Assembly (NCBI GenBank): GCA_016187335.1
Contig: JACPJW010000001.1
Span: 316,547-380,546 of the forward strand
Source of the DNA: Candidatus Aenigmatarchaeota archaeon
Lineage (GTDB): Archaea; Aenigmatarchaeota; Aenigmatarchaeia; GW2011-AR5
Length of the DNA: 64,000 nucleotides
Direction of reading: 5' to 3'
How positions within the stretch are numbered: the stretch's first letter is position 1; each line of letters starts with the position of its first letter. Below are positions 1 to 64,000 of this stretch, one piece after another. The translations under genes and the position numbers were made by a program. The notes beneath the pieces are model-generated. The model ran no database searches. It worked only from the letters and a program-made list of their open reading frames with translations, and was not told the DNA's origin.

Positions 1-387
1 GTAGACCAGTTTGCTGCCTGAAGGAAGAAGGAATTTCGCCGTTGCTATGGGCAGCGCGGAAAACACGGTGTGTGCATGGACTATATCGCACCTGTTCTTG
101 CTGTTTATTTTCCTTATCTCCCTGACCGCGCGGGCGCCGAAAACAAGTTCCGTCAGCCTGAGAAGGAAAACGTTGCCGAATTTTGGCACCTTGTACCTCA
201 GGTAAACCGCCCCGTCAACGATTTCCTTTTCTTTGCTGCTGCTTTCCTTTCTGTCCAGAACATAAACATCGAACTTGTTTTTCGGCATGAACCTTGAAAT
301 CTCGTAAATTATGATTTCCGTGGCGCCGCCTCTTTTCGGCGGTATCGGGACTACTCCGGAGCCTATCATGACAACTGTTTTTTTCAT
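1..387 (-). CDS. glycosyltransferase family 4, N-terminal part (runs off left edge)
   Basis: The first 129 residues of a reading frame that starts at 387 and leaves the window. It opens MKKTVVMIGSGVVPIPPKRGG, a GT-B N-terminal Rossmann strand followed by a glycine-rich loop, and continues to IVHAHTVFSALP, the typical GT4 'VHAH' acceptor-domain motif. The ATG overlaps the stop of the upstream glycosyltransferase by four bases (ATGA), so the two are translationally coupled. Role inferred: transfer of a sugar to a lipid-linked or surface glycan. Donor and acceptor cannot be told, and the catalytic C-terminal half lies outside the window. Confidence 0.8.
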   Translation of the reverse strand, partial: MKKTVVMIGSGVVPIPPKRGGATEIIIYEISRFMPKNKFDVYVLDRKESSSKEKEIVDGAVYLRYKVPKFGNVFLLRLTELVFGARAVREIRKINSKNRCDIVHAHTVFSALPIATAKFLLPSGSKLVY

Positions 388-1544
388 CGCATCACGCTCT
401 CGTACACTTCAATATATTTCTTTGCGACGTTTTTCCAGTCGTATTGAGCTGCTTTTTTCAGGTTGTTCTCCCTTATTCTGCCGGCCGTTTTCCTGCTTTC
501 CAGCAATTCTATGCATGCCTTTGCCACGGCTTTGCTGTCCTTTGGTTTGACCAAGAAGCCGTTTTTCCTGTTCCCGATAATTTCCTTGTTGCCGGCAACG
601 TCCGTTGTCACGACGGGCAGGCCGGATGCCATGGCTTCAATAAGGGTGATGCCGAATCCCTCATACAATGTCGGGAAAACAAACAAGTCCGACGACTTCA
701 GCGCGCCTATTTTTGCTTCTTCAGGCAGAAACCCCAGAAATCTGGCGTTGTTTTCTATGCCGAGATTCCTGCATTTGTCCTCCAGATCCTTGTTCTGCCT
801 GTAGCCTATGAAAACCGCCTTTGCTTCAGGGAATTTATCCAGTATTTCCGGCATCGCTTCAAGAAAATATTTCCACCCCTTCCGGCGCGTAGGCTGGCCG
901 ACAAAAAGGAGTATCTTGCCCTCTATATCCATCTTTTTGAAATAGTTTTTTCCGGCCTTCCTGTATTTTTCAAGGATTATTCCGTTTGGTACAACGGATA
1001 TTTTGCCGGCATTTACGCCAAGCTTTATCAGTTCTGCCTTTTCCCATTCTGTCAGGGCAGTTATTTTGTCCGCCTGCAAAGGCAGATGTGCTAGCCAGTT
1101 TGCCGTGCGCCACGGGGATAAAAACGGGAAGCCTGCCTGTATATTTCCATTTATTCCCGCGGAAAACGGGTCCTCTGTGTCCATTACAATATAGGGGTCG
1201 TGGAAAATGCCGTGGACAGTGAAAACCGTCGGTATGTTTTTTATTTTTTTTCTTATAGTTGCGTAGCTCGATATAGGGGCCAGATGCCCGAGATGGTGCA
1301 TGTGCACAAGGTCAAAATCCCTGCCGAGCATGTACAGGAGCGACGAGGGCAGGACGGGGCTGAACCGCCTGACTTTTATGCCCTCGATTGTCTCTTCTGA
1401 AAGGGCATCATGCTTCTTCATCACGGAAGATGATGATATAACAGTGACATCGTGTCCCTTTCTGACAAGCTCTCTTGCAAGCCCGTATTCCGGAGTGTTC
1501 AAGTTCCTTATGACGCCCCCGCCTGAGGTCATCAGAATTTTCAT
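384..1544 (-). CDS. glycosyltransferase family 4 (GT-B fold)
   Basis: 386 residues, full length for GT4. The N-terminal half has the glycine-rich start (MKILMTSGGGVIR) and the LVHMHHLGH motif. The C-terminal half has the nucleotide-sugar site: GQPTRRKGW near residue 218, then a late FPTLYEGFGITLIEAM stretch with the retaining-GT4 E-x7-E pair. It probably retains anomeric configuration and works at the cytoplasmic face on a lipid carrier. It is first in a minus-strand pair with the partial GT4 at the edge and shares a divergent promoter with the methyltransferase at 1596. Sugar specificity is unknown. Confidence 0.88.
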   Translation of the reverse strand: MKILMTSGGGVIRNLNTPEYGLARELVRKGHDVTVISSSSVMKKHDALSEETIEGIKVRRFSPVLPSSLLYMLGRDFDLVHMHHLGHLAPISSYATIRKKIKNIPTVFTVHGIFHDPYIVMDTEDPFSAGINGNIQAGFPFLSPWRTANWLAHLPLQADKITALTEWEKAELIKLGVNAGKISVVPNGIILEKYRKAGKNYFKKMDIEGKILLFVGQPTRRKGWKYFLEAMPEILDKFPEAKAVFIGYRQNKDLEDKCRNLGIENNARFLGFLPEEAKIGALKSSDLFVFPTLYEGFGITLIEAMASGLPVVTTDVAGNKEIIGNRKNGFLVKPKDSKAVAKACIELLESRKTAGRIRENNLKKAAQYDWKNVAKKYIEVYESVMR

Positions 1545-1564
1545 AGAAATAGTTTCAGGGCAAG

Positions 1565-1573
1565 ACTTAAATC
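1565..1573. promoter_or_regulatory. shared bidirectional TATA box
   Basis: The sequence acttaaatc reads as a TATA element on both strands. Its centre is about 25 nt from the minus-strand start at 1544 and 27 nt from the plus-strand start at 1596. Both flanking genes would therefore be leaderless and fired from one element. Inferred from spacing only. Confidence 0.55.
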
Positions 1574-1595
1574 CTGTTTAAATGATGTTTTCTTT

Positions 1596-2168
1596 ATGAA
1601 TTTGTTCAGCACGCTTGTCAAGCCTTTGTGCCTCTGCAAGGCCAAGAAAATAGGAAAGCACTGCGGCCCTTACGTTAATGGAAGGGTTCTTGACGTGGGA
1701 TCCGGCCGCTGCCTTATAGCAAAGGAGTTGCAGGAAAACTACAATGTCAGGATGACCTGCATTGATGTTGATGACCTGAACGAAACCAGCCTGCCGCTGA
1801 TTGTTTACGACGGCAAAAAAATACCCTTCGGCGGCGGCAGGTTCGATACAGTCCTGCTTGTGTACGTCCTCCACCACTGCGAAGACCCTGTTGCCGTTCT
1901 CAAAGAATGCAGGCGTGTCTGCAAAAACGGCGGGAAAATAATAATCTTTGAGGATTTTGGTTTCATCTGGCTTACTTATTTTATGGACATTGTAGCAAAC
2001 AGGCTCCATAACGTTGCAACGCCGCTTAACTTCAGGAGCAGGAAAGAATGGGAAAAAACGTTCAGAAGGCTCGGTTTCAGCCTGATTTATTCAGAAGACG
2101 GCGTGGAAAAACAGGTCTTCTATCCTTTTGTTGAGCATACGATGTTCGTGCTGAGGGTGAGGAAATGA
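1596..2168 (+). CDS. class I SAM-dependent methyltransferase
   Basis: 190 residues. Motif I is VLDVGSGRCLIA (about residues 31-42), followed by an acidic motif II end (CIDVDD), FDTVLLVYVLHHCEDP as motif IV/post-II, and the LKECRRVCKNGGKIIIFED strand typical of UbiE/Methyltransf_11 proteins. It probably methylates a glycan or lipid intermediate, given its neighbours. The last four bases overlap the next gene (ATGA), so it is coupled to the polytopic membrane protein downstream. The start is set by a TATA-like element 22-30 nt upstream. Confidence 0.85.
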   Translation: MNLFSTLVKPLCLCKAKKIGKHCGPYVNGRVLDVGSGRCLIAKELQENYNVRMTCIDVDDLNETSLPLIVYDGKKIPFGGGRFDTVLLVYVLHHCEDPVAVLKECRRVCKNGGKIIIFEDFGFIWLTYFMDIVANRLHNVATPLNFRSRKEWEKTFRRLGFSLIYSEDGVEKQVFYPFVEHTMFVLRVRK

Positions 2169-3988
2169 AATTTAAAGTCCGGAACTATCTGCCGGAAAAC
2201 AAATTTCTCATATTGCTGATTATAGTTCTTTCATTAACAGGACCTGCCCATTACGCCTTAAACTATTTCTTTCCTCCGGAAGGTACTGTCTTTGTCGGCT
2301 ATACCGATGATGCTTACATGCTGACACTGATGAAATCTTGGGGAAATGATTTTAACGACCCGTGGAGCTTTGACGGAGGGAAAGTATGGCATAATCCTCT
2401 TATAGGCTCCACGTATTTGTTCCTGATTCTTGGCCTGATCCCCTGGCTGCTTAAAATAAACTTGTATGTAGCCTTCGTTTTCTTCAAATTTCTTTTTGCC
2501 CTCATCTATTACATTGTTGTTTACAACCTGATTTCCGTTTTTGTGAAAGACACGAATAGGAGGAATATTGCCTTTGTTTTGTTTGCCCTCTCAGCAGGCA
2601 TCGGTGGAATAATTTATATCTTGGCAAGATTGATTTTCGGCCCGACAGAATATTTAGGTTTGATAGGCTATGCTTTTACCAGAGAGTTTGACGAACTCGG
2701 GGCAGTTGCGCATTCGCTGACCCATGTATTCAGGCTTTATTATGTTATTCCTGAGACGACAGCTTACCTTTCGCTGCTGTTTTTTATTAATAACAGAAAG
2801 CTGATTTCAGGCTTCTTTCTCGGGCTTACATTCCTTTTGTATCCCATGCATGCCGTCTCTATGGCGATTGTGCTGCTCTTGTACGTTGTAATAAAAAATG
2901 GTTTCCGGGTCAAAGAAACTTTGCAGCAGTTATGGCCGGTTTATGGCATGGCCGCGCCGTTTGGTTTTGCATGGATAATACCCAGCCTGCAGAGGCCTTA
3001 CTATTACGAGGCAACGAAGCTGGCATATGAAAATGTCCCGACATTAAACATAGCAGTAAGCTTTTTCTTTTCCCTGATGCTGGCAGCTTACTATTTTTAT
3101 AAAAACCGTCCGGGGATATTTCCAAACAAGTTTTCTATCGGAATTCTTGCTGGTCTTCTGGTTTTGTTCTCGGTTGAGAACATGTACAAATATGTTTTAT
3201 TTGCAGAAACTGCAGGCAATCCTTTTTTCAAGAACTTCATATCAGGCTTGGGTATAAAATGGATTTTTGACGGCGCCTATAGTTACTCGTTTATCATAGA
3301 AATTTTGATGCTTGCAGCGGCGGTGGCCGTGGTATTTCAGCTGATAAAATCAAAACTGGGTTTTGAAGCGAAATTTTTCGCTTCCTGGGCCGTTTCGTTC
3401 GTAGTCTTGTCGGGACTGGCTCCGCAAAACTTTGGTTACATCCTGAATCCCCTTCGTTTCGGGCCTTATCTCTTGTTCCCGTTGTCTATGCTTGCTCTTT
3501 ACGGGCTGCTGGAATTATCGAAGAACGTGAAAATAAACTTTTTCAGAAACCCTTTGATTGTCCTGCTGCTCATAATTTTGCTGTCGCTGCCATCCATAGC
3601 GGGGTACAATTTATGGCTCCAGAAATCTGCCAGAACATCTGATGCGTTTTATTCAATGGATGAGTATAATGCACTTCTTTTCCTCAAAAACCAGCCGGAT
3701 GGCGTTGTGTTTAGCTCGACAAGATATGGGCCCTACATTCCTTACTACACCGGAAAGTACGGGTTCATTTTCTCCGGTAGAAGGAAGCCTGAAGGCCTGT
3801 TGTCCAATGTGAACCGGGATTCAGATAATTTCTATAATGTATCTACTTCCGTTCAGCAGCGTGAAGAAATTCTTGGTGCTTACAACATAACTTATGTCAT
3901 TGTCGGTCCCAATGAAAAGGGCATTGAACTGCCATCAAGCTTGGTCAGAATCAGAAGCGGAGGAGCGGAGGTTTATGCCAGATATTGA
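2165..3988 (+). CDS. polytopic membrane protein, probable GT-C type glycosyltransferase (paralogue 1)
   Basis: 607 residues with about a dozen hydrophobic segments and a C-terminal soluble tail of roughly 110 residues. After the first membrane helix comes a loop with PPEGTVFVGYTDDAYM. A di-acidic motif in the first external loop is the hallmark of GT-C enzymes such as PMT and STT3. The tail begins NALLFLKNQPDGVVFSS, like the extracytoplasmic domains after GT-C membrane cores. It is clearly related to the 583-residue protein at 6560-8311. Inferred role: transfer of a sugar from a polyprenyl-phosphate sugar outside the membrane. No family name can be assigned with certainty. Confidence 0.65.
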   Translation: MKFKVRNYLPENKFLILLIIVLSLTGPAHYALNYFFPPEGTVFVGYTDDAYMLTLMKSWGNDFNDPWSFDGGKVWHNPLIGSTYLFLILGLIPWLLKINLYVAFVFFKFLFALIYYIVVYNLISVFVKDTNRRNIAFVLFALSAGIGGIIYILARLIFGPTEYLGLIGYAFTREFDELGAVAHSLTHVFRLYYVIPETTAYLSLLFFINNRKLISGFFLGLTFLLYPMHAVSMAIVLLLYVVIKNGFRVKETLQQLWPVYGMAAPFGFAWIIPSLQRPYYYEATKLAYENVPTLNIAVSFFFSLMLAAYYFYKNRPGIFPNKFSIGILAGLLVLFSVENMYKYVLFAETAGNPFFKNFISGLGIKWIFDGAYSYSFIIEILMLAAAVAVVFQLIKSKLGFEAKFFASWAVSFVVLSGLAPQNFGYILNPLRFGPYLLFPLSMLALYGLLELSKNVKINFFRNPLIVLLLIILLSLPSIAGYNLWLQKSARTSDAFYSMDEYNALLFLKNQPDGVVFSSTRYGPYIPYYTGKYGFIFSGRRKPEGLLSNVNRDSDNFYNVSTSVQQREEILGAYNITYVIVGPNEKGIELPSSLVRIRSGGAEVYARY

Positions 3989-3990
3989 TG

Positions 3991-4875
3991 TTATTTCAGT
4001 CGTATTTTTTTCATGATGAATTGCAAATCATGTATGTCCTTGTAAGATACGTATTTTGAAGGCTCTCTTGTTCTGATGCAGAAAGGAAGCCCCCTGATGG
4101 CATCAAAAAGCCCCTTAAAATAAGAAGGCAGTGTTCTGTTCCTTGACGCCTTGCTGTAAAAAACCAGGGCCATGATAAAGGAGCCTAAAACAGCATCCAG
4201 CGGCTTGCCGTTCCTCCAGTAATGCCATATGGAGTTTCTTGTCATGTAGTAGGTCGTGAAAGGCGTTACTCTTGTAGTGTTCTTTTTGTGAAAAACTTTC
4301 CATTCAGGATAAAATAAAATCCTGAACCCCCTGTTAAGCAGCCTCGAAGATAAATCTGCTTCGTTGTTGTAGCCGAAAAATTCTTCGCAGAATCTCATCT
4401 GCTCCCTGTGCTTATTCCTGTAAGCGAAGCATGAGCCGTGAAAATCCCTGGTGTAGCCTTCTTTCAGTGCCAAGGATTTTATCAAAGGCTCTTCTATGTC
4501 GCCGGCTATGATTATTGTTGAAGGCGGCTCTTTCTCGAATTTTTCAGCGACCCTTTTTATATGGTCCTTGCCGACCAGAACATCCTGATCCAGGGCGGCA
4601 ACGTAATCTATGTTTTCTGACACAGACGAAAACGCTTTATTGTATCCGGCAGCATATCCGTAGTTTTTATTCAGCTGGATGAAGCGCACAAACGGGAATT
4701 CCTTTTTTATCATTTCTTCGGTGCCGTCAGAGGAGGCATTGTCAACGACTATGACTTCGTCCGGCTTCAGCGACTGTTTTTTAACGCAATTAAGCAGCTC
4801 TCTTAAGTCATTCTTCGCGTTCCAGCTCAGGGTTATTGAAGCTATTCTCGGCTTTCTTTTGGGTTTTGCATGCAT
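3991..4875 (-). CDS. glycosyltransferase family 2
   Basis: 294 residues from the ATG at 4875. An in-frame GTG at 4920 would add 15 residues, but a TTTAAA box at 4898-4903 sits 23-28 nt before 4875 and favours the shorter, leaderless form. GT-A features: ITLSWNAKNDL, VVDNASSDGT, YAAGYNKAF, and ALDQDVLV, which occupies the DxD position as DQD. The C-terminal region resembles rhamnosyl-type GT2 enzymes (YNNEADLSSRLL). Predicted to be a cytoplasmic glycan-assembly enzyme. It follows the membrane protein on the opposite strand. Confidence 0.85.
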   Translation of the reverse strand: MHAKPKRKPRIASITLSWNAKNDLRELLNCVKKQSLKPDEVIVVDNASSDGTEEMIKKEFPFVRFIQLNKNYGYAAGYNKAFSSVSENIDYVAALDQDVLVGKDHIKRVAEKFEKEPPSTIIIAGDIEEPLIKSLALKEGYTRDFHGSCFAYRNKHREQMRFCEEFFGYNNEADLSSRLLNRGFRILFYPEWKVFHKKNTTRVTPFTTYYMTRNSIWHYWRNGKPLDAVLGSFIMALVFYSKASRNRTLPSYFKGLFDAIRGLPFCIRTREPSKYVSYKDIHDLQFIMKKIRLK

Positions 4876-4897
4876 GCAATAAATAGGAAAAATAAGG

Positions 4898-4903
4898 TTT
4901 AAA
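4898..4903 (-). promoter_or_regulatory. TATA box for the GT2 gene
   Basis: TTTAAA on the minus strand, 23-28 nt before the ATG at 4875. The position fits leaderless transcription and decides that start over the upstream GTG. Confidence 0.5.
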
Positions 4904-4916
4904 TGCTCTGAAAAAA

Positions 4917-5768
4917 TCACGGGTTTCGTGCCATATAAACGACTCCGCCAGGCGAAATCTCGAACGAATCATGGTCGTTAGGAACGTAAACATTTACGCC
5001 TCTTTCTCTCGCTCGTTGACTATGGTAGGCAATTTCCGAGGTCGTCTTCCGCGCAGGATTATCCATATGAACAAGGGCGACGTGGGGTATTCCGGCAGAA
5101 ATGCAGAAATCAACAAGTTCTTCTATTCCCTGGTGGGTTCTTGTTGATTCCCCGAAGTGGAATGCCTCGTATGCAAGGAATTTTACTCTCCCGCCGTATA
5201 GTTTCTTTGTTCCGTCTCTCAGACGGCCGTCTCCACCGATGCCGAAGGAGTAGTTTCCACAGTCGAAGAAATATGCAAGATTCGGGGCGCTGTGGTCCGT
5301 TTCAGCAGCTTCAATGTTCTTGAATCCTAGTTTTAGTGCCAGACGCCTAAAGGCTTCTTCATCCGTCGGTTTCAGGGGGATTCTTTCAACGTCCAGATAT
5401 CCTTCTCCGTATTGCGGGAGAAAGTCGTAATCAGCTTGAACCCTGCTGCCTAGATTTTCTATTGCAGTTTGTTCCCCGGCTACAATTAATTTCCTTCTTT
5501 TTGCGGCGGGTCGCAATTCATTTATTATTGCAAGCTCTTCGCCGGAAACGCCTCCGGCATGGTCCCAGTGGGTATGCGTGAGAAGAATCGCATCAGGTCT
5601 TGTGAGGAATTTTTCACGGCCGTATAATTTGCAGAATGAATCCGGGACGTTCGCGCCGCAATCAACCTGTGCGGTAGTTTTTCCGTTGTCTATCATATAC
5701 GAGGTGTTTCTCCTTCCCTCGTCATCGACAAACACGCCTGTGCCTAAAAGAGTCAGTCTGACTGTCAT
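4917..5768 (-). CDS. metallo-beta-lactamase fold hydrolase
   Basis: 283 residues. The MBL motif appears as LTHTHWDHAGG (HxHxDH), with further likely metal ligands in ETDHSAPN and LVHMDN. The N-terminus TLLGTGVFVDDEGRRNTSY resembles the RNase Z/YhfI-like branch, where TxLGT is followed by a substrate loop. Binuclear zinc hydrolase is a safe class call. The substrate (phosphodiester, cyclic nucleotide or RNA) is open. A TATA-like tctttaaatcc lies 23-33 nt before the start. Confidence 0.8.
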   Translation of the reverse strand: MTVRLTLLGTGVFVDDEGRRNTSYMIDNGKTTAQVDCGANVPDSFCKLYGREKFLTRPDAILLTHTHWDHAGGVSGEELAIINELRPAAKRRKLIVAGEQTAIENLGSRVQADYDFLPQYGEGYLDVERIPLKPTDEEAFRRLALKLGFKNIEAAETDHSAPNLAYFFDCGNYSFGIGGDGRLRDGTKKLYGGRVKFLAYEAFHFGESTRTHQGIEELVDFCISAGIPHVALVHMDNPARKTTSEIAYHSQRARERGVNVYVPNDHDSFEISPGGVVYMARNP

Positions 5769-5872
5769 TTTCGTTGACTATCCTGAAAGGGGATTTAAAG
5801 ATAATTCCTGTTGTTTTATCGTGGTTATCATAAGGCACCGCGTGAACAACTTCATCGTAACGTGATAAAGAA

Positions 5873-6565
5873 ATGGGAAAACTGATAGTGGCTTTTGATG
5901 TCGACGGCAACTTGGTAAGATCCGTTGATGCGTATCAGGAAGTATTTTCCGAGGTAGCTGGAAATTACGGTGTTCCAAAAGAAAGGCATTATGGTCATCT
6001 TATCAGAACAACCGGAGACCCTATAGAAAAACAGTTTGGCGCCGTCATGGATTTGCCTTGTGAACATCCTCAGGTCCTTGAAGCTGTGGCAGGATGGAGA
6101 AGAATGGCGTATTCTCCGGATAAGATAGCTCCTCTTTATGGGGACGTATTGCCTTGTTTTGAAGCTCTGAAAACCGCCGGGTATCGGCTTTGTGCGACAA
6201 GCAGCATGAAACAAGACCATTTAGAAAGGACTGCCCGTGCGCACGGATTTGGTCAGTGGCTTAGTTTTTGGCTGGGGACAGACGACCGTTTAATCGATAA
6301 ATCACACCACAAGCCGATGATTATAGGGCGTTTCGGTATTACACCAGCTGAATTTGAAGGCTGCTCGTATTTATCAGGCGACGGCAAGGTTGATATGAGG
6401 ATAGCAAAGAGATGGGGCTCCAGAGGTGTTTTCACGGTTCGCCGGGGCTATGAAGGCAAGTCTTCCGAAGAAGTTCTTGGTCTTCTGGGAGAAGAAGGAT
6501 ACGAAGCGTTTGCCGTTGTTAAATCGCTGACAGAACTGCCTGATGTGATTTTTAGCGATTCATAA
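5873..6565 (+). CDS. HAD-superfamily phosphatase
   Basis: 230 residues. Motif I is FDVDGNLV (about residues 7-14), keeping both catalytic Asp residues but with Asn where Thr or Val is usual. Motif II is CATSS, motif III a lysine in HHKPMIIGRF, and motif IV SGDGKVDMRIA. The C1-type helical cap lies between motifs I and II, as in phosphoglycolate phosphatase-like enzymes. It probably dephosphorylates a small sugar phosphate. It overlaps the tail of the convergent membrane-protein gene by six bases. Confidence 0.82.
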   Translation: MGKLIVAFDVDGNLVRSVDAYQEVFSEVAGNYGVPKERHYGHLIRTTGDPIEKQFGAVMDLPCEHPQVLEAVAGWRRMAYSPDKIAPLYGDVLPCFEALKTAGYRLCATSSMKQDHLERTARAHGFGQWLSFWLGTDDRLIDKSHHKPMIIGRFGITPAEFEGCSYLSGDGKVDMRIAKRWGSRGVFTVRRGYEGKSSEEVLGLLGEEGYEAFAVVKSLTELPDVIFSDS

Positions 6566-8311
6566 CGATGAAGTCAGCATCGCCTTGTTTACCCTGTATA
6601 TCCGGGCCCCGTTGTCGTAAATCTTTTCCAGGTACGGATAAGAATCGAAATTGATGTTTTCTCCGCTCCTTCGAAAAACGAAACCGACGTTGTTTTTTGA
6701 TATGAATTCAGCCGCCCCCTGTGAGGTAGCTTTCCCTGAATAAATCTCGGCTATCACCTCCTTCTTCTCGGCCCTGCCAGGCCCGCCGCCCTGGTATTGG
6801 GATTCCGCGGGATGGTAAAGCGCGTAATGGCCTGACCACACTGGAAGGAAGTAATTAGTATCGTCAGAAGCCATGACGATGCCTTTTGGCTGCTTTTCCA
6901 GGAATATCATTGCGTCCTTGTCTGCCTTGTCAAAATAAGTCTGGCCTATTATCCTGTCCGCCATCTGGAACCGGTAGTTGTATGCAAGGAAAGACGTAAC
7001 AGCTAAAATTCCAAGAAAGATAAAAATCGCGTTTCTGCTTATATTGTAAGATTTCGCCTTCGCGGCGAATGAGTCAAAATACAGGGCGGCGAGCATCGCA
7101 AGCGGTATGTGCAATATGTACCCCATCCTGTACTGCTGCCAGAAAGCGTATTTCGGGTTGAAAATCGACAGAGGGAAAAATGCCAGCGCGAACAACAGGG
7201 TAAATTTATGCCTTCTGTCCATGTTCGATTCAAGGACAAACCACGCGACGGCAAAAAGAGACAGGAGCATGATTTCCGTTACGTCCACGGCAAGCGTGGG
7301 GAGGTTTATTGAATTGAAAGGCGGCACTGAAAGCGATTTTAGTTCGGAAACCATCAGTATTGTTGAAAGGACGCCGGCAATTCCCGCTATCTTCCAGTGC
7401 TTTTTCAGCAGTTCAGTGTTCGCAAGGAAAATTATGAGCAGCAGGAAGAAATAGCTGCCTGCTATCCCTACCAGATGCGCCCTCCACCAGAGGCTGTTCT
7501 GGCTGTAAAGGGTGAAGTATTCCGGGTGGCTGAACCTTGCGTAGAGCCACGGTACGAGAAATGCTGACGCTATCAGGCACGGCTTCCACGCCTCGTCAAA
7601 GGATTTTTTCGCCTTTTCGCTTATCGAACCGTTCTTTCCTGAAATGCTGTAGAGGAGTAGGAGTCCGGCAAAAGCAAATCCGAAGAACGGGTAGAAAAAG
7701 AAAGTCGCGCCTAAAGCCAGTGCCGCTTCCGTTTTCCTGCCCTTGCTGAAAAGTAAAAGCGAAACCAGGCCTGTTATAAGGGGCAGGTAATAGTAGACGC
7801 GGGAGATGTTGCTCAGTATGGAAAATTCAAAGCTGAATCCCTCCGCAAATCTTTCGATGCCTGTAAAAATATAAACAGCGTACCCGAAAGTCATAAGGCC
7901 AAGGGGCAGCAGGAAAAATACAAACGCAAGCTCATGATTCCTAGGCATAAGGGCTTCCATTGTTTTGAACAGGACAGCAAGGAATATGATAAAGAGGACG
8001 AATTTTGCAATTATGTTCATGAGAAGTGCGTCTATTCCAAGGAGCATGCGCAAATAGCCTAAAGGTATGTAAGCGTAGGGCGATGCGAGTGCGCCATTGA
8101 AAAACACCTTCTCTCCCGGAGACCACGGGTTGTCAAAGCCGTATTCAGGCGAGCGCATAATGCCCATCACCAGTGCTTCATCACTGTCATAGGCCATGAA
8201 CGTCTTGCCGGGCGGCGGGTAATTTATCAGAAGGAAGTAATGCAAAGGCTCTATGAGCGCGGCAACCAGGATTACGACAAGCCATTTCTTGTCAATGAAG
8301 CGTGTTTTCAT
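6560..8311 (-). CDS. polytopic membrane protein, probable GT-C type glycosyltransferase (paralogue 2)
   Basis: 583 residues with about twelve hydrophobic segments and a soluble C-terminus. It shares with the 2165-3988 protein the first-loop pattern P-HY-L...PP-G..F..Y..D.A..M, the NPWS motif, a central (R)xYYxxP segment and the tail pattern FL..QP.G....S. Here the acidic pair is DSDEA. The two are diverged duplicates set in the same locus in opposite orientations. Function is inferred as in paralogue 1: an extracytoplasmic glycosyl transfer enzyme. The name remains provisional. Confidence 0.62.
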   Translation of the reverse strand: MKTRFIDKKWLVVILVAALIEPLHYFLLINYPPPGKTFMAYDSDEALVMGIMRSPEYGFDNPWSPGEKVFFNGALASPYAYIPLGYLRMLLGIDALLMNIIAKFVLFIIFLAVLFKTMEALMPRNHELAFVFFLLPLGLMTFGYAVYIFTGIERFAEGFSFEFSILSNISRVYYYLPLITGLVSLLLFSKGRKTEAALALGATFFFYPFFGFAFAGLLLLYSISGKNGSISEKAKKSFDEAWKPCLIASAFLVPWLYARFSHPEYFTLYSQNSLWWRAHLVGIAGSYFFLLLIIFLANTELLKKHWKIAGIAGVLSTILMVSELKSLSVPPFNSINLPTLAVDVTEIMLLSLFAVAWFVLESNMDRRHKFTLLFALAFFPLSIFNPKYAFWQQYRMGYILHIPLAMLAALYFDSFAAKAKSYNISRNAIFIFLGILAVTSFLAYNYRFQMADRIIGQTYFDKADKDAMIFLEKQPKGIVMASDDTNYFLPVWSGHYALYHPAESQYQGGGPGRAEKKEVIAEIYSGKATSQGAAEFISKNNVGFVFRRSGENINFDSYPYLEKIYDNGARIYRVNKAMLTSSL

Positions 8312-8326
8312 CTGTATCCCCGCAAG

Positions 8327-9361
8327 CTAAAAGTAAAAGCTGACCTTGGAAAATTCAAAGCGTTTGAAGTGCATGTCTTCTATTACCTGCTTCGCCTCGC
8401 TCAGGTGAAAGCCGTGTGTTATTACGGGCAGCGGGTTTATTTTCTTTTCTTTTATGGCGTTGAGCGATTCGTCCCATTCGTTTGCAGACGTGAGCGAATT
8501 CCACGAACCTGTTATTGATATTTCCCTTCTCAGGATGCGGGAAAAGGCGCTCTGGTCGAGGATGAAATTTTTCATTGGGTTGCCTAAAAATACCACCTTG
8601 CCTCCTTTTGCCGCCGACAGGACGCTTTGCGTCTGCAGCTCGTCAGAGCCCGAGCACTCGAAAACCGTGTCCGCTCCCGAGCCGTCGGTGGCTTCGTTTA
8701 TGGCCGTGGACGCCTCCGCATCTCTTGTATCGACCAGATGGTCCAGGCCTAATGTTTTTGCTATCTTGAATCTGTGGTCATTTCTGTCGACGCATATGAT
8801 TTTTTTTGCGCCCAATGTCCTTGCCCATTGGGCAGTCATGATGCCTATCGGCCCGAGCCCCATTACGGCAACCGTCTCGCTGTTGCCCGTTATTCTGTGG
8901 GCATGCAGTGTTACTGCTGCAGGCTCCGTCATTACCGCTTCCTCAAAGGAGACTCCGCGCGGGATTTTCACGGCGTTTTCCGCGGGGCATTTTACAAACT
9001 CGGCGTATCCGCCGTCGCTTCTGGACCCTAAATAATCATACTTGTCGCACAGGTTATACTTGCCTTTAATGCATTGATGGCATTTCTTGCACGGTATTAT
9101 GGGGTAAACCGCGACCCTGTCGTCTATTTCAACGTTTTGCACGTTCATGCCTTTTTCAGCCACGGCGCCGCAAAATTCGTGGCCGGGTATTACAGGATAG
9201 AAGTAGAAGCCCGTCCTCATCGACCTCACGACATCTGTGCTGCATATCCCTGATCTTTTTGTCTGTACAATTATTTCGTTGTCCCCGCATTCCGGTATTG
9301 GCACTTTCTTGTAGTTCCAGTTCCCCAGTCCTTCCAGAACGGCGGCGTACATCGTTTCCAT
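8327..9361 (-). CDS. zinc-dependent medium-chain alcohol/polyol dehydrogenase
   Basis: 344 residues. Catalytic zinc ligands are seen in RSGICSTDVV and PGHEFCGAV. Four structural-zinc cysteines lie in IPCKKCHQCIKGKYNLCD. The NAD(P) Rossmann motif is VMGLGPIGIM followed by the acidic VDRND. The pattern is that of sorbitol/threonine dehydrogenase and galactitol-1-phosphate dehydrogenase relatives. It starts 22-30 nt after a gtttaaaac box. A second MDR gene diverges from the same intergenic space. Likely substrate: a polyol, keto-sugar or their phosphate. Confidence 0.85.
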   Translation of the reverse strand: METMYAAVLEGLGNWNYKKVPIPECGDNEIIVQTKRSGICSTDVVRSMRTGFYFYPVIPGHEFCGAVAEKGMNVQNVEIDDRVAVYPIIPCKKCHQCIKGKYNLCDKYDYLGSRSDGGYAEFVKCPAENAVKIPRGVSFEEAVMTEPAAVTLHAHRITGNSETVAVMGLGPIGIMTAQWARTLGAKKIICVDRNDHRFKIAKTLGLDHLVDTRDAEASTAINEATDGSGADTVFECSGSDELQTQSVLSAAKGGKVVFLGNPMKNFILDQSAFSRILRREISITGSWNSLTSANEWDESLNAIKEKKINPLPVITHGFHLSEAKQVIEDMHFKRFEFSKVSFYF

Positions 9362-9455
9362 GAAGGATAGTAACTGCAGAAATGTTTTAAACGTTAAAAA
9401 GCTGTCACTGTTTTTAGATTTTAGTTATTTAAGTATTTCTTGTTTAGATGCTTTC

Positions 9456-10487
9456 ATGAAAGCTGCTCTCCTTGAAGGACCGAAAAATATACGCGTTGCC
9501 GACATTCCTAAGCCTGCTGCGGGGAAAGGAGTCCTCCTCCGCGTCCGTGCGTGCGGTATATGCGGCTCCGACATGAAGTTCTACAATTATGGCGACCGTG
9601 TCAAAAAATTCCCGCAGATACTCGGGCACGAGGTGGCTGGTGAGGTTGTTGAAGTAGGCAGCGGCGTTGATTCTCTTGCTGTCGGCGACAGAATTGCATT
9701 GAGAAACGAAGTGCAGTGCGGCCGCTGTCCTGCCTGCCTGAAGGGGCTTGAGAACGTCTGCGAGAACATAGAAGATGTAATAGGCGTTACGATACCGGGC
9801 GGGCTGGCAGAATACATGCTGCTCACCGAAGAAATTATAGAAAAGGGTCTTGCAAACAAGATGCCTGAAAAAATGGCTTACGAGGAAGGCGCGCTTGCAG
9901 AGCCGCTTGGCTGCGTTGTCAACGGCCTGGAGTTCGCAAGGATGGAGGAAGGCAAAAGCGTTCTTGTCATTGGAGCCGGCCCTATAGGCTGCATGATAAT
10001 AAATCTTGCAAGAATTATGGGGGCTTCAGAGATTGTTGTTGTTGACAAAAACCAGAAAAGGCTTGACATGGCACGCCCGTTCGGGGCGGACCATTATGTG
10101 TATGGCGAAAACTTTCTTGATGATGTTCTCGGCCTGAGTAAGGGTGGATACGACGTCGTGATGTCTGCATGCAGCGACAGCAAGGCCCATGAAAAAGCGA
10201 TACTTGCCGCTGGGCGGGGCGGCTTCGTGAATCTTTTCGGCGGCATCGCAAAAGGCCTGGACGACGCTGTCTCGTTCCCGAACAATTTTATCCATTACAG
10301 GCAGTGCTCTGTCGGCGGGACATTTTCCCAGACGCGCCATCATCATAAGAGGGCTCTGCAGTACCTTGCAGCAGGAAAAATAAAGGCCGGTGAAATAATT
10401 ACCCATAAGTTCGGGCTTGATGAAGCTGAAAAGGCGATAAAAACCGTCCAGAACCAGGAATGCCTCAAGGTAATGGTGTTGCCGTAA
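9456..10487 (+). CDS. zinc-dependent medium-chain alcohol/polyol dehydrogenase
   Basis: 343 residues from the ATG at 9456. Upstream in-frame codons exist, but the sequence MKAALLEGPKNIRVADIPKP is the normal family start and a TTATTTAAG box precedes it at leaderless distance. Catalytic zinc site: RACGICGSDMKFYN and GHEVAGEVVEVG. Structural cysteines: QCGRCPACLKGLENVC. Cofactor fold: VIGAGPIGCMI with VDKNQ. It is only modestly similar to the divergent MDR at 8327-9361, so the two probably act on different intermediates. The stop overlaps the start of the next gene by one base. Confidence 0.86.
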   Translation: MKAALLEGPKNIRVADIPKPAAGKGVLLRVRACGICGSDMKFYNYGDRVKKFPQILGHEVAGEVVEVGSGVDSLAVGDRIALRNEVQCGRCPACLKGLENVCENIEDVIGVTIPGGLAEYMLLTEEIIEKGLANKMPEKMAYEEGALAEPLGCVVNGLEFARMEEGKSVLVIGAGPIGCMIINLARIMGASEIVVVDKNQKRLDMARPFGADHYVYGENFLDDVLGLSKGGYDVVMSACSDSKAHEKAILAAGRGGFVNLFGGIAKGLDDAVSFPNNFIHYRQCSVGGTFSQTRHHHKRALQYLAAGKIKAGEIITHKFGLDEAEKAIKTVQNQECLKVMVLP

Positions 10488-11059
10488 TGATAATTGCAAT
10501 GCACCGTGTCAATACAATAGAAGACTTGAAAAAAACACCCGTAGGCTTGGGTGTTGAAACCGACCTGAGGTCGGACGGCAAGGACATAATACTTCATCAC
10601 GAGCCTTTCTTTGGCAACGGCGAGAAACTTGAGGACTTCATTTCCCGTTACAGCCATGAATTCATAATCCTTGATATAAAATCCGAAGGAATTGAAAGGC
10701 GTGCCATAGATATAGTTGAAAACGCCGGCATAAAGGATTACTACCTGCTTAACGTTAACTTTCCGTTTATAATGAAGCTGGCCAAAACCGGGTTCAGGAA
10801 AATGTCCGTGCGTTTTTCTGATTTTGAATCCGCTGATGCGTGTCTGGCAATGAAAAACAAAGCAGATTTCGTCTGGGTCGAGTCCTTCAGCAAACTTGCG
10901 CTGACAAAGGAAGTGTGCAAAAAACTGTCCAGGCATTTCAGGCTGTCTCTGGTATCCCCCGAGCTTTACGGAAGGAACGAAATAGAAATATACAAGAAAA
11001 AACTGAAAGGCATGGATATACACAGCGTCTGCACGGACTATCCGGACAAGTGGAGATAG
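10487..11059 (+). CDS. GDPD-like phosphodiesterase fold protein
   Basis: 190 residues, starting on the A of the preceding TAA (TAATGA). AMHRVNTIED near the N-terminus and LGVETDLRSDGKDIILHHEPF match the glycerophosphodiester phosphodiesterase TIM-barrel start (HR-N, the E-x-D metal pair, HH-P). The sequence FIILDIKSEGIERRAID gives the next strand. It is short compared with full GDPD enzymes (about 240-300), and the late barrel strands look reduced. It may cleave or bind a phospho-polyol. It lies between a dehydrogenase and a nucleotidyltransferase, in one transcription unit. Confidence 0.68.
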   Translation: MIIAMHRVNTIEDLKKTPVGLGVETDLRSDGKDIILHHEPFFGNGEKLEDFISRYSHEFIILDIKSEGIERRAIDIVENAGIKDYYLLNVNFPFIMKLAKTGFRKMSVRFSDFESADACLAMKNKADFVWVESFSKLALTKEVCKKLSRHFRLSLVSPELYGRNEIEIYKKKLKGMDIHSVCTDYPDKWR

Positions 11060-11061
11060 CC

Positions 11062-12606
11062 ATGAAAATCGTAATCCCCATGGCGGGCTTCGGCGAAAGG
11101 TTCCATAAAGCTGGTTACAGGGAAATAAAGCCGCTGATAAAAATAGGCGGCAAGCCCATGATACAGCATGTCGTTGAAGCCTTTCCTGGCGAGGAAGAAT
11201 TTATTTTCATCTGCAACAATGGGCATTTGAAGAGCACAAACCTTGAATCTGTCTTGAAAGGTCTTAAGCCGCGCTCTGTTATTGTCGGAATAGATCCGCA
11301 CCGCGGCGGCGCCGTGGACACGTTTCTTGCTGCGCAGCAGTTCATCCCGGACGACGAGGAAATAATCTTCAATTACTGCGATTTTACAATGGACTGGGAC
11401 TACAACGGCTTTCTTAGTTCAGCAAGATCTGCGGATGCATCGCTGCCGTGCTTCACAGGATTTCACCCGGCGTCCTTGGGCAATGTCTATTATTGCTATG
11501 TAAGAGTGGATGACAAAAAAAATGCCCTTGAGTTAAGGGAAAAAATGTCTTTTACGGGGAGCAAGATGAAGGAATTTGCTTCCACCGGGACGTTCTATTT
11601 CAGGAAAGGCTCTTTGGCAAAGAAATATGCAAAAAGGCTTGTTGATTCCGGCATAGTTGCGGAAAACGGGGAGCGCTATTTCTCGCTCATGTTCAATATA
11701 ATGATTGGCGACGGCCTTGGTGTCAATGTATACGAGGTGAAGAAATTCGTATGCTTCGGCACGCCGCGCGATGTGCAGCAGTACGAATTCTGGCGCGGCG
11801 TCTTTAGGGACCATGGACAATTACACAAGAAAGTTCATGACTGGACTACCCTTATACCCGCCGCAGGACGGGGAAAGAGGTTTTCCGACGCCGGTTACGA
11901 ATTGCCGAAGCCCATAATTCCTGTTGACGGCCAGCCGATGATTGCCAAAGCCGTGAAAGACCTGCCTCAGAGCGAAAAAACAATTTTCGTGTGCCTTGAA
12001 GACCAGCTGAAAAACGGACTGGAATCTGTTTTGAAAAAAGAATTCCCGGGATGCGACATCGTTTCATTAAAGGAAACGACTCCCGGCATGGTGAACACGT
12101 GCCTGCTTGCGAAGGATTTATGGAATCCAGGAAAGCCGCTGCTTATATCCGCGTGCGACTACGGCCTTCATTATGACATAGACAAGTTCGAGTCTCTGGC
12201 GAACGACCCTTCCATAGACGCGATCATATGGACATTCAAAAATCATGAGTGCGTTCTCCGCAACCCGAAAGCATACGCATACGTTGCCGTTGACGGAAAT
12301 GGCAACGCCGCAGGAATATCCGAGAAGGCAGCGATAAGCGATAATCCCGGCAGCGACCATGCTGTCGTGAGCGTTTTCTGGTACAGGACCGCCGGACTGT
12401 TTGAAAAGGGCGCAAGAAGTCTTTTGGAAAAGGGAAAGACGGTTGGCGGCGAGTATTACGTTGCCACCAGCATCAATGGGCTGATAGAAGAAGGTCACAG
12501 GGTCGTGCCTTTTGAAGTGGAGAAATTTGTATGCTGGGGGACGCCTGACGACCTGAAAGAATACGAGTACTGGAAGGGATATTTCTCGAAGCTTAGTCCT
12601 GCCTGA
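11062..12606 (+). CDS. fused tandem sugar-phosphate nucleotidyltransferase
   Basis: 514 residues made of two nucleotidyltransferase domains in tandem. Domain 1 starts MKIVIPMAGFGERFHKAGYR with KPLIKIGGKPMIQ. Domain 2 starts about residue 262 with TLIPAAGRGKRFSDAGY and KPIIPVDGQPMIA. Each contains the metal Asp (NYCDFTMDWD and SACDYGLHYD), and each ends with the same signature: FVCFGTPRDVQQYEFWRG and FVCWGTPDDLKEYEYWKG. The protein is therefore a gene duplication fused in frame. It should make an NDP-activated sugar or polyol phosphate. Base specificity is not readable. The start is chosen where the family motif begins; the frame is open further upstream. Confidence 0.83.
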   Translation: MKIVIPMAGFGERFHKAGYREIKPLIKIGGKPMIQHVVEAFPGEEEFIFICNNGHLKSTNLESVLKGLKPRSVIVGIDPHRGGAVDTFLAAQQFIPDDEEIIFNYCDFTMDWDYNGFLSSARSADASLPCFTGFHPASLGNVYYCYVRVDDKKNALELREKMSFTGSKMKEFASTGTFYFRKGSLAKKYAKRLVDSGIVAENGERYFSLMFNIMIGDGLGVNVYEVKKFVCFGTPRDVQQYEFWRGVFRDHGQLHKKVHDWTTLIPAAGRGKRFSDAGYELPKPIIPVDGQPMIAKAVKDLPQSEKTIFVCLEDQLKNGLESVLKKEFPGCDIVSLKETTPGMVNTCLLAKDLWNPGKPLLISACDYGLHYDIDKFESLANDPSIDAIIWTFKNHECVLRNPKAYAYVAVDGNGNAAGISEKAAISDNPGSDHAVVSVFWYRTAGLFEKGARSLLEKGKTVGGEYYVATSINGLIEEGHRVVPFEVEKFVCWGTPDDLKEYEYWKGYFSKLSPA

Positions 12607-13315
12607 TTCCGCTGAACGCGAGATCTTTCATCTGGCTTATGGATTTCTCAAAAGGTATGTCTTTCCTGAAAAGCCCGGTAGTTCCCAGGACAAAAACATC
12701 CGCTCCTGAACTGGAAATCTTCTCGATGTTGTGCCTGCCTATGTTTCCGTCTACTCCTATTCTTATCGGCCTGCCGCCTGTCATGTCCCTGGCTTCTTTG
12801 ATTTTAGGATAGACGTGCTCGACGAACTTGTTGCCAGCGAATCCAGGCTTAACGCACATTATTGTTATCATGTCAATATCGTCGAGGGAATTTTTAAGGG
12901 CAGCTACAGGCGTTTCCGGATTTATTGCAACCCCGGTGTGCCTGCCCAGGGATTTTATTTTTTTCAGGGCTGCCGCGAGGTCTTTGCACGCCTCGTAATG
13001 TATCGTGATTATGTCGGCGCCGCTTTCCGCAGCCTTTTCGATTATCCATTCCGGGTTTTCCACCATGAGGTGCGCTTCAAAGGGCTTTTCCGTAAGGTTC
13101 CTGAGGTCTTTAACGTGCTGGTGGCTCATGACAATGTTGGGGACGAAGCGGCCGTCCATTATGTCGAAATGAAACCAGTCTATGCCTGCCTGCTCGAGTT
13201 CTTTGACTGTTTCTGCGAGCTTTCCCGAGTCTGCGCACATCATGGATGCGGACATTACGAGGAAATTTTCCCTTGTCCTGTGGATTTTGTTTGCATTTAC
13301 GAATGTATATTCCAT
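12593..13315 (-). CDS. ribulose-phosphate 3-epimerase family protein
   Basis: 240 residues. The RPE fingerprints are all visible: SASMMCAD, WFHFDIMDGRFVPNIVMS, FEAHLMVENPEWII, ITIHYEA, GVAINPETPV, MITIMCVKPGFAGNKF and RIGVDGNIG. The metal ligands (H and D of FHFDIMDG, H of AHLM, D of VDGN) are kept. It interconverts D-ribulose 5-phosphate and D-xylulose 5-phosphate, or a related ketose phosphate such as allulose 6-phosphate. It converges on the nucleotidyltransferase with a 14-base overlap. There is a 20-residue N-terminal extension; a later Met at residue 21 is an alternative start. Confidence 0.88.
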   Translation of the reverse strand: MEYTFVNANKIHRTRENFLVMSASMMCADSGKLAETVKELEQAGIDWFHFDIMDGRFVPNIVMSHQHVKDLRNLTEKPFEAHLMVENPEWIIEKAAESGADIITIHYEACKDLAAALKKIKSLGRHTGVAINPETPVAALKNSLDDIDMITIMCVKPGFAGNKFVEHVYPKIKEARDMTGGRPIRIGVDGNIGRHNIEKISSSGADVFVLGTTGLFRKDIPFEKSISQMKDLAFSGIRQD

Positions 13316-13339
13316 GAATGAACCTCTTTTCCCAGCTTT

Positions 13340-14248
13340 TTAATCTTTAACGTATGTTCTCCAGTAATCTACTGAAGCTTTTATGCTGTCAAGGAATGTG
13401 CTTTCCCACGGCTCCCTTCCGGGGGCGTTTATTTCCAGCGCAAGCATGACATCGGCTGCCGCGGCTTCTTTCAATGCAGCAAGGATTTTTTCCGGCCTCA
13501 CGATGCCGTCTTTGTTGTAATCCGCGGTGAAAGGAAAAGGCCCTCCTTTTGCCCCGTACGTCTGTTTTATGTGCATGACAGGGGTTTCTTTTCCGAATGC
13601 CCTTATCCATGCATAAGGGTTTATGTCATCAGCATTCCCGGAAGTTTTCAGCCCGTGGTCAACGTCCAGGCACATTTTCATCGGGATTGACGTAACCTTG
13701 TTCAATGCCTTGTGTATTCTTTCCGCCTCTTTTATTGTTTCTCCCTGCTCCCTCGGGATGCTCATTGGTTCCCATGTCAGGTACTTAAGGCCAGCGGCTT
13801 TTGCATGGTCGGAGATTTCAGCCCATCCGCGCAGGGTTTCCTTAAAAACAAATTCTCTTCTTTTCGGGTCCTTTATATCCCTGACTGAAAAAATTCCCAG
13901 ATGGCTTCCCGTGCTTTCGGCGCCCAACTCGGCCGATATCTCCGCGAACTTCTTGAACCATCCGACCCAGTATTTCCTCGTATCTTCGTCTGGGTGGGCA
14001 AGGTGGTTCAGCTGCGTATACGCGTCGGTGAATGTGTGCTGTATCCTGATCCCGTGTTCTTCTGATGCATTCCTTATTTTTTTTGTCTGGCTCAAAATTA
14101 TTTTTTCCGGCAAGGAGGGGTTGAGCAGCGTTGCCGTCAGCTGGACATACCTAAGCCCTAAAAATTCCCCGGCTATCCTTGTCCATTCCTCGGGTTCAGG
14201 GTACCGGTTGGCAGCAAAGCCGGTGTTTATTCCCAGGCGCGCTTTCAT
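13340..14248 (-). CDS. sugar isomerase/epimerase, AP-endonuclease-2-type TIM barrel
   Basis: 302 residues. LGINTGFAANRYPEPEEW begins the barrel. Candidate metal ligands are the E in LTWEPMSIP, the D/H pair in CLDVDHGLKT, the H in VMHIKQTYG and the E in LALEINAPG, the spacing expected of xylose-isomerase-like TIM barrels. It likely isomerises a keto-sugar or sugar phosphate and sits next to the RPE-like gene on the same strand, 24 nt upstream. Together with the dehydrogenases and nucleotidyltransferase it suggests a dedicated short sugar or polyol pathway. The precise substrate is unknown. Confidence 0.8.
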   Translation of the reverse strand: MKARLGINTGFAANRYPEPEEWTRIAGEFLGLRYVQLTATLLNPSLPEKIILSQTKKIRNASEEHGIRIQHTFTDAYTQLNHLAHPDEDTRKYWVGWFKKFAEISAELGAESTGSHLGIFSVRDIKDPKRREFVFKETLRGWAEISDHAKAAGLKYLTWEPMSIPREQGETIKEAERIHKALNKVTSIPMKMCLDVDHGLKTSGNADDINPYAWIRAFGKETPVMHIKQTYGAKGGPFPFTADYNKDGIVRPEKILAALKEAAAADVMLALEINAPGREPWESTFLDSIKASVDYWRTYVKD

Positions 14249-14368
14249 AAAGAGCTATCTGAACGCAATCGTTAAAAGTGTTTAGAAAGCATCCCTAAAA
14301 CTTCGTATGGATTCATTTTTCTAAAGAATATTGTGACTGATTTAAAGTTTGTTTCTTGTAATTTTTGT

Positions 14369-15055
14369 ATGCTCTCCGTAATCGTGCCGTGCTACAATGA
14401 GGAGCGGAATCTGCCGCTTCTTGCGGAGCGGTTCAGCAAGGCGCTGAAGGGCATCAGTGCAGAGCTTGTCCTTGTCAACAACGGATCCACGGACGATTCG
14501 CAGCTGGTTATTGGCAGGCTGATGAAAAAATACAGCTTCGTGAAATGCGTAAGAATAAAGAAAAATATAGGATACGGCCACGGCATCATAATGGGCCTTA
14601 AGCATGCCAGAGGCAGAGTTCTGGCCTACACGCATGCGGACATGCAGTGCGACCCGTTTGACGTAAGGAAGGCTTATCAGATATTTCAGCAAAGCAAAAG
14701 CAGCAAGGTGCTTGTCAAGGGCAACAGGAAAGGCAGGTTTTCTATCCTCACTGCAGGCTTCCACACGCTTGCTGCGCTGCTTTTCTTGAAGAAATACGAT
14801 GATGTCAACGGCCAGCCAAAACTGTTTCACAGGGACCTGATGAAAACATTCAGGCAGCCGCCTCTGGGCTTTCAGCTTGATTTCTATGTCCAGCACAAGG
14901 CGCTTGACAGCGGCTGCGCCATAGTAAGCTTTCCCGTGAAATTCGGCGTCAGGAAATACGGCTATTCTAAATGGGCGGCGACGCTGCCGTCAAAAGCAAG
15001 GAACATCTCAAGATTTCTTGGTTACATGATAAAAATCAGGATATTTGGGAAATAA
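14369..15055 (+). CDS. glycosyltransferase family 2 (polyprenyl-phosphate sugar synthase type)
   Basis: 228 residues from the ATG at 14369. An in-frame ATG 12 codons earlier overlaps the TATA-like TTTAAAG at 14341-14347, so it is unlikely to be in the mRNA. Motifs: LSVIVPCYNEERNL, LVNNGSTDDS, YGHGIIMGLKHARG and THADMQCDP, where the usual DAD/DxD is HADMQ. There are no C-terminal membrane helices. Resembles DPM1-like enzymes that charge polyprenyl phosphate with a hexose. It probably supplies lipid-linked sugar for the GT-C enzymes in the locus. Confidence 0.82.
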   Translation: MLSVIVPCYNEERNLPLLAERFSKALKGISAELVLVNNGSTDDSQLVIGRLMKKYSFVKCVRIKKNIGYGHGIIMGLKHARGRVLAYTHADMQCDPFDVRKAYQIFQQSKSSKVLVKGNRKGRFSILTAGFHTLAALLFLKKYDDVNGQPKLFHRDLMKTFRQPPLGFQLDFYVQHKALDSGCAIVSFPVKFGVRKYGYSKWAATLPSKARNISRFLGYMIKIRIFGK

Positions 15056-15058
15056 AAT

Positions 15059-15580
15059 TCACGGGCTTTTTAATGAAAATTTTTTTATTACCGTCCATTT
15101 CTTTTCCTTTTCGTTGTTGAAAACAAAAAATATCCGCCTGGCTTCGAATGATTCATGAAAGTTTCTTCCTGTTTTCTTTATTATTTCTTCTTTTGTTGCC
15201 CTGCTGAAATCGCCGTAAATAAGGCTCATGTGCGGAAGATAACCGTGATTTTCGGGCAAATCAAAAACCTCTCTGGATTTTTCATAGGCATCCATGTATT
15301 CGGGCGTTTTTTTGACGGCGATAAACAGTGACCTGAAAAATTCGTCAAGGTAGCGTACACGGCCCAAATGGACTGTAAAAGGCTTCAGCGTTTTCGAGAG
15401 TTTTTCCGCCTTTCTGGTTAATTCTTTCTCGCTGCCGGCAATTCCTCCTGCTAAAGTGACATGCGGCCTGAACGTCGGTGAGCTGTATTTTTTGCTTAGG
15501 CTGGAAATTATTTTGGAAAGTTTCTCCTTTGTCCTTCCTGCAGGCATTAACCAGACAGAATAAGAGAGTTCTTTTCTCAT
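15059..15580 (-). CDS. 2H phosphoesterase (cyclic phosphodiesterase / 2'-5' RNA ligase family)
   Basis: 173 residues from the ATG at 15580; a TTG six codons upstream is less likely. The two signature HxT/S motifs are RPHVTLAGG and LPHMSLIYG, about 100 residues apart, giving the bilobal 2H active site. The spacing and sequence are nearer to plant/yeast-type cyclic nucleotide phosphodiesterase (CPDase) than to ThpR, which is present separately at 58041. Likely substrate: a 2',3'-cyclic phosphate or ADP-ribose 1'',2''-cyclic phosphate. It follows the two small transporters on the same strand with a four-base gap. Confidence 0.8.
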   Translation of the reverse strand: MRKELSYSVWLMPAGRTKEKLSKIISSLSKKYSSPTFRPHVTLAGGIAGSEKELTRKAEKLSKTLKPFTVHLGRVRYLDEFFRSLFIAVKKTPEYMDAYEKSREVFDLPENHGYLPHMSLIYGDFSRATKEEIIKKTGRNFHESFEARRIFFVFNNEKEKKWTVIKKFSLKSP

Positions 15581-15584
15581 ATAA

Positions 15585-15908
15585 TCACTGCACGGCAAAG
15601 GTTATTCCGAGAATTATGAAAACCACTGAAGCTACTTTCCACCTGTTAATTTTTTCGCCCAGAAATTTCCATGACAGCAGCATGACCCATATGTATGTAA
15701 GCGATGTTATAGGAAACAGCAGAGACAGTTCTTCTTTCTGCAGTGCCAGTATCATGAGCACGGTCCCAAGAACAAACAGTATGCCGCCTGCGATGAACTG
15801 CGGGCTAAGCAGTTTTTGCTGCTTTGCCGCGAGCTTGAAAAATAGCATGCCGACAGCGGCGGCTATAGTGGAGGAAGCAGCAAGCAGGACAGCGGCAGGA
15901 TCAGCCAT
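15585..15908 (-). CDS. small EamA/SMR-type membrane transporter, subunit B
   Basis: 107 residues with four hydrophobic helices, the size of a small multidrug resistance unit. The last helices carry SLLFPITSLTYIWVMLLSWKFLGEKIN, the conserved SMR/EamA signature of Pro in TM3 followed by a W-x-GE loop. Its partner at 15901-16248 overlaps it by eight bases. Paired small transporters of this kind include ArnE/ArnF, which flip undecaprenyl-linked aminoarabinose. Given the glycan genes around it, lipid-linked sugar translocation is more likely than drug efflux. Confidence 0.75.
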   Translation of the reverse strand: MADPAAVLLAASSTIAAAVGMLFFKLAAKQQKLLSPQFIAGGILFVLGTVLMILALQKEELSLLFPITSLTYIWVMLLSWKFLGEKINRWKVASVVFIILGITFAVQ

Positions 15909-16248
15909 TCTTGGCACCTCTTCCGGCCAGTGATACGCCGGCCATTATCAGAATGATGCCGAACCAGTTAAGCAGCGTTACCGTTTCTTTCAGCAGCATC
16001 GATGAAGCCAGAAACACCCATACAAAGCTCAGTGACCATATGGGGTAGAGCACTGAAAGCTGGCCGTCCCGCAGGGCGTGAAGAAAAAGAAGCGCTGCGA
16101 TGCCGTAAGCGAGAAATCCTGCTATGACGATAACGTTGACGGGAAAAGGCCCTATGTAAAAGCCCTGCGCATTCGCGCCGAGCTTGAACGATAATTGTGC
16201 CACAGCTGTGAAAAGTGTTGCAGTCACGACTAAGGCTTCATTTTTCAT
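15901..16248 (-). CDS. small EamA/SMR-type membrane transporter, subunit A
   Basis: 115 residues, four hydrophobic helices. Contains LSVLYPIWSLSFVWVFLASSMLLKETV, the SMR/EamA pattern matching its neighbour. Start at 16248 (MKNEALVV), overlapping the stop of the nucleotide-sugar dehydratase by four bases. The tight overlap with both flanking genes argues for co-expression with RmlB and the second small transporter. Inferred: half of a heterodimeric flippase for a lipid-linked deoxysugar. Confidence 0.75.
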   Translation of the reverse strand: MKNEALVVTATLFTAVAQLSFKLGANAQGFYIGPFPVNVIVIAGFLAYGIAALLFLHALRDGQLSVLYPIWSLSFVWVFLASSMLLKETVTLLNWFGIILIMAGVSLAGRGAKNG

Positions 16249-17180
16249 TGCCAAAACCACGTGTTATTTGCATACCATTCGATTGTCTTTTTCAAGCCCT
16301 GCTCAAAGCTGTGCTTTGGCTTCCACCCCAGTTTCTTTATTTTTGCTATATCCAAAGCGTACCTGAAATCATGGCCCGGCCTGTCCGGAACAAAATGTAT
16401 AAGTGTCTCAGGCTTTTGCAGTATTCTTAGTATTGTCTTCACGACATCCGTGTTTTTTTTCTCGTTTCCGCCGCCTATGTTGTAAACTTCCCCTGATTTT
16501 CCATTTTGGATGACTTTGAGAATTGCTGAGCAGTTGTCTTCTACAAACAGCCAGTCCCTTATGTTCGTGCCCTTTCCATAAACAGGCAGCGGCCTGTTTT
16601 TCATCGCGTTCGTGATCATCTTGGGTATCAGCTTTTCAGGATTCTGGTAAGGCCCGTAATTATTGGAGCTTCTTGTAACAACTGCGTCAATGCCGTAAGT
16701 ATTTGCATAAGAAAGTGCCAGATGCTCGGCAGCCGCCTTCGTTGCAGAGTAAGGGTTTCCGGGGCTGAGAGGATCCGATTCTTTGAAGAATCCTGAATCG
16801 GAAGAGCCGTAAACCTCGTCCGTGGATATGTGGATAAATTTTTCCGTGTTGTTTTTTCTTGCAGCTTCCAGGAGCATGTATGTCCCGAAAACGTTTGTTC
16901 GTATGAACGGCTCCGGGTCTTCGATTGACCTGTCTACGTGCGTTTCTGCCGCGAAATTTACGACTATATCGCATCCTTTCATGGATTTTTCGGCGTCGCT
17001 CCTGTTTGCTATGTCGCCTTTCGTGAAATTTATTTTGTTTTTGACGCCCTCAAGGCTCTTCATGTTTCCGGCGTACGTAAGCTTGTCAAGAACAGCCACG
17101 TCGTGGCCTTCGCTGACAAGGAAATGGACGAAATTGCACCCTATGAAGCCGGCTCCTCCGGTAACGAGCACACTAGACAT
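16245..17180 (-). CDS. rfbB: dTDP-glucose 4,6-dehydratase
   Basis: 311 residues. Rossmann motif VLVTGGAGFIGCNF at the start (ATG at 17180). NFAAETHVDRSIEDPEPFIRTN is diagnostic of RmlB, STDEVYGS carries the Thr-Asp-Glu catalytic triad, and YSATKAAAEH gives YxxxK. NYGPYQNPEKLIPKMI and GTNIRDWLFVEDNC are also RmlB-specific. It converts dTDP-glucose to dTDP-4-keto-6-deoxyglucose, pairing with the RmlA at 18165. RmlC and RmlD are not in the window, so the end product (rhamnose or another 6-deoxyhexose) is not fixed. Confidence 0.92.
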   Translation of the reverse strand: MSSVLVTGGAGFIGCNFVHFLVSEGHDVAVLDKLTYAGNMKSLEGVKNKINFTKGDIANRSDAEKSMKGCDIVVNFAAETHVDRSIEDPEPFIRTNVFGTYMLLEAARKNNTEKFIHISTDEVYGSSDSGFFKESDPLSPGNPYSATKAAAEHLALSYANTYGIDAVVTRSSNNYGPYQNPEKLIPKMITNAMKNRPLPVYGKGTNIRDWLFVEDNCSAILKVIQNGKSGEVYNIGGGNEKKNTDVVKTILRILQKPETLIHFVPDRPGHDFRYALDIAKIKKLGWKPKHSFEQGLKKTIEWYANNTWFWQ

Positions 17181-17628
17181 AGTTTGAAACACCATACCCT
17201 ATGATAATCCCGATGGCGGCGCCAGCAATTACATCGGCATAATAATGCCTTTTCAGGTAAATTCGTGAATAAGCGACTGCCAGTGACAAAATAGCCAGTA
17301 TAACTGAAGTTGCGATGTTATTGAAAACAGGTATCAGCACGGAAGATATAAAAAATATCCTCATCGTATGCACGCTTGGAAATGACGAAGCCTCTATTTT
17401 TTCTATTATGTTTTTATGTCTCATTTTTTCAGGTCTGTTCTTGAAAAGGACAATTTTTATCGGCACAGAAATGAAATACATTATTATCTGTCCGGCAGCA
17501 AGCTTGTAGGCAAGTGGGTTCTGATTGAATGCGACAAGAACGGCTATAAGCACCGCAAGATGATAGACCGTGCCGAAGGCAGTGATGTCCTGCATGAATG
17601 AATTCAGGTAAAATTTTTTCAGGTTCAT
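17173..17628 (-). CDS. PAP2-family membrane phosphatase
   Basis: 151 residues, about five membrane helices. The three PAP2 motifs are present: KIVLFKNRP (K-x6-RP), SFPSVHTM (PSxH, with Val for Gly) and SRIYLKRHYYADVIAG (SR-x5-H-x3-D). Probably dephosphorylates polyprenyl diphosphate released by glycan transfer, recycling the lipid carrier. It overlaps the RmlB start by eight bases and the methyltransferase stop by four, so it belongs to the same operon. Confidence 0.87.
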   Translation of the reverse strand: MNLKKFYLNSFMQDITAFGTVYHLAVLIAVLVAFNQNPLAYKLAAGQIIMYFISVPIKIVLFKNRPEKMRHKNIIEKIEASSFPSVHTMRIFFISSVLIPVFNNIATSVILAILSLAVAYSRIYLKRHYYADVIAGAAIGIIIGYGVSNYV

Positions 17629-18149
17629 TTTATCTTCCTCAAAACGAACTGGATCTCCTGGATGCCCCCGAACTTGTACAAAAGAAACCTCTCGCTGAAC
17701 CAGTGGTTTATGTTCAGGATTTTATTCCAGAAACGGCAGAACGGCTTGAATAATATTTTCCCTTTTCTGAAGTTATCCGGGTCGTCCCACACAAGCCTTG
17801 CCGATACGGGCTCAAAAAAATCCTTTGTATCCGTCAGAACGGACCATATGCTAAAGCCTTTTTCATGAACGTGGACGCCATAGCTGCGGGAAAAATGCGG
17901 GACATTGAGGCGGAAAATCCCGCCTTTCTTGAGAATTCTGCCTGTCTCTTTCATGGCTCTGCTCGGGTCTTTCAAATGCTCAATAACGTGGTTCATGAAT
18001 ACTTCTTCCGCGCTGCTGTTCCTGAATGGCCACGGATATTTGTTGAGGTCTGCATTCCTGTCTATCTTTGCTCCGGGGCATTCCGAAAGGTTGTCAACGT
18101 TCACGTAGCCCTTGAGATAAGCGTACCCGCACCCTAAATGTAGCTTCAT
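17625..18149 (-). CDS. class I SAM-dependent methyltransferase
   Basis: 174 residues. MKLHLGCGYAYLKGYVNVD is the start typical of glycan-cluster methyltransferases (motif I LGCG, then NVD). FMNHVIEHLKDP and MKETGRILKKGGIFRLNVPHF supply the later motifs. Proteins of this kind sit in O-antigen and capsule loci and are thought to methylate sugars. It lies between RmlA and the PAP2 phosphatase in one operon. The upstream GTG-type start (18158) is possible. Confidence 0.85.
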   Translation of the reverse strand: MKLHLGCGYAYLKGYVNVDNLSECPGAKIDRNADLNKYPWPFRNSSAEEVFMNHVIEHLKDPSRAMKETGRILKKGGIFRLNVPHFSRSYGVHVHEKGFSIWSVLTDTKDFFEPVSARLVWDDPDNFRKGKILFKPFCRFWNKILNINHWFSERFLLYKFGGIQEIQFVLRKIK

Positions 18150-18164
18150 ATTTACCAAATCGCT

Positions 18165-18896
18165 TTATTCAAGCCCTTTCTTGAACCTGCTCAGTTTCAG
18201 GTTGGCCTCGAACAATTCGTCAATAGTTCCCGCATCAAGCCAGTGGCCGTCTATAACTGAAGCCTTGAGCGCTCCTTTCTTCAGGAAATAGCTGTTGAGC
18301 TCTGTTATCTCTGTTTCACCCCTTGCAGAAGGCTTGAGATGCCTGATAACTTCGAACACCGAGGGGGCGTACATGTTAACGCCTATGGATATCATCGTTG
18401 TGGGCGGGTTTTCGGGTTTTTCTATGAGCTGCACAACCCTGTCGCCGTCAAGCACTGCCACGCCGGATTTCCTCGCCTGTTCTACGGTGCCTTTGTAAAG
18501 AAGAATCCTTGCCTCTTCGTCGCCCTTTTCAAACTCGTCCACGAATTTTTTGATAGGATGCGTCAATATATTGTCGCCGTTTATTGCTACGAATTTGTCG
18601 CCATCCACAAAATCCTCGGCTATGCCGATAGCTGAAGGGATTCCTGAAGCCTCGTCCTGCAGCTTGTACGTGAAATTGACCCCAAGATCCTTCCCGGAAC
18701 CCAGCAGCGAAAAAACGGCACCGCCGTGATGCGGGCTTGTTATGACAAGTATGTCCTTTATGCCGGCTGATTTCAACGCCTCTATCGGATAGAAAATCAT
18801 GGGCATGTCAAAAACAGGCAGTAAGTGCTTGTTTGTTACCTTTGTCAGCGGCATAAGCCTTTTTGCAGTGCCTCCCGCAAGTATTACCCCTTTCAT
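18165..18896 (-). CDS. rfbA: glucose-1-phosphate thymidylyltransferase
   Basis: 243 residues. MKGVILAGGTAKRLMPLT is the RmlA G-x-G-T/S-R-L-x-P-x-T motif with A for S. KHLLPVFDMPMIFYP, AINGDN (metal Asp) and QLIEKPENPP follow. The length matches short archaeal/bacterial RmlA-like enzymes. It makes dTDP-glucose from glucose 1-phosphate and dTTP, the substrate of the RmlB encoded downstream. The divergent GT2 gene at 18966 shares its upstream region; an attaaaag TATA lies 22-30 nt before the start. Confidence 0.88.
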   Translation of the reverse strand: MKGVILAGGTAKRLMPLTKVTNKHLLPVFDMPMIFYPIEALKSAGIKDILVITSPHHGGAVFSLLGSGKDLGVNFTYKLQDEASGIPSAIGIAEDFVDGDKFVAINGDNILTHPIKKFVDEFEKGDEEARILLYKGTVEQARKSGVAVLDGDRVVQLIEKPENPPTTMISIGVNMYAPSVFEVIRHLKPSARGETEITELNSYFLKKGALKASVIDGHWLDAGTIDELFEANLKLSRFKKGLE

Positions 18897-18965
18897 GCCA
18901 AAAGGTTACAGCGAAAACTTTTAATTCATACTTAATTCTTAAGCTTGTTTTTACTAACTACACTC

Positions 18966-19658
18966 ATGATTTCGCTGATAGTTCCTTCTTTCAACGAGCA
19001 GGATTATATCGAAACCGCCATAAGGAAAATAACCGGATTTATGAAAGGATATGACTACGAGCTCATCGTCGTTGAGGAGAGCACCGACAGGACGCCGGAA
19101 ATCGTTGAAAGGCTGTCAGCGAGAAACAAAAGGATAAAACACATGCATTTTGACGTTCGCCTTGGGAAGGGCGGGGCCATAGAAAAGGGCGTTGAAGCAG
19201 CCAGAGGCGAATATGTGGTTTTCATGGATGCTGACTTGTCCACGGACCTTTCTTCAATAAAGCTTATTGTTGAAAACCTGCCAAAATATGACGTTGTCGT
19301 CGGGTCCAGGTATCACCCGCTCTCCAGGTCCGACAGGACGGTTTTGCGGCTGCTGCTGAGCAAGGCGTATTCTGTATGCGTGCGTGCGCTTCTGGGGCTG
19401 TTCAGGCCGAACGACCTGCAGTGCGGCATGAAAGGCTTCAAGCGAAGCAAAGCCATGAAAATTATTCCATTAAGAAACAGGGGGTTTTTCTGGGACACCG
19501 AATTCATCTTTTATGCAAAAAGGCTTGGCTTCAGCATAGGCGAAGTGCCTGTGGTATGGGTCGAGAAGAAGGTCAGGGGCAGCGGCTCGGGAAAATTAAA
19601 GAACATTATATATATGGGAAAGTCCCTGGTAAAGCTGTTTATCAGGAATTTATGGTAA
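18966..19658 (+). CDS. glycosyltransferase family 2 (dolichyl-phosphate hexose synthase type)
   Basis: 230 residues from the ATG at 18966. Motifs: SLIVPSFNEQDYIE, YELIVVEESTDRT, LGKGGAIEKGVEAARGEYVVFMDADLSTD (DAD metal site) and LQCGMKGFKRS. Matches archaeal AglJ/ALG5-like enzymes that load a hexose from a nucleotide sugar onto dolichyl phosphate. No C-terminal membrane domain. It is the likely first cytoplasmic step for the GT-C or AglB-type transfer reactions encoded nearby. Confidence 0.87.
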   Translation: MISLIVPSFNEQDYIETAIRKITGFMKGYDYELIVVEESTDRTPEIVERLSARNKRIKHMHFDVRLGKGGAIEKGVEAARGEYVVFMDADLSTDLSSIKLIVENLPKYDVVVGSRYHPLSRSDRTVLRLLLSKAYSVCVRALLGLFRPNDLQCGMKGFKRSKAMKIIPLRNRGFFWDTEFIFYAKRLGFSIGEVPVVWVEKKVRGSGSGKLKNIIYMGKSLVKLFIRNLW

Positions 19659-19672
19659 GAATCAGATGAAAT

Positions 19673-20605
19673 TCAGGCGATATTGTTTCTCCAGTAGTCC
19701 AGCGTGTCCTGCAGGGTTTTTTCCAGGGGTATCTCAGGCTTCCATCCCAGGCTGCGCAGCTTCGTGTTGTCGCCGATGAATATGGGGTCGTCGGCGGGGC
19801 GGAATTTTGCTTTGTCCGTGATAACTTTTATTTTCGCTGTGCTCAGTGACGTCATCTTTTCTAAAATTTCTTTCATTTTATGGCCTTTGCCGCTGCAGAT
19901 GTTGTAAGCGTCTCCCCACCTGCCCTTTTTTGTGAGCGTCCAGATAGCTTTTACGGAGTCCCTGACGTCAGTAAAATCCACTACGGGTTCGAGGTTTCCC
20001 ACTCCCAGCTCTTTTCTGGTGCCTGCCTCTATTTCTGCAATTCCTTTCGCCCAGTCGGCTACGGCTGAGCCGGTCTTTCTCGGGCCTATTGTGTTGAAGA
20101 ACCGCAGCCGGAGGATTTTCATTCCGTAGCTCCGCCAGTAAAGAAACCCAAGCATATCAGTGGCTGCCTTGCTCACTGCGTAAGGGGATGACGGCCTGAA
20201 TTCTTTCGTTTCTTTTATGGGTATTTCTTCCGGATGGCTGAGCCCGTAGGCAGCCGAGCTTGAAGCAATGCAAACCACAGCGCCGCTTTCTTTCAGCGCT
20301 TCCAGCAGGTGGTGAGTCCCGATTACGTTTATTTCATAGGTTTTCTCGGGGTCTTGCCATGACGGTATCACAAAGCTCTGGGCGGCCATATGAAATACGT
20401 AGTCCGGCTCTGTTTTTTTTACGAGATTTTCTATGTCGTTTTTGTCTGAAAAATCGCACGCCGTTATTTTTATTTTTTTCTCGCTTTGCCTCAGGTTGTC
20501 CTTGTTTTTGTGAACGGTTGCGCAAACTTCCGCTCCTTCCTCTACGAGGAAATCTGTGATATATGAGCCTATAAATCCGCCGGCGCCTGTAACTAATGCC
20601 TTCAT
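19673..20605 (-). CDS. NAD(P)-dependent GDP-sugar epimerase/reductase
   Basis: 310 residues from the ATG at 20605 (MKALVTGAGGFIGSYI); the frame is open further upstream but without family sequence. FHMAAQSFVIPSW, SSSAAYG and YAVSKAATDML (YxxxK) give the extended SDR active site. RFFNTIGPRKTGS..DWAKGIAEIEAGTRKELGVGNL is close to GDP-6-deoxy-D-lyxo-4-hexulose reductase (Rmd) and GDP-mannose dehydratase. It probably makes or reduces a GDP-6-deoxyhexose. A divergent 61-bp promoter is shared with the methyltransferase at 20667. Confidence 0.82.
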   Translation of the reverse strand: MKALVTGAGGFIGSYITDFLVEEGAEVCATVHKNKDNLRQSEKKIKITACDFSDKNDIENLVKKTEPDYVFHMAAQSFVIPSWQDPEKTYEINVIGTHHLLEALKESGAVVCIASSSAAYGLSHPEEIPIKETKEFRPSSPYAVSKAATDMLGFLYWRSYGMKILRLRFFNTIGPRKTGSAVADWAKGIAEIEAGTRKELGVGNLEPVVDFTDVRDSVKAIWTLTKKGRWGDAYNICSGKGHKMKEILEKMTSLSTAKIKVITDKAKFRPADDPIFIGDNTKLRSLGWKPEIPLEKTLQDTLDYWRNNIA

Positions 20606-20666
20606 AATTTTCAGAAAAGCATTATAGTGAAACATTAAAAAACTTGTTTGGACGATTAATACAGCT

Positions 20667-21392
20667 ATGATTAGGAATACTGATTTGCTGAGGAGGGCCG
20701 GGAAGATAGAAGGCATGCTTACGGACAGGGAAATGCTTCTCCTCCGCAGCCTTGCGAAAAACGGGCCCGGAAAAGGGGCGATTGTCGAGATAGGAAGCTA
20801 CAAGGGGAAGTCCACAGCATGCCTTGCCCTCGGGACGAAGGAAGCAAAAAGAGAGAAAGTGTTTGCGGTGGACTGGCATAAGGGATGGAAAAACGCGGTA
20901 AAGGGCGGGACATTCGGCGAGTTTTCAGAAAACATGAAAAAACTGGGCGTTGAAGATTACGTCATGCCTGTTGTAATGAAGTCCGAGGATGCGGCAGTGA
21001 TATGGAGGAAAAAAAATGCGCCAATAAGGCTTCTTTGGATAGACGGGTCTCATGATTACAAGGATGTCAGGAAAGATTTTGTCCTGTGGAACAGGTTTCT
21101 TGTGGAAGGCGGTATTGTGGCCTTTCACGATTCTTTCTGGGAGGGGCCTTACAGGGTTGTAAACGAATATCTGCTTAAATCCGGAAGGTTTTCCTGCGCG
21201 GGAATGGTGGATTACATAGCATTTGCCGTTAAGTCAAAGGCTGACGCCAAAGAAAGGAACAGGAACAGGAGAATGCTTTTGCTGCGTTCGCTGCTGAAGT
21301 ACCCCATGAGAGCCGAGCATCTTCACCCCGCGTTCATAAACAGGATTATTAAAAACAGGCTTCTCAGCGGCTTCAGGTCAGAAAAGTTTTAG
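20667..21392 (+). CDS. SAM-dependent methyltransferase (Methyltransf_24 type)
   Basis: 241 residues. AIVEIGSYKGKSTACLA is motif I, KVFAVDWHKGW the acidic loop, IRLLWIDGSHDYKDVRKDF and GGIVAFHDSFW the D-G-x-H-x-Y and FHD motifs typical of this class, which includes cephalosporin hydroxylase-like and sugar O-methyltransferases. It probably decorates a surface sugar. The tail overlaps the convergent flippase gene by 15 bases. Confidence 0.83.
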   Translation: MIRNTDLLRRAGKIEGMLTDREMLLLRSLAKNGPGKGAIVEIGSYKGKSTACLALGTKEAKREKVFAVDWHKGWKNAVKGGTFGEFSENMKKLGVEDYVMPVVMKSEDAAVIWRKKNAPIRLLWIDGSHDYKDVRKDFVLWNRFLVEGGIVAFHDSFWEGPYRVVNEYLLKSGRFSCAGMVDYIAFAVKSKADAKERNRNRRMLLLRSLLKYPMRAEHLHPAFINRIIKNRLLSGFRSEKF

Positions 21393-22877
21393 CAGAAATT
21401 CCGGGACGGGTATCCCGGATTTTTTAAGGATGAGCAGCTCGTCTTTTTTCACCGTTTTCGTCAGGTACAGGGACGCCAGGTACACAACGGATCCCAGGAA
21501 CAGCGCAATTACTGCTTCATGCCACGGGTCTGCTGAAACAAGATGCTTTGTGAAAGTTATTGCGGCAAAAGCGGCTGCGCCGCAGAAAAACGCCTTCACA
21601 ATATCATGAGCATAAACATCCACAAGCGACATTTTTTTCAGGTAGCTTACGGCTAGAACAGTACCTATGAAATATGATACGAGGGTGGCAACCGCCGCTC
21701 CTGTTATTCCGACCGACGGTATCAGCAGGAGGTTGATCAGTATATTTGCGGCGCTTAGGGTTAGCACAATCCTCATGTTCTCTCTTGTTTTGCCGATTCC
21801 TATGATTGATATCGAGGTTACGGAAAAAACAGTGTAAAATATGGAATTAATAGCCAGTATTTGCAGCGCTGTTGACGCCCCCGCATACTTGGAGCCGAAA
21901 AGCATGGTTATTATAACTTCCGGAAATGCCACGATTGTTATAACAAAGGGTATCGCTACTATGAATGAAAATTTCAGCATAAGGCTCAATATTCGTGATA
22001 TCGTGGCCGCGTCGCCTTTTGCCCAGAGTTCCGAAACTATCGGGAGTATGACAATGGATACGGACCCCAGTAAAACCCATAATATCTGGGAGGTCGGCAG
22101 TGCAACTTGGTACAATCCCACGTCGGACACGGACAGAAAGGCTGTTATCATTATCGTGTCTGCATAGCCGAGAAAAACGCCTCCTATGTTTGAAAAAAAC
22201 AGCGGCTTCCCGAAATCGACTATCTCTTTTGTCAGTTTCCTGTCAAAATGCCCCTTCACGGAAAAAAACGGGAATGACTTCAGGATCATCAGGAACAGGA
22301 TTATCGTCAGGGCTATTGTGCTGAACAAATAGCTGTATGAAACGCCCAGCAGCCCCATTGGAAGAAGAACTACGGCAAAAGCCAGTGTGATTATGTTTCT
22401 GAAAGGCTCTACTAAAGAATAAAGCTCTATTTTTCCCAGTCCCTGAAGAACGTATTGAAGGGACACGAAAACCCCGAAAATAAAGGAAACCAGTATCGGG
22501 AATATTATAGTTTCAGCCTTGGCTGACTTGAAGAACGCCGAGGCAAGATAAGGCGATAAAACGAAAAATACGGAGGAAAAAATTAATGCCAGAAAAAGCT
22601 GCATCGCAATGACGGAATAAATCACCGACTTTATCGATTCGCTGTCATTTTTAGCCCTGAACTGCGCGATGAATCTTGTCATGGCTGAGGAAAACCCTAT
22701 GTCCTTGAAGACGACAAGGAATCCAACAGCCGACAAAACTGCGTACAGCAGCCCGAAATCTTCCACGCTCAGGTTCCTTGCCAGATAAACCCTCAGGAGC
22801 GTGCTGAAGAAGCCGCCGATGAAATACATCGTGAATATCCAGAAGCTTCCCTTTATGATTCTTTCGGCGTAATTCAT
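21378..22877 (-). CDS. polysaccharide/oligosaccharide flippase (Wzx-type, MOP superfamily)
   Basis: 499 residues with roughly fourteen membrane helices. The N-terminus has IIKGSFWIFTMYFIGGFFSTLLRVYLARNLSVEDFGL, cut here to its features: an amphipathic start, then the R-x4-R..L..E.FGLL signature of RfbX/MviN-like exporters. VSIVILPIVSEL and GITGAAVATL appear later. It moves lipid-linked oligosaccharide across the membrane. It overlaps the GT4 gene upstream by four bases (ATGA) and lies immediately downstream of the oligosaccharyltransferase genes. Confidence 0.88.
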   Translation of the reverse strand: MNYAERIIKGSFWIFTMYFIGGFFSTLLRVYLARNLSVEDFGLLYAVLSAVGFLVVFKDIGFSSAMTRFIAQFRAKNDSESIKSVIYSVIAMQLFLALIFSSVFFVLSPYLASAFFKSAKAETIIFPILVSFIFGVFVSLQYVLQGLGKIELYSLVEPFRNIITLAFAVVLLPMGLLGVSYSYLFSTIALTIILFLMILKSFPFFSVKGHFDRKLTKEIVDFGKPLFFSNIGGVFLGYADTIMITAFLSVSDVGLYQVALPTSQILWVLLGSVSIVILPIVSELWAKGDAATISRILSLMLKFSFIVAIPFVITIVAFPEVIITMLFGSKYAGASTALQILAINSIFYTVFSVTSISIIGIGKTRENMRIVLTLSAANILINLLLIPSVGITGAAVATLVSYFIGTVLAVSYLKKMSLVDVYAHDIVKAFFCGAAAFAAITFTKHLVSADPWHEAVIALFLGSVVYLASLYLTKTVKKDELLILKKSGIPVPEFLLKLF

Positions 22878-23962
22878 TGCAATCCCTCGTATAGCTTTTC
22901 CACGCTCTTGGCAACGCTATCCCATGAGTATTTTTTTGCCGTATTAAGCCCGTTCTTTATGACCTGCCTTCTGCTTTTTTTGGATGTCAGCATCTCCATT
23001 ATTTTTTCCTTCAGTTCGGATTCGCTGCTGTATAAACGCGAGTTGCCGCTGTTGCAGAAAAAATAGGCATCAAGGTTTTTTGCCACGACAGGAACTCCTG
23101 CTGCCATGGATTCAAGCAGGATCAGGCCCAGCCCTTCCACGGAAGACGGGTTGACGAGCAGGTCCGAGGATTTTATTATGCCGAATTTTTCCTCCTCGCT
23201 CACATATCCGAAAAATTTGGCGTCCACTCCCAGGCGCTGGGCGAGCCGTTTCAGCTCGTATTCGTCGGTTCCGGACCCTATGATGTTGAGCCTTATGCCT
23301 TTGATTTCAGAAGAAATCTCGCCTATTATTTTTATCAGCGTGTCGACATTCTTGTATTTTACAAGCCTTCCTACGTAAGTGATGCTTAGCTCTCTTTTTT
23401 TTGCCCTGATTTTTTTTATAAAATTTAAGTCAACTCCGCTCGGTATTACTTCCACGTTTCTGAACCCCAGGATGGAAAGTTTTTTTGCCGTCGTTGGCGA
23501 GTTGGCTATGACCCTGTTATAAGGCGTTACTGACCAAAGGACTTCCATCGTTTTGCCCGCGGAAGAAAGGGGGAACGGAAAGTACTCGTTCCACTGGTTC
23601 CAGTAGATGTCGTGGAATGTTGCGACTACAGGAGTTTTTATGAGCGGCTTAAGCAGTCCTGCAAAGGATGATATTCCCTGATTGGCGTCTATTACGTCGC
23701 TGCGGGAAGAAGCAGCCTTGAGCAGCGCCGGGAAATAAGTTGCCAGCGCCGGGACGCTCCTCTTGTCAAGGGGATGCGACGAGCCGACTCTCGTTATTTC
23801 AACGCCTTTGTGCTCCTCTTTCCTTTCGTGCCCGTCAAATCTCAGCGAGAAAACAGTGACTTCATGCCTTTTTGCCAGCCTTATGGCTATTTCATAGTAT
23901 CTTCTTTCGGCTCCTCCAAGAAGGTACGGGTAGAAAAGCTCCGAAAGCATGCATATTTTCAT
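22874..23962 (-). CDS. glycosyltransferase family 4
   Basis: 362 residues. GT-B start MKICMLSELFYPYLLGGAERR (the GGAE motif of PIG-A-like GT4). C-terminal domain: TYVGRLVKYKNVD, IIGSGTDEYEL and NPSSVEGLGLILLESMAAGVPVV with the E-x7-E pair. It has its own TATA (CATATAAAAAA) 22-32 nt before the start, so it can be expressed apart from the genes upstream. Probably adds a hexose to a polyprenyl-linked oligosaccharide. Confidence 0.9.
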   Translation of the reverse strand: MKICMLSELFYPYLLGGAERRYYEIAIRLAKRHEVTVFSLRFDGHERKEEHKGVEITRVGSSHPLDKRSVPALATYFPALLKAASSRSDVIDANQGISSFAGLLKPLIKTPVVATFHDIYWNQWNEYFPFPLSSAGKTMEVLWSVTPYNRVIANSPTTAKKLSILGFRNVEVIPSGVDLNFIKKIRAKKRELSITYVGRLVKYKNVDTLIKIIGEISSEIKGIRLNIIGSGTDEYELKRLAQRLGVDAKFFGYVSEEEKFGIIKSSDLLVNPSSVEGLGLILLESMAAGVPVVAKNLDAYFFCNSGNSRLYSSESELKEKIMEMLTSKKSRRQVIKNGLNTAKKYSWDSVAKSVEKLYEGLQ

Positions 23963-24010
23963 GGTAACTCTTCAGAACTAATTTTTTATATGCTTATCTC
24001 GGATACGTTG

Positions 24011-25174
24011 TCATTCGCCAAATTTTACCCTGAAGAGCTTGACTTCCCCGCCCCAGTCCCTTATGAATTCGAATTTTTCCAGGCCGAAGCCGTTGAAAAA
24101 GAACATTCTTGTAAACATTGACTGCTCCAGTTCAGGCTGGATAAATACAATGGTTCTCCTCGACCCGTCAAGCCACAGTAGCCCTTTGACATCCGATTCC
24201 TGTTCAAACGTCAGCGCCCCGTTCCCTTCCCTGTCAAAGTAAAACAGTTTCTCTACTTTCAGCAGCTGCCCCTGCTGCTGAAGGAACGCCTTGATGGTGT
24301 TGTTGGTTTCGTAAAGGACAAACGCCTGCTGGGGACCCAGGCGGTAAGTGTATGCCAGGGCGTTCTGGCCTAGAATAGGCCTTGTGCTTTCCAGCGGCAC
24401 CATGACGTATACGTACCTGCTGCCGTAGTTTGGCGGGTTTGTTGGATCCCATGTGGCAAAATAAGACCACCACTGGCTTTTGCTTATCAGGTCAGAAGAC
24501 GCTATGTAATACATTTCGTCGCAGCCGGGCTTCATGTAATCTTTCAGAATGCTGGCCGCCAGCGTTTCGTTTGTTGTGAGCAGTGTGGTCCCGATGTCCT
24601 GTATCCTTGCTCTTACTACGTTGTCGCCCTTGTACTGGAAGACGCGCGATATCCCGTTCTCATGCCTTTCGATGAATATGCCTGTTTTATTGCCAGTGTT
24701 CGGCTGGTAGAAAACCTCGCTCTGTGAGGCGCCGTCAAAAATCACGGACCTTTTTGCTATGCCGGTTATGAAGTGCCCCGGATCCCAGTACGTAGCCACG
24801 ACGGCGCACCCCTTTGTGTTGTTCTTTATCCAGTTCAGCGCCTCCCACCAGTTGTCGCTCAGCACAGTTCCGGAGCACTCGGATATGATTACGCTCTGCA
24901 TGTAAAACACGTTTATGAAAAATACGAAAATCAGCACGAGTATCAGCATTGTCACCGTTTCCCTCGTGCTCAGGTTATTCCTGAACCTGAGCGCCGCCAG
25001 CAAAGCCAGGACGACGAATGTCCCTATGTACAGTTGCATGCCGTAGGAACTTTGCCATGACGCGTCGCTGACCAGGTTGCATGTGGTCTTGGTCGGCAAA
25101 TAAAGAAATACCAGAAAATAAACTATTGCAACTGCCAAAACAGCTGCTGTCGTCCTGTTCATCCTGAATTCCAT
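24011..25174 (-). CDS. oligosaccharyltransferase AglB/STT3, C-terminal half
   Basis: 387 residues. It begins with three membrane helices, then a large soluble domain carrying NWWEALNWIKNNT and VVATYWDPGHFITGIAKR. The latter is the position of the WWDYG acceptor-binding motif (here YWDPG). The ORF at 25185-26360 encodes the matching N-terminal membrane core. Together they total 778 residues, the usual size of a single AglB. This half binds the N-x-S/T sequon of the acceptor protein. Start at 25174, ten bases after the upstream stop; an internal Met at residue 5 is an alternative. Confidence 0.82.
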   Translation of the reverse strand: MEFRMNRTTAAVLAVAIVYFLVFLYLPTKTTCNLVSDASWQSSYGMQLYIGTFVVLALLAALRFRNNLSTRETVTMLILVLIFVFFINVFYMQSVIISECSGTVLSDNWWEALNWIKNNTKGCAVVATYWDPGHFITGIAKRSVIFDGASQSEVFYQPNTGNKTGIFIERHENGISRVFQYKGDNVVRARIQDIGTTLLTTNETLAASILKDYMKPGCDEMYYIASSDLISKSQWWSYFATWDPTNPPNYGSRYVYVMVPLESTRPILGQNALAYTYRLGPQQAFVLYETNNTIKAFLQQQGQLLKVEKLFYFDREGNGALTFEQESDVKGLLWLDGSRRTIVFIQPELEQSMFTRMFFFNGFGLEKFEFIRDWGGEVKLFRVKFGE

Positions 25175-25184
25175 GGTAACCCAC

Positions 25185-26360
25185 TCAATCGGCCAGTGAC
25201 TTGTCCTCTCCGGATGCCATCCTTAAAAGCTTTGAAAAGAGGATGCCCGTGCCTATTGCCATCGGCGCGGCGAAAAGTATTGTAAACCTTATTGCAACTA
25301 TTGTTGCAAGGAAAGGCCCTACGAACCATATCCCCAGAAGTATCAGCGTATCGAGGTGTTTTTTCGTCCTGATGTAAGAATACGACAGGTAAATCAGCGA
25401 TGCAATGAGCAGGAAAAAGGGAAGGCCTGTCCTGTTTATTATGTCGCGCGGGCCTTCGGGATTCTGCAGCTCCGCTACGGAAACGTACACATTGGGGAAA
25501 GTCCCGCCTTCGGCTTTTATCGAGGGGAATTCGAGGGGTCCCGTGACCGTGGCATTGACTATGCTGAATCCGAATATGGGTATGGCCAGAATGAAGAAAG
25601 TGAGCAGAATCAATATGTAGGATTTGATGATCACGTTGTTTTCCTGCCATAATTTCCTCAAATCCCTGGTTTTTATGTATTTTGAAAGCATTTTCAAAAA
25701 AAGGAATCCTGATATTAGCCACAGGACGTACCAGAATCCGCCCCATGTCAGTCTCCACGCAACAAGCGTGGCGCCTGTTAAAATGGAAAGGGCGCCTATT
25801 TTCCATGTTAATCTTTCCGCTCTTTCGGACAGCCTGTGCGTGACAAGGTAGAGTGCTATTATGACAAGGGGCATAAGCAACACTATCCCGTCGTTGTCGG
25901 GGTCGCCGCCGAGCGTCCTTGCTATTATGAACGTGTCAAAAATTATCATGGCTGCCGCAAAAATTCCGGCCTTCCTGTCGTAAAGCATTTTTGTTATGAA
26001 ATACATGGGCACTGCCATCAGCGACGCAAGCAGGGCGGGAAACCATACAAGGTATTGCCAGAGGGTCATTCCTGGTATCAGCAGCCTGAGAAACATGTAA
26101 AAATATGCCCCGACATATGCGTAGAAATCCTGGCCGCGTTTTGTGCCGTACGGGGCAAGCTTCAGCACGTCAACTCCCGGCAGTGTCCCGTTGTTCTCGG
26201 TTATTTCTTCCATTTCCTTGGCAAAATTGTACGAGTCTATGTTTCTCAGGTAGGGCCATCTGTAGTCCAGCGTTCTTACCGTCGTGCCGAGATAAATCAG
26301 GAAAATAAGGACGATATAAGGCCAGTATTTTTTTATCATTTCAGCAGTTCTTTCCTTCAT
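25185..26360 (-). CDS. oligosaccharyltransferase AglB/STT3, N-terminal membrane half
   Basis: 391 residues, about ten membrane helices. RWPYLRNIDSYNF holds the first external-loop acidic motif (R..D.Y), GGDPDNDG the second di-acidic metal site, and NVYVSVAELQNP the SVSE/TIXE-type element in external loop 5. The ORF stops just after the helix ARFTILFAAP equivalent (IRFTILFAAPMAI), before the last three helices found in the next ORF. It catalyses transfer of lipid-linked glycan to Asn. Reading frames differ between the halves, so they are either truly split or joined by a single frameshift. Confidence 0.85.
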   Translation of the reverse strand: MKERTAEMIKKYWPYIVLIFLIYLGTTVRTLDYRWPYLRNIDSYNFAKEMEEITENNGTLPGVDVLKLAPYGTKRGQDFYAYVGAYFYMFLRLLIPGMTLWQYLVWFPALLASLMAVPMYFITKMLYDRKAGIFAAAMIIFDTFIIARTLGGDPDNDGIVLLMPLVIIALYLVTHRLSERAERLTWKIGALSILTGATLVAWRLTWGGFWYVLWLISGFLFLKMLSKYIKTRDLRKLWQENNVIIKSYILILLTFFILAIPIFGFSIVNATVTGPLEFPSIKAEGGTFPNVYVSVAELQNPEGPRDIINRTGLPFFLLIASLIYLSYSYIRTKKHLDTLILLGIWFVGPFLATIVAIRFTILFAAPMAIGTGILFSKLLRMASGEDKSLAD

Positions 26361-26385
26361 TATCCGTTATCTCAAGAACAATCTT

Positions 26386-26393
26386 CTTAAAAG
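26386..26393. promoter_or_regulatory. shared bidirectional TATA box
   Basis: CTTAAAAG lies about 29 nt from the minus-strand oligosaccharyltransferase start (26360) and 25 nt from the plus-strand start at 26414. One near-symmetric element could serve both divergent leaderless genes. Confidence 0.5.
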
Positions 26394-26413
26394 TTAAATT
26401 CAAAACATCCCCT

Positions 26414-27346
26414 ATGAAAAAAAGATACGCGCTTGTTCTGCTGAGCGTTCTGATTCTCGCCGGTTTGCTTTTCTATTCTGATCCGCAGAAAGTGTACGGC
26501 ATTTTCCTGCTTAGTGACAAGTCATTTCTGCTTTACGCCTTTCTCATATCGAGCGCGGGCGTTTTCTTAAGGGTCATGAAATGGAAGCTGCTTCTGAAAA
26601 ATGCCTCTTTTTTTGATGTTATGCCTGTGCAGTTCCTGGGGTCGACCATAAGCAACTTTACTCCGGGGAAGTTCGGCGAGCCTGCAAAAGCGGTTATAAT
26701 GAAGGCAAAAACCGGCATTCCGGTTTCCCGCACGCTTTCCTCAATAATCTGGGAAAGGATCATGGACATACTCGTCCTTCTCCTGTTTTCCGCCGTATTC
26801 ATAGGCAGGTTTTCTTCCGGCCTTTTTGCAGCGGGTGTGTTCAGCGCATTTTTTTTCGCTGGTGTACTTGTCTTCTTTTTTTCTGTTCTTTACTCCAAAA
26901 GATTCGGGATGAAAGTTTTCGGCGTCCTGAAAAAGATGCCGCTGGCGGACAGGATATCCGGCGAGTTTATAGAGACTTTTTACAGGGAAAAAATAAATAA
27001 AAAATTCCTGATGATGTCGTTTTTCATTACGCTGTTTGCGTGGGTAACCGACGGCCTTGTATTTTATCTTTCCTTCCGCTCTGTCGGCATTGATTTGGAC
27101 CCTGTATTTTTTGTCGGGCTGGTCTCGGTGTCAGCCCTGATAGGGATTGCGTCATTCCTGCCAGGCGGGCTGGGTTCGACTGATGTCGTGATGGTCCTGC
27201 TGCTTTCCGCGTTTATGGATGGTTCCCTAGCAGTTACAGGCGTTTTCGTGGCCAGGATTATGACTTTCTGGTATTCGTCGCTTCTGGGATGGGCTTCCTT
27301 TGTTTACCTTGGCAGGAATATAGAACTGGGAAAAATTCTGGATTAG
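26414..27346 (+). CDS. LPG-synthase-TM family (flippase-like, UPF0104) membrane protein
   Basis: 310 residues, about eight membrane helices. Contains FLRVMKWKLLL near residue 52, TISNFTPGKFGEPAKA, SSIIWERIMDIL and SFLPGGLGSTDVVMV, the conserved pieces of the lysylphosphatidylglycerol synthase membrane domain. In Haloferax a member of this family (AglR/AglD-like context) is linked to dolichol-phosphate mannose flipping. Placed back-to-back with AglB, this one may translocate a polyprenyl-phosphate sugar. It overlaps the convergent reductase by four bases. Confidence 0.85.
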   Translation: MKKRYALVLLSVLILAGLLFYSDPQKVYGIFLLSDKSFLLYAFLISSAGVFLRVMKWKLLLKNASFFDVMPVQFLGSTISNFTPGKFGEPAKAVIMKAKTGIPVSRTLSSIIWERIMDILVLLLFSAVFIGRFSSGLFAAGVFSAFFFAGVLVFFFSVLYSKRFGMKVFGVLKKMPLADRISGEFIETFYREKINKKFLMMSFFITLFAWVTDGLVFYLSFRSVGIDLDPVFFVGLVSVSALIGIASFLPGGLGSTDVVMVLLLSAFMDGSLAVTGVFVARIMTFWYSSLLGWASFVYLGRNIELGKILD

Positions 27347-28446
27347 CTGGATATTTCTTTCCTGAACAGGTGCGGCACGGAAGAAATTATAAATGAAAGC
27401 AGCTTGATTTTGGGCATTTTCTTCCATGAAACGGTGAACTTGTCGTAGTCAAAGTCGTGCAGTTCCTGCAAAGATGGGCCGAAATCCCTGAACAGTCCGT
27501 CGACATCCTTGTTTGTAAGCCACCTGTAGATGCGCCGGAATAAAAGCTGCCTCCTTATCTCGGCGCCGTAGTCCTTTTTCCATTTCCTTTCATAAGACGA
27601 CAGGAAATTCTCGCCAAAAAGATTTTTCTCGAATGCCTCCTGAATGACAGCAGCGGCATGTTTCGCCGCCCTCATGGAAAACATGATGCCGCCGCCGGTT
27701 ATCGGCTTGTTCTGTCCGCACGCGTCTCCTATCAGCAAAGCCCGGTCCGCAAAGGATTTCGTGGTTCCAAGGCACATCGGGAATCCGTAAACTGTCCCGT
27801 TGCCTAATGCCTGCTTTTGCCTGAAATATTCCAGATATTCATTGGGCCTTAACGACGATATGAGCCCGTATTCGTCGTTCTGCGGTATGACCCATGAGAA
27901 AAAGTCCGGTGAGAAGTATTTATTGAAAAAGACCCTTATTTCCCCTTCCATTACGCTGTCTGCTCTCACCATAAGGCCGAATACCATCCTGGGATCGGCT
28001 ATGCCAAGGGATTTTCTTACAAAGGAATTTGCCCCGTCGCATCCGACGAGAAATTTTGCGTTGATGCTCTCGCCGTTGACGCTGACGGAATAGTGGCCGT
28101 CGCGGTATTCAACGCTTTTTACGAAGCCGTTGATGAAATCCGCGCTTCTCATCGCCCTGCTCCGCATGTAGTCAAGGAACATTTCCCTTTTTAGTATGTA
28201 GGCAAAGGGGGCTTCCGACGAAATTTCTATTTCACTGCCGGACGGCGAGACCAGGTTCATCCTTGTTATCCTGTTTTTTATGAAGTGCCTTGAAGGAAAC
28301 AGCTTTTCAAAACCCGTCGATACGATTCCCGAGTCTTTTGGAAGCACTTTCCTGTCCTTTTCTATTACAGCTATGTCCAGGCCCCTGAGCGCGGATGCTA
28401 AATAGCTTCCGCCTATTCCTGACCCTACGATTGCGACATCGTACAT
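27343..28446 (-). CDS. geranylgeranyl reductase family flavoprotein
   Basis: 367 residues. FAD motif VAIVGSGIGGSYLA at the N-terminus, E/K dinucleotide tail (VIEKDRKV), GCDGANSFVRKSLG in the middle and LLIGDACGQNKPITGGGI as the GD motif near residue 250, the family signature. These enzymes saturate the isoprenoid chains of archaeal lipids or of dolichol/menaquinone. Here the neighbours (AglB, flippase-like protein) make reduction of dolichyl carriers as likely as core-lipid reduction. Confidence 0.85.
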   Translation of the reverse strand: MYDVAIVGSGIGGSYLASALRGLDIAVIEKDRKVLPKDSGIVSTGFEKLFPSRHFIKNRITRMNLVSPSGSEIEISSEAPFAYILKREMFLDYMRSRAMRSADFINGFVKSVEYRDGHYSVSVNGESINAKFLVGCDGANSFVRKSLGIADPRMVFGLMVRADSVMEGEIRVFFNKYFSPDFFSWVIPQNDEYGLISSLRPNEYLEYFRQKQALGNGTVYGFPMCLGTTKSFADRALLIGDACGQNKPITGGGIMFSMRAAKHAAAVIQEAFEKNLFGENFLSSYERKWKKDYGAEIRRQLLFRRIYRWLTNKDVDGLFRDFGPSLQELHDFDYDKFTVSWKKMPKIKLLSFIISSVPHLFRKEISS

Positions 28447-28488
28447 TGGTTAAACTAAAGCCGTAAAATTATTAAGACTGAGCATTTC

Positions 28489-29367
28489 ATGCCGCTTAAG
28501 AATGTAACCGACAATTATTCTGCGGGGATTATGGTCTACGAAATTTTTGAAAATTACTGGAAACCCCTGATGTTTTTCACGCTTATGCTTCTCGTGGCTT
28601 CGTCAGCTGTCCTGATCAACAACCTTCTTACGAAAGGCTCTATTCTGGAAAGGGATACCGAGCTTTCAGGCGGCAAGATGATAAGCATGGAAGTGGATTC
28701 CGCTGACCTGCCGGCAATAACCGCGGAGATTCCTTACGCTTCCGTCCGCATGGCTTCGGGCCAGACGAAAAACCTCATTGTGGAAATACCTTTTGACAAT
28801 GACGAGTCAGCTGTTATAGAAATTGTGAAAAAGCACGCCAATGTCATCGGCGAGCCCAGCATCAGGACAGTGGGCCCTGTTCTGGGCGACATATTTTTCC
28901 AGCAGGCGATGTTCGCGCTCGCCGTGGCTTTCCTCGCCATGGTCGTCATAGTATTCATGCTCTTCAGGTCGTTGGTGCCGGCGGGAATAGTTATCCTAGC
29001 TGCGGTCACTGACATAACCGTGAGCCTGGGTATACTTCACCTCATCGGCGTCAAGCTTTCGTTGCCTGTCATCGCCGCTCTGCTGGCGCTCATAGGATAT
29101 TCGGTGGATACGGACATACTGCTTACTTCCGAGATACTGAAGACCGGCAGGAAAAATATAGCCGAGAGCATTGACAAGGCGATGAGGACCGGGCTGACCC
29201 TTACAGGAACCACTCTTGTCGCGCTGCTCGCCATATATTTCGTCTCCGGCTCCGTGGTGCTGCAGCAGATATCGCTCGTCATGATGATAGGCCTGCTCGT
29301 GGACGTTCCTGCAACATGGTTCACCAATGCGGGGCTCCTCCGGTGGCATTTTGAGAAAAAGGTGTAA
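28489..29367 (+). CDS. secF: protein translocase subunit SecF
   Basis: 292 residues with one N-terminal helix, a small external domain and five C-terminal helices. ERDTELSGGKMISMEV is the archaeal SecF external-domain start; IGYSVDTDILLTSEIL and GLTLTGTTLVALLAIYF are the TM4/TM5 signatures. It forms a membrane complex with SecD that helps protein release and translocation through SecYE. SecF before SecD is the archaeal order. An internal Met at residue 15 is an alternative start. Confidence 0.93.
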   Translation: MPLKNVTDNYSAGIMVYEIFENYWKPLMFFTLMLLVASSAVLINNLLTKGSILERDTELSGGKMISMEVDSADLPAITAEIPYASVRMASGQTKNLIVEIPFDNDESAVIEIVKKHANVIGEPSIRTVGPVLGDIFFQQAMFALAVAFLAMVVIVFMLFRSLVPAGIVILAAVTDITVSLGILHLIGVKLSLPVIAALLALIGYSVDTDILLTSEILKTGRKNIAESIDKAMRTGLTLTGTTLVALLAIYFVSGSVVLQQISLVMMIGLLVDVPATWFTNAGLLRWHFEKKV

Positions 29368-29369
29368 GC

Positions 29370-31109
29370 ATGGACTACAAGTTTCTGCTCTGGGCCGCTT
29401 CGATCCTGCTGGCTGCTGCCATAGTTGTGTACGCAAAACTGCCTTTCGTTGTTTTCATAATTGTTTCGCTGCTCTCTTCAGCGGCATTGCTGCCGAAGGA
29501 TATCACCAGGAATCCAAGGGTTATCATACTTGTATTTTTCATCGTCGTGTCGCTGCTTTTCATAAACCCTAACACGAATCCCCAGGGAATGAAGGTCACG
29601 CATGTAAGCAAGGAATCCCAGCTCAGCGGCGTCAGCACGGGTGATGTTATTATTTACGTGAACGGGAAGGAAGCCACGCCTGAAGTCCTGAACCTGAACT
29701 ATTCCGGCACTGTCATTGTGCAGACAAACAAAGGCATCAGGTATTCCAATGTGAACGGTTCTCTCGGCATAGCAGCGGAAAACGTGGAATTCAGCAACAT
29801 CAGGTTCGGCCTTGACCTGAAAGGCGGGGTGCGGGCTGTCATCGAGCCGAATACAAGCGACAAAGCAGAAGTGGAGCAGATAATATCAACGCTCCAGACG
29901 AGAATAAATGTTTACGGGCTGAGAGAAGCTGTATTCCGCCCTGTTTATTATGAAAACAAAGCGTTCATAGAAGTGAGCATCGCCAGCGGCAATGATGATG
30001 AGCTGCGCTCGCTGCTGGAAAGCCAGGGAAAGTTCGAGGCAAAAATACCTCTTATTCTCCGCATACGCGGAAACGAATCTTCAATAAGGCTTAAAGATGA
30101 CCACAAAATTTCCGTTGGCAATGCAACTGTTTCTATAGAAGGCAAGGAGTACTTTGCAGGCGGCAGGCTTGTCCTTGACGAGATTCCCCTCGAGGTAGGC
30201 GATGTCACGAAGGATTATGTGAACCTGACATCCACGGTTTTCACGGGCAGCGACATAAAGGTGGTTTTCTTCGACCCGCAGCGCTCAAGGATAGAAAATG
30301 CCGGGGATTTCTACAGGTGGTCGTTTGCCGTCCAGCTGAGCAAGGAAGGCGCGGAAAAATTCGCCGCGGTGACGCAAAACCTGGGAATCGTTCCGGGAGG
30401 GTATCTTGACTCGCCGATAGTTCTTTACCTGGACGGCAACTTCATTGACGCCCTGTCAATTTCATCTGACTTGAGGGGAAAGGTAGTTACGGAAGTCTCC
30501 ATCAGCGGCGCAGCGCCTACTGTGCAGCAGGCATCCGCAGAAAGGTCGCGCATACAGTCCATACTCCGCTCAGGTGCCCTGCCTGTTTCAATATCAATAG
30601 TCCAGCTTGAAAATATATCGCCAAATCTTGGAGTAGGATTTATCAGAAACGCCTTGGCAGCGATGGCCGTGGCCATAGCAGGCGTGGTTGCGATCGTATC
30701 GCTGCGTTACAGGAAAATGAAGATTGTCTTTCCCGTGGTGGTGATATCGCTGAGTGAAATTCTGATAATTCTGGGCTTCGCCGCGCTTGTCGGCTGGACA
30801 ATAGACCTGTCAGCGATAGCGGGCATCATAGCTTCTGTCGGAACCGGCATAGATGCCCAGATTATAATGATTGACCAGGCCCTTCGCAGGGAGGAAGAGG
30901 AACGCCTGCTGACGCTCAAGGAAAAATTAAGCCGGGCTTTCTTCGTGATTTTCGGCTCAGCCGGCACCGTCATTGCCGCAATGTTGCCGCTGATGATACT
31001 TGGCTTCGGCCTGCTGCGCGGCTTTGCGATCACAACCGCTGCCGGTGTCATCATAGGCATAGCGATAACAAGGCCCGCCTTCGGCGCAATCATCGAGAAG
31101 ATAGTTTGA
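29370..31109 (+). CDS. secD: protein translocase subunit SecD
   Basis: 579 residues. Two or three N-terminal helices, then a PDZ-like stretch (about residues 70-120: HVSKESQLSGVSTGDVIIYV), then the P1 domain with FGLDLKGGVRAVIEP and LQTRINVYGLRE. SVGTGIDAQIIMIDQ and TVIAAMLPLMILGFGLLRGFA mark the membrane core. It begins two bases after SecF and acts with it at the translocon. The sequence between the first helices and P1 has a GD-VI-VNG pattern seen in PDZ domains, which is common in archaeal SecD proteins. Confidence 0.93.
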   Translation: MDYKFLLWAASILLAAAIVVYAKLPFVVFIIVSLLSSAALLPKDITRNPRVIILVFFIVVSLLFINPNTNPQGMKVTHVSKESQLSGVSTGDVIIYVNGKEATPEVLNLNYSGTVIVQTNKGIRYSNVNGSLGIAAENVEFSNIRFGLDLKGGVRAVIEPNTSDKAEVEQIISTLQTRINVYGLREAVFRPVYYENKAFIEVSIASGNDDELRSLLESQGKFEAKIPLILRIRGNESSIRLKDDHKISVGNATVSIEGKEYFAGGRLVLDEIPLEVGDVTKDYVNLTSTVFTGSDIKVVFFDPQRSRIENAGDFYRWSFAVQLSKEGAEKFAAVTQNLGIVPGGYLDSPIVLYLDGNFIDALSISSDLRGKVVTEVSISGAAPTVQQASAERSRIQSILRSGALPVSISIVQLENISPNLGVGFIRNALAAMAVAIAGVVAIVSLRYRKMKIVFPVVVISLSEILIILGFAALVGWTIDLSAIAGIIASVGTGIDAQIIMIDQALRREEEERLLTLKEKLSRAFFVIFGSAGTVIAAMLPLMILGFGLLRGFAITTAAGVIIGIAITRPAFGAIIEKIV

Positions 31110-31110
31110 A

Positions 31111-31120
31111 TTTTTAATTT
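31111..31120 (+). promoter_or_regulatory. TATA box for the HEPN-like gene
   Basis: TTTTTAATTT directly after the SecD stop, 21-30 nt before the start at 31141. It indicates separate, leaderless transcription of the AT-rich gene that follows. Confidence 0.5.
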
Positions 31121-31140
31121 GTATATGGCATTAACTATTC

Positions 31141-31629
31141 ATGTCTATTTCAGTGGAAGAATTTCGAAGGCTTTATTTCGAAAATCAGACTGTTATTGAT
31201 AACGCTCGAGCAGAAATAATAAAATTCGCTATTGACTTAGATGTGTTTTTGGAAAGAATTATAACAATTTATTTTGTAGAAAATTCGACAAAACAGAAGC
31301 AATTTTCAAGTTATATTGGTAAGAAAGAATTTTTCTCGTTTCACAGAAAGATAGAAGTCTTTAGAAAATTGGGTTTAGATAAAAAAGAAAAATACGAAGG
31401 TAAATTTAACGAATTAGTCTCTAAGCTTTACTATATCAAGAGTATGCGAAACATTGTAGCGCACAATGTTCCTATGATTCATACGCCTGAAATTTGGTAT
31501 ACTGGTGATGATGATAAAGAAAAATTATTATCACTACCTAAAGAACTTCCACAATTAAGAGAATCACATGAATTTTGTATGGATGCTCTTGATACTATTT
31601 TTTCTGATTTACTAAATGAAAAGAAATAA
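31141..31629 (+). CDS. HEPN-like helical protein
   Basis: 162 residues, almost all helical, much richer in AT than SecD before it. Near residue 100 it has KSMRNIVAHN, an R-x4-H motif of the kind that defines HEPN ribonuclease/dimerisation domains, set between two long helices. HEPN proteins often act in toxin-antitoxin, abortive infection or RNA processing. No minimal nucleotidyltransferase partner lies next to it. It looks like an acquired single gene. Function is a hypothesis from the motif only. Confidence 0.6.
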   Translation: MSISVEEFRRLYFENQTVIDNARAEIIKFAIDLDVFLERIITIYFVENSTKQKQFSSYIGKKEFFSFHRKIEVFRKLGLDKKEKYEGKFNELVSKLYYIKSMRNIVAHNVPMIHTPEIWYTGDDDKEKLLSLPKELPQLRESHEFCMDALDTIFSDLLNEKK

Positions 31630-31636
31630 TGCCGGA

Positions 31637-31972
31637 TTATTCCCCCGCTTCCTTCAGATCCATTATCGCCCGCGCAAGGTCGTTGTTCAGTTCCTCAAGC
31701 TTTTTCACAACTGTTTCCCTGTCTTTGCCTGTTTTAGTCATAACGATTTTTACGTCCTCTTCGTTTACAGGAGCCTTTTCATAGACGTCCCCGGTTATCT
31801 GGTAGACTTCCTTGCCCATCATGTCTGCAATCATTATCTGGGGGTTGCTGATAATTATTTCCCTGTCCTTTCCCTGGATGATAACCCTGTTCGCCTCCAC
31901 TTCGCGCACCTTCATGTTCAGTTTCTTCATCATCTCCTGGACCTTTTTCGGGTCGTGCTTGCCGAACATCAT
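31637..31972 (-). CDS. nac: nascent polypeptide-associated complex protein (NAC)
   Basis: 111 residues, the normal archaeal size. MFGKHDPKKVQEMMKKLNMK opens the family; VIIQGKDREIIISNPQI is the NAC beta-barrel, and EDVKIVMTKTGKDRETVVKKLEELNNDLARAIMDL is the C-terminal UBA-like domain. It binds nascent chains at the ribosomal exit tunnel as a homodimer. Two adjacent ATG codons exist; the second gives the more usual start. It diverges from the membrane protein at 32010. Confidence 0.93.
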   Translation of the reverse strand: MMFGKHDPKKVQEMMKKLNMKVREVEANRVIIQGKDREIIISNPQIMIADMMGKEVYQITGDVYEKAPVNEEDVKIVMTKTGKDRETVVKKLEELNNDLARAIMDLKEAGE

Positions 31973-32009
31973 ATCACGTTTATAATTTGCCCGGACAATT
32001 TAAATATAC

Positions 32010-33185
32010 ATGTTCGCTGAGATGCTGTTTTTCGCTGCTGCCGGCATATTCTTCGGTGTTGTTTTTGGCCTTGTTCCGGGGCTGCACCCGAACACGATAA
32101 TACTTTTCACTCCCGTCATCGTTTCTGTTATAAGCAATCCTTTGTACGCCGTTGCGTTTCTGGTTTCCATGGGGATTTCCAACGTGATTATAGATTTCAT
32201 TCCGTCAATAATTCTCGGTGCTCCTGACGCCGAGAAGGAGCTCGCCGTCCTGCCCGGCCACTCTTTCCTTCTTCAGGGGCGCGGATATGGAGCTGTGAAG
32301 CTTTGCGTCACCGGCGCCGTGCTGTCCATGATTTTATGCGTTGCTCTGCTGCCTCTCATCGTTCTTGCCGTGCCGCTTCTTTACGCCTTGATAAAGGAAT
32401 ACGTCTGGCTGATTCTTGTGTTCGCCGTGTCCTTTATCATATTGAGCGGCGACAAGATGCTTCTGTCGCTGGCGTGCTTTGTTTTTTCCGGGCTCATCGG
32501 CGTTTTCGTTTTCAGGCTGCCGATTAATCCTGTTATGGTCTTGTTTCCGGTTCTCTCCGGCCTTTTCGGCGTGAGCATGATTTTCTTTTCTTCCGGGCAG
32601 AAAATCCCTGGACAGCGCATGTCTGACATAGAAATATCTTCAAGAGCGAGGAACCGCTCGGCGGTTGCGGGAACGCTGGGCGGCATAGTTTCCGGTTTCC
32701 TGCCCGGCCTGGGTTCCAGCCAGGTGGCATCTTTCATGAGCGTTGACAAAAGCAAAGAGTCGTTCCTTGTTTCAATGGGCGCCATATCCCTTTCAAACCT
32801 GTTTCTTTCGTTGATTTCGCTGTGGCTTATTGAAAAGTCAAGAAGCGGCGTTGCCGTGGCTATCAGCTATGTTTCGCCCGTCGGATTCAAGGAATTCCTT
32901 CTGATAGTCTCTGTTTCGTTGCTTTCTTTAGGTGTTTCCTGCATTCTTGCATTGTTCATCGCGGGTAAATTTTCATTGCTGGTCGGAAAAATAGATTACC
33001 GTGTCATGAGCATGGCAGTCGCTGTTCTGATTGTTTTCATGAGCTTTGTTTTCACCGGCTTTTACGGGCTCTTTGTTCTTTTCGTGTGCACGTCCCTGGG
33101 GATTTTTGCAAATGCCGCAGGCGTCAGGAGAGGGCTTCTTATGGGCGTCCTCATAGTGCCCACGATTTTGTATTTCATTTACTAA
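32010..33185 (+). CDS. TctA/DUF112-like polytopic membrane protein
   Basis: 391 residues with about ten membrane helices. Two symmetric half-motifs, VFGLVPGLHPN near the start and GIVSGFLPGLGSSQVASF in the middle, mark the TctA (tripartite tricarboxylate transporter large subunit) fold. Archaeal members are conserved and lack the TctB/TctC partners, as here, so the substrate is unknown. TATA GTTTATAAT lies 23-31 nt upstream, giving a leaderless mRNA. Confidence 0.82.
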   Translation: MFAEMLFFAAAGIFFGVVFGLVPGLHPNTIILFTPVIVSVISNPLYAVAFLVSMGISNVIIDFIPSIILGAPDAEKELAVLPGHSFLLQGRGYGAVKLCVTGAVLSMILCVALLPLIVLAVPLLYALIKEYVWLILVFAVSFIILSGDKMLLSLACFVFSGLIGVFVFRLPINPVMVLFPVLSGLFGVSMIFFSSGQKIPGQRMSDIEISSRARNRSAVAGTLGGIVSGFLPGLGSSQVASFMSVDKSKESFLVSMGAISLSNLFLSLISLWLIEKSRSGVAVAISYVSPVGFKEFLLIVSVSLLSLGVSCILALFIAGKFSLLVGKIDYRVMSMAVAVLIVFMSFVFTGFYGLFVLFVCTSLGIFANAAGVRRGLLMGVLIVPTILYFIY

Positions 33186-33239
33186 TCGGCGTTTGCAAAA
33201 GTATATATATTCCGGCGTGAAATTAATTACTGTGATGAA

Positions 33240-33443
33240 ATGGCTAACAGGCATATAAAAATAATAAACGGCCGGAGATATTATTACGAGTCCATCAGGA
33301 AGGGCAAGAAGGTATTAAGCAAGTATCTTGGTCCTGTCGACGAAAGAAAAAGAAAGCCCAAGATGCAGCCTGCTGAGCAGCAGCCCGCAACGCAGGTGGA
33401 ACAGCAGTCGGAGCAGGCGCCCGAAGAAACCTACATCGGCTAG
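33240..33443 (+). CDS. small basic protein with disordered tail
   Basis: 67 residues. The first half (IKIINGRRYYYESIRKGKKVLSKYLGP, not quoted in full elsewhere) is a short basic beta-hairpin-like module, widespread in archaeal small proteins and at the N-termini of some transposases. The second half is Gln/Glu/Pro-rich and probably disordered. A GTATATATATT box sits 29-39 nt upstream. An overlapping ATG at 33235 gives only seven codons. No function can be assigned. Confidence 0.6.
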   Translation: MANRHIKIINGRRYYYESIRKGKKVLSKYLGPVDERKRKPKMQPAEQQPATQVEQQSEQAPEETYIG

Positions 33444-33513
33444 TGCATCAACTGGTTCTTCAGAATAAAGAAAGCATAATTAAGTTAGAAAAAAAATGCC
33501 GGGACATTTTCCT

Positions 33514-33690
33514 TCAGATGTCCCTGCCCTTGATGGTTGTCCTTCTGTTCGCCTTTGCCCTTTCGGATGCGCGTTCCACGAGCCTGTGAACTTCCTTGCT
33601 CAAAGCCTCGGTAGCGTCCCCACCAAGATTCATCTTTTTCTTCTTGGCAAGCTCCCTTACCTTGCTCCTTACGACAAGCATGTCTGCCAT
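33514..33690 (-). CDS. small histone-fold protein (DUF1931-like)
   Basis: 58 residues (MADMLVVRSKVRELAKKKKM start). NLGGDATEALSKEVHRLVER is a long central helix and ERAKANRRTTIKGRDI an ending of the 'A.aN.R.Tv...D' type seen in histone folds and in the haloarchaeal DUF1931 proteins. It is one short histone-fold unit that would need to dimerise. AGGTGAT lies before the ATG as ribosome binding site. The role, DNA binding or other, is inferred from the fold pattern. Confidence 0.72.
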   Translation of the reverse strand: MADMLVVRSKVRELAKKKKMNLGGDATEALSKEVHRLVERASERAKANRRTTIKGRDI

Positions 33691-33722
33691 TCATATCACC
33701 TGATTTATTTTTGTAACGAGGC

Positions 33723-33730
33723 TTTTTAAC
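33723..33730. promoter_or_regulatory. TATA element between divergent genes
   Basis: TTTTTAAC is 23-30 nt from the plus-strand start at 33753 and, read in reverse (GTTAAAAA), 33-40 nt from the histone-fold gene start at 33690, which also has a Shine-Dalgarno site. Confidence 0.4.
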
Positions 33731-33752
33731 ATTTACGTGCGTATAAGTATCG

Positions 33753-34151
33753 ATGGTTTATTTCGTAAGGGGCGTTTATTCCTTCCGTGGGGATGAAAAT
33801 CCATACAGCGGAATTTTCACGATAGAAAAAAACCTGATTATTGGCTGGATTCTGGACTATACTTCACAATCCCCTCTTCATAGGGTTAAAGGGAAAGTAA
33901 CGCATTCGGATGGTAAAATTAGTCTGAAGTTTGTAAAGCGGCCCGAATCTTCATTGCTTATTCCTATCATTTACAATTTAGAAAAGCCTGCCGAAGGCGG
34001 AATACCAGGCAGATACGAGGGTCTTTGGAAGCATCAAGAGCCGGGAATTGAACTGGATATTGGATACGAACGCGGGATTGGAGAAATTGCAACTATTTCG
34101 AGAGTAGAAAGTACAAATAAAACGCGCCTTGTTCTGGATTCAAAAATTTAA
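33753..34151 (+). CDS. hypothetical beta-rich protein
   Basis: 132 residues, no recognised family. Alternating short hydrophobic and charged stretches (GIFTIEKNLIIGWILDY, KISLKFVKRP, GIELDIGYERGIGEI) suggest a beta-barrel or sandwich without membrane segments or signal peptide. It is preceded by a TATA element at leaderless distance and followed by the convergent PolB gene. Composition is more AT-rich than PolB. Confidence 0.5.
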   Translation: MVYFVRGVYSFRGDENPYSGIFTIEKNLIIGWILDYTSQSPLHRVKGKVTHSDGKISLKFVKRPESSLLIPIIYNLEKPAEGGIPGRYEGLWKHQEPGIELDIGYERGIGEIATISRVESTNKTRLVLDSKI

Positions 34152-34186
34152 TTTTCTAGACCTCTGAGAAGGTCTGTCGTTTTGAT

Positions 34187-34207
34187 TAAACTTTTCTGAA
34201 AAGTTTA
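34187..34207. repeat. hairpin repeat element, copy 1 (divergent)
   Basis: TAAACTTTT-CTG-AAAAGTTTA, a perfect 9-bp inverted repeat with a 3-nt loop that includes the PolB stop codon. With the following TTTGAT on the plus strand side it resembles the copies at 44640 and 61348, with T/A in place of the outer G/C pair. Confidence 0.55.
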
Positions 34208-37200
34208 CTTCATCACAACTCTGTCGCCGGAACTGCCGTGGTACGTTATCTGCAGTTCTCCGCCGCACTCGCAGCTGCCTGACAAAGGCGGCCTTGAAAA
34301 GGATTTGGAGCATTTCTTGCACTCAAACCCTTCGTATCCTTCCAGCGTCTGGTTATAATCAACGCTTATCTCGTGCTTCATCTTTCTCTTGTTTCCGTTC
34401 ATGAGGTCGCCCAGGCTTATCTGCCTGCCTAATCCAAGCACCTCGCTTTTGTCTATCCCTAACGACATGAAAATCCTTTCCACAGGAGGGAAAACCTGGC
34501 TGTTGATGTAGTAGTCCGAATCTATGTGCAGGCTGTTTGTCCTGGTGTATTCCGGATCCTCTGCTCTTTTCGAAAGCATCTGGTTTCCGCGGATAATGAC
34601 GAAGCCGAGCCTGTCGCCTATTTTCGGCGGGCTGTGGGGGTTGCGCGCCTTCAGTTTCTTGGCCAGTTCGATGTGGGGAAGCATGCCTTCATAGGAGTCT
34701 ATGCTTTTTGTGACTCCCTTGACTATCGTCAGCTTCTCCAGCGGCACCCTGTTGCTGCGGAGGTCTTCAATGACAGCCCTTACTTTTTCTATCGCCTTCT
34801 GAAGGTCGCCCTCTTTTAAGATGGTTTCAATCACGTTTTCCATGATTTCTGGAACCAGCAGGCACCAGTCACGTCTCACCGTCTCGATTCCCTTCATCTC
34901 TATGTTGTCAACCCATCCGCTGTCCGTCATCTCGAACTTCCATCCTGCATACCGCTTTTTTGACAGGATGAGGAATGTCCTGTATATTTTCTCGAACTGC
35001 AGCTCCAGATGGCCTGGCAGGTTCTTTGTAACGTGCTCGGCGATTTTATCGCCTAGGTTCTTCGCTTCGTCCAGTTTTTTTATTTTTGTTTTCAAAAAGA
35101 TGCTGTCGGTGTCGCCGTAAACGACCTCAACGTCAAAATTTTTTTCTATGAGGTCCTTTGTTTTCATTATGTTCTCGCGGCCGTAGGCTGTTATAGCGTT
35201 AGCGACTTCGATGATGTAAAGCCGCGCCCGTATGTATCCGGTGTAGCCGTAGAACGAGTTATGCAGCACAATCCCCTGTGCTGTAACAAACATCTCTGTA
35301 TCGCGCACCGACAAATCATACACATAATCGGAAGAGGCGTAGCGTGATATTTCAGGTCTTTGGCCAAAGAGGTCGCCGGATATTATCTTATGTCCATGGG
35401 AGGTCTTTCTTCTTGATATGCGGTATAGCCCGTCGAAAGAGTTATGCTGCACGCCTCCTGTTTCTTTAAGCATGAGATTTAATTGCGCCGCCAGTTTTTT
35501 GCTGACCGTATTCATGCGGTGTGTTCCTGTGTTGCCGTCGCCGCTGTAATACCCGAGCATGAAAGCTGCCCGAATTCTGCTATTCGAGTTGAGTATAAAG
35601 TCCGGCACCTGTTTCGTATAAGAACCTGAACCGCATACGTGCCTGAAAAACAAATAAGCCAGCCTTGTGCCGATAGTGACATCCTTGTTGAATAAGCGTG
35701 CGTCATAGCCGAAACATTTTTTAATCAGGTGTTGAATGTGTGATGTATTCTGCCTGCTTTTATTGGCTATAGTCGTCCTGAACGAGTTGTTTCTCTTATA
35801 TGTGCTTCCTTCTGCGACAAACCATCCAAGCAGTTCGGCGAGGTCTTCTGTCACTTGTATGTTAACAGGAATTTTTCTCCGTCCTTGGCGAGGCCCTCCT
35901 ACTGCAATAAACGACTTCTCCGCTACGAATCTTGGCAGCCGGTGCACGGCTGTAATGGGGATTGTGTAGTAATTCGGCTCCTCCTGTGCGGCTATGAAAT
36001 CTTCATAAAAGCCTGCGAGTATTCTCCCGTCCTCGGTTGGCTCATAAACCGGCACAAGCCCGCAGTTGCCAACTGTCGTCAGGCCTGTCCTGTTGATAAG
36101 GATGCCCTCTGAACTTCTTAGTATGCGCCTCTCGACTGTTTTCTGCAGCGTTGCGGAATCAGCAGACTCGCTTAGCGCGGAAAGCATTTTCACCCTGTTT
36201 TCAATCCATTTTTTCTTGTTAAGTTGTAAATTCTTGGGAATGTACAGGTAAATATCTGCTGTCTCTTCTGCAGGCAGTGACTTCAAAAATTCCAGCCAGT
36301 TGAATGCTGCTTCTTTTTCCGGCAGCCTTATGCTCTTGACTTGGGCAATGATATCTTTTTCGGAGACGTCCTTGCCCCCTTTCTGGATAAGCCGCTTGAA
36401 CATGCTTTCTCTCTGGCGGTTGGAGCTTTTCCCTTCCATGACCATGATGCTGTGATCATCCGTTATCATTACCTCGCCCATTGGGGTCCTGATTTTTGTT
36501 AAATCTCCCTTGCTTTTGTGCCGTGATATTGCATATATCGGCTTGAAGCACGACTTATTTCCGTCAACACTTAATGTTTTCCATCCCTCCAGCTCTATAA
36601 CTTCCGTATTGCCAAGGTCTATAACAGCATGATTTTCTGAAAGCTCGTTGAAAAGTTCTTCTACTTCGCATACGCGCAGATTGCCTGATGGCTCCTTCAC
36701 AACTATGTCGGTGCCTGCATGAACGCTGTTCGACATGTCCTTTATCGCGAGCTGCTTGGCGTTAAGAATTCTTTTCTCTTCCCCTTTCGCCTGTTTCATT
36801 TTCCTCTTCGTCGCCGCCCTTGTTTCCATGAGTTTCGTCAGCAGCATCGGCATTATTCCCTCCCTTGCAGCATGATATACGAACTCCGCGCCGTTCGGGG
36901 CCCTTATCGTTTTCATTCCTTCTGTTTTTTTCATGAGCAATGTATCCGGCGATACGTTGAACGTTCTCATTACGGAAGGATAAAGCGACTTGAAGTCCAG
37001 CACGAGCACGCATCCTTCCGAGTGCAGTCCTCTTCCCGGCTCAAGGACGGTGGCTCCTTTTATTCCTTCCTTGTCGCGGCTTTTCCCCCTCTTGTTGAGC
37101 TCTTTCTGTGACGGCTTGGGCGGCATGACGTAGTTGCGCTCCCTCATTTCATGCATGATCATCGTCTCTACCCGCATTGACTGCCCGCCGAAGCAGTCCT

Positions 37201-38353
37201 GCAAAAGCAAGCCGGAAATTTTAGCCAGCTCGACAAACTTGTCGAGCATCCCTTTTTCTAGAACCAGCCGGAGCGACAGCAGCGCGTCCTTTTTGGAATA
37301 TTCAATGAACCTGCTCAGCTGCTCCCTGTTTCCGTTCCAGAGTTCCGGCATTTCGCCGTATTTCACGTCAAGTTTTTCCTCGTTCAGAAGCGCCTTGGCT
37401 ATCGTATCCAGGTTGTATCTGTGGAATTTCACCCACGGGTCCCTGCGGAGTATCTGGTAAGGGTCGAGGACAATCCTGCCCGGAACGTGGGTTTCCTGTG
37501 ACATCCCCACTTGCCTTGAGAAGGCTTGCTTGTCTTTGACCCTGCCTATCGTCGCGCTCAGCCCGAGTTTTTTCATCCTGTCAAGAAGGTACGGTATGTC
37601 AAAGGAATTGATGTTGTATCCTGTTATCACGTCAGGGTCGAACTCGTCTATTATTTTCATGAACCCCTCTATCATTTCATTCTCATTTACAAACCCCGCG
37701 GCGCCTTCTTCGGTGACCGGCTTCGCGACAAGGACGAGGGTTTTCCTGCCTTTGTATTCCGGTTCAAAGGCGAGCGATATCATTACTATGGGATCCTTCT
37801 TCGCGTCCAGGGGCTTTGTCGTGTCCGTAGGCACGCATTCAATGTCAAATGCCATGAAGCGCAGTTTTGCGTTTTCGTCTTTCTGGAATTCCTTTACGCT
37901 GTCCGCGAAATATGTCAGTGTTTTTACGGTTCCTGAAGCCGTCTTTTCCCCGTCAGCCTCGACCCATGACATTCCGTGGATTTTCTTGTCAATAAGAAAC
38001 CTGTATTTGAACATTATGTCTGCTTCGTAGCATTCTTCTGCTATGCCGTCCGCGACAAGCCTTTCCCGGAGCATCGGAACGTCCTGGGGGTTGTACGCGA
38101 TTATTTTCAGCAGCTTTGTCGCGGCCTCGCTGTAGCCGAGGGGGATGGATTTCTCTGTCCACTCGACCTGCTTTATCTCTTTTATGTCTTTTATTTTATG
38201 CAGCTGCTCCTCGTTTACCTTTATGTAGAAATAGGGGCTGTGCCTGTCGTAAAGGGCGCATACTGAATTGCCTTTGTCCGTCCTCCCGAACATCCTTACT
38301 ATCGGCCTGTTCCCGGAGAATATGTAGTCTACGTCTAGCAGCTGGAAAAGCAT
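34205..38353 (-). CDS. polB: family B DNA polymerase containing an intein
   Basis: 1382 residues as translated; removing the 490-residue intein leaves about 892. The start is taken at MLFQLLDVDYIFSGNRP; an earlier Met adds eight residues. Exonuclease motifs: FDIECVP (about 170), NINSFDIPYL (about 248) and YSKKDALLSL (about 351). Polymerase motifs: DFKSLYPSVM (A), KDMSN|SFYGYTGY (B, split by the intein) and YGDTDSIF (C). The C-terminus has cysteines in CKKCSKSF and CECGGE, a zinc-binding tail seen in PolB of several archaea. All catalytic acids are kept, so an active proofreading polymerase is expected after splicing. Confidence 0.96.
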   Translation of the reverse strand: MLFQLLDVDYIFSGNRPIVRMFGRTDKGNSVCALYDRHSPYFYIKVNEEQLHKIKDIKEIKQVEWTEKSIPLGYSEAATKLLKIIAYNPQDVPMLRERLVADGIAEECYEADIMFKYRFLIDKKIHGMSWVEADGEKTASGTVKTLTYFADSVKEFQKDENAKLRFMAFDIECVPTDTTKPLDAKKDPIVMISLAFEPEYKGRKTLVLVAKPVTEEGAAGFVNENEMIEGFMKIIDEFDPDVITGYNINSFDIPYLLDRMKKLGLSATIGRVKDKQAFSRQVGMSQETHVPGRIVLDPYQILRRDPWVKFHRYNLDTIAKALLNEEKLDVKYGEMPELWNGNREQLSRFIEYSKKDALLSLRLVLEKGMLDKFVELAKISGLLLQDCFGGQSMRVETMIMHEMRERNYVMPPKPSQKELNKRGKSRDKEGIKGATVLEPGRGLHSEGCVLVLDFKSLYPSVMRTFNVSPDTLLMKKTEGMKTIRAPNGAEFVYHAAREGIMPMLLTKLMETRAATKRKMKQAKGEEKRILNAKQLAIKDMSNSVHAGTDIVVKEPSGNLRVCEVEELFNELSENHAVIDLGNTEVIELEGWKTLSVDGNKSCFKPIYAISRHKSKGDLTKIRTPMGEVMITDDHSIMVMEGKSSNRQRESMFKRLIQKGGKDVSEKDIIAQVKSIRLPEKEAAFNWLEFLKSLPAEETADIYLYIPKNLQLNKKKWIENRVKMLSALSESADSATLQKTVERRILRSSEGILINRTGLTTVGNCGLVPVYEPTEDGRILAGFYEDFIAAQEEPNYYTIPITAVHRLPRFVAEKSFIAVGGPRQGRRKIPVNIQVTEDLAELLGWFVAEGSTYKRNNSFRTTIANKSRQNTSHIQHLIKKCFGYDARLFNKDVTIGTRLAYLFFRHVCGSGSYTKQVPDFILNSNSRIRAAFMLGYYSGDGNTGTHRMNTVSKKLAAQLNLMLKETGGVQHNSFDGLYRISRRKTSHGHKIISGDLFGQRPEISRYASSDYVYDLSVRDTEMFVTAQGIVLHNSFYGYTGYIRARLYIIEVANAITAYGRENIMKTKDLIEKNFDVEVVYGDTDSIFLKTKIKKLDEAKNLGDKIAEHVTKNLPGHLELQFEKIYRTFLILSKKRYAGWKFEMTDSGWVDNIEMKGIETVRRDWCLLVPEIMENVIETILKEGDLQKAIEKVRAVIEDLRSNRVPLEKLTIVKGVTKSIDSYEGMLPHIELAKKLKARNPHSPPKIGDRLGFVIIRGNQMLSKRAEDPEYTRTNSLHIDSDYYINSQVFPPVERIFMSLGIDKSEVLGLGRQISLGDLMNGNKRKMKHEISVDYNQTLEGYEGFECKKCSKSFSRPPLSGSCECGGELQITYHGSSGDRVVMK
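35258..36727 (-). mobile_element. intein with LAGLIDADG homing endonuclease in PolB
   Basis: 490 residues, from Ser1 (SVHAGTDIVV) after KDMSN to the terminal GIVLHN before SFYGY. The splicing residues are complete: Ser at position 1, penultimate His, last Asn and Ser as the +1 extein residue. A LAGLIDADG endonuclease lies in the second half: LLGWFVAEG near residue 296 and MLGYYSGDG near 388, each keeping its acidic residue, so it may still be active. It occupies polymerase motif B, a known intein site in archaeal PolB. TGNTGTHRMNTVSKKLA follows in the endonuclease domain. Confidence 0.93.
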
Positions 38354-38467
38354 GAACCCCACCCATGAAAAATACAAAGTCTTCTTTCCTGGCCTTATTT
38401 TTTTCAGCTAAAGTATTAGTTGCAGGATATTTATTTGTTGTTGAACATAAAATAGTTGCTTCTCGCC

Positions 38468-39556
38468 TTATCCGATGGTTGCCTGCTGGAATTCCCTTGT
38501 TGAAAAGTCAACGACCACGGGCAGGAACCTCGTCAGCAGGGACCCGGAACTGAGTATTGTAACCGACTTGTAATTGCTGACGTGCGGCTCGTGTGTGTGG
38601 CCGTAATGGACTATGTCAGGGATTTCTTCAAGAACAAGGCTGTCTTCCTTCATCGATATTTTCGGCTTTCCCAGATGCCTTTTTTTCAGCATCGACAGGC
38701 TGTACTTGTGCAAAAGGAGTATTTTTATGCCGTTTATCTCTATCATCGCCGGGTTCGACAGCGATATTATGTTCCTGTTTCTGTACTTTACCGGCGCCGC
38801 AGGGTAATTCTTCGACTCCATCTCGCCGGGTATTGCGATGACCGTCTTGTTGTAGCAGTGAGTTTCCACGGCTTTCTCAAAGGCCTCTTTGTCGCCTATG
38901 TCTCCTGCAACAAACAGGTATTCTATGCCCTGCTGCCCGAACCATTTCATGAATTTTTCAAAGTCCGACAGCGGCGCCTCTTCCAGGTGAAGGTCGCTGA
39001 CGAAGCACGCCCTTCCGCTGCCTTTCGCCGGCTGCCTGAGCGGCATGTCCGGGTAGAATACCTGCTTCCCGTAAATTACCTTTCCTGCCGATATGCCCTT
39101 GATTGCCACGACATCGTCCTGCTCCAGGTCGCCGACATCCTCGAAAATAACCGGCATTGTGGACGTCATGTCCTCCAGCTCCACGAGGAATTTTTCTTCC
39201 TCCTGCCTGATTTCCTTGACTATGCCTATTACAAAAACTTCCTTCCTGCTGTTGTCCACCTTGTTCAGGGACGTGAAGTCCCTGCCTATTCTGCTCAGGA
39301 TTATTTCCTGCATTTTCCTGTACTTGTCCCTGTAAAAGGCGATAAAATCCTCCGTGGTTATCTCCTTGGGCAGCGAAGTTATGTTTTTGATTACCCTGAG
39401 AGCCGGCTGGACAAACTCCTTTTCTGTTATTATGATCCCCGGATAATTTTTCTCCAGGAACTCCGCTATGTCCTTGTCTTCAAGGAACTGCAGGGCCGTC
39501 GGGCTGAGCAGCTTGCCTTTTTTAAGAAATTCGTGGATTATTTTTTCCTTCGACAT
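38468..39556 (-). CDS. polD1: DNA polymerase D small subunit (DP1)
   Basis: 362 residues, short for DP1 (often 450-700). After an N-terminal helical region comes an OB fold (EVFVIGIVKEI) and a calcineurin-type phosphoesterase domain: FVSDLHLEEAP (motif I), FVAGDIGDKEAF (II), then IPGEMES where GNHD is usual, LLHKYS, and YGHTHEPH at the end. So motifs I, II and V are kept, but the Asn-His pair of the GNHD motif is gone. The large subunit DP2 is not in the window. It lies between PolB and Orc1/Cdc6 on the same strand. Confidence 0.9.
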   Translation of the reverse strand: MSKEKIIHEFLKKGKLLSPTALQFLEDKDIAEFLEKNYPGIIITEKEFVQPALRVIKNITSLPKEITTEDFIAFYRDKYRKMQEIILSRIGRDFTSLNKVDNSRKEVFVIGIVKEIRQEEEKFLVELEDMTSTMPVIFEDVGDLEQDDVVAIKGISAGKVIYGKQVFYPDMPLRQPAKGSGRACFVSDLHLEEAPLSDFEKFMKWFGQQGIEYLFVAGDIGDKEAFEKAVETHCYNKTVIAIPGEMESKNYPAAPVKYRNRNIISLSNPAMIEINGIKILLLHKYSLSMLKKRHLGKPKISMKEDSLVLEEIPDIVHYGHTHEPHVSNYKSVTILSSGSLLTRFLPVVVDFSTREFQQATIG

Positions 39557-39627
39557 ATATAGCACGCCTGCAAGCAATTGTTTGTTATGTATGCAGAACC
39601 TTTCGTTTTTCCGGGCTGTACGCTGTT

Positions 39628-40851
39628 TTAGTTTCCGAGTCTTTCAACAAGCATACTGTTAACCCTTTGGAGTATTGTGTCGTTTATGGCAAGGACTACT
39701 TCCCTTGTGCGGCCGTACCTGCCTTTCGAGATTACCTTCGCTGTTATCACGCCCAGCATGTCCAGTTCCCCGATGAGGTCGCTTACCCTGCGCTGCGTCA
39801 GCGTTTTCAGGTTGTTCCTGGCGCATACTTCCTTGTACATTTCGTATATGTCGCCTGTGAGCATCCTGGTGTCAGCCCACTTTTTCTGGCTGCCGTATTT
39901 CTCCTGCAGCTTTATTATTGAATACATCACCGCCTGCGACTGCTTTGGCTGTAGTTTAATTGTTTCTGTGACGCGGTCCATGTCTATTTTTTCTTCGGCG
40001 AGCTCTACGTGCTTGTAGGTTATCTGGCTGTCGCCCAGTCTTTCCGCAACCTCGCCGGCAACGCGCAGGAGGTCAATGGCCCTTCGTGCGTCTCCGTGCT
40101 CCTGGGCGGCCATGGCAGCGCACATGCTTATTATTTCCTCGCTTATTGTGTCCTCAATAACACCTTCGGAAACGCGCTGCGCCAGGATGTCCTTGAGCTG
40201 CAGGGCGTCGTATGGCTTGAATATAATCTCTTCGTCGCTCAGGGATGACTTGATCCGTGCGTCAAGATTGTCCCTGAAAGAAAGGTCGTTAGTTATGCCC
40301 ACAAGCGTTATCGTCGCGTTTTTCATCTCCCCGTTGACGCGCGTCAGGTTGTATAGAAAATCGTCGCCTATTTTCTTGTAAAGGCTGTCTATCTCGTCAA
40401 GGACGAGGATGATTGTCTGCTTTTTTTCGTCAATTTTCTCGAAGAATCTGCGGTAAAGCAGGTGTGTCGGAAGGCCTGTTTCCGGAACGAATTCGCCTAT
40501 TTCCTTGAGCAGCTGCGCCAGAAGGCGGTATTCCGTGTCGGATACTTTCTTCATCTTGCAGTTGATATATACGGTCCTGATCCCCCTGCCTTTGCTTATT
40601 TCCTCCAGTTGCGACAGCACATACCTTATGGATATCGTCTTCCCGGTGCCGACAGTGCCGTAGATAAAAAGATTGCTGGGCTGGTATCCGCGAAGCGCCG
40701 GGGCAAGGATGTTTGATATTGACTTTATTTCCTCCTCTCTGTGGGGGATTTTGCTTGGCATAAAAGAAGACGTCAGTGCCTTTTTGTTTTTGAAAATGCT
40801 TTCCTTTTCGACAAAACGCAAGAATATGTTGTCTTTCTTAGTGACCTGCAC
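39628..40851 (-). CDS. orc1: replication initiator Orc1/Cdc6
   Basis: 407 residues. AAA+ motifs: IYGTVGTGKTISIR (Walker A), ILVLDEIDSLY (Walker B), LVGITNDLSFRD (sensor 1), HGDARRAIDLLR (sensor 2), then a C-terminal winged helix (LTQRRVSDLIGELDMLGVI). KIPHREEEI before the ATPase core is the usual Orc1 signature. It begins with GTG preceded by a GGTGTGGTG tract. It binds origin DNA and loads MCM. The adjacent AT-rich gap upstream is the natural place for its target origin. Confidence 0.95.
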   Translation of the reverse strand: MQVTKKDNIFLRFVEKESIFKNKKALTSSFMPSKIPHREEEIKSISNILAPALRGYQPSNLFIYGTVGTGKTISIRYVLSQLEEISKGRGIRTVYINCKMKKVSDTEYRLLAQLLKEIGEFVPETGLPTHLLYRRFFEKIDEKKQTIILVLDEIDSLYKKIGDDFLYNLTRVNGEMKNATITLVGITNDLSFRDNLDARIKSSLSDEEIIFKPYDALQLKDILAQRVSEGVIEDTISEEIISMCAAMAAQEHGDARRAIDLLRVAGEVAERLGDSQITYKHVELAEEKIDMDRVTETIKLQPKQSQAVMYSIIKLQEKYGSQKKWADTRMLTGDIYEMYKEVCARNNLKTLTQRRVSDLIGELDMLGVITAKVISKGRYGRTREVVLAINDTILQRVNSMLVERLGN

Positions 40852-41479
40852 TTACACCACACCCCTTAAACCCAAATCAGAAACAAACCACAGTAAATTC
40901 GCGGTTTGTTTCACATCCATTTCATATGGAAGTTCTTTTATTATTAACATCGTCGTTTATAAGTATTGTTGCAGAAGAAATATAGGTTTGACAAAATATA
41001 TTTTCTAAAAATCTATACATACCCCTTCATTTCTCATGGAAACCCCCATATAAAATATATTGATAACATCGTTATAAGAAAGAAAGGTATGTGTCATTTC
41101 CAATTTTTTCCTAAATTTTAGTATTTCCACACGAAACGCCTCCATGAGAAACTATGGAGTAGGTAACCTCACCTTCTTTTGGAAGTTTCACAAACAAATT
41201 ATAACACAGTTATACGAGTGGAAATGTAGTTTAACTAACACGATTTTAACAACACAGTAAGGGACGACACCAGAAGAAATAAAGTCTTTATGCACTTCAT
41301 ATTTTTTGGGGTTTTAGGTATTTTTTGAACATCGTTTGAAATATAATTTTATTACTTAAAAATAAGTAAATTTCAAAATTTCTATGCTTTAGTAGGATAA
41401 TTATATTTTGCATGGTTTTTATGTCAACTGCTTCAAGTAGAGTTTCAAGCGGAACTTCTATTATTTTGCACAATGTTAA
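40852..41479. other. candidate replication origin (AT-rich non-coding gap)
   Basis: 628 bp without a convincing gene, next to orc1 on its upstream side. It holds a 10-bp inverted repeat (40880-40912), several GGAAAC/TTTCC-type segments (near 41037, 41094, 41127, 41180 and 41216) reminiscent of origin recognition boxes with short C tracts (GGAAACCCCC near 41037), three AACATCGT copies (40946, 41065, 41328) and an AT-rich stretch at about 41339-41420 that could unwind. Archaeal origins usually lie beside orc1/cdc6. No box is a full match to a known consensus by eye. Confidence 0.5.
40880..40912. repeat. inverted repeat upstream of orc1
   Basis: GAAACAAACC and GGTTTGTTTC, a perfect 10-bp inverted repeat with a 13-bp spacer, 29 bp before the orc1 start. 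Position and symmetry suit an origin recognition box pair or an operator for autoregulation of orc1. Confidence 0.6.
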
Positions 41480-41872
41480 TTATTCAGCCAGCTCAAACTT
41501 CACGCCGTAGAGAATCAGACCGCTTTCGTCTTCTTCCGTGTGCTTCCTGAAAACCGCCCTGACGCGTTTCCCTATCTCCAGCCCTTCGTCATCAACGATT
41601 TCAGCAGCTATCATGGGGCCCTCGTCTAACCTTATCAAGGCTACATTGTAAGGCCCGTTAAAACCGGCAGGGCCGACATGAATTCTGGTATAACTCTCTA
41701 TTTTACCGGAGCCGCTGAACTGCACAGGAGCAAGGCTTGCTGAGCTGCACCCAGGGCATACGCTGCGCCCCGGGAACTGGTTTTCGCCGCAGCCGTTGCA
41801 CTTTGTGCCTATTAACGAGTACTTGCCTTTCCTGATTCTCCAGTGCATCGGTACGGATGAACGGTGCGGCAT
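41480..41872 (-). CDS. DUF35 OB-fold/zinc-ribbon acyl-CoA-binding protein
   Basis: 130 residues. A rubredoxin-like zinc site, CNGCG and CPGC (about residues 25-42), precedes an OB fold starting at GSGKIESYTRIHVGP. In archaea this protein bridges acetoacetyl-CoA thiolase and HMG-CoA synthase in a channelling complex. Here it is the last gene of the operon with both enzymes, which supports that role. MHWRIRKGKYSLIG is the typical family start; the ORF opens eight codons earlier. Confidence 0.9.
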   Translation of the reverse strand: MPHRSSVPMHWRIRKGKYSLIGTKCNGCGENQFPGRSVCPGCSSASLAPVQFSGSGKIESYTRIHVGPAGFNGPYNVALIRLDEGPMIAAEIVDDEGLEIGKRVRAVFRKHTEEDESGLILYGVKFELAE

Positions 41873-41885
41873 ATTAATTAATCAC

Positions 41886-42158
41886 CTATAACTCCATGTG
41901 GACAAGCCCGTCAGCAGAGAGGGACATAGGAATACGATAAGTAGCCGGATGTCTAATCCCCATAGTTTCACACATTCTGTATATTTTACTCAAATCTTTG
42001 CTGATTGCAACGTACATTCTACTACCATTTGCTTTGATCCCTACCCAATATCCAGGAAAAGCATCTCTAAGGAAAGCATCATGAAAACTAAGCCAAGTAA
42101 ATTCTTTCCCATCTTCGCTGGCAGATACCGGCCTTTCGGGTGTTGTTATAAAAACCAT
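41886..42158 (-). CDS. unknown small protein within the mevalonate operon
   Basis: 90 residues from the ATG at 42158, two bases before the thiolase stop on one side and 13 before the DUF35 gene on the other. No recognised family. It has an aromatic-rich middle (FTWLSFHDAFLRDAFPGYWVG) and a Met-rich C-terminus. It is more AT-rich than the enzymes around it. The tight spacing shows co-transcription and probably coupled translation. A GTG three codons upstream is also possible. Confidence 0.5.
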   Translation of the reverse strand: MVFITTPERPVSASEDGKEFTWLSFHDAFLRDAFPGYWVGIKANGSRMYVAISKDLSKIYRMCETMGIRHPATYRIPMSLSADGLVHMEL

Positions 42159-42159
42159 T

Positions 42160-43326
42160 CTATGCACCTTTCAATTCATTGCCCAAAATATTCACGACGG
42201 CCGTCGCTCCCGAGCCGCCGACGTTCAGGTTCATGCCTGTTTTTGCTCCCTTTATCTGGTTGATGGAATCGCCGCGCAGCTGCCTTACAATATCGCATAT
42301 CTGCCTCACGCCCGTGGCTCCTACCGGATGGCCTATTGACTTCAATCCGCCCGTAGTGTTTACAGGTATTTCTCCGTCCAAAGCAGCAGCGCCGCTTTCA
42401 ACGAATTTTCCGCCCCTGCCAGGCTCGCAGAAGCCTAAAGCCTCCAAAGAAATTATCTCATTTATCGAAAAGCAGTCATGTACCTCGGCGACGTCCATGT
42501 GCTTCGCCGACAGACCCGTCTTTTCATAAGCTTTCTTCGCTGCCATCTTCGCCGCCTGCATTTCCACGATGCTTTTTCGGTCATGAAGCGCAACGGCGTC
42601 GTTTGCCTGCTCGCTTGCCAGTATCCATACAGGATTTTCAAATTGCTTGGCCAGCTTATCGCTCACGAGCAGGGCAGCCGCGGCACCGTCGGTTATAGGC
42701 GAGCAGTCCAGCAGGCGAAGCGGGTCAGCCACAACCGAAGAATTCAAGACATCTTCCAGCGTCACGGCCATATTGAACTGCGCGTAAGGATTGTTTTTTC
42801 CGTTGGAGTGGTTCTGGACCGAAACCATTGCTAATTGCTCCCTTGTTGTCCCGAATTTATGCATGTGCGCCCTTGCCATCAGCGCGTACAAGCCGGCGAA
42901 AGTCAGGCCGATTCCTGCCTCCCATTCCTGGTCGCCTGCAGCGGCCAGGGTCATTGACACTTCATCGTTAGCGAGGTCCGTCATCTTTTCAACGCCAACA
43001 ACAAGCGCGGCATCGGCATTTCCGGATTTTATATCAAGGTACGCCGAACGCAAAGCCACGCTTCCTGATGCGCACGCAGCCTCGCATCTTACGGCAGGGA
43101 TATGCGGAATACCTAGGTTGTCGGCAATAAGCGCACCCAGATGCTCCTGGCCGAGAAAGCGGCCTGCGGACATGTTTCCGATGTAAAGCGACTGGACAAT
43201 GCCGGCTTCGGCTTTAGCGTCGCCAAGCGCGGCAGCCGCGGCTTTAACGCCCAGGTCACGGAGCGAGTGTTCCCAGAGCTCGCCGAACTTCGTCTGCCCG
43301 ACGCCCACAACAGCTACGTTGGTCAT
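42160..43326 (-). CDS. acetyl-CoA C-acetyltransferase (archaeal thiolase)
   Basis: 388 residues. VAVVGVGQTKFGEL is the archaeal thiolase/SCPx start. The nucleophile Cys is in VRCEAACASGSVAL. HDCFSINEI (HxC) and GLKSIGHPVGATG complete the active site. It condenses two acetyl-CoA to acetoacetyl-CoA, which in archaea is passed directly to HMG-CoA synthase through the DUF35 bridge. The three partners are co-transcribed here. Confidence 0.93.
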   Translation of the reverse strand: MTNVAVVGVGQTKFGELWEHSLRDLGVKAAAAALGDAKAEAGIVQSLYIGNMSAGRFLGQEHLGALIADNLGIPHIPAVRCEAACASGSVALRSAYLDIKSGNADAALVVGVEKMTDLANDEVSMTLAAAGDQEWEAGIGLTFAGLYALMARAHMHKFGTTREQLAMVSVQNHSNGKNNPYAQFNMAVTLEDVLNSSVVADPLRLLDCSPITDGAAAALLVSDKLAKQFENPVWILASEQANDAVALHDRKSIVEMQAAKMAAKKAYEKTGLSAKHMDVAEVHDCFSINEIISLEALGFCEPGRGGKFVESGAAALDGEIPVNTTGGLKSIGHPVGATGVRQICDIVRQLRGDSINQIKGAKTGMNLNVGGSGATAVVNILGNELKGA

Positions 43327-43328
43327 GA

Positions 43329-43559
43329 TTAAGACACCATTCTTCTGAAATAATCAAGTAAAACACGAATCCGGGTTCTCCGAGGGATTGTATATCTTAC
43401 ATCTATTTCATCGTTGAAAGACCCGTCAGGATTCAGATAAACGCTGTAAGTTACGCCGAATCCACCGTAATTATAAGTCCGTTTCTCGCAGCATCTCCCA
43501 GAACTTATCACAGTTGTATCACGACTGCCTAATACACGCGCAAGTTTTTCTTTTGCCAT
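43329..43559 (-). CDS. unknown small protein within the mevalonate operon
   Basis: 76 residues, between HMG-CoA synthase (three-base gap) and thiolase (two-base gap). No recognised family. The middle has SSGRCCEKRTYNYGGFGVTYSV with a vicinal Cys pair, followed by an acidic stretch and a basic end (IPRRTRIRVLLDYFRRM). No membrane segment. It could be a beta-rich adaptor. The spacing makes it part of the operon. Confidence 0.5.
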   Translation of the reverse strand: MAKEKLARVLGSRDTTVISSGRCCEKRTYNYGGFGVTYSVYLNPDGSFNDEIDVRYTIPRRTRIRVLLDYFRRMVS

Positions 43560-43562
43560 TTA

Positions 43563-44609
43563 TCACACCTTCAGCTTGCCGCGCATCTTGACGTAAGACC
43601 CGTAGTCAATGTATTTTTTCCTGTTTATGTAAAAATCGGTTTTAGGCGCGAGCTCGCGGGCTTCCAGAATTCTTTCTGTCACCAGCAGCGAAAAAGCGTC
43701 GCTTCCTGCCCCGCTGCCGAACGAAGTGAGCAGTATGCGCTGCCCCGGCTGGGCGGCGTCAAGCACGGCGCACAAGCCTAGCAGCGAAGAGCCCGAATAA
43801 GTATTGCCGATTTTTTCAACAACAAGCGATTGCAAAAGTTTTTGCTGATCAAAGCCAAGGGCTTTTGCAGCTTCCTTTGGAAATTTCCCGTTGGGCATAT
43901 GAAAAACAAAATAATCAAAATCATCCTTGGTCATGTTTAGCTTTTTCAGAAGCCCCTTCGCGGCGCTTATCGTGTGATGAAAATATGCAGGCTTCCCCGT
44001 GAAGCGTGCGCCGTGCCTCGGATAATCTTCCCCTTCCCTGCGCCAGAAATCCGGAGTGTCTGTCGTGTAAGAAAACGTCCCTTCAATAACAGCCAAAGGA
44101 TTTCTTCCCACAACAAAAGCTGCTCCTCCGCTTGCTGCTGTATACTCCAGGGCATCGCCGGGTCTTCCCTGCGCCGTATCAGCGCCTATAGCAAGGCCGT
44201 ATTCTATGTCACCGGCCCTGACCAGAGCTGAGCAGCATTGTACTCCGGCAGTCCCGGCCTTGCACGCGAATTCAAAATCCGCCACCATGACCTCGGGCGT
44301 GATGCCTAAAGCCTCGGAAACAACGGTTCCCGACGGCTTCACGGCGTATGGATGGCTTTCCGAGCCGATAAAAACCGCGCCTATTTTTTCCGCGGATATT
44401 CCGGCCCTCGCTATCGCATTTTTGGCGGCTTCAACGCTGATGGTGATCGTATCCTCGTCTTCGTCGGCAACAGCCTTCTCATGCACGGCAAGGCTTTTTC
44501 TTATGACATCAGGGTTCTGGTTCCACACCTTTGCAATTTCCTCCACAGTTATGCGGAAGCGCGGTATGTAAGCGCCGTAACCGACAATGCCGACGGAATT
44601 ATTGTTCAT
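43563..44609 (-). CDS. hydroxymethylglutaryl-CoA synthase (archaeal type)
   Basis: 348 residues from the ATG at 44609, the normal archaeal length (about 350). [14 protein letters not shown] is the family start. [14 protein letters not shown] holds the catalytic Cys, [15 protein letters not shown] the active-site His and [12 protein letters not shown] the glycine-rich loop. It makes HMG-CoA from acetoacetyl-CoA and acetyl-CoA. The start is overlapped (ATGA) by the stop of a 25-codon leader ORF that carries a hairpin. Confidence 0.93.
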
Positions 44610-44683
44610 CCAAACCACGAACCTCTTTTGATTTTTGATGCAACTTTTTGTAAAAGTTGCTTGGAGTAGCAAAGTTTGTTCAT
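44606..44683 (-). CDS. possible leader peptide before HMG-CoA synthase
   Basis: A 25-codon [23 protein letters not shown] then GSWFG, whose TGA overlaps the HMG-CoA synthase ATG. It contains the hairpin of 44640-44660. GAGGAGAA lies before its ATG, and a TTTTTAATACG box further up could set the transcript start. The stop-start overlap would couple its translation to that of the enzyme. No homologue is recognised, and the hairpin repeat alone could explain the sequence. Confidence 0.4.
44640..44660. repeat. hairpin repeat element, copy 2
   Basis: GCAACTTTT-TGT-AAAAGTTGC, a perfect 9-bp inverted repeat preceded by TTTTTGAT. It shares TTTTGATGCAACTTTTT and AAAAGTTGC with the copy at 61348. It lies in the leader of HMG-CoA synthase. 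Confidence 0.75.
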
Positions 44684-44804
44684 AGGAATGTGTTCTCCTC
44701 GTTACGTATTAAAAACTGCTGCATGACAGGCCGAATGCGCGGAATATACGCTATAAGTCACTAAATAGAAAGCATCTTTTTATCTTGGCAGTGGAATTAT
44801 AATC

Positions 44805-45608
44805 ATGGTTTTGGAGTCCATAATCAACCCGAAAAACGCAGAAGACAAGCCGCACCACATTTTCATAATCGCGTTTCTCTATACGATTGCGTCAGCAGTT
44901 GTTTCGCAGAAAATATTTCCGAACAGCGCCTCGATTCTTACGGTATCATTCGTGACGATACTTTTCGTTCCGTTCTTCCAGAAATTGTTTTCAATAGAAG
45001 AAGAAAAGGAAAAAGGGGCCTCGGCAAAGACAATTAACCTGTTCGTCCGGCACAAGGAAATTTTTTATGTTTTCAGCACGTTTTTCCTTGGCGTCGTCGT
45101 GGCCATGACGTTCATGTACATTTTCATGCCATCGCAGCAGCTTTTTTCCGCGCAGTCAGAAACCATCAGGAATTTCGGCACAGGAAAGCTGACAGACAGC
45201 GGCGAGTTCTCGCGGTTTTTCCTTAATAACACGCAGGTGATGATTGCGATGTTCTTCCTCTCCTTTGCCTTCGGAGCGGGCGCGGTGTTTATTTTGGCGT
45301 GGAATGCTTCCGTAATAGCCCTGTATCTCGGGCTGTTTATACAGTCGTCTGTCTCAAAGGGCGTAGGAACGACTGTTGCCTTTATTTACGGCGTTCCGGT
45401 AGGCCTGGGCACGCTGGCTCTTCACGGAATTCCAGAAGTGTCCGCGTATTTCATCGCAGGACTCGCCGGAGGGCTCTTGTCCGTGGGCATCATCAGGGAA
45501 AAAATTCAAAGCAAAGAGTTCCGCCTCATCCTGAAGGATTCGCTGCTGCTCCTGATACTAGCGGAATTTTTGATTTCAGTAGGTGCCTACATAGAAGCGG
45601 CGGTTTGA
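44805..45608 (+). CDS. stage II sporulation protein M-like (SpoIIM/DUF95) membrane protein
   Basis: 267 residues with about six membrane helices. The end carries LALHGIPEVSAYFIAGLAGGLLSVGI, the core SpoIIM/DUF95 motif (HG..E..A..iAg..G). Such proteins are common in archaea, where they have no sporulation role; functions proposed include membrane shaping and transport. It stands alone between the mevalonate operon (divergent) and a convergent YbaK gene. Confidence 0.85.
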   Translation: MVLESIINPKNAEDKPHHIFIIAFLYTIASAVVSQKIFPNSASILTVSFVTILFVPFFQKLFSIEEEKEKGASAKTINLFVRHKEIFYVFSTFFLGVVVAMTFMYIFMPSQQLFSAQSETIRNFGTGKLTDSGEFSRFFLNNTQVMIAMFFLSFAFGAGAVFILAWNASVIALYLGLFIQSSVSKGVGTTVAFIYGVPVGLGTLALHGIPEVSAYFIAGLAGGLLSVGIIREKIQSKEFRLILKDSLLLLILAEFLISVGAYIEAAV

Positions 45609-45609
45609 T

Positions 45610-46059
45610 TCATTCTGAAATGTCCGCAATAATTCCGTCCCATATTTCCTTCAATTTTTCAGTTTTCAGTTCAATGCCTATTTCTGCTTTGCCGCTGCCG
45701 ATATTTACGGTTTTGTTTTTGAAGACGCCTTTATCCATGATCTTTTCTGCTTTATTTTTAATGCAAAAAGGAGTGACGCCGCCGACGCTGTAACCGGTTA
45801 TTCTTAAGACCTCGTCGGGTTTAGCGATTCTCAGGTTGTTTTGTTTTGTAATTTCATTCAGTTTGCTGAGGCTTGCTTTTCTATCGCCAGGCAAAACGGC
45901 AATTACAGGATTATCCCCGACAAAAACAAGTGTTTTGAGGACTTGCTGAAGAGGGCATCCGTAAAGCCTTTCAACATCCCGAGTGGTCTTCGGAATTTCG
46001 CTTAAATGAATGATTCTGAATTCTGCATTCATGTTTTTCAGGTATTCTATACTTTCCAT
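45610..46059 (-). CDS. YbaK/aminoacyl-tRNA deacylase domain protein
   Basis: 149 residues from the ATG at 46059. LKTLVFVGDNPVIAVLPGDRKASLSKL and GYSVGGVTPF are the YbaK/ProX signatures, including the G-(Y)-x-x-G-G-V-x-P loop and the lysine in LKTLVF. Family members hydrolyse mischarged aminoacyl-tRNA such as Cys- or Ala-tRNA(Pro). It begins five bases after HMG-CoA reductase ends, so it is expressed from that unit. Confidence 0.87.
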   Translation of the reverse strand: MESIEYLKNMNAEFRIIHLSEIPKTTRDVERLYGCPLQQVLKTLVFVGDNPVIAVLPGDRKASLSKLNEITKQNNLRIAKPDEVLRITGYSVGGVTPFCIKNKAEKIMDKGVFKNKTVNIGSGKAEIGIELKTEKLKEIWDGIIADISE

Positions 46060-46063
46060 TTTA

Positions 46064-47329
46064 TCATCTTTTCCTTCCGGCCCTTCTGTATATTTTAACA
46101 AGTTCCATAGCACGGGAAACGGAAATATTGCTTTCCTGTATCATCCTTGAAGCTATTTCATACACGTTGTTTCCAGCGGCTCCCGCCATTATTGCGATAT
46201 TTTTTGCATGCAGTTTCATATGGCCTTTCTGTATGCCTTCCTTTATCATTGCCCGGAGAGCGGCGAAGTTGTTTGCCAGACCCGTGCATGCAGCTATTTC
46301 CGCGAGTTCCTTTGATGATTTGACGCCGAGTATTTTCAGCGATATGCGCGCTATGGGGTTGGTTTTTGTCGCGCCGCCAACAAGCCCCACGGCCAGCGGA
46401 AGCTCTATGCTGCCGACAAGGTTTCCTTTCTTGTCCTTCTCGTATTTTGTCAGGGGTTTGTAGCCATTAAGGGCAGCGTAGGCGTGGGCACCTGCTTCAG
46501 CCGCGCGGAAATCGTTGCCTGTAGCTACAAGCACTGCGTCTATGCCGTTCATAACCCCCTTGTTGTTCGTGGCGCACCTGAACGGGTCATTTAGTGCAAA
46601 GTGATAAGCGTCAAGAATCCCCTCGATGACATCCTCGCCCAGATCTTCCTTCCTCCATACAGCAGTTGCCCTGGCTTTTCTGTAAACAGCCAGGTTGGAA
46701 ATTATCCTGAGTCTCGCTCTGGCACCCGTTATTTCTTCCAGATACGGCGACAAGGTTTCGCATATCGTATTTACGCTGTTTGCTCCCATCGCGTCCCTTA
46801 CGTCAACAAGAACGTGGACTATAGCCATGACGCCCCTTTCAGTTTCAACCTTCCGTACTTCTATGTCTTTGGCGCCGCCGCCTAATGTAAGCATCACAGA
46901 GTCTTTGTTGTTGGCTGCCTTGAGTATATAATCCCGTTTGGACATTATAATGTCCTTGACCTTTTCAAAATCCCTGACGCCGACAAGCTGTATCTGGCCT
47001 ATCATAACGGGGTCGTCGCTTTCAGCTTTGAAACCTGAAGGCAATGCCAGCTTTGCGGCGTGTGATGCCGCAGCGACAACAGAAGGCTCCTCTGTGCACA
47101 TGGGAATTAAATAGTCCCTGCCGTTCACGCGGAAATTAACGGCTATACCCATGGGAGTGTGCATGACGCCTATGACGTTTTCAATCATTATGTCTGCTAT
47201 CTCGATATCCAGCGACCCGGAATTTACCAGGTCGTTCACTTCCCTTGTACTCAGGCCCGTGGCTTTTTTCAGGATAGCCAGACGTTCATTTAAGCCCAGT
47301 TTGTGGAATCCGGAAAAATCAGTCTTCAC
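46064..47329 (-). CDS. hydroxymethylglutaryl-CoA reductase, class II type
   Basis: 421 residues. FHKLGLNERLAIL at the start, TEEPSVVAAAS with the catalytic Glu, DVRDAMGANSVNT in the cofactor domain, ATNNKGVMNGI (Lys), and a C-terminal GHMKLHAKN carrying the flap His. These are the patterns of class II enzymes (Pseudomonas mevalonii, Archaeoglobus, Thermoplasma) rather than the class I form used by most archaea. It reduces HMG-CoA to mevalonate, and is separated from the HMG-CoA synthase operon by the SpoIIM-like gene. Confidence 0.9.
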   Translation of the reverse strand: MKTDFSGFHKLGLNERLAILKKATGLSTREVNDLVNSGSLDIEIADIMIENVIGVMHTPMGIAVNFRVNGRDYLIPMCTEEPSVVAAASHAAKLALPSGFKAESDDPVMIGQIQLVGVRDFEKVKDIIMSKRDYILKAANNKDSVMLTLGGGAKDIEVRKVETERGVMAIVHVLVDVRDAMGANSVNTICETLSPYLEEITGARARLRIISNLAVYRKARATAVWRKEDLGEDVIEGILDAYHFALNDPFRCATNNKGVMNGIDAVLVATGNDFRAAEAGAHAYAALNGYKPLTKYEKDKKGNLVGSIELPLAVGLVGGATKTNPIARISLKILGVKSSKELAEIAACTGLANNFAALRAMIKEGIQKGHMKLHAKNIAIMAGAAGNNVYEIASRMIQESNISVSRAMELVKIYRRAGRKR

Positions 47330-47380
47330 GAAAACACCAAAAGCAAAAACAATTTTGCAGATAACTTTTAAAAACGAATT

Positions 47381-47761
47381 CTACGTAAAAATTCTTTCTA
47401 TTGCAACGCCCCTTTCTTCTACGAACTTCTTGCCGACGTTCCCATTGTTCCCCATGACATCGGCAAGCGCAAGGAAAGACCAGCCTTTGCGGGAAATTTT
47501 GCAGCCTATGTAGGCCTTCGCAGAAGCCTTGTCCTCCCATTCCTTCAGTTCCTGCAGCTGCTCCGCAGCTATTTTGAACCCCTTGGCGCGCGACTTGCAT
47601 TCTATGACGATAAGGCGGCCGTTTTTCGCAGCTATTACGTCAGGAGAAGCCAGATTAATCCGGCCGCTTCTTGGAGTCCTCACGACCATGTAGCCCATCT
47701 TGGACAGCGTATGAACCAGGCTCCGCTCTGCGCGGTAACCTTTCTCGTAGCTTCTTATCAT
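47381..47761 (-). CDS. hjc: archaeal Holliday junction resolvase Hjc
   Basis: 126 residues from the ATG at 47761. YEKGYRAERSL holds the first active-site Glu, VRTPRSGRINLASPDVIAA the Asp, and RLIVIECKSRAK the E-x-K pair, giving the PD-(D/E)xK nuclease centre; the length is normal. It resolves four-way junctions, consistent with RadA and RPA elsewhere in the window. A CATTTATAG box lies 21-29 nt before the start, so the mRNA is leaderless. Longer in-frame reading upstream is antisense to the CBS gene. Confidence 0.93.
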   Translation of the reverse strand: MIRSYEKGYRAERSLVHTLSKMGYMVVRTPRSGRINLASPDVIAAKNGRLIVIECKSRAKGFKIAAEQLQELKEWEDKASAKAYIGCKISRKGWSFLALADVMGNNGNVGKKFVEERGVAIERIFT

Positions 47762-47782
47762 ATGCTTAATTTCGTCCAGAAC

Positions 47783-47790
47783 TATAAATG
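47783..47790. promoter_or_regulatory. divergent TATA box for hjc and the CBS gene
   Basis: TATAAATG, read as CATTTATA on the other strand. It is placed for a leaderless hjc transcript and, on the plus strand, for a transcript with a leader of about 25 nt before the CBS protein start at 47838. Confidence 0.55.
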
Positions 47791-47837
47791 CTTTGGCACT
47801 CAAAATAACCATAGATGCAGAGGAAGAAGGCGTTTTT

Positions 47838-48362
47838 ATGAAATACAATGTCCTTGCCGGCGAAGTGATGAAGAAGGATGTCAAGTCAGTTGACATAAAC
47901 GACACGGTTGAGAAAGCGGCGCGGATGATGAAGGAAAACAGGATAGGCTCCGTCGTTGTAATGGGAGAGAAGCACGTGAAGGGCATTGTGACGGCCAGGG
48001 ATATCGTTCACAAATATGTCGCCGATAAAAAGGGCGACACGGTCAAGGATATTATGACCACGGACCTTGTGAAAATACCGCCGGGCATGACAATAGAGGA
48101 GGCGTCGCGCCTGATGGTTTCCAAGGGCATTGAAAAGCTGCTTGTTTTTGACAAGGAACGGTTCCTGGGTATCATAACGTCTTCAGACATTTTAAAAATA
48201 GAGCCTGCGCTGGTTGAAATTCTTCTTGAAAGGATGAAGGCCGGAGGCAGGCAGAGCAAAGAAGAGGAAGTCGGCCTCATCGAGTGCGAGAACTGCGGCA
48301 ACTACACCGACGACGCGGAAGAGGTTGACGGCGTATACATGTGCAGCGAGTGCAGGGAATGA
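47838..48362 (+). CDS. CBS-domain pair with C-terminal zinc ribbon
   Basis: 174 residues from the ATG at 47838 with GGAAGAAGG before it; a GTG/ATG 15 codons upstream lies too close to the TATA. Two CBS repeats (AGEVMKKDVKSVDINDTV and VKDIMTTDLVKIPPGMTI) each with GI[VI]T[AS].DI, then a zinc ribbon CENCG...CSEC at the end. CBS pairs sense adenine nucleotides; with a zinc ribbon they may act as energy-dependent regulators of DNA or RNA processes. Confidence 0.88.
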   Translation: MKYNVLAGEVMKKDVKSVDINDTVEKAARMMKENRIGSVVVMGEKHVKGIVTARDIVHKYVADKKGDTVKDIMTTDLVKIPPGMTIEEASRLMVSKGIEKLLVFDKERFLGIITSSDILKIEPALVEILLERMKAGGRQSKEEEVGLIECENCGNYTDDAEEVDGVYMCSECRE

Positions 48363-48463
48363 TTAACAGGATTACAAAAATAAAAGTTAAAATGCCAACC
48401 TATGGCTTCAAAGCCCGCTACAAGTTCATAAGATGCCCTGAATGTAACGAGGTGCAGAAGTAA
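48359..48463 (+). CDS. possible 34-residue protein with one CPEC motif
   Basis: Starts on the CBS gene stop (ATGA) and ends one base into the next start (TAATG). It reads MINRITKIKVKMPTYGFKAR then YKFIRCPECNEVQK. A lone CPEC knuckle would need a partner to bind zinc. It may instead be a remnant of a longer protein cut by the AT-rich insertion that follows. Overlaps on both sides make translation plausible. Confidence 0.4.
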   Translation: MINRITKIKVKMPTYGFKARYKFIRCPECNEVQK

Positions 48464-49131
48464 TGATAGAGTGGATTATTTTTGGGATTATCTTACTTAT
48501 ACTTGGTTTCTTTATAGGAAAATATATCACAGAACAGCAGAAATGGGCAACAAAAAAAGCTCAGTTAGAACAGAAACATCAGATGGAAACATCAGAATTG
48601 CAAAAAAATATGCTGTCACAAGAAAAACGTTTTACAGAACAGATGAAAGATTTGCAATTACAACATCAAAACTATATAACTGATTTGGATAACAGATATG
48701 TTGCTTTGATAAGACAATTTAGAAAGGATGCTGTTTTGAGGTCAAGAAATACACTAATGGGAAAACTATGGGAGCATGTGGCACCATATCTGCCAAAATT
48801 CAAATACCATCCATCTGATATGAAGTTTATTGGTTCTCCTATAGATTACATAATTTTTGATGGCATGAATGAAAAAGACATAAAGCGAGTTATTTTTCTT
48901 GAGGTAAAATCAGCTAATAGTAAACTAAATGCACAAGAAAAGAAGCTTAGAGATGCGATAATTAACAAAAGGGTCAAATGGGAAGAGTTTAGAATTGAAG
49001 ATATAACATCTACAAGCGTTATAGAAAATAAGGACTTCGACAAACAGATGCAGATACAACTTGATACAATTAAAAAACAGATGGAAGAAACGGATGATGA
49101 AGAAAGGTATAATGAGGTGCAGAAAACATGA
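48463..49131 (+). CDS. membrane-anchored Holliday junction resolvase-related nuclease (PF10107-like)
   Basis: 222 residues: an N-terminal membrane helix (IIFGIILLILGFFIG), a coiled coil of about 60 residues, then a nuclease-like domain with SRNTLMGKLWEHVAPYLP, FIGSPIDYIIFDG and IFLEVKSANSKL. The latter two give the PD-(D/E)xK acids (D, E-x-K). The pattern is that of the Endonuc_Holl family. It is far more AT-rich than its left neighbour. GAGGTGCAGAA precedes the start. Likely role: DNA cleavage at the membrane, perhaps against incoming DNA. Confidence 0.75.
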   Translation: MIEWIIFGIILLILGFFIGKYITEQQKWATKKAQLEQKHQMETSELQKNMLSQEKRFTEQMKDLQLQHQNYITDLDNRYVALIRQFRKDAVLRSRNTLMGKLWEHVAPYLPKFKYHPSDMKFIGSPIDYIIFDGMNEKDIKRVIFLEVKSANSKLNAQEKKLRDAIINKRVKWEEFRIEDITSTSVIENKDFDKQMQIQLDTIKKQMEETDDEERYNEVQKT

Positions 49132-49376
49132 AGGAAATGAGCATGGAAAAGGCAATAGTTCAAGTGTTTATGGATAGCCCAACTAAGATATTTGCTGTTC
49201 AAGAAATTTATAGCGGTTTTCAAAAATATTATGAATTACGTGATTTTCAAAAACAAAAAGACTCCTCAGGACAACTACGCTTTCATAATGCAGTAAGAAG
49301 TATTTTAGCCAGACTTGAGAAATCTGGAAAAGTAACTTATTTAGGAGACGATATGAGGAAATTAGGTAAAAAATGA
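49128..49376 (+). CDS. small winged-helix-like protein
   Basis: 82 residues, overlapping the nuclease gene by four bases and preceded by the same GAGGTGCAGAA site. FAVQEIYSGF, LRFHNAVRSILARLEKSGKVTYLG fits a winged helix with recognition helix and a beta wing. Probably a DNA-binding regulator of this AT-rich gene block. No family name. Confidence 0.55.
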   Translation: MKEMSMEKAIVQVFMDSPTKIFAVQEIYSGFQKYYELRDFQKQKDSSGQLRFHNAVRSILARLEKSGKVTYLGDDMRKLGKK

Positions 49377-49385
49377 GGTGATTTT

Positions 49386-49574
49386 ATGGCGACCAACAAG
49401 AATAAGCGTTCAAAACCGAAGCCGAGACATATAGACCTTTTCGGGACTCAATTTCTCATGCCAAAAGGGCAACGGAAAAAGTTGAATAAACAACGCCCTG
49501 AATTGAAGAATAAGCGACTAAATGCTTCGCATTTGACGAAATTAACTGAATCCCAGAAAAACCAAGAAGAATAA
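49386..49574 (+). CDS. short very basic protein
   Basis: 62 residues with about a third Lys and Arg. Contains PRHIDLFGTQFLMPKGQRKKL and no hydrophobic core, so probably disordered and nucleic-acid bound. GAGGTGATTTT lies directly before the ATG. Third gene of the AT-rich block. Function unknown. Confidence 0.45.
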   Translation: MATNKNKRSKPKPRHIDLFGTQFLMPKGQRKKLNKQRPELKNKRLNASHLTKLTESQKNQEE

Positions 49575-49712
49575 ACTGCCTTTGCATTTTTTCAACAGAA
49601 ACCCGAATATTTCAACAAAGCCTTTGGAAGATAATCTTTTTATTCCGCCCTTACCAAAGCATTTTAGCAGTTCCTGATGCTGTGGAGGTATCGGAAGTGA
49701 GTTGTTCTGATT

Positions 49713-50147
49713 ATGGAAATCGAAGACACTGTTTTTTCAAAGGCGGCACTGATAAACACGCCTGACCCCTACACCCTTTCCCTGAGCATCCTGGAAAAGG
49801 CCATGTCGCTTGGCGATGTCGTTGAAAAGAAAAATATTTTCGAAACGGACGGGCCCATGAAAAAATTCATCACCGAATTTGACGTGATAAAGCATTATGA
49901 TGATTACTCGCAGTCTAGGATAATGATAAGCATGAACGGCGAAAGCAACTCCAGGAGCTTCCTGGAAATAGGCATGAACGGCGTCACAAGGACAAAAATA
50001 GAAGAGGAAGGGTTCTTTTCATCGGTTTTCACGGAGTTTTATCTTGAGGGCATTTACCAGGATGTAACCAGGCGCGCCCGGGAAGAGGTCATAAAATCCG
50101 GCAAAGAGCTTGAAAAAAGCGTGGAACTGGCGTCCAAAGCAAAATAA
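49713..50147 (+). CDS. hypothetical protein
   Basis: 144 residues, GC content like the core genes. Helical ends with a beta-rich centre (KKFITEFDVIKHYDDYSQSR, IMISMNGESNSRSFLEIGM). No signal peptide or membrane helix. The shape, two helices around a sheet, resembles START/SRPBCC-like folds, but no motif proves it. Lies 176 nt before dnaG and may be separately transcribed. Confidence 0.5.
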   Translation: MEIEDTVFSKAALINTPDPYTLSLSILEKAMSLGDVVEKKNIFETDGPMKKFITEFDVIKHYDDYSQSRIMISMNGESNSRSFLEIGMNGVTRTKIEEEGFFSSVFTEFYLEGIYQDVTRRAREEVIKSGKELEKSVELASKAK

Positions 50148-50323
50148 AGCGGTTTCTAAAGGCGCTTAAAGGTTTCTGGCAATACTTTTAGTCACAGGGT
50201 CAGAAAAGGTATGGTCAGGCTTTCACAAACATCAAAGATCAAATCATATTTATCTAGTAATTTATCTGTTAAATTGAGAGTCAGCCTCTTTTTCTGAGCC
50301 CTTGAAAAATCGGGGTGGTAATC
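50148..50323. other. non-coding gap before dnaG
   Basis: 176 bp with no convincing ORF or tRNA pattern. The last bases, GGGGTGGTAATC, form the dnaG ribosome binding site. CTATTTATCTAG-like AT stretches around 50245-50270 could hold its TATA box. Confidence 0.35.
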
Positions 50324-51493
50324 ATGGCCAAACTGGCCCAGAACTTTGCGAAGTACTTAATCCATGCCAGGCTTCATGCCAAGGGCATTGTGGAAAAGCC
50401 AGACATAATCGGCGCGATTTTCGGGCAGACAGAAGGCCTTTTGGGAGCGGACATGGACCTGCGCGAGCTGCAGAGAACCGGGCGGATAGGGCGGATTGAG
50501 GTGGATGTCAATAACAGCAAAGGCAAGTCTTACGCCGACATTTACATTCCTTCTTCTTTAGATGCTTCTGAGACATCGCTCATTGCGGCGTCAATGGAAA
50601 CTATTGACAAAGTGGGTCCCTGCGATGCCGAGATAGAGATAGCAAAGGTTAATGACGTAAGAACGCAGAAAAGAAAGTACGTTATCGAGAGGGCAAAAGA
50701 AATTTTAAAGGGAATGATGGACGAAGGCATGCCCGATACGCAAAAATTGTCCGAGATGATAAAGGAGTCCGTCCGTTCCTGGGAACTCTCGTCCTATTAC
50801 GGGCTTCCCAGCGGCCCTGACATTCTGGAATCGGATGAAATAATCATTGTCGAGGGACGCGCCGACGTGATAAACCTCCTGAAAAACGGAATAAGAAATG
50901 TTATGGCAATCGAGGGCTCAAAAATACCGGACCCGGTGATAGACATAACGAAGCAGAAAACAATCATAGCTTTTCTGGACGGGGACCGGGGCGGCGATCT
51001 GGATTTGAAAAAACTGCTGCTGGTCGCCGACATAGATTACGTAGCCCGCGCAGAAGAAGGCAAGGAGGTTGAGGAGCTCACGAAGAAAGAAATATTCAAG
51101 GCGCTCAGGGAAAAAACCCCGGTTTATTCAGAGGCAGTTTTAACGAAAGAAGCCGCCGCCACTGACGAAGGCGTCATTGAGGAAATCAGCAGGGACGCGA
51201 AACAGCACTTTGGCAGCCTGCTGGAAGAGCTGACAGGCTCCAGGGCGGCTTACATAGTTGACAAAAGCATGAAGGTGCTTGCAAAAATACCCCTCAGCGA
51301 GATTTCTGCCGTCATTGACGACTACAGGAATGTTTACGCGATAGTTTTTGACGGGAAAATAAGCCAGGACATAATTGAGATGTCGCTGCAGAAAAATATA
51401 CCTTATCTGGTTGCCACGGACTACAAGGAAAAAATAACAGTGCCCGAGAGCATGACGGTCATAACGCAGAAAGATTTGGAGCAGCAGGTTTGA
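50324..51493 (+). CDS. dnaG: DnaG-type primase (archaeal)
   Basis: 389 residues from MAKLAQNFAKYLIHARLHAK. A TOPRIM domain lies near residue 175: IIIVEGRADVINLLK (Glu), FLDGDRGGDLDLKK (D-x-D). FGQTEGLLGADMDLRELQRTGRIGRI precedes it and is typical of archaeal DnaG. In archaea it associates with the exosome and may also make primers. The gene is followed three bases later by an M24 peptidase. GGGGTGG before the ATG is the binding site. Confidence 0.93.
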   Translation: MAKLAQNFAKYLIHARLHAKGIVEKPDIIGAIFGQTEGLLGADMDLRELQRTGRIGRIEVDVNNSKGKSYADIYIPSSLDASETSLIAASMETIDKVGPCDAEIEIAKVNDVRTQKRKYVIERAKEILKGMMDEGMPDTQKLSEMIKESVRSWELSSYYGLPSGPDILESDEIIIVEGRADVINLLKNGIRNVMAIEGSKIPDPVIDITKQKTIIAFLDGDRGGDLDLKKLLLVADIDYVARAEEGKEVEELTKKEIFKALREKTPVYSEAVLTKEAAATDEGVIEEISRDAKQHFGSLLEELTGSRAAYIVDKSMKVLAKIPLSEISAVIDDYRNVYAIVFDGKISQDIIEMSLQKNIPYLVATDYKEKITVPESMTVITQKDLEQQV

Positions 51494-51496
51494 TGC

Positions 51497-52465
51497 ATGT
51501 CGGAAATCAGGAAACGCCTTAAAAAGCTTGACGAGCTTGAAGGGAAAGTGGACTCAGTGCTTGTTATAAACAGGGAAAGAGACCCTAATTTTTTCTACCT
51601 GACGGGCCTGGACATAACAGGGGCGTTTTATTACGATTTCTCAGAGACGGTCATATTGACAAGCGAGATGGAAGCGGGACGCGCGCGGAAGAGCGGGGCG
51701 AAAAATGTCGTTGTCGTGAAAAAATTCGGGGAATTTCTGGGCAAGGGGCGCACGAGGAAAATAGGCATAGACGCGAAGGGCATTTCATTGTCAGCGTACA
51801 GGAGGCTGAAAATCCGCGGCATTGATATATCAGCTTATTTGTCAAAAATGCGCGCCGTCAAAAGCAGAGGCGAAATAAAAAACATAAAGGAAGCGTGCAA
51901 AATTGCTGCAAGAATCATGGAAAAAGCCGTCGGTGAAATCAGCCCGAAAATCACTGAATGGGAGCTTAAGTCAGTGATAGAATGCGGAATGCTGAAAAAA
52001 GGCGTGGAGCCTTCGTTCCCGACGATAGTGGAAACCGCTGAAAACATATCGCCGCACCATGCACCCGGAAACAGAAAGCTGAAAGAGCCCGTCCTGATAG
52101 ATTTAGGCGTGCGGTACAATGGCTATTGCTCTGACATAACAAGAACGGTGGGCAGCAGTTTTGAAAATATCATAGAAAAGGTCTTTGCCGAGGTTGAAGA
52201 AGAACTGAAGCCCGGGGCAGCTGCTGCAGATATCGACAAAAAAGCGCGGCAGGTTATGGGAAAATATTCCAGGCATTTCCTGCACAGCCTGGGCCACGGC
52301 ATAGGCATAGAAGTTCACGAAAATCCCTCCCTGTCAAAGGCAAGCAATGACGTAATGAAGGCTGGCATGACGTTTACCATAGAACCGGGCATCTACATCA
52401 AAGGCGGCATGAGGCATGAAGAGGATTATATTCTCACCGAAAGAGGAGCGGTAAAGCTGACATAG
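51497..52465 (+). CDS. M24-family metallopeptidase (Xaa-Pro aminopeptidase-like)
   Basis: 322 residues. Metal ligands in the pita-bread fold: LIDLGVRYNGYCSDITRT (two Asp), HSLGHGIGIEVHENP (His), FTIEPGIY (Glu) and RHEEDYILTERG (Glu). The N-terminal domain is a short creatinase-like fold. It removes an N-terminal residue before proline, or acts on another dipeptide. It lies in the dnaG transcription unit with a four-base gap. Confidence 0.9.
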   Translation: MSEIRKRLKKLDELEGKVDSVLVINRERDPNFFYLTGLDITGAFYYDFSETVILTSEMEAGRARKSGAKNVVVVKKFGEFLGKGRTRKIGIDAKGISLSAYRRLKIRGIDISAYLSKMRAVKSRGEIKNIKEACKIAARIMEKAVGEISPKITEWELKSVIECGMLKKGVEPSFPTIVETAENISPHHAPGNRKLKEPVLIDLGVRYNGYCSDITRTVGSSFENIIEKVFAEVEEELKPGAAAADIDKKARQVMGKYSRHFLHSLGHGIGIEVHENPSLSKASNDVMKAGMTFTIEPGIYIKGGMRHEEDYILTERGAVKLT

Positions 52466-52570
52466 TCCAGATTACGGGATAAGCCACGCGGTTCCATTTT
52501 GATAAAGAAAATAGAAAGAGATGCGTAGTAGAGAAGAGAAAGTCACGGAGCAGCTTAATCATTTCCCTTC

Positions 52571-52717
52571 TCAGTCGTCAAGCAGTTCGGGCCTTATTTT
52601 TGCAGCTTTCTTGACGTACACCACATCGCCGCATTTTCCGCATTGAATTTCCAGGAATTTTATCGTTTCCATCCTGACGTTCATTTCTTTGCCGCAACAT
52701 TGCGGTAAATCGTTCAT
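52571..52717 (-). CDS. 48-residue zinc-ribbon protein
   Basis: Reads MNDLPQCCGKEMNVRMETIK, then an IQCGKCGDVVYV stretch. CC near the N-terminus and CGKC later give four zinc cysteines. GAGGTGATTATA before the ATG is a strong ribosome binding site, supporting a real gene. No family name; such mini-ribbons often act as adaptors or in nucleic-acid contacts. Confidence 0.62.
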   Translation of the reverse strand: MNDLPQCCGKEMNVRMETIKFLEIQCGKCGDVVYVKKAAKIRPELLDD

Positions 52718-52976
52718 TATAATCACCTCTAAGCTTTTGCATATACCAAACAGAAGAAATAAAATTCAGGTCATCTTTCAGAAGAAGAAAAGAATCATCC
52801 CTTATCAGCGCTTCATTGTAGATGTAAAGCTAATCAAATTGGTTCTGACGTTATACCAGTGCTGATTAGGGCTCATAGAGCATACGACCTGTTAGACTAC
52901 TTTATCCTAATTATCCTAAGGAGGGAAAGAATATAAATGCTTTTTGGTGCTGGCGGAGTGGGAAATCAGAAGAATT
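52718..52976. other. non-coding gap with TATA-like element
   Basis: 259 bp with no gene seen. It contains a duplicated TATCCTAA (about 52901-52918) and AATATAAATGC near 52930, a TATA-like sequence matching that between hjc and the CBS gene. If used on the plus strand it would make a transcript antisense to the gene at 52977-53495. Confidence 0.35.
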
Positions 52977-53495
52977 TTAGCTTATGAAAACTGTCTGCTC
53001 CCCTTTACCGTGAAGCGACCATGTTGATCCGTCTTCATCAACGGTGTAGATATGAGGCACGGATCTAGAACCATGGTAAGAAACATCTCTTATCTGATGC
53101 CTATAAGGGAATAGTGCTCTAGGAGAGACTATTGATAAATTCGCTTCCGGAAAACGGGCTTGGCCAACCCTTCGTAAATTAAGAACACCCCAGTATAGGT
53201 CCCCTTGTTTGATAAACCAAAATTCTCCTTCTGCAGCAGCATGGCTTAGTGGGTTACTAAGCCACAAAGTTCCCCTGCCACTTTTTTCCATTTCGCGGTA
53301 TTTTTCAGATGACCCAAGTCCTTCTTCCAGAACATCAACACCATAAACGTTCCACCCCATCATTTTTTGCACTCTTTCAACTGGATAATAAGACACATTA
53401 TCTAAATCTATTACAGCAAAATTTCCAGAAGTTTTTGATTTCCTAAGAATTCTATCGGAGGTTTCAGTCACTGATTCTTGTCTGTCTATAGACAT
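52977..53495 (-). CDS. hypothetical protein
   Basis: 172 residues, AT-richer than its neighbours. NFAVIDLDNVSYYPVERVQK near residue 25 looks like a helix-strand start; a later part is WFIKQGDLYWGVLNLRRVGQ. No membrane segment or known motif. CATTTAAAG lies 19-27 nt before the start, giving a leaderless mRNA. No function assigned. Confidence 0.5.
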   Translation of the reverse strand: MSIDRQESVTETSDRILRKSKTSGNFAVIDLDNVSYYPVERVQKMMGWNVYGVDVLEEGLGSSEKYREMEKSGRGTLWLSNPLSHAAAEGEFWFIKQGDLYWGVLNLRRVGQARFPEANLSIVSPRALFPYRHQIRDVSYHGSRSVPHIYTVDEDGSTWSLHGKGEQTVFIS

Positions 53496-53539
53496 GATTA
53501 AAGAATTGTTATAATCTTTAAATGTTTGTTTTCCGCAGG

Positions 53540-54703
53540 TTAATTCACAGCAACCTTCCCGTTCTCCAGCAGTGCCGCGGAGCGGCCGTTAGCATAAGTC
53601 ACTTCCACATTCACGCCCTTGTGCGTTATGAAGTCCCAGTGCAGCGCCGACGAGTTTGCGCCGCCGTAAGCCTTGTCCTTGTTCATGCCTATTGCAACAT
53701 GGATTGTGCCGCCGATTTTCTCGTCCGTGAGCAGGTAGCCGATTATCCTGTCTATGAGCGGGTTAAGGCCGATTCCAAGTTCAGCAAAATGCGTAGTCCT
53801 GATTTCCTTCTCGTTTTTCTTGTCAATAGCGATGAAATGCTTTATCGTGTTCTTCAGCAGCGCCTCGTTTTTTTCCGCGGTTGTTTTTTGTAAATTCAAT
53901 TTTCCTTTTTCAAAAACTAAGCGGATATTCTCAATCATCTTCCCGGTAAGCACGTCCGTGCGCTTCGGAGAAACAAGGATGCCGCCGCCCTCAGTTTCCA
54001 GCGCCGTCGTGAAAACCTCGCCGTCAGGCAAATTCAGGCCTATGTCCTTCTGTCTTATGTCGTCATCATCTATCAAGCCGTCAGCAATCTTTATTTTCCT
54101 GTTCGCCATCCTCAGGGTAAGGTTCGTTCCGTATTCGTCTGTTATGTGGACAAATTTAGCGCCTGCAAGGGTCTTTTTTATTATTTTTGCAGGCTCGTAA
54201 AGTTTTTTTGGCTCAATCAGCATCCCGTCAAAAATAAATTTTTTCAGCAAATTAAAGCTAATCCCGAGCTTTGCCGCCATCTCCTCTGTGGCGAAGCCCG
54301 CATAGCACCACTTTATTTCGTACCCGTCCATTTTTTTGCGGATAGGTCTGTTGCCCTGTATGACTGCGGCGATTTTGTGCTGCGGTATGTTTTCCATTAT
54401 CCTGGGGTCCTTCGGGCTTTCGATGCGCAGGGTGTTGTCCAGTGCCTCAACCATTTTCATGCCCAGCTTTGATGTCCTGCCGAGGTATTTTTCAGGCACG
54501 TGCTCGTATACGGCTTTTGTATAGTCATCGCTGGTTGTTGTAAATGAAGGCTGGACCCCTGCCTTCATAGCTTCTATAGCAATGTTCTCTACAAGATCAT
54601 GTGTATGCAGGCCGGCAGATATGCGCAGCGTTTCGTCTTCCTTCATGTTCATCGATTCAACTATCCGCTTCGCCAGCCTTTTTCTCAGCGGTTTTGAAAG
54701 CAT
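53540..54703 (-). CDS. M29-type aminopeptidase
   Basis: 387 residues, near the usual length of thermophilic M29 enzymes (about 370-410). Likely metal ligands: ALETEGGGILVSPKR, ELGIGLNPLIDR with Glu, GGTIHVAIGMNKDKAYGGANSSALHWDFI (His, His-x-Asp). These are the final M29 motifs. It is a broad-specificity metal aminopeptidase. A divergent shorter relative starts at 54737, with only 33 bp between the starts. Confidence 0.82.
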   Translation of the reverse strand: MLSKPLRKRLAKRIVESMNMKEDETLRISAGLHTHDLVENIAIEAMKAGVQPSFTTTSDDYTKAVYEHVPEKYLGRTSKLGMKMVEALDNTLRIESPKDPRIMENIPQHKIAAVIQGNRPIRKKMDGYEIKWCYAGFATEEMAAKLGISFNLLKKFIFDGMLIEPKKLYEPAKIIKKTLAGAKFVHITDEYGTNLTLRMANRKIKIADGLIDDDDIRQKDIGLNLPDGEVFTTALETEGGGILVSPKRTDVLTGKMIENIRLVFEKGKLNLQKTTAEKNEALLKNTIKHFIAIDKKNEKEIRTTHFAELGIGLNPLIDRIIGYLLTDEKIGGTIHVAIGMNKDKAYGGANSSALHWDFITHKGVNVEVTYANGRSAALLENGKVAVN

Positions 54704-54736
54704 GCTTTTTAATTATCGTTCTAGAATATTAAGGTT

Positions 54737-55633
54737 ATGTCTCTGAGGAGCGCATTGCTGTATTCGCTTAAAATCAAACGGAAGGATAGGATTCTGGTTC
54801 TGTATGATAAAAAACCCGGATTAGCCCGTATGTTTTCTTCTGCATTGAAAGGATTTTCCGTTTCCATTGAAAAAATGAAACCCACGGGACAGCATGGGAA
54901 AGAGCCTGAAAAGCGCATCGCTGAGAAAATGAAAAAAAGCGATGTCGTTATAGCTTTAACAACCTTTTCACTTACGCATACAGCTGCTGTCAGGAACGCA
55001 AAAAAAACGAGGATAGCCTCGATGCCCGGCTTTGAAAGGAAAATGATGGGCGCCATGCTGATCAATTACGAAAAGCTGAAGAAAGACACCATGAGGCTTT
55101 CAGGAATCTTGGAAAAAGGCAGCATAGTGAAGGTGATAACGCCTTCAGGGACAGAAGCTGAATTTTCCATAAAAGGATGCAAAATAAACCCCAGCTACGG
55201 CATTGTGGAAAAGGACCACGTAGTGAACCTGCCCGATGGCGAAGTGTACCTGCCGCCGAAAAGCATGAACGGCGTGCTTGTTTTTGACTCATATGGTAAG
55301 CAGATAAGAAAGCCCACAAGGCTGGTCATCAGGAATAACAGCATCGCCGATTTTGAAAAGAGCAGCTCCGGCAATTTCATGAAAAAAATCCTTCCCAAGA
55401 AAAGTGACCGTTTTGTTGCAGAGTTCGGCGTAGGCACTAACAGTGCGGCAAGAATTATTGGCAATGTTCTGGAAGACGAAAAAGTCCTCGGCACATGCCA
55501 CGTAGCCTTTGGAAACAACCTGGGATTCGGCGGCACGAACAGAAGCAGCGTGCATATAGACGTCATTTTTCACAACCCGACGATATGGGCTGACAAAAAG
55601 CTCATAATGAAAGAGGGAAAACCGTTGTGGTAA
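54737..55633 (+). CDS. shortened M29-like aminopeptidase paralogue
   Basis: 298 residues. The C-terminal part keeps VNLPDGEVYLPP, AEFGVGTNSAARIIGNVLEDEK and TCHVAFGNNLGFGGTNRSSVHIDVI, matching the 53540-54703 protein motif for motif (Glu, His, His-x-Asp). The N-terminal domain is about 90 residues shorter. It may be a distinct subfamily or subunit. The two genes share a 33-bp divergent promoter region. Confidence 0.75.
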   Translation: MSLRSALLYSLKIKRKDRILVLYDKKPGLARMFSSALKGFSVSIEKMKPTGQHGKEPEKRIAEKMKKSDVVIALTTFSLTHTAAVRNAKKTRIASMPGFERKMMGAMLINYEKLKKDTMRLSGILEKGSIVKVITPSGTEAEFSIKGCKINPSYGIVEKDHVVNLPDGEVYLPPKSMNGVLVFDSYGKQIRKPTRLVIRNNSIADFEKSSSGNFMKKILPKKSDRFVAEFGVGTNSAARIIGNVLEDEKVLGTCHVAFGNNLGFGGTNRSSVHIDVIFHNPTIWADKKLIMKEGKPLW

Positions 55634-55697
55634 GCAAAGTCCTGCGGCATCCGAAACGTTTATGAGAATTGGCTTTAACTATTTCTTGCGTGTTGGC

Positions 55698-57062
55698 ATG
55701 GAAGACATTTCCCACATATTCCGCTCTTATGATGTCCGCGGCATCTACGGAAAGGACATAGACGAAGAAGTGATGAAAAGAATAGGCAACGCTTTTTCAG
55801 ATTTTTCTAAAAACGCCGTCATCGGAAGAGATATGCGCTTATCAAGCAGGGGCTTATCAAAAGCATTTGCAGAAGGATTGACCGACGCCGGCGCCAGCGT
55901 TACCGATGTCGGGCTTCTTCCATTGGGGGTTGCCATGTTTCATGCGTGGAGGAGCAAGAAAGATCTGGCTTACATCACTGCATCCCATCTCCCGAAGGAA
56001 TGGAACGGGGTAAAGTTCTTCCACAGCAATGGCCTTGGTTTCCTTGAAAACGAAAACCGCAAGATAAGGAATATTGTCGTAAAAGAAAAGCATTTTCAAA
56101 AACCAAAAGGCAGGGCGGTCGCGGAAAACAGCAGAAAAATAATCCATGATTATGTTTCTTATCTGGCTAAAAAAATGAAGGCAGAAAGGAAGGCACGCAT
56201 TGCAATGGATTTCGGCAACGGCGCCGCAGCTTTGGCGGGGCACTGGCTGTTCAGGAAGTGCGGCTTTGAGGTTGTGCCTGTTTTTGAAAAACTTGACGGC
56301 ACATTCCCGAGCAGAGATCCCGAGCCGCAGGAAGATGATTTGCTGCAGCTAAAAAAAACAATAGAAAGCAATAAATGCGACTTGGGAATTGCCTACGACG
56401 GCGACGGCGACAGGATGCTTTTAGTGAGCAATGATGGCAGGAAATTAAGCGCCGAGCAGGCATCGTACCTGATATTAAGCGAACTTCTAAAAAAACAAAA
56501 AGGCCCGATAGTCGCTAACATTGAATGCACAAGGCTTGTTGACCATATAGCAGGAAAATTCTCCAGGAAGGTCAGGAGAATACCCGTCGGGCACACCTTC
56601 CTTGTCAGCGAAACAAGGAAAAGCAGGGCATGTTTCGGCTTGGAAACTTCGGGGCATTACATTATACCTTCCGTCCTTCCCTTTGACGATGCGCTGGCAG
56701 TGAGCCTTTATGCTGCTTGCGCCTTATCGAAGAAAGAAAAATCAGCCGGCGAAATAATAGATGAGCTTCCTAAATACTATTTTGAGCGTGTCAGCATGGA
56801 ATGCAGCGACAAAAAGAAGTTTTTAGTTATTGATAGATTGAGAAAAAAATTCAAGGAGCAGTATAAAAAAGTTATGGCAATAGATGGCGTAAGGATTGAC
56901 TTTCCTTACGGATGGGTGCTGATAAGGGCTTCAAACACGTCGCCGATGATCAGGATGACGGTGGAAGCCGGCAGCAGCAGCGGTTTGGAAAAACTGAAAG
57001 CGGAATTCCTTGGAATGCTGCAGAAAGAAACAGGAAAAACAGGGATGATAAAAAATGATTGA
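55698..57062 (+). CDS. phosphomannomutase/phosphoglucomutase family
   Basis: 454 residues from the ATG at 55698 (MEDISHIFRSYDVRGIYGKD). The phosphoserine loop reads ITASHLPKEWNG, with Leu where Asn is usual in TASHNP; the Ser is kept. Metal loop AYDGDGDRM, sugar-binding GLETSGHYI and phosphate-binding RASNTSPMIR are normal. It moves phosphate between C6 and C1 of mannose or glucose, feeding nucleotide-sugar synthesis. The next gene, a nucleotidyltransferase, overlaps by eight bases. Confidence 0.9.
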   Translation: MEDISHIFRSYDVRGIYGKDIDEEVMKRIGNAFSDFSKNAVIGRDMRLSSRGLSKAFAEGLTDAGASVTDVGLLPLGVAMFHAWRSKKDLAYITASHLPKEWNGVKFFHSNGLGFLENENRKIRNIVVKEKHFQKPKGRAVAENSRKIIHDYVSYLAKKMKAERKARIAMDFGNGAAALAGHWLFRKCGFEVVPVFEKLDGTFPSRDPEPQEDDLLQLKKTIESNKCDLGIAYDGDGDRMLLVSNDGRKLSAEQASYLILSELLKKQKGPIVANIECTRLVDHIAGKFSRKVRRIPVGHTFLVSETRKSRACFGLETSGHYIIPSVLPFDDALAVSLYAACALSKKEKSAGEIIDELPKYYFERVSMECSDKKKFLVIDRLRKKFKEQYKKVMAIDGVRIDFPYGWVLIRASNTSPMIRMTVEAGSSSGLEKLKAEFLGMLQKETGKTGMIKND

Positions 57063-57702
57063 GGCAATAATCCTTGCAGGCGGGATGGGCAAGAGGATGA
57101 GGCCTGTTACCGAAGACATCCCGAAATGCCTGGTTCCCCTGAACGGGCGCCCCCTGCTTGATTATCAGTTGGAGCGCCTGAGAAAATACGGCGTCAGAAA
57201 AATCATCATAGCATGCGGTTACAAGTGGGAGATGATAAGGCATATCTATGGAAATTCGGTTTTGTACTCGGTTGAGGAAGAGCCGTTAGGCACGGGCGGC
57301 GCGGTGAAAAAAGCAATGGAACTCGTGGACGGCGAAGAATTCCTGGTAATAAACGCCGACGATTTGAGCGACGCGGACCTGGAAGAATTTGTCAAGACAG
57401 GGAGCAACGCCACAGCTGTCGCGCGCTTTCACAGCAGCTTTGGCATAGTGGAAATTGCCGGCGGAAAGATTACAGAATTCAGGGAAAAGCCGCTTCTTCC
57501 TTACTGGGCAAACATGGGCATGCACCTGCTGAACAAAAAAGTTCCTTTCAAGGACAAATGCAGCCTGGAATACGATATCCTACCGCTGCTCGCAAAGCAA
57601 GGCTTATTGAAAGTATACCAGCACCACGGCTTCTGGCGCACGGCGAACACTATCAAGGAGCTGGAAGAACTGGAAGCGTTCCTCAAAGAAAAGACACTAT
57701 GA
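57055..57702 (+). CDS. sugar-1-phosphate nucleotidyltransferase
   Basis: 215 residues. AIILAGGMGKRMRPVTEDIPKCLVPLNGRPL is the signature start (read as G-G-x-G-x-R-x-x-P-x-T and K-x-x-x-P); the metal Asp is in VINADDL; FREKPLLPYWANMGMHLL holds the sugar-binding Glu and Asn. Being coupled to a phosphohexomutase, it likely makes GDP-mannose or UDP/dTDP-glucose for the glycan locus. Confidence 0.87.
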   Translation: MIEAIILAGGMGKRMRPVTEDIPKCLVPLNGRPLLDYQLERLRKYGVRKIIIACGYKWEMIRHIYGNSVLYSVEEEPLGTGGAVKKAMELVDGEEFLVINADDLSDADLEEFVKTGSNATAVARFHSSFGIVEIAGGKITEFREKPLLPYWANMGMHLLNKKVPFKDKCSLEYDILPLLAKQGLLKVYQHHGFWRTANTIKELEELEAFLKEKTL

Positions 57703-58056
57703 AATTTTCCTTATTTCTTCGGCTATTATTTCCAGCGAGTTTTTGTAAGAATGGACTTTTCCTACGACAGCAATCTTGTTGCCGCGCTTCAGATTATAAT
57801 AAGTCTCGTTGGCGCTGTTCTTGAACACAACAACGCGGAAGTCCTTGTCCTCAAGGGTTATGAAAATGTTGCCGTCCTTTATCGCAAGGGATTTTATAGT
57901 GCTGTTCAATGAAACTTCCTTTCCAAGATACGTGTCATCAATGACGGCCGCCGTTGTTTCCAGAGGCTTCATGCCTTCCGTAACAAAGAATAGCGCGGCA
58001 ATTCCGATGACTGTGAATGCGAGCGATATTCTGGTTATGTTCACTTCAGTTCCCAT
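57697..58056 (-). CDS. membrane-anchored OB-fold protein
   Basis: 119 residues. One N-terminal helix (ISLAFTVIGIAALFFVTEG), then an OB fold (LGKEVSLNSTIKSL, GNIFITLEDKDFRVVVF, GNKIAVVGKVHSY). The sequence resembles the tRNA_anti/BOF type with external domain. It may bind nucleic acid or oligosaccharide outside the membrane. The start overlaps the thpR stop by 16 bases. Confidence 0.68.
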   Translation of the reverse strand: MGTEVNITRISLAFTVIGIAALFFVTEGMKPLETTAAVIDDTYLGKEVSLNSTIKSLAIKDGNIFITLEDKDFRVVVFKNSANETYYNLKRGNKIAVVGKVHSYKNSLEIIAEEIRKIS

Positions 58057-58577
58057 GCCTTGTAGTCCTCGTAAACAGGTCCATTTGAGCTGAGAATAGA
58101 TTTCTTCAGCTTTACCTTGTCTACGGTCATCGCGCCGATTTCAACGTTCTGGCTGTTCTTTAAAAAATCCATCAATTGCTCCTTCCCCCTGACAGACCTT
58201 ACCCTTGCCAGGGTCAGGTGCGGTGTTATGTCACGTTCTTTTTCAAAAGGCGGGCACAGGGCTTGTTCAACGGCGTGCTGCAATGCATGCAGTTCCGGCG
58301 CGCCGAGCCAGACAACCCGTATGTAGCTAAGCGAAGGGAAAGCGCCCAGCCCCTTTACGGAAATCTCAAAAGGCTGCCAGTCTTTCAGTAAATCACCGAT
58401 GACGTTTTTTACGTAAGATATCTGGTCATCACTTGCTTCTCCAAGGAATTTCATTGTGAAATGCAGGTTCTCTTCTTCCACTAACTTCACATCAGCTACC
58501 TCGTTCAGTTGTTTTTGGATTTCCAGAGCAGCTGGTTTTAGTGCTTCATCCAGGTCAACAGCCAGAAAGCAGCGCAT
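58041..58577 (-). CDS. thpR: RNA 2',3'-cyclic phosphodiesterase
   Basis: 178 residues. MRCFLAVDLDEALK is the family start; the two HxTx motifs are LHFTMKFLG and PHLTLARVR. It hydrolyses 2',3'-cyclic phosphate ends or, in reverse, ligates 2'-5' RNA. A TTTTAAATA box lies upstream at leaderless distance. A different 2H phosphoesterase is encoded at 15059-15580. Confidence 0.92.
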   Translation of the reverse strand: MRCFLAVDLDEALKPAALEIQKQLNEVADVKLVEEENLHFTMKFLGEASDDQISYVKNVIGDLLKDWQPFEISVKGLGAFPSLSYIRVVWLGAPELHALQHAVEQALCPPFEKERDITPHLTLARVRSVRGKEQLMDFLKNSQNVEIGAMTVDKVKLKKSILSSNGPVYEDYKAWELK

Positions 58578-58724
58578 GTTTTAAGTATTGGGAAGCGATA
58601 TTTAAAAGTAAACAAGAAAAATGAGAGACGTGAGGGTAATTCCCGCAGCCTGCAAAATTCTTCGTTTTCTGGCGGTTTTGGCAGCAAAAACCTTTTAGTA
58701 TACAGTCGTACAAAGTATTTTTCA

Positions 58725-59030
58725 ATGGGAAGGAAAAAAGGCTTTGATAATCGGAAAATAGTGGCCATAGTGGGTGTGTTAGTCAGTAATCCGGACGGCT
58801 TATGGCTCAGGAACATAGCAAGAGAGACTAAACTACATCCATTGACTGTTTCTAAGTATCTGGATACGGTTCTGAGACCTCTGGTCGAAGAAACAAGCCT
58901 CAGGAGCGAGAAAAAGCCAATCTTGCGCGTGATTAAACTCAAGCCGTTTGTCCTTGAAAAGATGCAGGAAGGCCGGAACATACAGCAGATTCTTCGCATG
59001 CTCAAGCTTATGGAAAGCGTGAGAGAATAG
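58725..59030 (+). CDS. winged-helix DNA-binding protein
   Basis: 101 residues. GLWLRNIARETKLHPLTVSKYLDTVLRPLV is a clear helix-turn-helix with recognition helix, followed by a basic wing and a C-terminal helix (IQQILRMLKLMESV) that may dimerise. It lies directly before the GTGAA/TTCAC repeat array, so it is a candidate binder of it. It starts with ATG about 30 nt after a TTTTAGTATA box. Confidence 0.72.
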   Translation: MGRKKGFDNRKIVAIVGVLVSNPDGLWLRNIARETKLHPLTVSKYLDTVLRPLVEETSLRSEKKPILRVIKLKPFVLEKMQEGRNIQQILRMLKLMESVRE

Positions 59031-59053
59031 GAAAAGCAAGAAAATCTTGTTCT

Positions 59054-59070
59054 AAGACAGCTATTGTCTT
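59054..59070 (+). terminator. possible hairpin terminator after the winged-helix gene
   Basis: AAGACA and TGTCTT form a 6-bp stem with a 5-nt loop, followed by TTCGAGTTTT. Placed 24 bp after the stop at 59030. Archaeal termination usually needs only a T tract, so the call is weak. Confidence 0.35.
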
Positions 59071-59085
59071 TTCGAGTTTTAGCCC

Positions 59086-59434
59086 TTCACGTGAACTTCA
59101 CGGCAACTTCATGAACATCTCCGTGAACTTGATGAACTCTTCGTGAAGGTCTGTGAATACTAAAAATTTTCCCTCACAAAATTCACTTTCTAGAATTATC
59201 AAACTCACATTCTACGTATTTACTCTAACTAAAACCCATAATGCTCTTCATAAACCCTTCATATGAACTTCACCAAACCTTCATAAAACCTTCACGAACT
59301 TCACGGTGAATACATATGAAGTTCACGAAAATCACGTGAATTCACGAAGAAAAAAGCCAATTTCTGTGAAGGTTTTAGCCTTTTAGCATGAACAATTTGT
59401 GAACTTCACGAGCAAAAAGCATTTAAGCCGTGAA
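59086..59434. repeat. dense array of GTGAA/TTCAC half-sites upstream of the AAA+ gene
   Basis: Eighteen exact half-sites in about 350 bp: TTCAC at 59086, 59097, 59182, 59269, 59291, 59300, 59322, 59341 and 59405; GTGAA at 59091, 59123, 59143, 59153, 59306, 59336, 59366, 59399 and 59430. Less than one would be expected by chance. Several pair as GTGAACTTCAC (59091, 59399), ATGAACTTCAC (59263), ATGAAGTTCAC (59316) and GTGAATTCAC (59336). Spacing is irregular. The final site lies between the TATA box (59420-59428) and the AAA+ gene start. Confidence 0.85.
59420..59428 (+). promoter_or_regulatory. TATA box of the AAA+ gene, flanked by repeat sites
   Basis: CATTTAAGC, 21-29 nt before the ATG at 59449, giving a leaderless mRNA. 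A GTGAACTTCAC site ends ten bases before it and a GTGAA half-site follows it, so a bound repressor would block TBP or the start point. Confidence 0.55.
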
Positions 59435-59448
59435 GTTAATAGGTTTGC

Positions 59449-60636
59449 ATGGAAGAAGAAAGCGATAAAACCGATGAAAAGAGCACTAACATAAGAAATG
59501 AGAAGTCTTTGGAAGAGATAAATGAGAGCCCCGCTGTCAGGCAGGAAGCTGAAAAGCCTAAAAAAGAGGTACCCATTGTCTTCTCATCTTCTGAGTGGTT
59601 TTCAGCAAAGAGATGGAGCAATAATCCCTTTACTTTCAGCATACTTCCGTCACTTTTTGTAGGTTACAAAGAGCAGACATCAAGGCTCATGCTTTTTCTC
59701 GAAGAAAAGCACAAATTCCTGCTTGTCGTAGGCCCTACCGGCTCGGGCAAAACCACGTTGCTGAAGTGGATTCAAGGCAATTTACCAGGCAGCGACACTT
59801 TGTACATTGGCAAGCCGCCTGAAACGCCGGCTGATTTTGTTGACATATTCAATGACAAGTTCAAGGCACCTTGGTTTTTACGCCCTTTTTCACCGAAAAT
59901 AAAAAATATTTACCAAGTGCCTGATTTCCTGAACAAACGGCTGAAGAAAAAACACCTTGTCGTGTTTATTGACGAAATACACGAAGCAGATTTAGAAATT
60001 TTAGAATGGCTGCGCGTGCTTGGTGACCAGGTCGACAACATATCATTTTTGCTTTCAGGCCTGCCGAGCTTTGACCATGACCTTTCGACAAAGCTGGAGA
60101 CCTTCCGAAAAAGGATTACAGCCAAGATAGAGCTTCTATCTCTCACAAAAGAAGAGACGCAACAGCTCATTCAGAGAAGAATACAACATGTTGGGGGTCA
60201 GGGTAATGAATTTCCACAAGATGTTGTGGATTTTATTTACAGCCGCAGCGGCGGCTTTCCACGTGAGGTTTTGCGTTTGTGCGACGAGTTTATAAACCAG
60301 GCAATATTAAAAGGCAGCCCTGATATCTCTCTGGATCTTCTGGGAGGCGTGACGGAGGAAAAAATAGAGCAGCAGGTTTATTTGGATGTTTTAGAAAAAA
60401 TGACGCCCATGCAGCGGGAAATTTTGGAAGTGCTTGCGCAAAAGCCGCTGTCGCCGGGCCAGATTGCAAACAGCCTGAACCTGGAAAAATACAAGTCACG
60501 GCAGCACGCCGTGCGCAGCGTGAACAATATTCTGAAATTCCTGCTGAAGCAGGACTACGTTGAGCGGCAGCAGTTCGAGAAAACCTTCGTCTACTCCCTG
60601 ACGCCGAAGATAAAGACGCTGATGGTGAAAGCATGA
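59449..60636 (+). CDS. AAA+ ATPase with C-terminal winged helix (Orc1/ExeA-like)
   Basis: 395 residues. A charged, probably disordered N-terminus of about 60 residues; then FVGYKEQTSRLMLFLEE, VVGPTGSGKTTLLKW (Walker A, about 92-106), VVFIDEIHEADL (Walker B, about 165), FLLSGLPSFD (sensor 1) and SGGFPREVLRLCDEF (sensor 2). The C-terminus is a winged helix (MTPMQREILEVLAQKPLSPGQI and a recognition helix). The architecture matches Orc1/Cdc6 and ExeA/TniB-like ATPases but lacks the Orc1 signature before the core. It may be an alternative replication initiator or a regulator bound to the array upstream. Confidence 0.8.
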   Translation: MEEESDKTDEKSTNIRNEKSLEEINESPAVRQEAEKPKKEVPIVFSSSEWFSAKRWSNNPFTFSILPSLFVGYKEQTSRLMLFLEEKHKFLLVVGPTGSGKTTLLKWIQGNLPGSDTLYIGKPPETPADFVDIFNDKFKAPWFLRPFSPKIKNIYQVPDFLNKRLKKKHLVVFIDEIHEADLEILEWLRVLGDQVDNISFLLSGLPSFDHDLSTKLETFRKRITAKIELLSLTKEETQQLIQRRIQHVGGQGNEFPQDVVDFIYSRSGGFPREVLRLCDEFINQAILKGSPDISLDLLGGVTEEKIEQQVYLDVLEKMTPMQREILEVLAQKPLSPGQIANSLNLEKYKSRQHAVRSVNNILKFLLKQDYVERQQFEKTFVYSLTPKIKTLMVKA

Positions 60637-60708
60637 ATTACGTGCGCACTATATTCTCATCACTGCACAAATACATCCCTAACATAAAAAAGGCTTAAAT
60701 AGTTAATT

Positions 60709-60721
60709 ACTATCAGATAGT
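60709..60721. repeat. 13-bp palindrome in promoter
   Basis: ACTATC-A-GATAGT, perfect inverted repeat, between a CTTAAATA box (60694-60701) and the start at 60731, about where transcription would begin. A candidate operator. Confidence 0.5.
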
Positions 60722-60730
60722 AAGAGAATT

Positions 60731-61288
60731 ATGGCCATATCAGTTGCAGAAGCGAACCATCTAAATTTTCTTGTCGAGGACTTATCTCCCTTTAGAGGAG
60801 AATATTTAACCCAAATTTACGAACGACACCCACAACTTCTGCGTGCTTTTGATAGATACGCTTTGAAAGGTGGATTGGAACAATTTGAAGCTTTGCCAGT
60901 TACATCAATATATGGAGCAGAAGATAGACCAGTATATCAAGAAGTTACTAATGCCTTAGAAGAAGCCGCTGCAAGAGGAGAACCTGAAAAAGATCAATTT
61001 TTACGTAGATTAAGACAGACATATCTGGAAGCGCATAGAGTTGTCCTAGAAGAAGGTGAAAAAACTCACCGCGCTGTTCGCGTTTTGCCTATAGAGTATC
61101 ATCATATCGTTGAAAGTAGATTGGATACTTTACAAGGGGTTTCTTCATGCCTAAGAGATTTATACAAAGTAATGGTCGATATTGTAGGTCAATCTGTTGG
61201 GCTTGAAAGAACAAAAAGAACTCCTGATATTCCTCTGGAAAGTTATGACGATATCCCGGTAGACTGGCTTAATGATTCTTCTAAGTAG
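60731..61288 (+). CDS. hypothetical helical protein
   Basis: 185 residues, AT-rich, no recognised family. Mostly amphipathic helix with many charged residues (LEEAAARGEPEKDQFLRRLRQ, AHRVVLEEGEKTHRAVRVLP). No membrane segment. The promoter palindrome suggests dedicated control. It follows the AAA+ gene at 95 bp and may belong to the same acquired unit. Function unknown. Confidence 0.5.
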   Translation: MAISVAEANHLNFLVEDLSPFRGEYLTQIYERHPQLLRAFDRYALKGGLEQFEALPVTSIYGAEDRPVYQEVTNALEEAAARGEPEKDQFLRRLRQTYLEAHRVVLEEGEKTHRAVRVLPIEYHHIVESRLDTLQGVSSCLRDLYKVMVDIVGQSVGLERTKRTPDIPLESYDDIPVDWLNDSSK

Positions 61289-61347
61289 TATAAATTAACC
61301 TGCGCATCACGTTCGCATTACATCTCTCACATAAACTTTCTTTTGAT

Positions 61348-61368
61348 GCAACTTTTTTGAAAAGTTGC
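61348..61368. repeat. hairpin repeat element, copy 3
   Basis: GCAACTTTT-TTG-AAAAGTTGC, perfect 9-bp inverted repeat preceded by TTTTGAT, near-identical to copy 2 at 44640-44660. It lies in the gap between two plus-strand genes. Confidence 0.75.
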
Positions 61369-61444
61369 AAAGTTTCAATTATTTAAGGGTGCGGCACGAA
61401 TAATCTAACATTCAAAATAAATTATTCTAACGAGGTGCGTATAT

Positions 61445-61699
61445 ATGCAGTCACGTGGCAGAGAGCTTGTAGGAAAAGTCGTTGTTTCCGAGGAAACCGG
61501 TAGGAAGTTCGGCGTTGTCGGCGACATGAACTTCGTTTCAGAGAGCGGCGAGCTGCTTTCCCTGGTTTTGGTCGAGCCCACAAGGCACGTATCCGACCTT
61601 TCTTTGGAACGTGACGAGAACAGCCGCATGCTTGTGCCTTTCTCGTCCGTGCGCAGTGTTGGCGACTTCGTCATCATCAGCGAGAAGGACATTGTTTAG
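61445..61699 (+). CDS. PRC-barrel domain protein
   Basis: 84 residues, the size of one archaeal PRC-barrel. ELVGKVVVSEETGRKFGVV is the core motif (l.gk.V....G...G.V.d); VPFSSVRSVGDFVII the end. In archaea such proteins have been tied to cell division (CdpB types) and RNA processing. GAGGTG lies seven nt before the ATG. The leader of about 35 nt follows an ATTTAAGG box at 61380. Confidence 0.85.
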   Translation: MQSRGRELVGKVVVSEETGRKFGVVGDMNFVSESGELLSLVLVEPTRHVSDLSLERDENSRMLVPFSSVRSVGDFVIISEKDIV

Positions 61700-61729
61700 G
61701 TTTAATGCTTTATTGCTGTTAAAGCATGC

Positions 61730-62002
61730 ATGAGTCGTTTGTACATAGCTGCTGGTTTAATTATTTTAGCGCTTCTAAATGTGCATGAATACAAATTTTC
61801 ACTTTCAAGGATGAGGGAAATCCCGGAAAATGTCCCTCCGACGAAAGTAATTGCTGAGGAAAATAGGGTAACAGGGAAATATTACGCAGAACTGCCCCTG
61901 CATTTGAAAGCAGTCGGCCTTCCTTACAGGATTATCACTATTCCGGGAAAATGGTATGCGGAAAGAAATTTTATGATGGAACGCGTCAGCCAAGAAGACT
62001 AG
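61730..62002 (+). CDS. hypothetical protein with N-terminal membrane anchor
   Basis: 90 residues. [20 protein letters not shown] is a signal anchor; the rest is soluble and basic ([20 protein letters not shown]). No family recognised. It overlaps the radA stop by four bases, tail to tail. Confidence 0.55.
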
Positions 62003-63039
62003 TCGCTTATCCCCTTCGGTCCCACCTTGAAAACAGCCTCGCCTTCCGGCAAATAAGGAGAATCAATTAATCGTGCAATGCGGGTGTCGCCTTTGCTTTT
62101 TCTCAGGTAAAGGCGCATCCCGGTCGCGTGCGCAACTATATGCCCGCCTATCGCAGTCGTCGGGTCGCCGAACATCAGTCCCGGATTCGCCATGACCTGG
62201 TTTGTTACGACAACCGCAAGATTGTAAATATCGGCAAGCCTCTGCAGCGCGTGTATGTGCCTGTTCAGTTTCTGCTGCCTTGGTGCAAGCTCGCCGCGCC
62301 CGCTGTAATCAGCGCGGAAATGAGCAGTGAGCGAGTCAACTACAATTAATTTAATGTTTTTCTCCTTGATTATGTCTTTTGCTTTTTCCGATAAGACAAC
62401 CTGGTGATCCGAGTTAAATGCCCTGGCCACGTAAATGTTCTGCAGGACTTTTTTCGGGTCCAGTCCCCTGCCTTCTGCGATTTCCCTGATTCTTTCCGGC
62501 CGGAACGTCGCTTCCGTGTCTATGAACAGGCACGCTCCGTTTATCCCGCCTTTTTCTTTAGGCAGCTGAACATTGACAGCAAGCTGGAAGGCAATCTGTG
62601 ATTTTCCGCTCGCAAACGCGCCGTAAAATTCCGTTATGGTCTGCGTTTCCACCCCGCCGCCTAACAGGTTATTCAAAGATTCGCTGCCTGTGCTTATCTT
62701 GCCGATTTCCTCCCTTCTTTCCATGACTTCCGCTGCCGTCTTGAATCCCATGTCCAATTTTGCCCTGGCCGCAGCAATGATTTTCTCCGCTGTTAACTCC
62801 CCTATCTCACAGACAGCAGCCAGCTCCCCGGAAGAAGTAGCAGCTATTGACATCAGGTCCTCGTAGCCAGCTTCTTTCAGCTTCTGCGCACCCTTAGGAC
62901 CGATGCCAGGAAGGTCTTCAATACTTATTTCGCCGTTTTCTTTGTCCCTTTTTGTTATTTCTTCAGCGCCTTCCATCATCTCTTCTTCTATGATTTCCTC
63001 CTTCGTTTTCTTCTCCTTCACAGCGATTTTGCGGGGCAT
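61999..63039 (-). CDS. radA: DNA repair and recombination protein RadA
   Basis: 346 residues. An N-terminal charged tail, then the helix-hairpin-helix domain ([22 protein letters not shown]), the RecA core with [11 protein letters not shown] (Walker A; the usual sequence is GEFGSGKTQ), [28 protein letters not shown] (Walker B) and [25 protein letters not shown] with the L2 region. It forms the strand-exchange filament with RPA and Hjc as partners. The Ala and Ser changes in Walker A are unusual but keep the key Gly-Lys. Confidence 0.95.
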
Positions 63040-63042
63040 AAT

Positions 63043-63189
63043 TTATTCTTCCTTTACATTTTTTCTTTTCTCAGTCACTTTTTCTGTTTTCCAGTACCAA
63101 TATAAAATACCAGGTATCAAGAAAAACAATAGCAAAATCACTAATAGTAATTTACTACCTCTAAAAACTCTTCTTTCTACTGTTGCCAT
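63043..63189 (-). CDS. 48-residue single-pass membrane protein
   Basis: Reads MATVERRVFRGSKLLLVILL, then LFFLIPGILYWYW and a charged tail. A basic start, one helix of about 20 residues and a Lys/Glu-rich end, pointing to an N-in anchor. Between the RPA stop (two-base gap) and the radA start (three-base gap), so co-transcribed with both. Function unknown. Confidence 0.6.
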   Translation of the reverse strand: MATVERRVFRGSKLLLVILLLFFLIPGILYWYWKTEKVTEKRKNVKEE

Positions 63190-63191
63190 GC

Positions 63192-64000
63192 TTATCCCAT
63201 CATCTGCAGCAGCGATTCGATTTCTTTCTTCACATCAACGTTCTTAACGTTGTTCACGACAAATTCCAGCCTGTCAAAAACCTTGTTGCGCCGTACAGCG
63301 CCTTCAAATAAAAACTCCTTTCCCAGCTGAACCCTTTCAAAAACTGCTGCGCGGTCCATTTTCCTCATGAACGCCTTTCGCGCCTCGTCGGTGCGGTAAT
63401 TGAGGATTTTCTCAGCATTCTCGCCGAAGAAAACAGCCCTCAGATTGCCCGTGCCGTCGTCCACGATGCCTGATACAACCAAAGCATGGTCCGGCTCAAC
63501 TTCGCCATGCTCCTCGCAGCGGAAGTTGTTTTCCTCTTTCACCCTGGCGCTGCATTTAGGGCATATTTCGTAGAAAGCGTTGCCCTCGAAGACCTGCAGC
63601 AAAGATGCGCGCAATTCCTTGTATTGGTTTTCCCTTAGCTGGGCGATAGCCGAGCGGTCGTATTTTTTCTGGGCAGTTTCAACCTTTATTTCTTCCTCGG
63701 ATTTCACGATGTTTCCGTATCTGCCCAGCCTTATTTCGTTTCCGTACAAGCCTTCCCGCACGAAGCCGCGCACCCTCACGGTGTCGCCCTCCTCCGCGCT
63801 CAGCTTCTCTATCTCCTCGTTCCATAAAACAAGACGGATCGATCCAGATTCATCAGCCAGCGTCACTGCAGCCAGCTTCCCCTTCCCCTTTTCTGATTCG
63901 TAATCCTTCCTGTCTATGCGCATTATCTTCCCGACGATATCGACGTTCTGCATGCCGGGAATGATATTTTCAATGAGCAACCGCTCCGTTTTTCGCAGTT
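63192..64000 (-). CDS. rpa: replication protein A (RPA), N-terminus beyond right edge
   Basis: At least 269 residues in frame; the frame is open to the edge, so the true start lies outside. IIPGMQNVDIVGKIMRI begins an OB fold (with LVLWNEEIEKLSAEEGDTVRV as its later strands). CPKCSARVKEENNFRCEEHG supplies a zinc finger (C, C, C, H) near the middle, followed by a second OB-like region (ALVVSGIVDDGTGNLRAVF). Archaeal single-stranded DNA-binding protein, in one unit with radA. Confidence 0.88.
   Translation of the reverse strand, partial: LRKTERLLIENIIPGMQNVDIVGKIMRIDRKDYESEKGKGKLAAVTLADESGSIRLVLWNEEIEKLSAEEGDTVRVRGFVREGLYGNEIRLGRYGNIVKSEEEIKVETAQKKYDRSAIAQLRENQYKELRASLLQVFEGNAFYEICPKCSARVKEENNFRCEEHGEVEPDHALVVSGIVDDGTGNLRAVFFGENAEKILNYRTDEARKAFMRKMDRAAVFERVQLGKEFLFEGAVRRNKVFDRLEFVVNNVKNVDVKKEIESLLQMMG

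Follow-up and report, generated by a model that had tools for sequence, protein, structure and literature searches.

A helically phased array of GTGAA half-sites accompanies the gene for an AAA+/winged-helix ATPase across a class of small-genome archaea

A dense array of GTGAA/TTCAC half-sites was found immediately upstream of a gene encoding an AAA+ ATPase with a predicted C-terminal winged helix, within the 64,000-nucleotide stretch of archaeal DNA analysed here as a whole (the window). Arrays of this type were present 5' of the homologous gene in 72 out of 75 loci of the same archaeal class, even where protein identity falls to about 40%, and their sites are helically phased. On balance, it seems probable that the array is the assembly site of the adjacent protein and that the resulting phase-locked complex serves the chromosome's origin domain, either in accessory initiation or in a centromere-like manner, autoregulation of the gene being a by-product. 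ATPases with a phased cognate array are already known from plasmid partition and initiation. A literature search in open PMC text returned no description of this protein type, its chromosomal setting or its class-wide distribution, and to our knowledge chromosome marking, initiation and segregation are almost unstudied in archaea with very small genomes. The results suggest that the gene-array pair is an undescribed DNA-protein machine for chromosome handling in these little-known organisms. It would add a second ORC-shaped AAA+ type with a sequence-specific cis site, related in sequence to the TnsC/MuB transposition ATPases. As protein, 5-bp half-site and geometry are all defined at a locus that is unique in each genome and deeply conserved, initiation, segregation and autoregulation should be separable by simple binding and marker-frequency experiments.

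The array in the window and its uniqueness in the genome

The gap preceding the AAA+ gene (59031-59448) contains 18 exact half-sites, nine in each orientation, located between 59086 and 59434, together with 9 ATGAA/TTCAT variants. This recount agrees with an earlier note on this DNA, which had reported 18 exact sites in about 350 bp and at least seven one-mismatch variants. The note had also described several sites joined as the 11-mer GTGAACTTCAC; there are two exact copies (59091-59101 and 59399-59409) and one-mismatch copies at 59263 and 59316, so the 11-mer is real and "several" slightly generous. The sites form two clusters (Table 1). Exact half-sites of the left cluster start at 59086, 59091, 59097, 59123, 59143, 59153 and 59182, and the right cluster opens with 11-bp direct repeats of CTTCAT/C and closes on both sides of the TATA box, where the half-sites at 59405 and 59430 bracket the element CATTTAAG, just as the note had remarked. 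GTGAA-to-GTGAA spacings in the window are 32, 20, 10, (153), 30, 30, 33 and 31. AT content reaches 72% in the inter-cluster stretch 59187-59243, and alignment showed that CTCACAAAA (59173-59181) and ACTCACATT (59203-59211) are both retained in same-family relatives. Throughout the window's family an AT-rich stretch of about 100 bp splits the array, with conserved CTCACAAA and ACTCACATT elements inside, and CTCACA elements are conserved in this segment between the two clusters. The winged helices that had been noticed at the C-terminus of the AAA+ protein and in the gene on the other side of the array were also recovered, the former as a prediction in an AlphaFold model and the latter as a helix-turn-helix read from the sequence of a protein that Pfam does not recognise.

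Table 1. Coordinates of the array and of the genes discussed, numbered from the first nucleotide of the window.
Feature	Position	Strand	Basis or remark
Genuine Orc1/Cdc6 initiator gene (orc1)	39628..40851	-	TIGR02928, 410.7 bits
Canonical ORB-type box CCATGAGAAATGAAGGGGT upstream of orc1	41021..41039	-	most likely site of the ordinary origin
DnaG-type primase	50315..51493	+	name from sequence; between orc1 and AAA+ in 17/18 intervals
OB-fold protein	57697..58056	-	conserved neighbour
LigT / 2'-5' RNA ligase-like gene	58041..58577	-	conserved neighbour; N-type arrays run through LigT
Small winged-helix protein, 5' of array	58725..59030	+	101 aa; helix-turn-helix read from sequence
Array, left cluster	59086..59186		7 exact half-sites plus variants; includes GTGAACTTCAC at 59091-59101
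AT-rich stretch between clusters	59173..59243		alignment and AT content
Array, right cluster	59244..59434		11 exact half-sites
TATA-like element CATTTAAG of AAA+ gene	59420..59427	+	sequence; conserved in G001 (alignment)
AAA+ ATPase, C-terminal winged helix, predicted ORC-like fold, ExeA/TnsC/MuB-type sequence	59449..60636	+	profile matches, AlphaFold, Foldseek
PRC-barrel protein	61445..61699	+	next conserved gene 3' of AAA+, 63/75 loci
RadA recombinase	61999..63039	-	conserved neighbour cluster; name from sequence
RPA-like OB-fold protein	63192..63980	-	neighbour cluster; name from sequence

The genome to which the window belongs (G000) consists of two contigs, C1 and C2, totalling 1.01 Mb, with 72 kb of C2 given as N. 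Half-sites average about 0.7-0.8 per 350 bp across both contigs (0.72 in C2, sd 0.93); the array holds 18, the runner-up in C2 holds 7 and the maximum in C1 is 6. The motif is not equally dense anywhere else in the available sequence of the genome, and the assignment of the array to the AAA+ gene is borne out by its being the densest of G000 and conserved with that gene. A whole-genome search for GTGAANTTCAC allowing up to one mismatch gave 49 matches vs 12 for the reversed control, indicating that the motif itself is not rare and is dense at the array locus only. Similarly, the sole dense cluster in the complete single contig of G050 lies upstream of the homologous gene (14 half-sites per 300 bp, the next cluster having 6). 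An Rfam scan of the array gave no match. Elsewhere in G000, two hairpin-rich intergenic stretches (G000:C2:745093 and G000:C1:7190) share the phrases TATAGTT, CAAGGAAA and ATACC and are possibly small repeats dispersed through the genome.

Conservation and helical phasing of the array

An array was scored when at least 6 half-sites fell within 730 bp, about 1.5 being expected, and the 75 loci surveyed correspond to 74 genomes, one of which carries two gene copies. All of the first 30 loci had the array upstream of the gene once strand was taken into account. Three loci fell below the threshold: in G142 the contig stops 194 bp upstream of the gene, G051 has three sites at 11-bp spacing, and the third is G114. 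Comparison of the regions upstream of homologues, which the earlier note had proposed, therefore shows that the array is kept with the gene in 72/75 cases. In 22 genomes of families f26-f28, which are devoid of the gene, TTCAC-N6-TTCAC was found 25 times against 27 for the reversed control, without any excess. Taken together, these figures indicate that, within the sample, the presence of the array goes hand in hand with that of the gene. Both copies of the duplicated gene in G108 come with an array of their own.

When 55 arrays were pooled, same-strand spacings peaked at 11, 21-22, 31-33, 42, 52 and 62-63 bp, with nearly nothing in between; TTCAC-to-GTGAA spacings peaked at 5, 16, 25, 36, 46 and 56 bp, and GTGAA-to-TTCAC spacings at 6, 17 and 28 bp. 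The best period was 10.45 bp, with a vector strength of 0.70 below 60 bp, 0.63 from 60 to 120 bp and 0.39 from 120 to 200 bp, whereas the same motif in the genome background gave 0.03 and followed codon periodicity instead. Such a period implies that the sites line up on a single side of the helix, facing a regular protein lattice. The phasing, the class-wide conservation of the array and the presence of a genuine orc1 in the same window all go beyond what the earlier note had seen.

We also considered the two-cluster layout with its AT-rich gap as a rule for the whole class. The window's own family shows the layout clearly, but a bipartite gap exceeded 95% of random placements in just 28% of arrays class-wide, and the rule did not hold up.

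The AAA+/winged-helix protein

Profile matches place the AAA+ protein near the ExeA/TnsC/MuB-type ATPases: it scored 53 bits with Pfam AAA_22 and 81.6 bits with the ExeA/PEP-CTERM ATPase model TIGR03015 of NCBIfam, and phrog_296 ("DNA transposition protein") matched residues 86-375. Although these ExeA/TnsC/TniB/MuB-type models are the nearest in sequence, the protein does not reach the TIGR03015 cut-off (324.5 bits), it combines a winged helix with a cis array of its own, and the conserved neighbourhood of its gene contains neither transposase nor secretion genes. On DNA, TnsC and MuB assemble into helical filaments. With the Orc1/Cdc6 model TIGR02928 (cut-off 181.3 bits) only the genuine orc1 scored above the threshold and the AAA+ protein remained below it, weak matches being seen in 4 out of 18 members of the AAA+ family. 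The AlphaFold model (pLDDT 82.8, low chiefly in the N-terminal tail and a linker) predicts an AAA+ domain followed by a winged helix in an ORC-like arrangement. Full-length Foldseek searches had archaeal ORC2 and Cdc6 (A. pernix ORC2, P. aerophilum Cdc6) on top, with MuB and TnsC also among the fold matches; the rmsd was high, and since this holds over long range, the placement of the domains in the model is uncertain. Between the predicted strands 116-120 and 170-174 the model has three helices, which can be read as those expected for an initiator-type insertion. The earlier proposal of a new, non-Orc1 type of initiator is supported as regards shape and family, the protein being initiator-shaped by its predicted ORC2/Cdc6 fold matches and not Orc1/Cdc6 by sequence.

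The putative recognition helix, YKSRQHAVRSVNN, is near-invariant (K349, H353, R356, N359 and N360). In 23 loci H353 is replaced by N or I (N-type), the larger group being H-type. N-type arrays are sparser (median of 11 sites vs 19 in the larger H-type group), more weakly phased and broader: sites occur from about -1200 to +400, including inside LigT and the AAA+ reading frame. The Mann-Whitney p value for the H versus N comparison, 1.6e-5, overstates the evidence, as the tree has just two changes between both types. The covariation of recognition helix and array, resting on two evolutionary changes, is suggestive but not statistically independent. The two full-length copies of G108 (L214 and L215), which lie 206 kb apart, differ in type: one is H-type and its array dense and phased, the other is N-type and its array broad.

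The array might simply be an outsized cooperative operator controlling how much AAA+ protein, and perhaps PRC-barrel protein, is made, with no role in replication or segregation. Its final sites flank the TATA box of the gene, as those of an operator would, and it always goes with the gene, even where this is duplicated (G108) or far from orc1. A precedent is Orc1-2 of Saccharolobus, an Orc1-family relative which, according to PMC9738581, is not an initiator but a DNA-damage regulator of transcription; it resembles our protein as an ORC-type AAA+ with a winged helix that acts, or in our case may act, on gene expression, but belongs to another sequence family, and the abstract of that source mentions no such array. 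However, array sizes of 18-41 half-sites across 350-700 bp and the spread of N-type arrays into the LigT and AAA+ reading frames exceed the needs of a switch, and the majority of the sites lie far upstream of the promoter. Autorepression as the only function is thus unlikely.

Homologues of the AAA+ protein were detected in 52 out of 59 relatives in a first sample, including all 25 that were at least 90% complete, and in 111 of the 156 genomes of a phylum-wide sample, all from one class; the genomes without it were those of families f26-f28 and some others. The gene is nearly always single-copy and its tree largely tracks family labels. The cassette is probably ancestral to most of the class. 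The idea of a captured plasmid or integrated element that brought its own origin and initiator, raised in the earlier note, draws on the iteron-like appearance of the array. Iteron plasmid origins do share a repeat array adjoining an initiator-like gene, but they use one fixed tandem repeat, while here many spacings fall in one helical phase and the array is not plasmid-borne. The gene is a conserved chromosomal one, no match covering 80% of the protein was found in 72,556 plasmids and no match at all in 50,697 phage records, and viral contigs yielded one weak partial match. A search of contig collections retrieved no relative with the single protein as query and one full-length archaeal relative (CP070662.1) with the alignment. 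For practical purposes, capture can be considered refuted.

Neighbouring genes

The conserved cassette has the order LigT(-), small winged-helix gene(+) in 37 loci, array, AAA+(+), PRC-barrel(+) in 63 loci and RadA(-), and belongs to a chromosomal replication island that runs orc1 ... dnaG ... LigT, array, AAA+, PRC-barrel, radA and RPA-like. Two ORFs located between AAA+ and RadA in the window, 60731-61288 (185 aa) and 61730-62002 (90 aa), lack counterparts in the corresponding neighbourhoods of relatives and are possibly recent insertions or spurious ORFs. We also considered the small winged-helix protein as the sole binder of the array. A homologue of its gene occurs in the neighbourhood at 37 out of 75 loci, and 11 H-type loci with no detectable homologue keep dense arrays (median 20.5 sites/kb), so this candidate was set aside and AAA+ is the constant partner.

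As in ParR-parC systems, short helically spaced repeats lie 5' of an ATPase gene. In a study of plasmid R1 (PMC9426499), ParR requires at least two 11-bp repeats, and parC is described, after a 1994 paper cited there, as ten direct repeats flanking the par promoter. ParR-parC, however, uses a ribbon-helix-helix adaptor and an actin-like motor, in contrast to the chromosomal AAA+/winged-helix protein and the sites in both orientations found here. A chromosomal centromere, in which the phased array and an AAA+ partition complex near the origin would serve segregation, with a possible link to division through the PRC-barrel protein, would account for this parC-like geometry, for the PRC-barrel gene 3' of AAA+ and for one unique, usually origin-linked site per genome, reminiscent of bacterial parS sites, which cluster close to the origin (PMC12284271). 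Yet none of the neighbour genes of the cassette encodes a motor of the ParM, TubZ or ParA type (actin-like, tubulin-like), the two ParA-type ATPases of the genome sit away from it and look MinD- and Mrp-like, and linkage to orc1 is gone in some families. We regard a dedicated centromere as rather doubtful.

Relationship to orc1 and the chromosomal origin

ORB-type boxes CCANNNGAAAYNAAGGGGT were found upstream of orc1 in 19 out of 30 loci, about 0.006 being expected per region, which makes an ordinary Orc1 origin most likely there. The array is most likely not this ordinary origin: in G000 the canonical ORBs upstream of orc1 are about 18 kb away from it, and the repeats next to the AAA+ gene differ in motif from the ORB. 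Compared with Orc1/Cdc6-ORB systems, the pair has in common the AAA+ plus winged-helix architecture, the predicted full-length fold match and a neighbourhood of replication genes, but the protein fails the Orc1/Cdc6 sequence models, the half-sites follow a strict 10.45-bp lattice instead of forming ORBs, and a genuine orc1 with ORBs exists besides.

In 30 genomes orc1 lies on the same contig within 60 kb of the AAA+ gene (26 of them divergent), a count biased upward because short contigs cannot show long distances. The intervals vary in gene content and, in genomes outside the order, share with the window few genes besides dnaG, LigT and the OB gene. In family f11 (G153) orc1 is just 0.35 kb 3' of AAA+, while linkage has been lost in G114 (294 kb, with the array at 329 kb and orc1 at 623 kb on a contig of 742 kb) and G122 (about 380 kb) and the two genes are on separate long contigs in G027, G032 and G051. 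In G050, the array (665 kb) and orc1 (690 kb) both lie in the broad minimum of orientation-controlled GC3 skew (600-800 kb), for which the maximum is found at 245 kb (p 0.006). This is consistent with an origin in the array/orc1 region, at a resolution too low to separate the two; T-A skew in this genome turned at other points.

The position of the array within that skew minimum would also suit a second, Orc1-independent origin, with the AAA+ protein as initiator and two clusters flanking an unwinding element. The ORC-like fold predicted for the protein points the same way, as does, in the window's family, the 72% AT segment with conserved CTCACA elements between the clusters. On the other hand, canonical ORBs at orc1 are mostly only 5-30 kb off, and two origins so near each other would be odd; skew is unable to separate sites about 20 kb apart, and the bipartite layout is not class-wide. 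A second origin in this strict sense appears improbable, though deserving of consideration.

We favour the assembly of the AAA+/winged-helix protein on the array. We infer that the protein is the binder: its winged helix would recognise GTGAA half-sites along a single side of the DNA, and its initiator-type AAA+ domains would then connect adjacent subunits, giving a helical nucleoprotein filament that depends on ATP and covers 350-1200 bp. The target of this complex would be the chromosomal origin domain, where it would serve as accessory initiator or centromere-like organiser, and occupancy of the array would, as a side effect, autoregulate the AAA+ gene. The origin domain is the likeliest place for this job given that the array usually lies in an island that also contains dnaG, radA and the RPA-like gene, at a distance of 0.3-60 kb from orc1 with its ORBs, and autoregulation would follow from the last sites straddling the TATA box. 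Against this explanation, linkage to orc1 has been lost in some lineages and whole families live without gene and array. A more ambitious claim, that the class has a second chromosomal system in which a non-Orc1, ORC-shaped AAA+ protein initiates replication or drives chromosome segregation by polymerising on its phased array, and does so independently of Orc1/ORB, is a real possibility that we would advance only tentatively.

Of 10 genomes lacking the AAA+ gene that were searched for Orc1, 8 contain no other Orc1 than a shorter type with lower scores (156-262 bits) and 2 have none at threshold. The short type is the only Orc1 in families f26/f27 (e.g. G086, G087, G090 and G099), which have neither AAA+ gene nor array, and some genomes with the AAA+ gene also have a similar low-scoring Orc1 as an additional paralogue. 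In the window, orc1 (39628-40851) is followed by a gene (38468-39577) whose product resembles the small subunit of DNA polymerase D (OB fold plus phosphoesterase), and the two are likely to form a replication operon.
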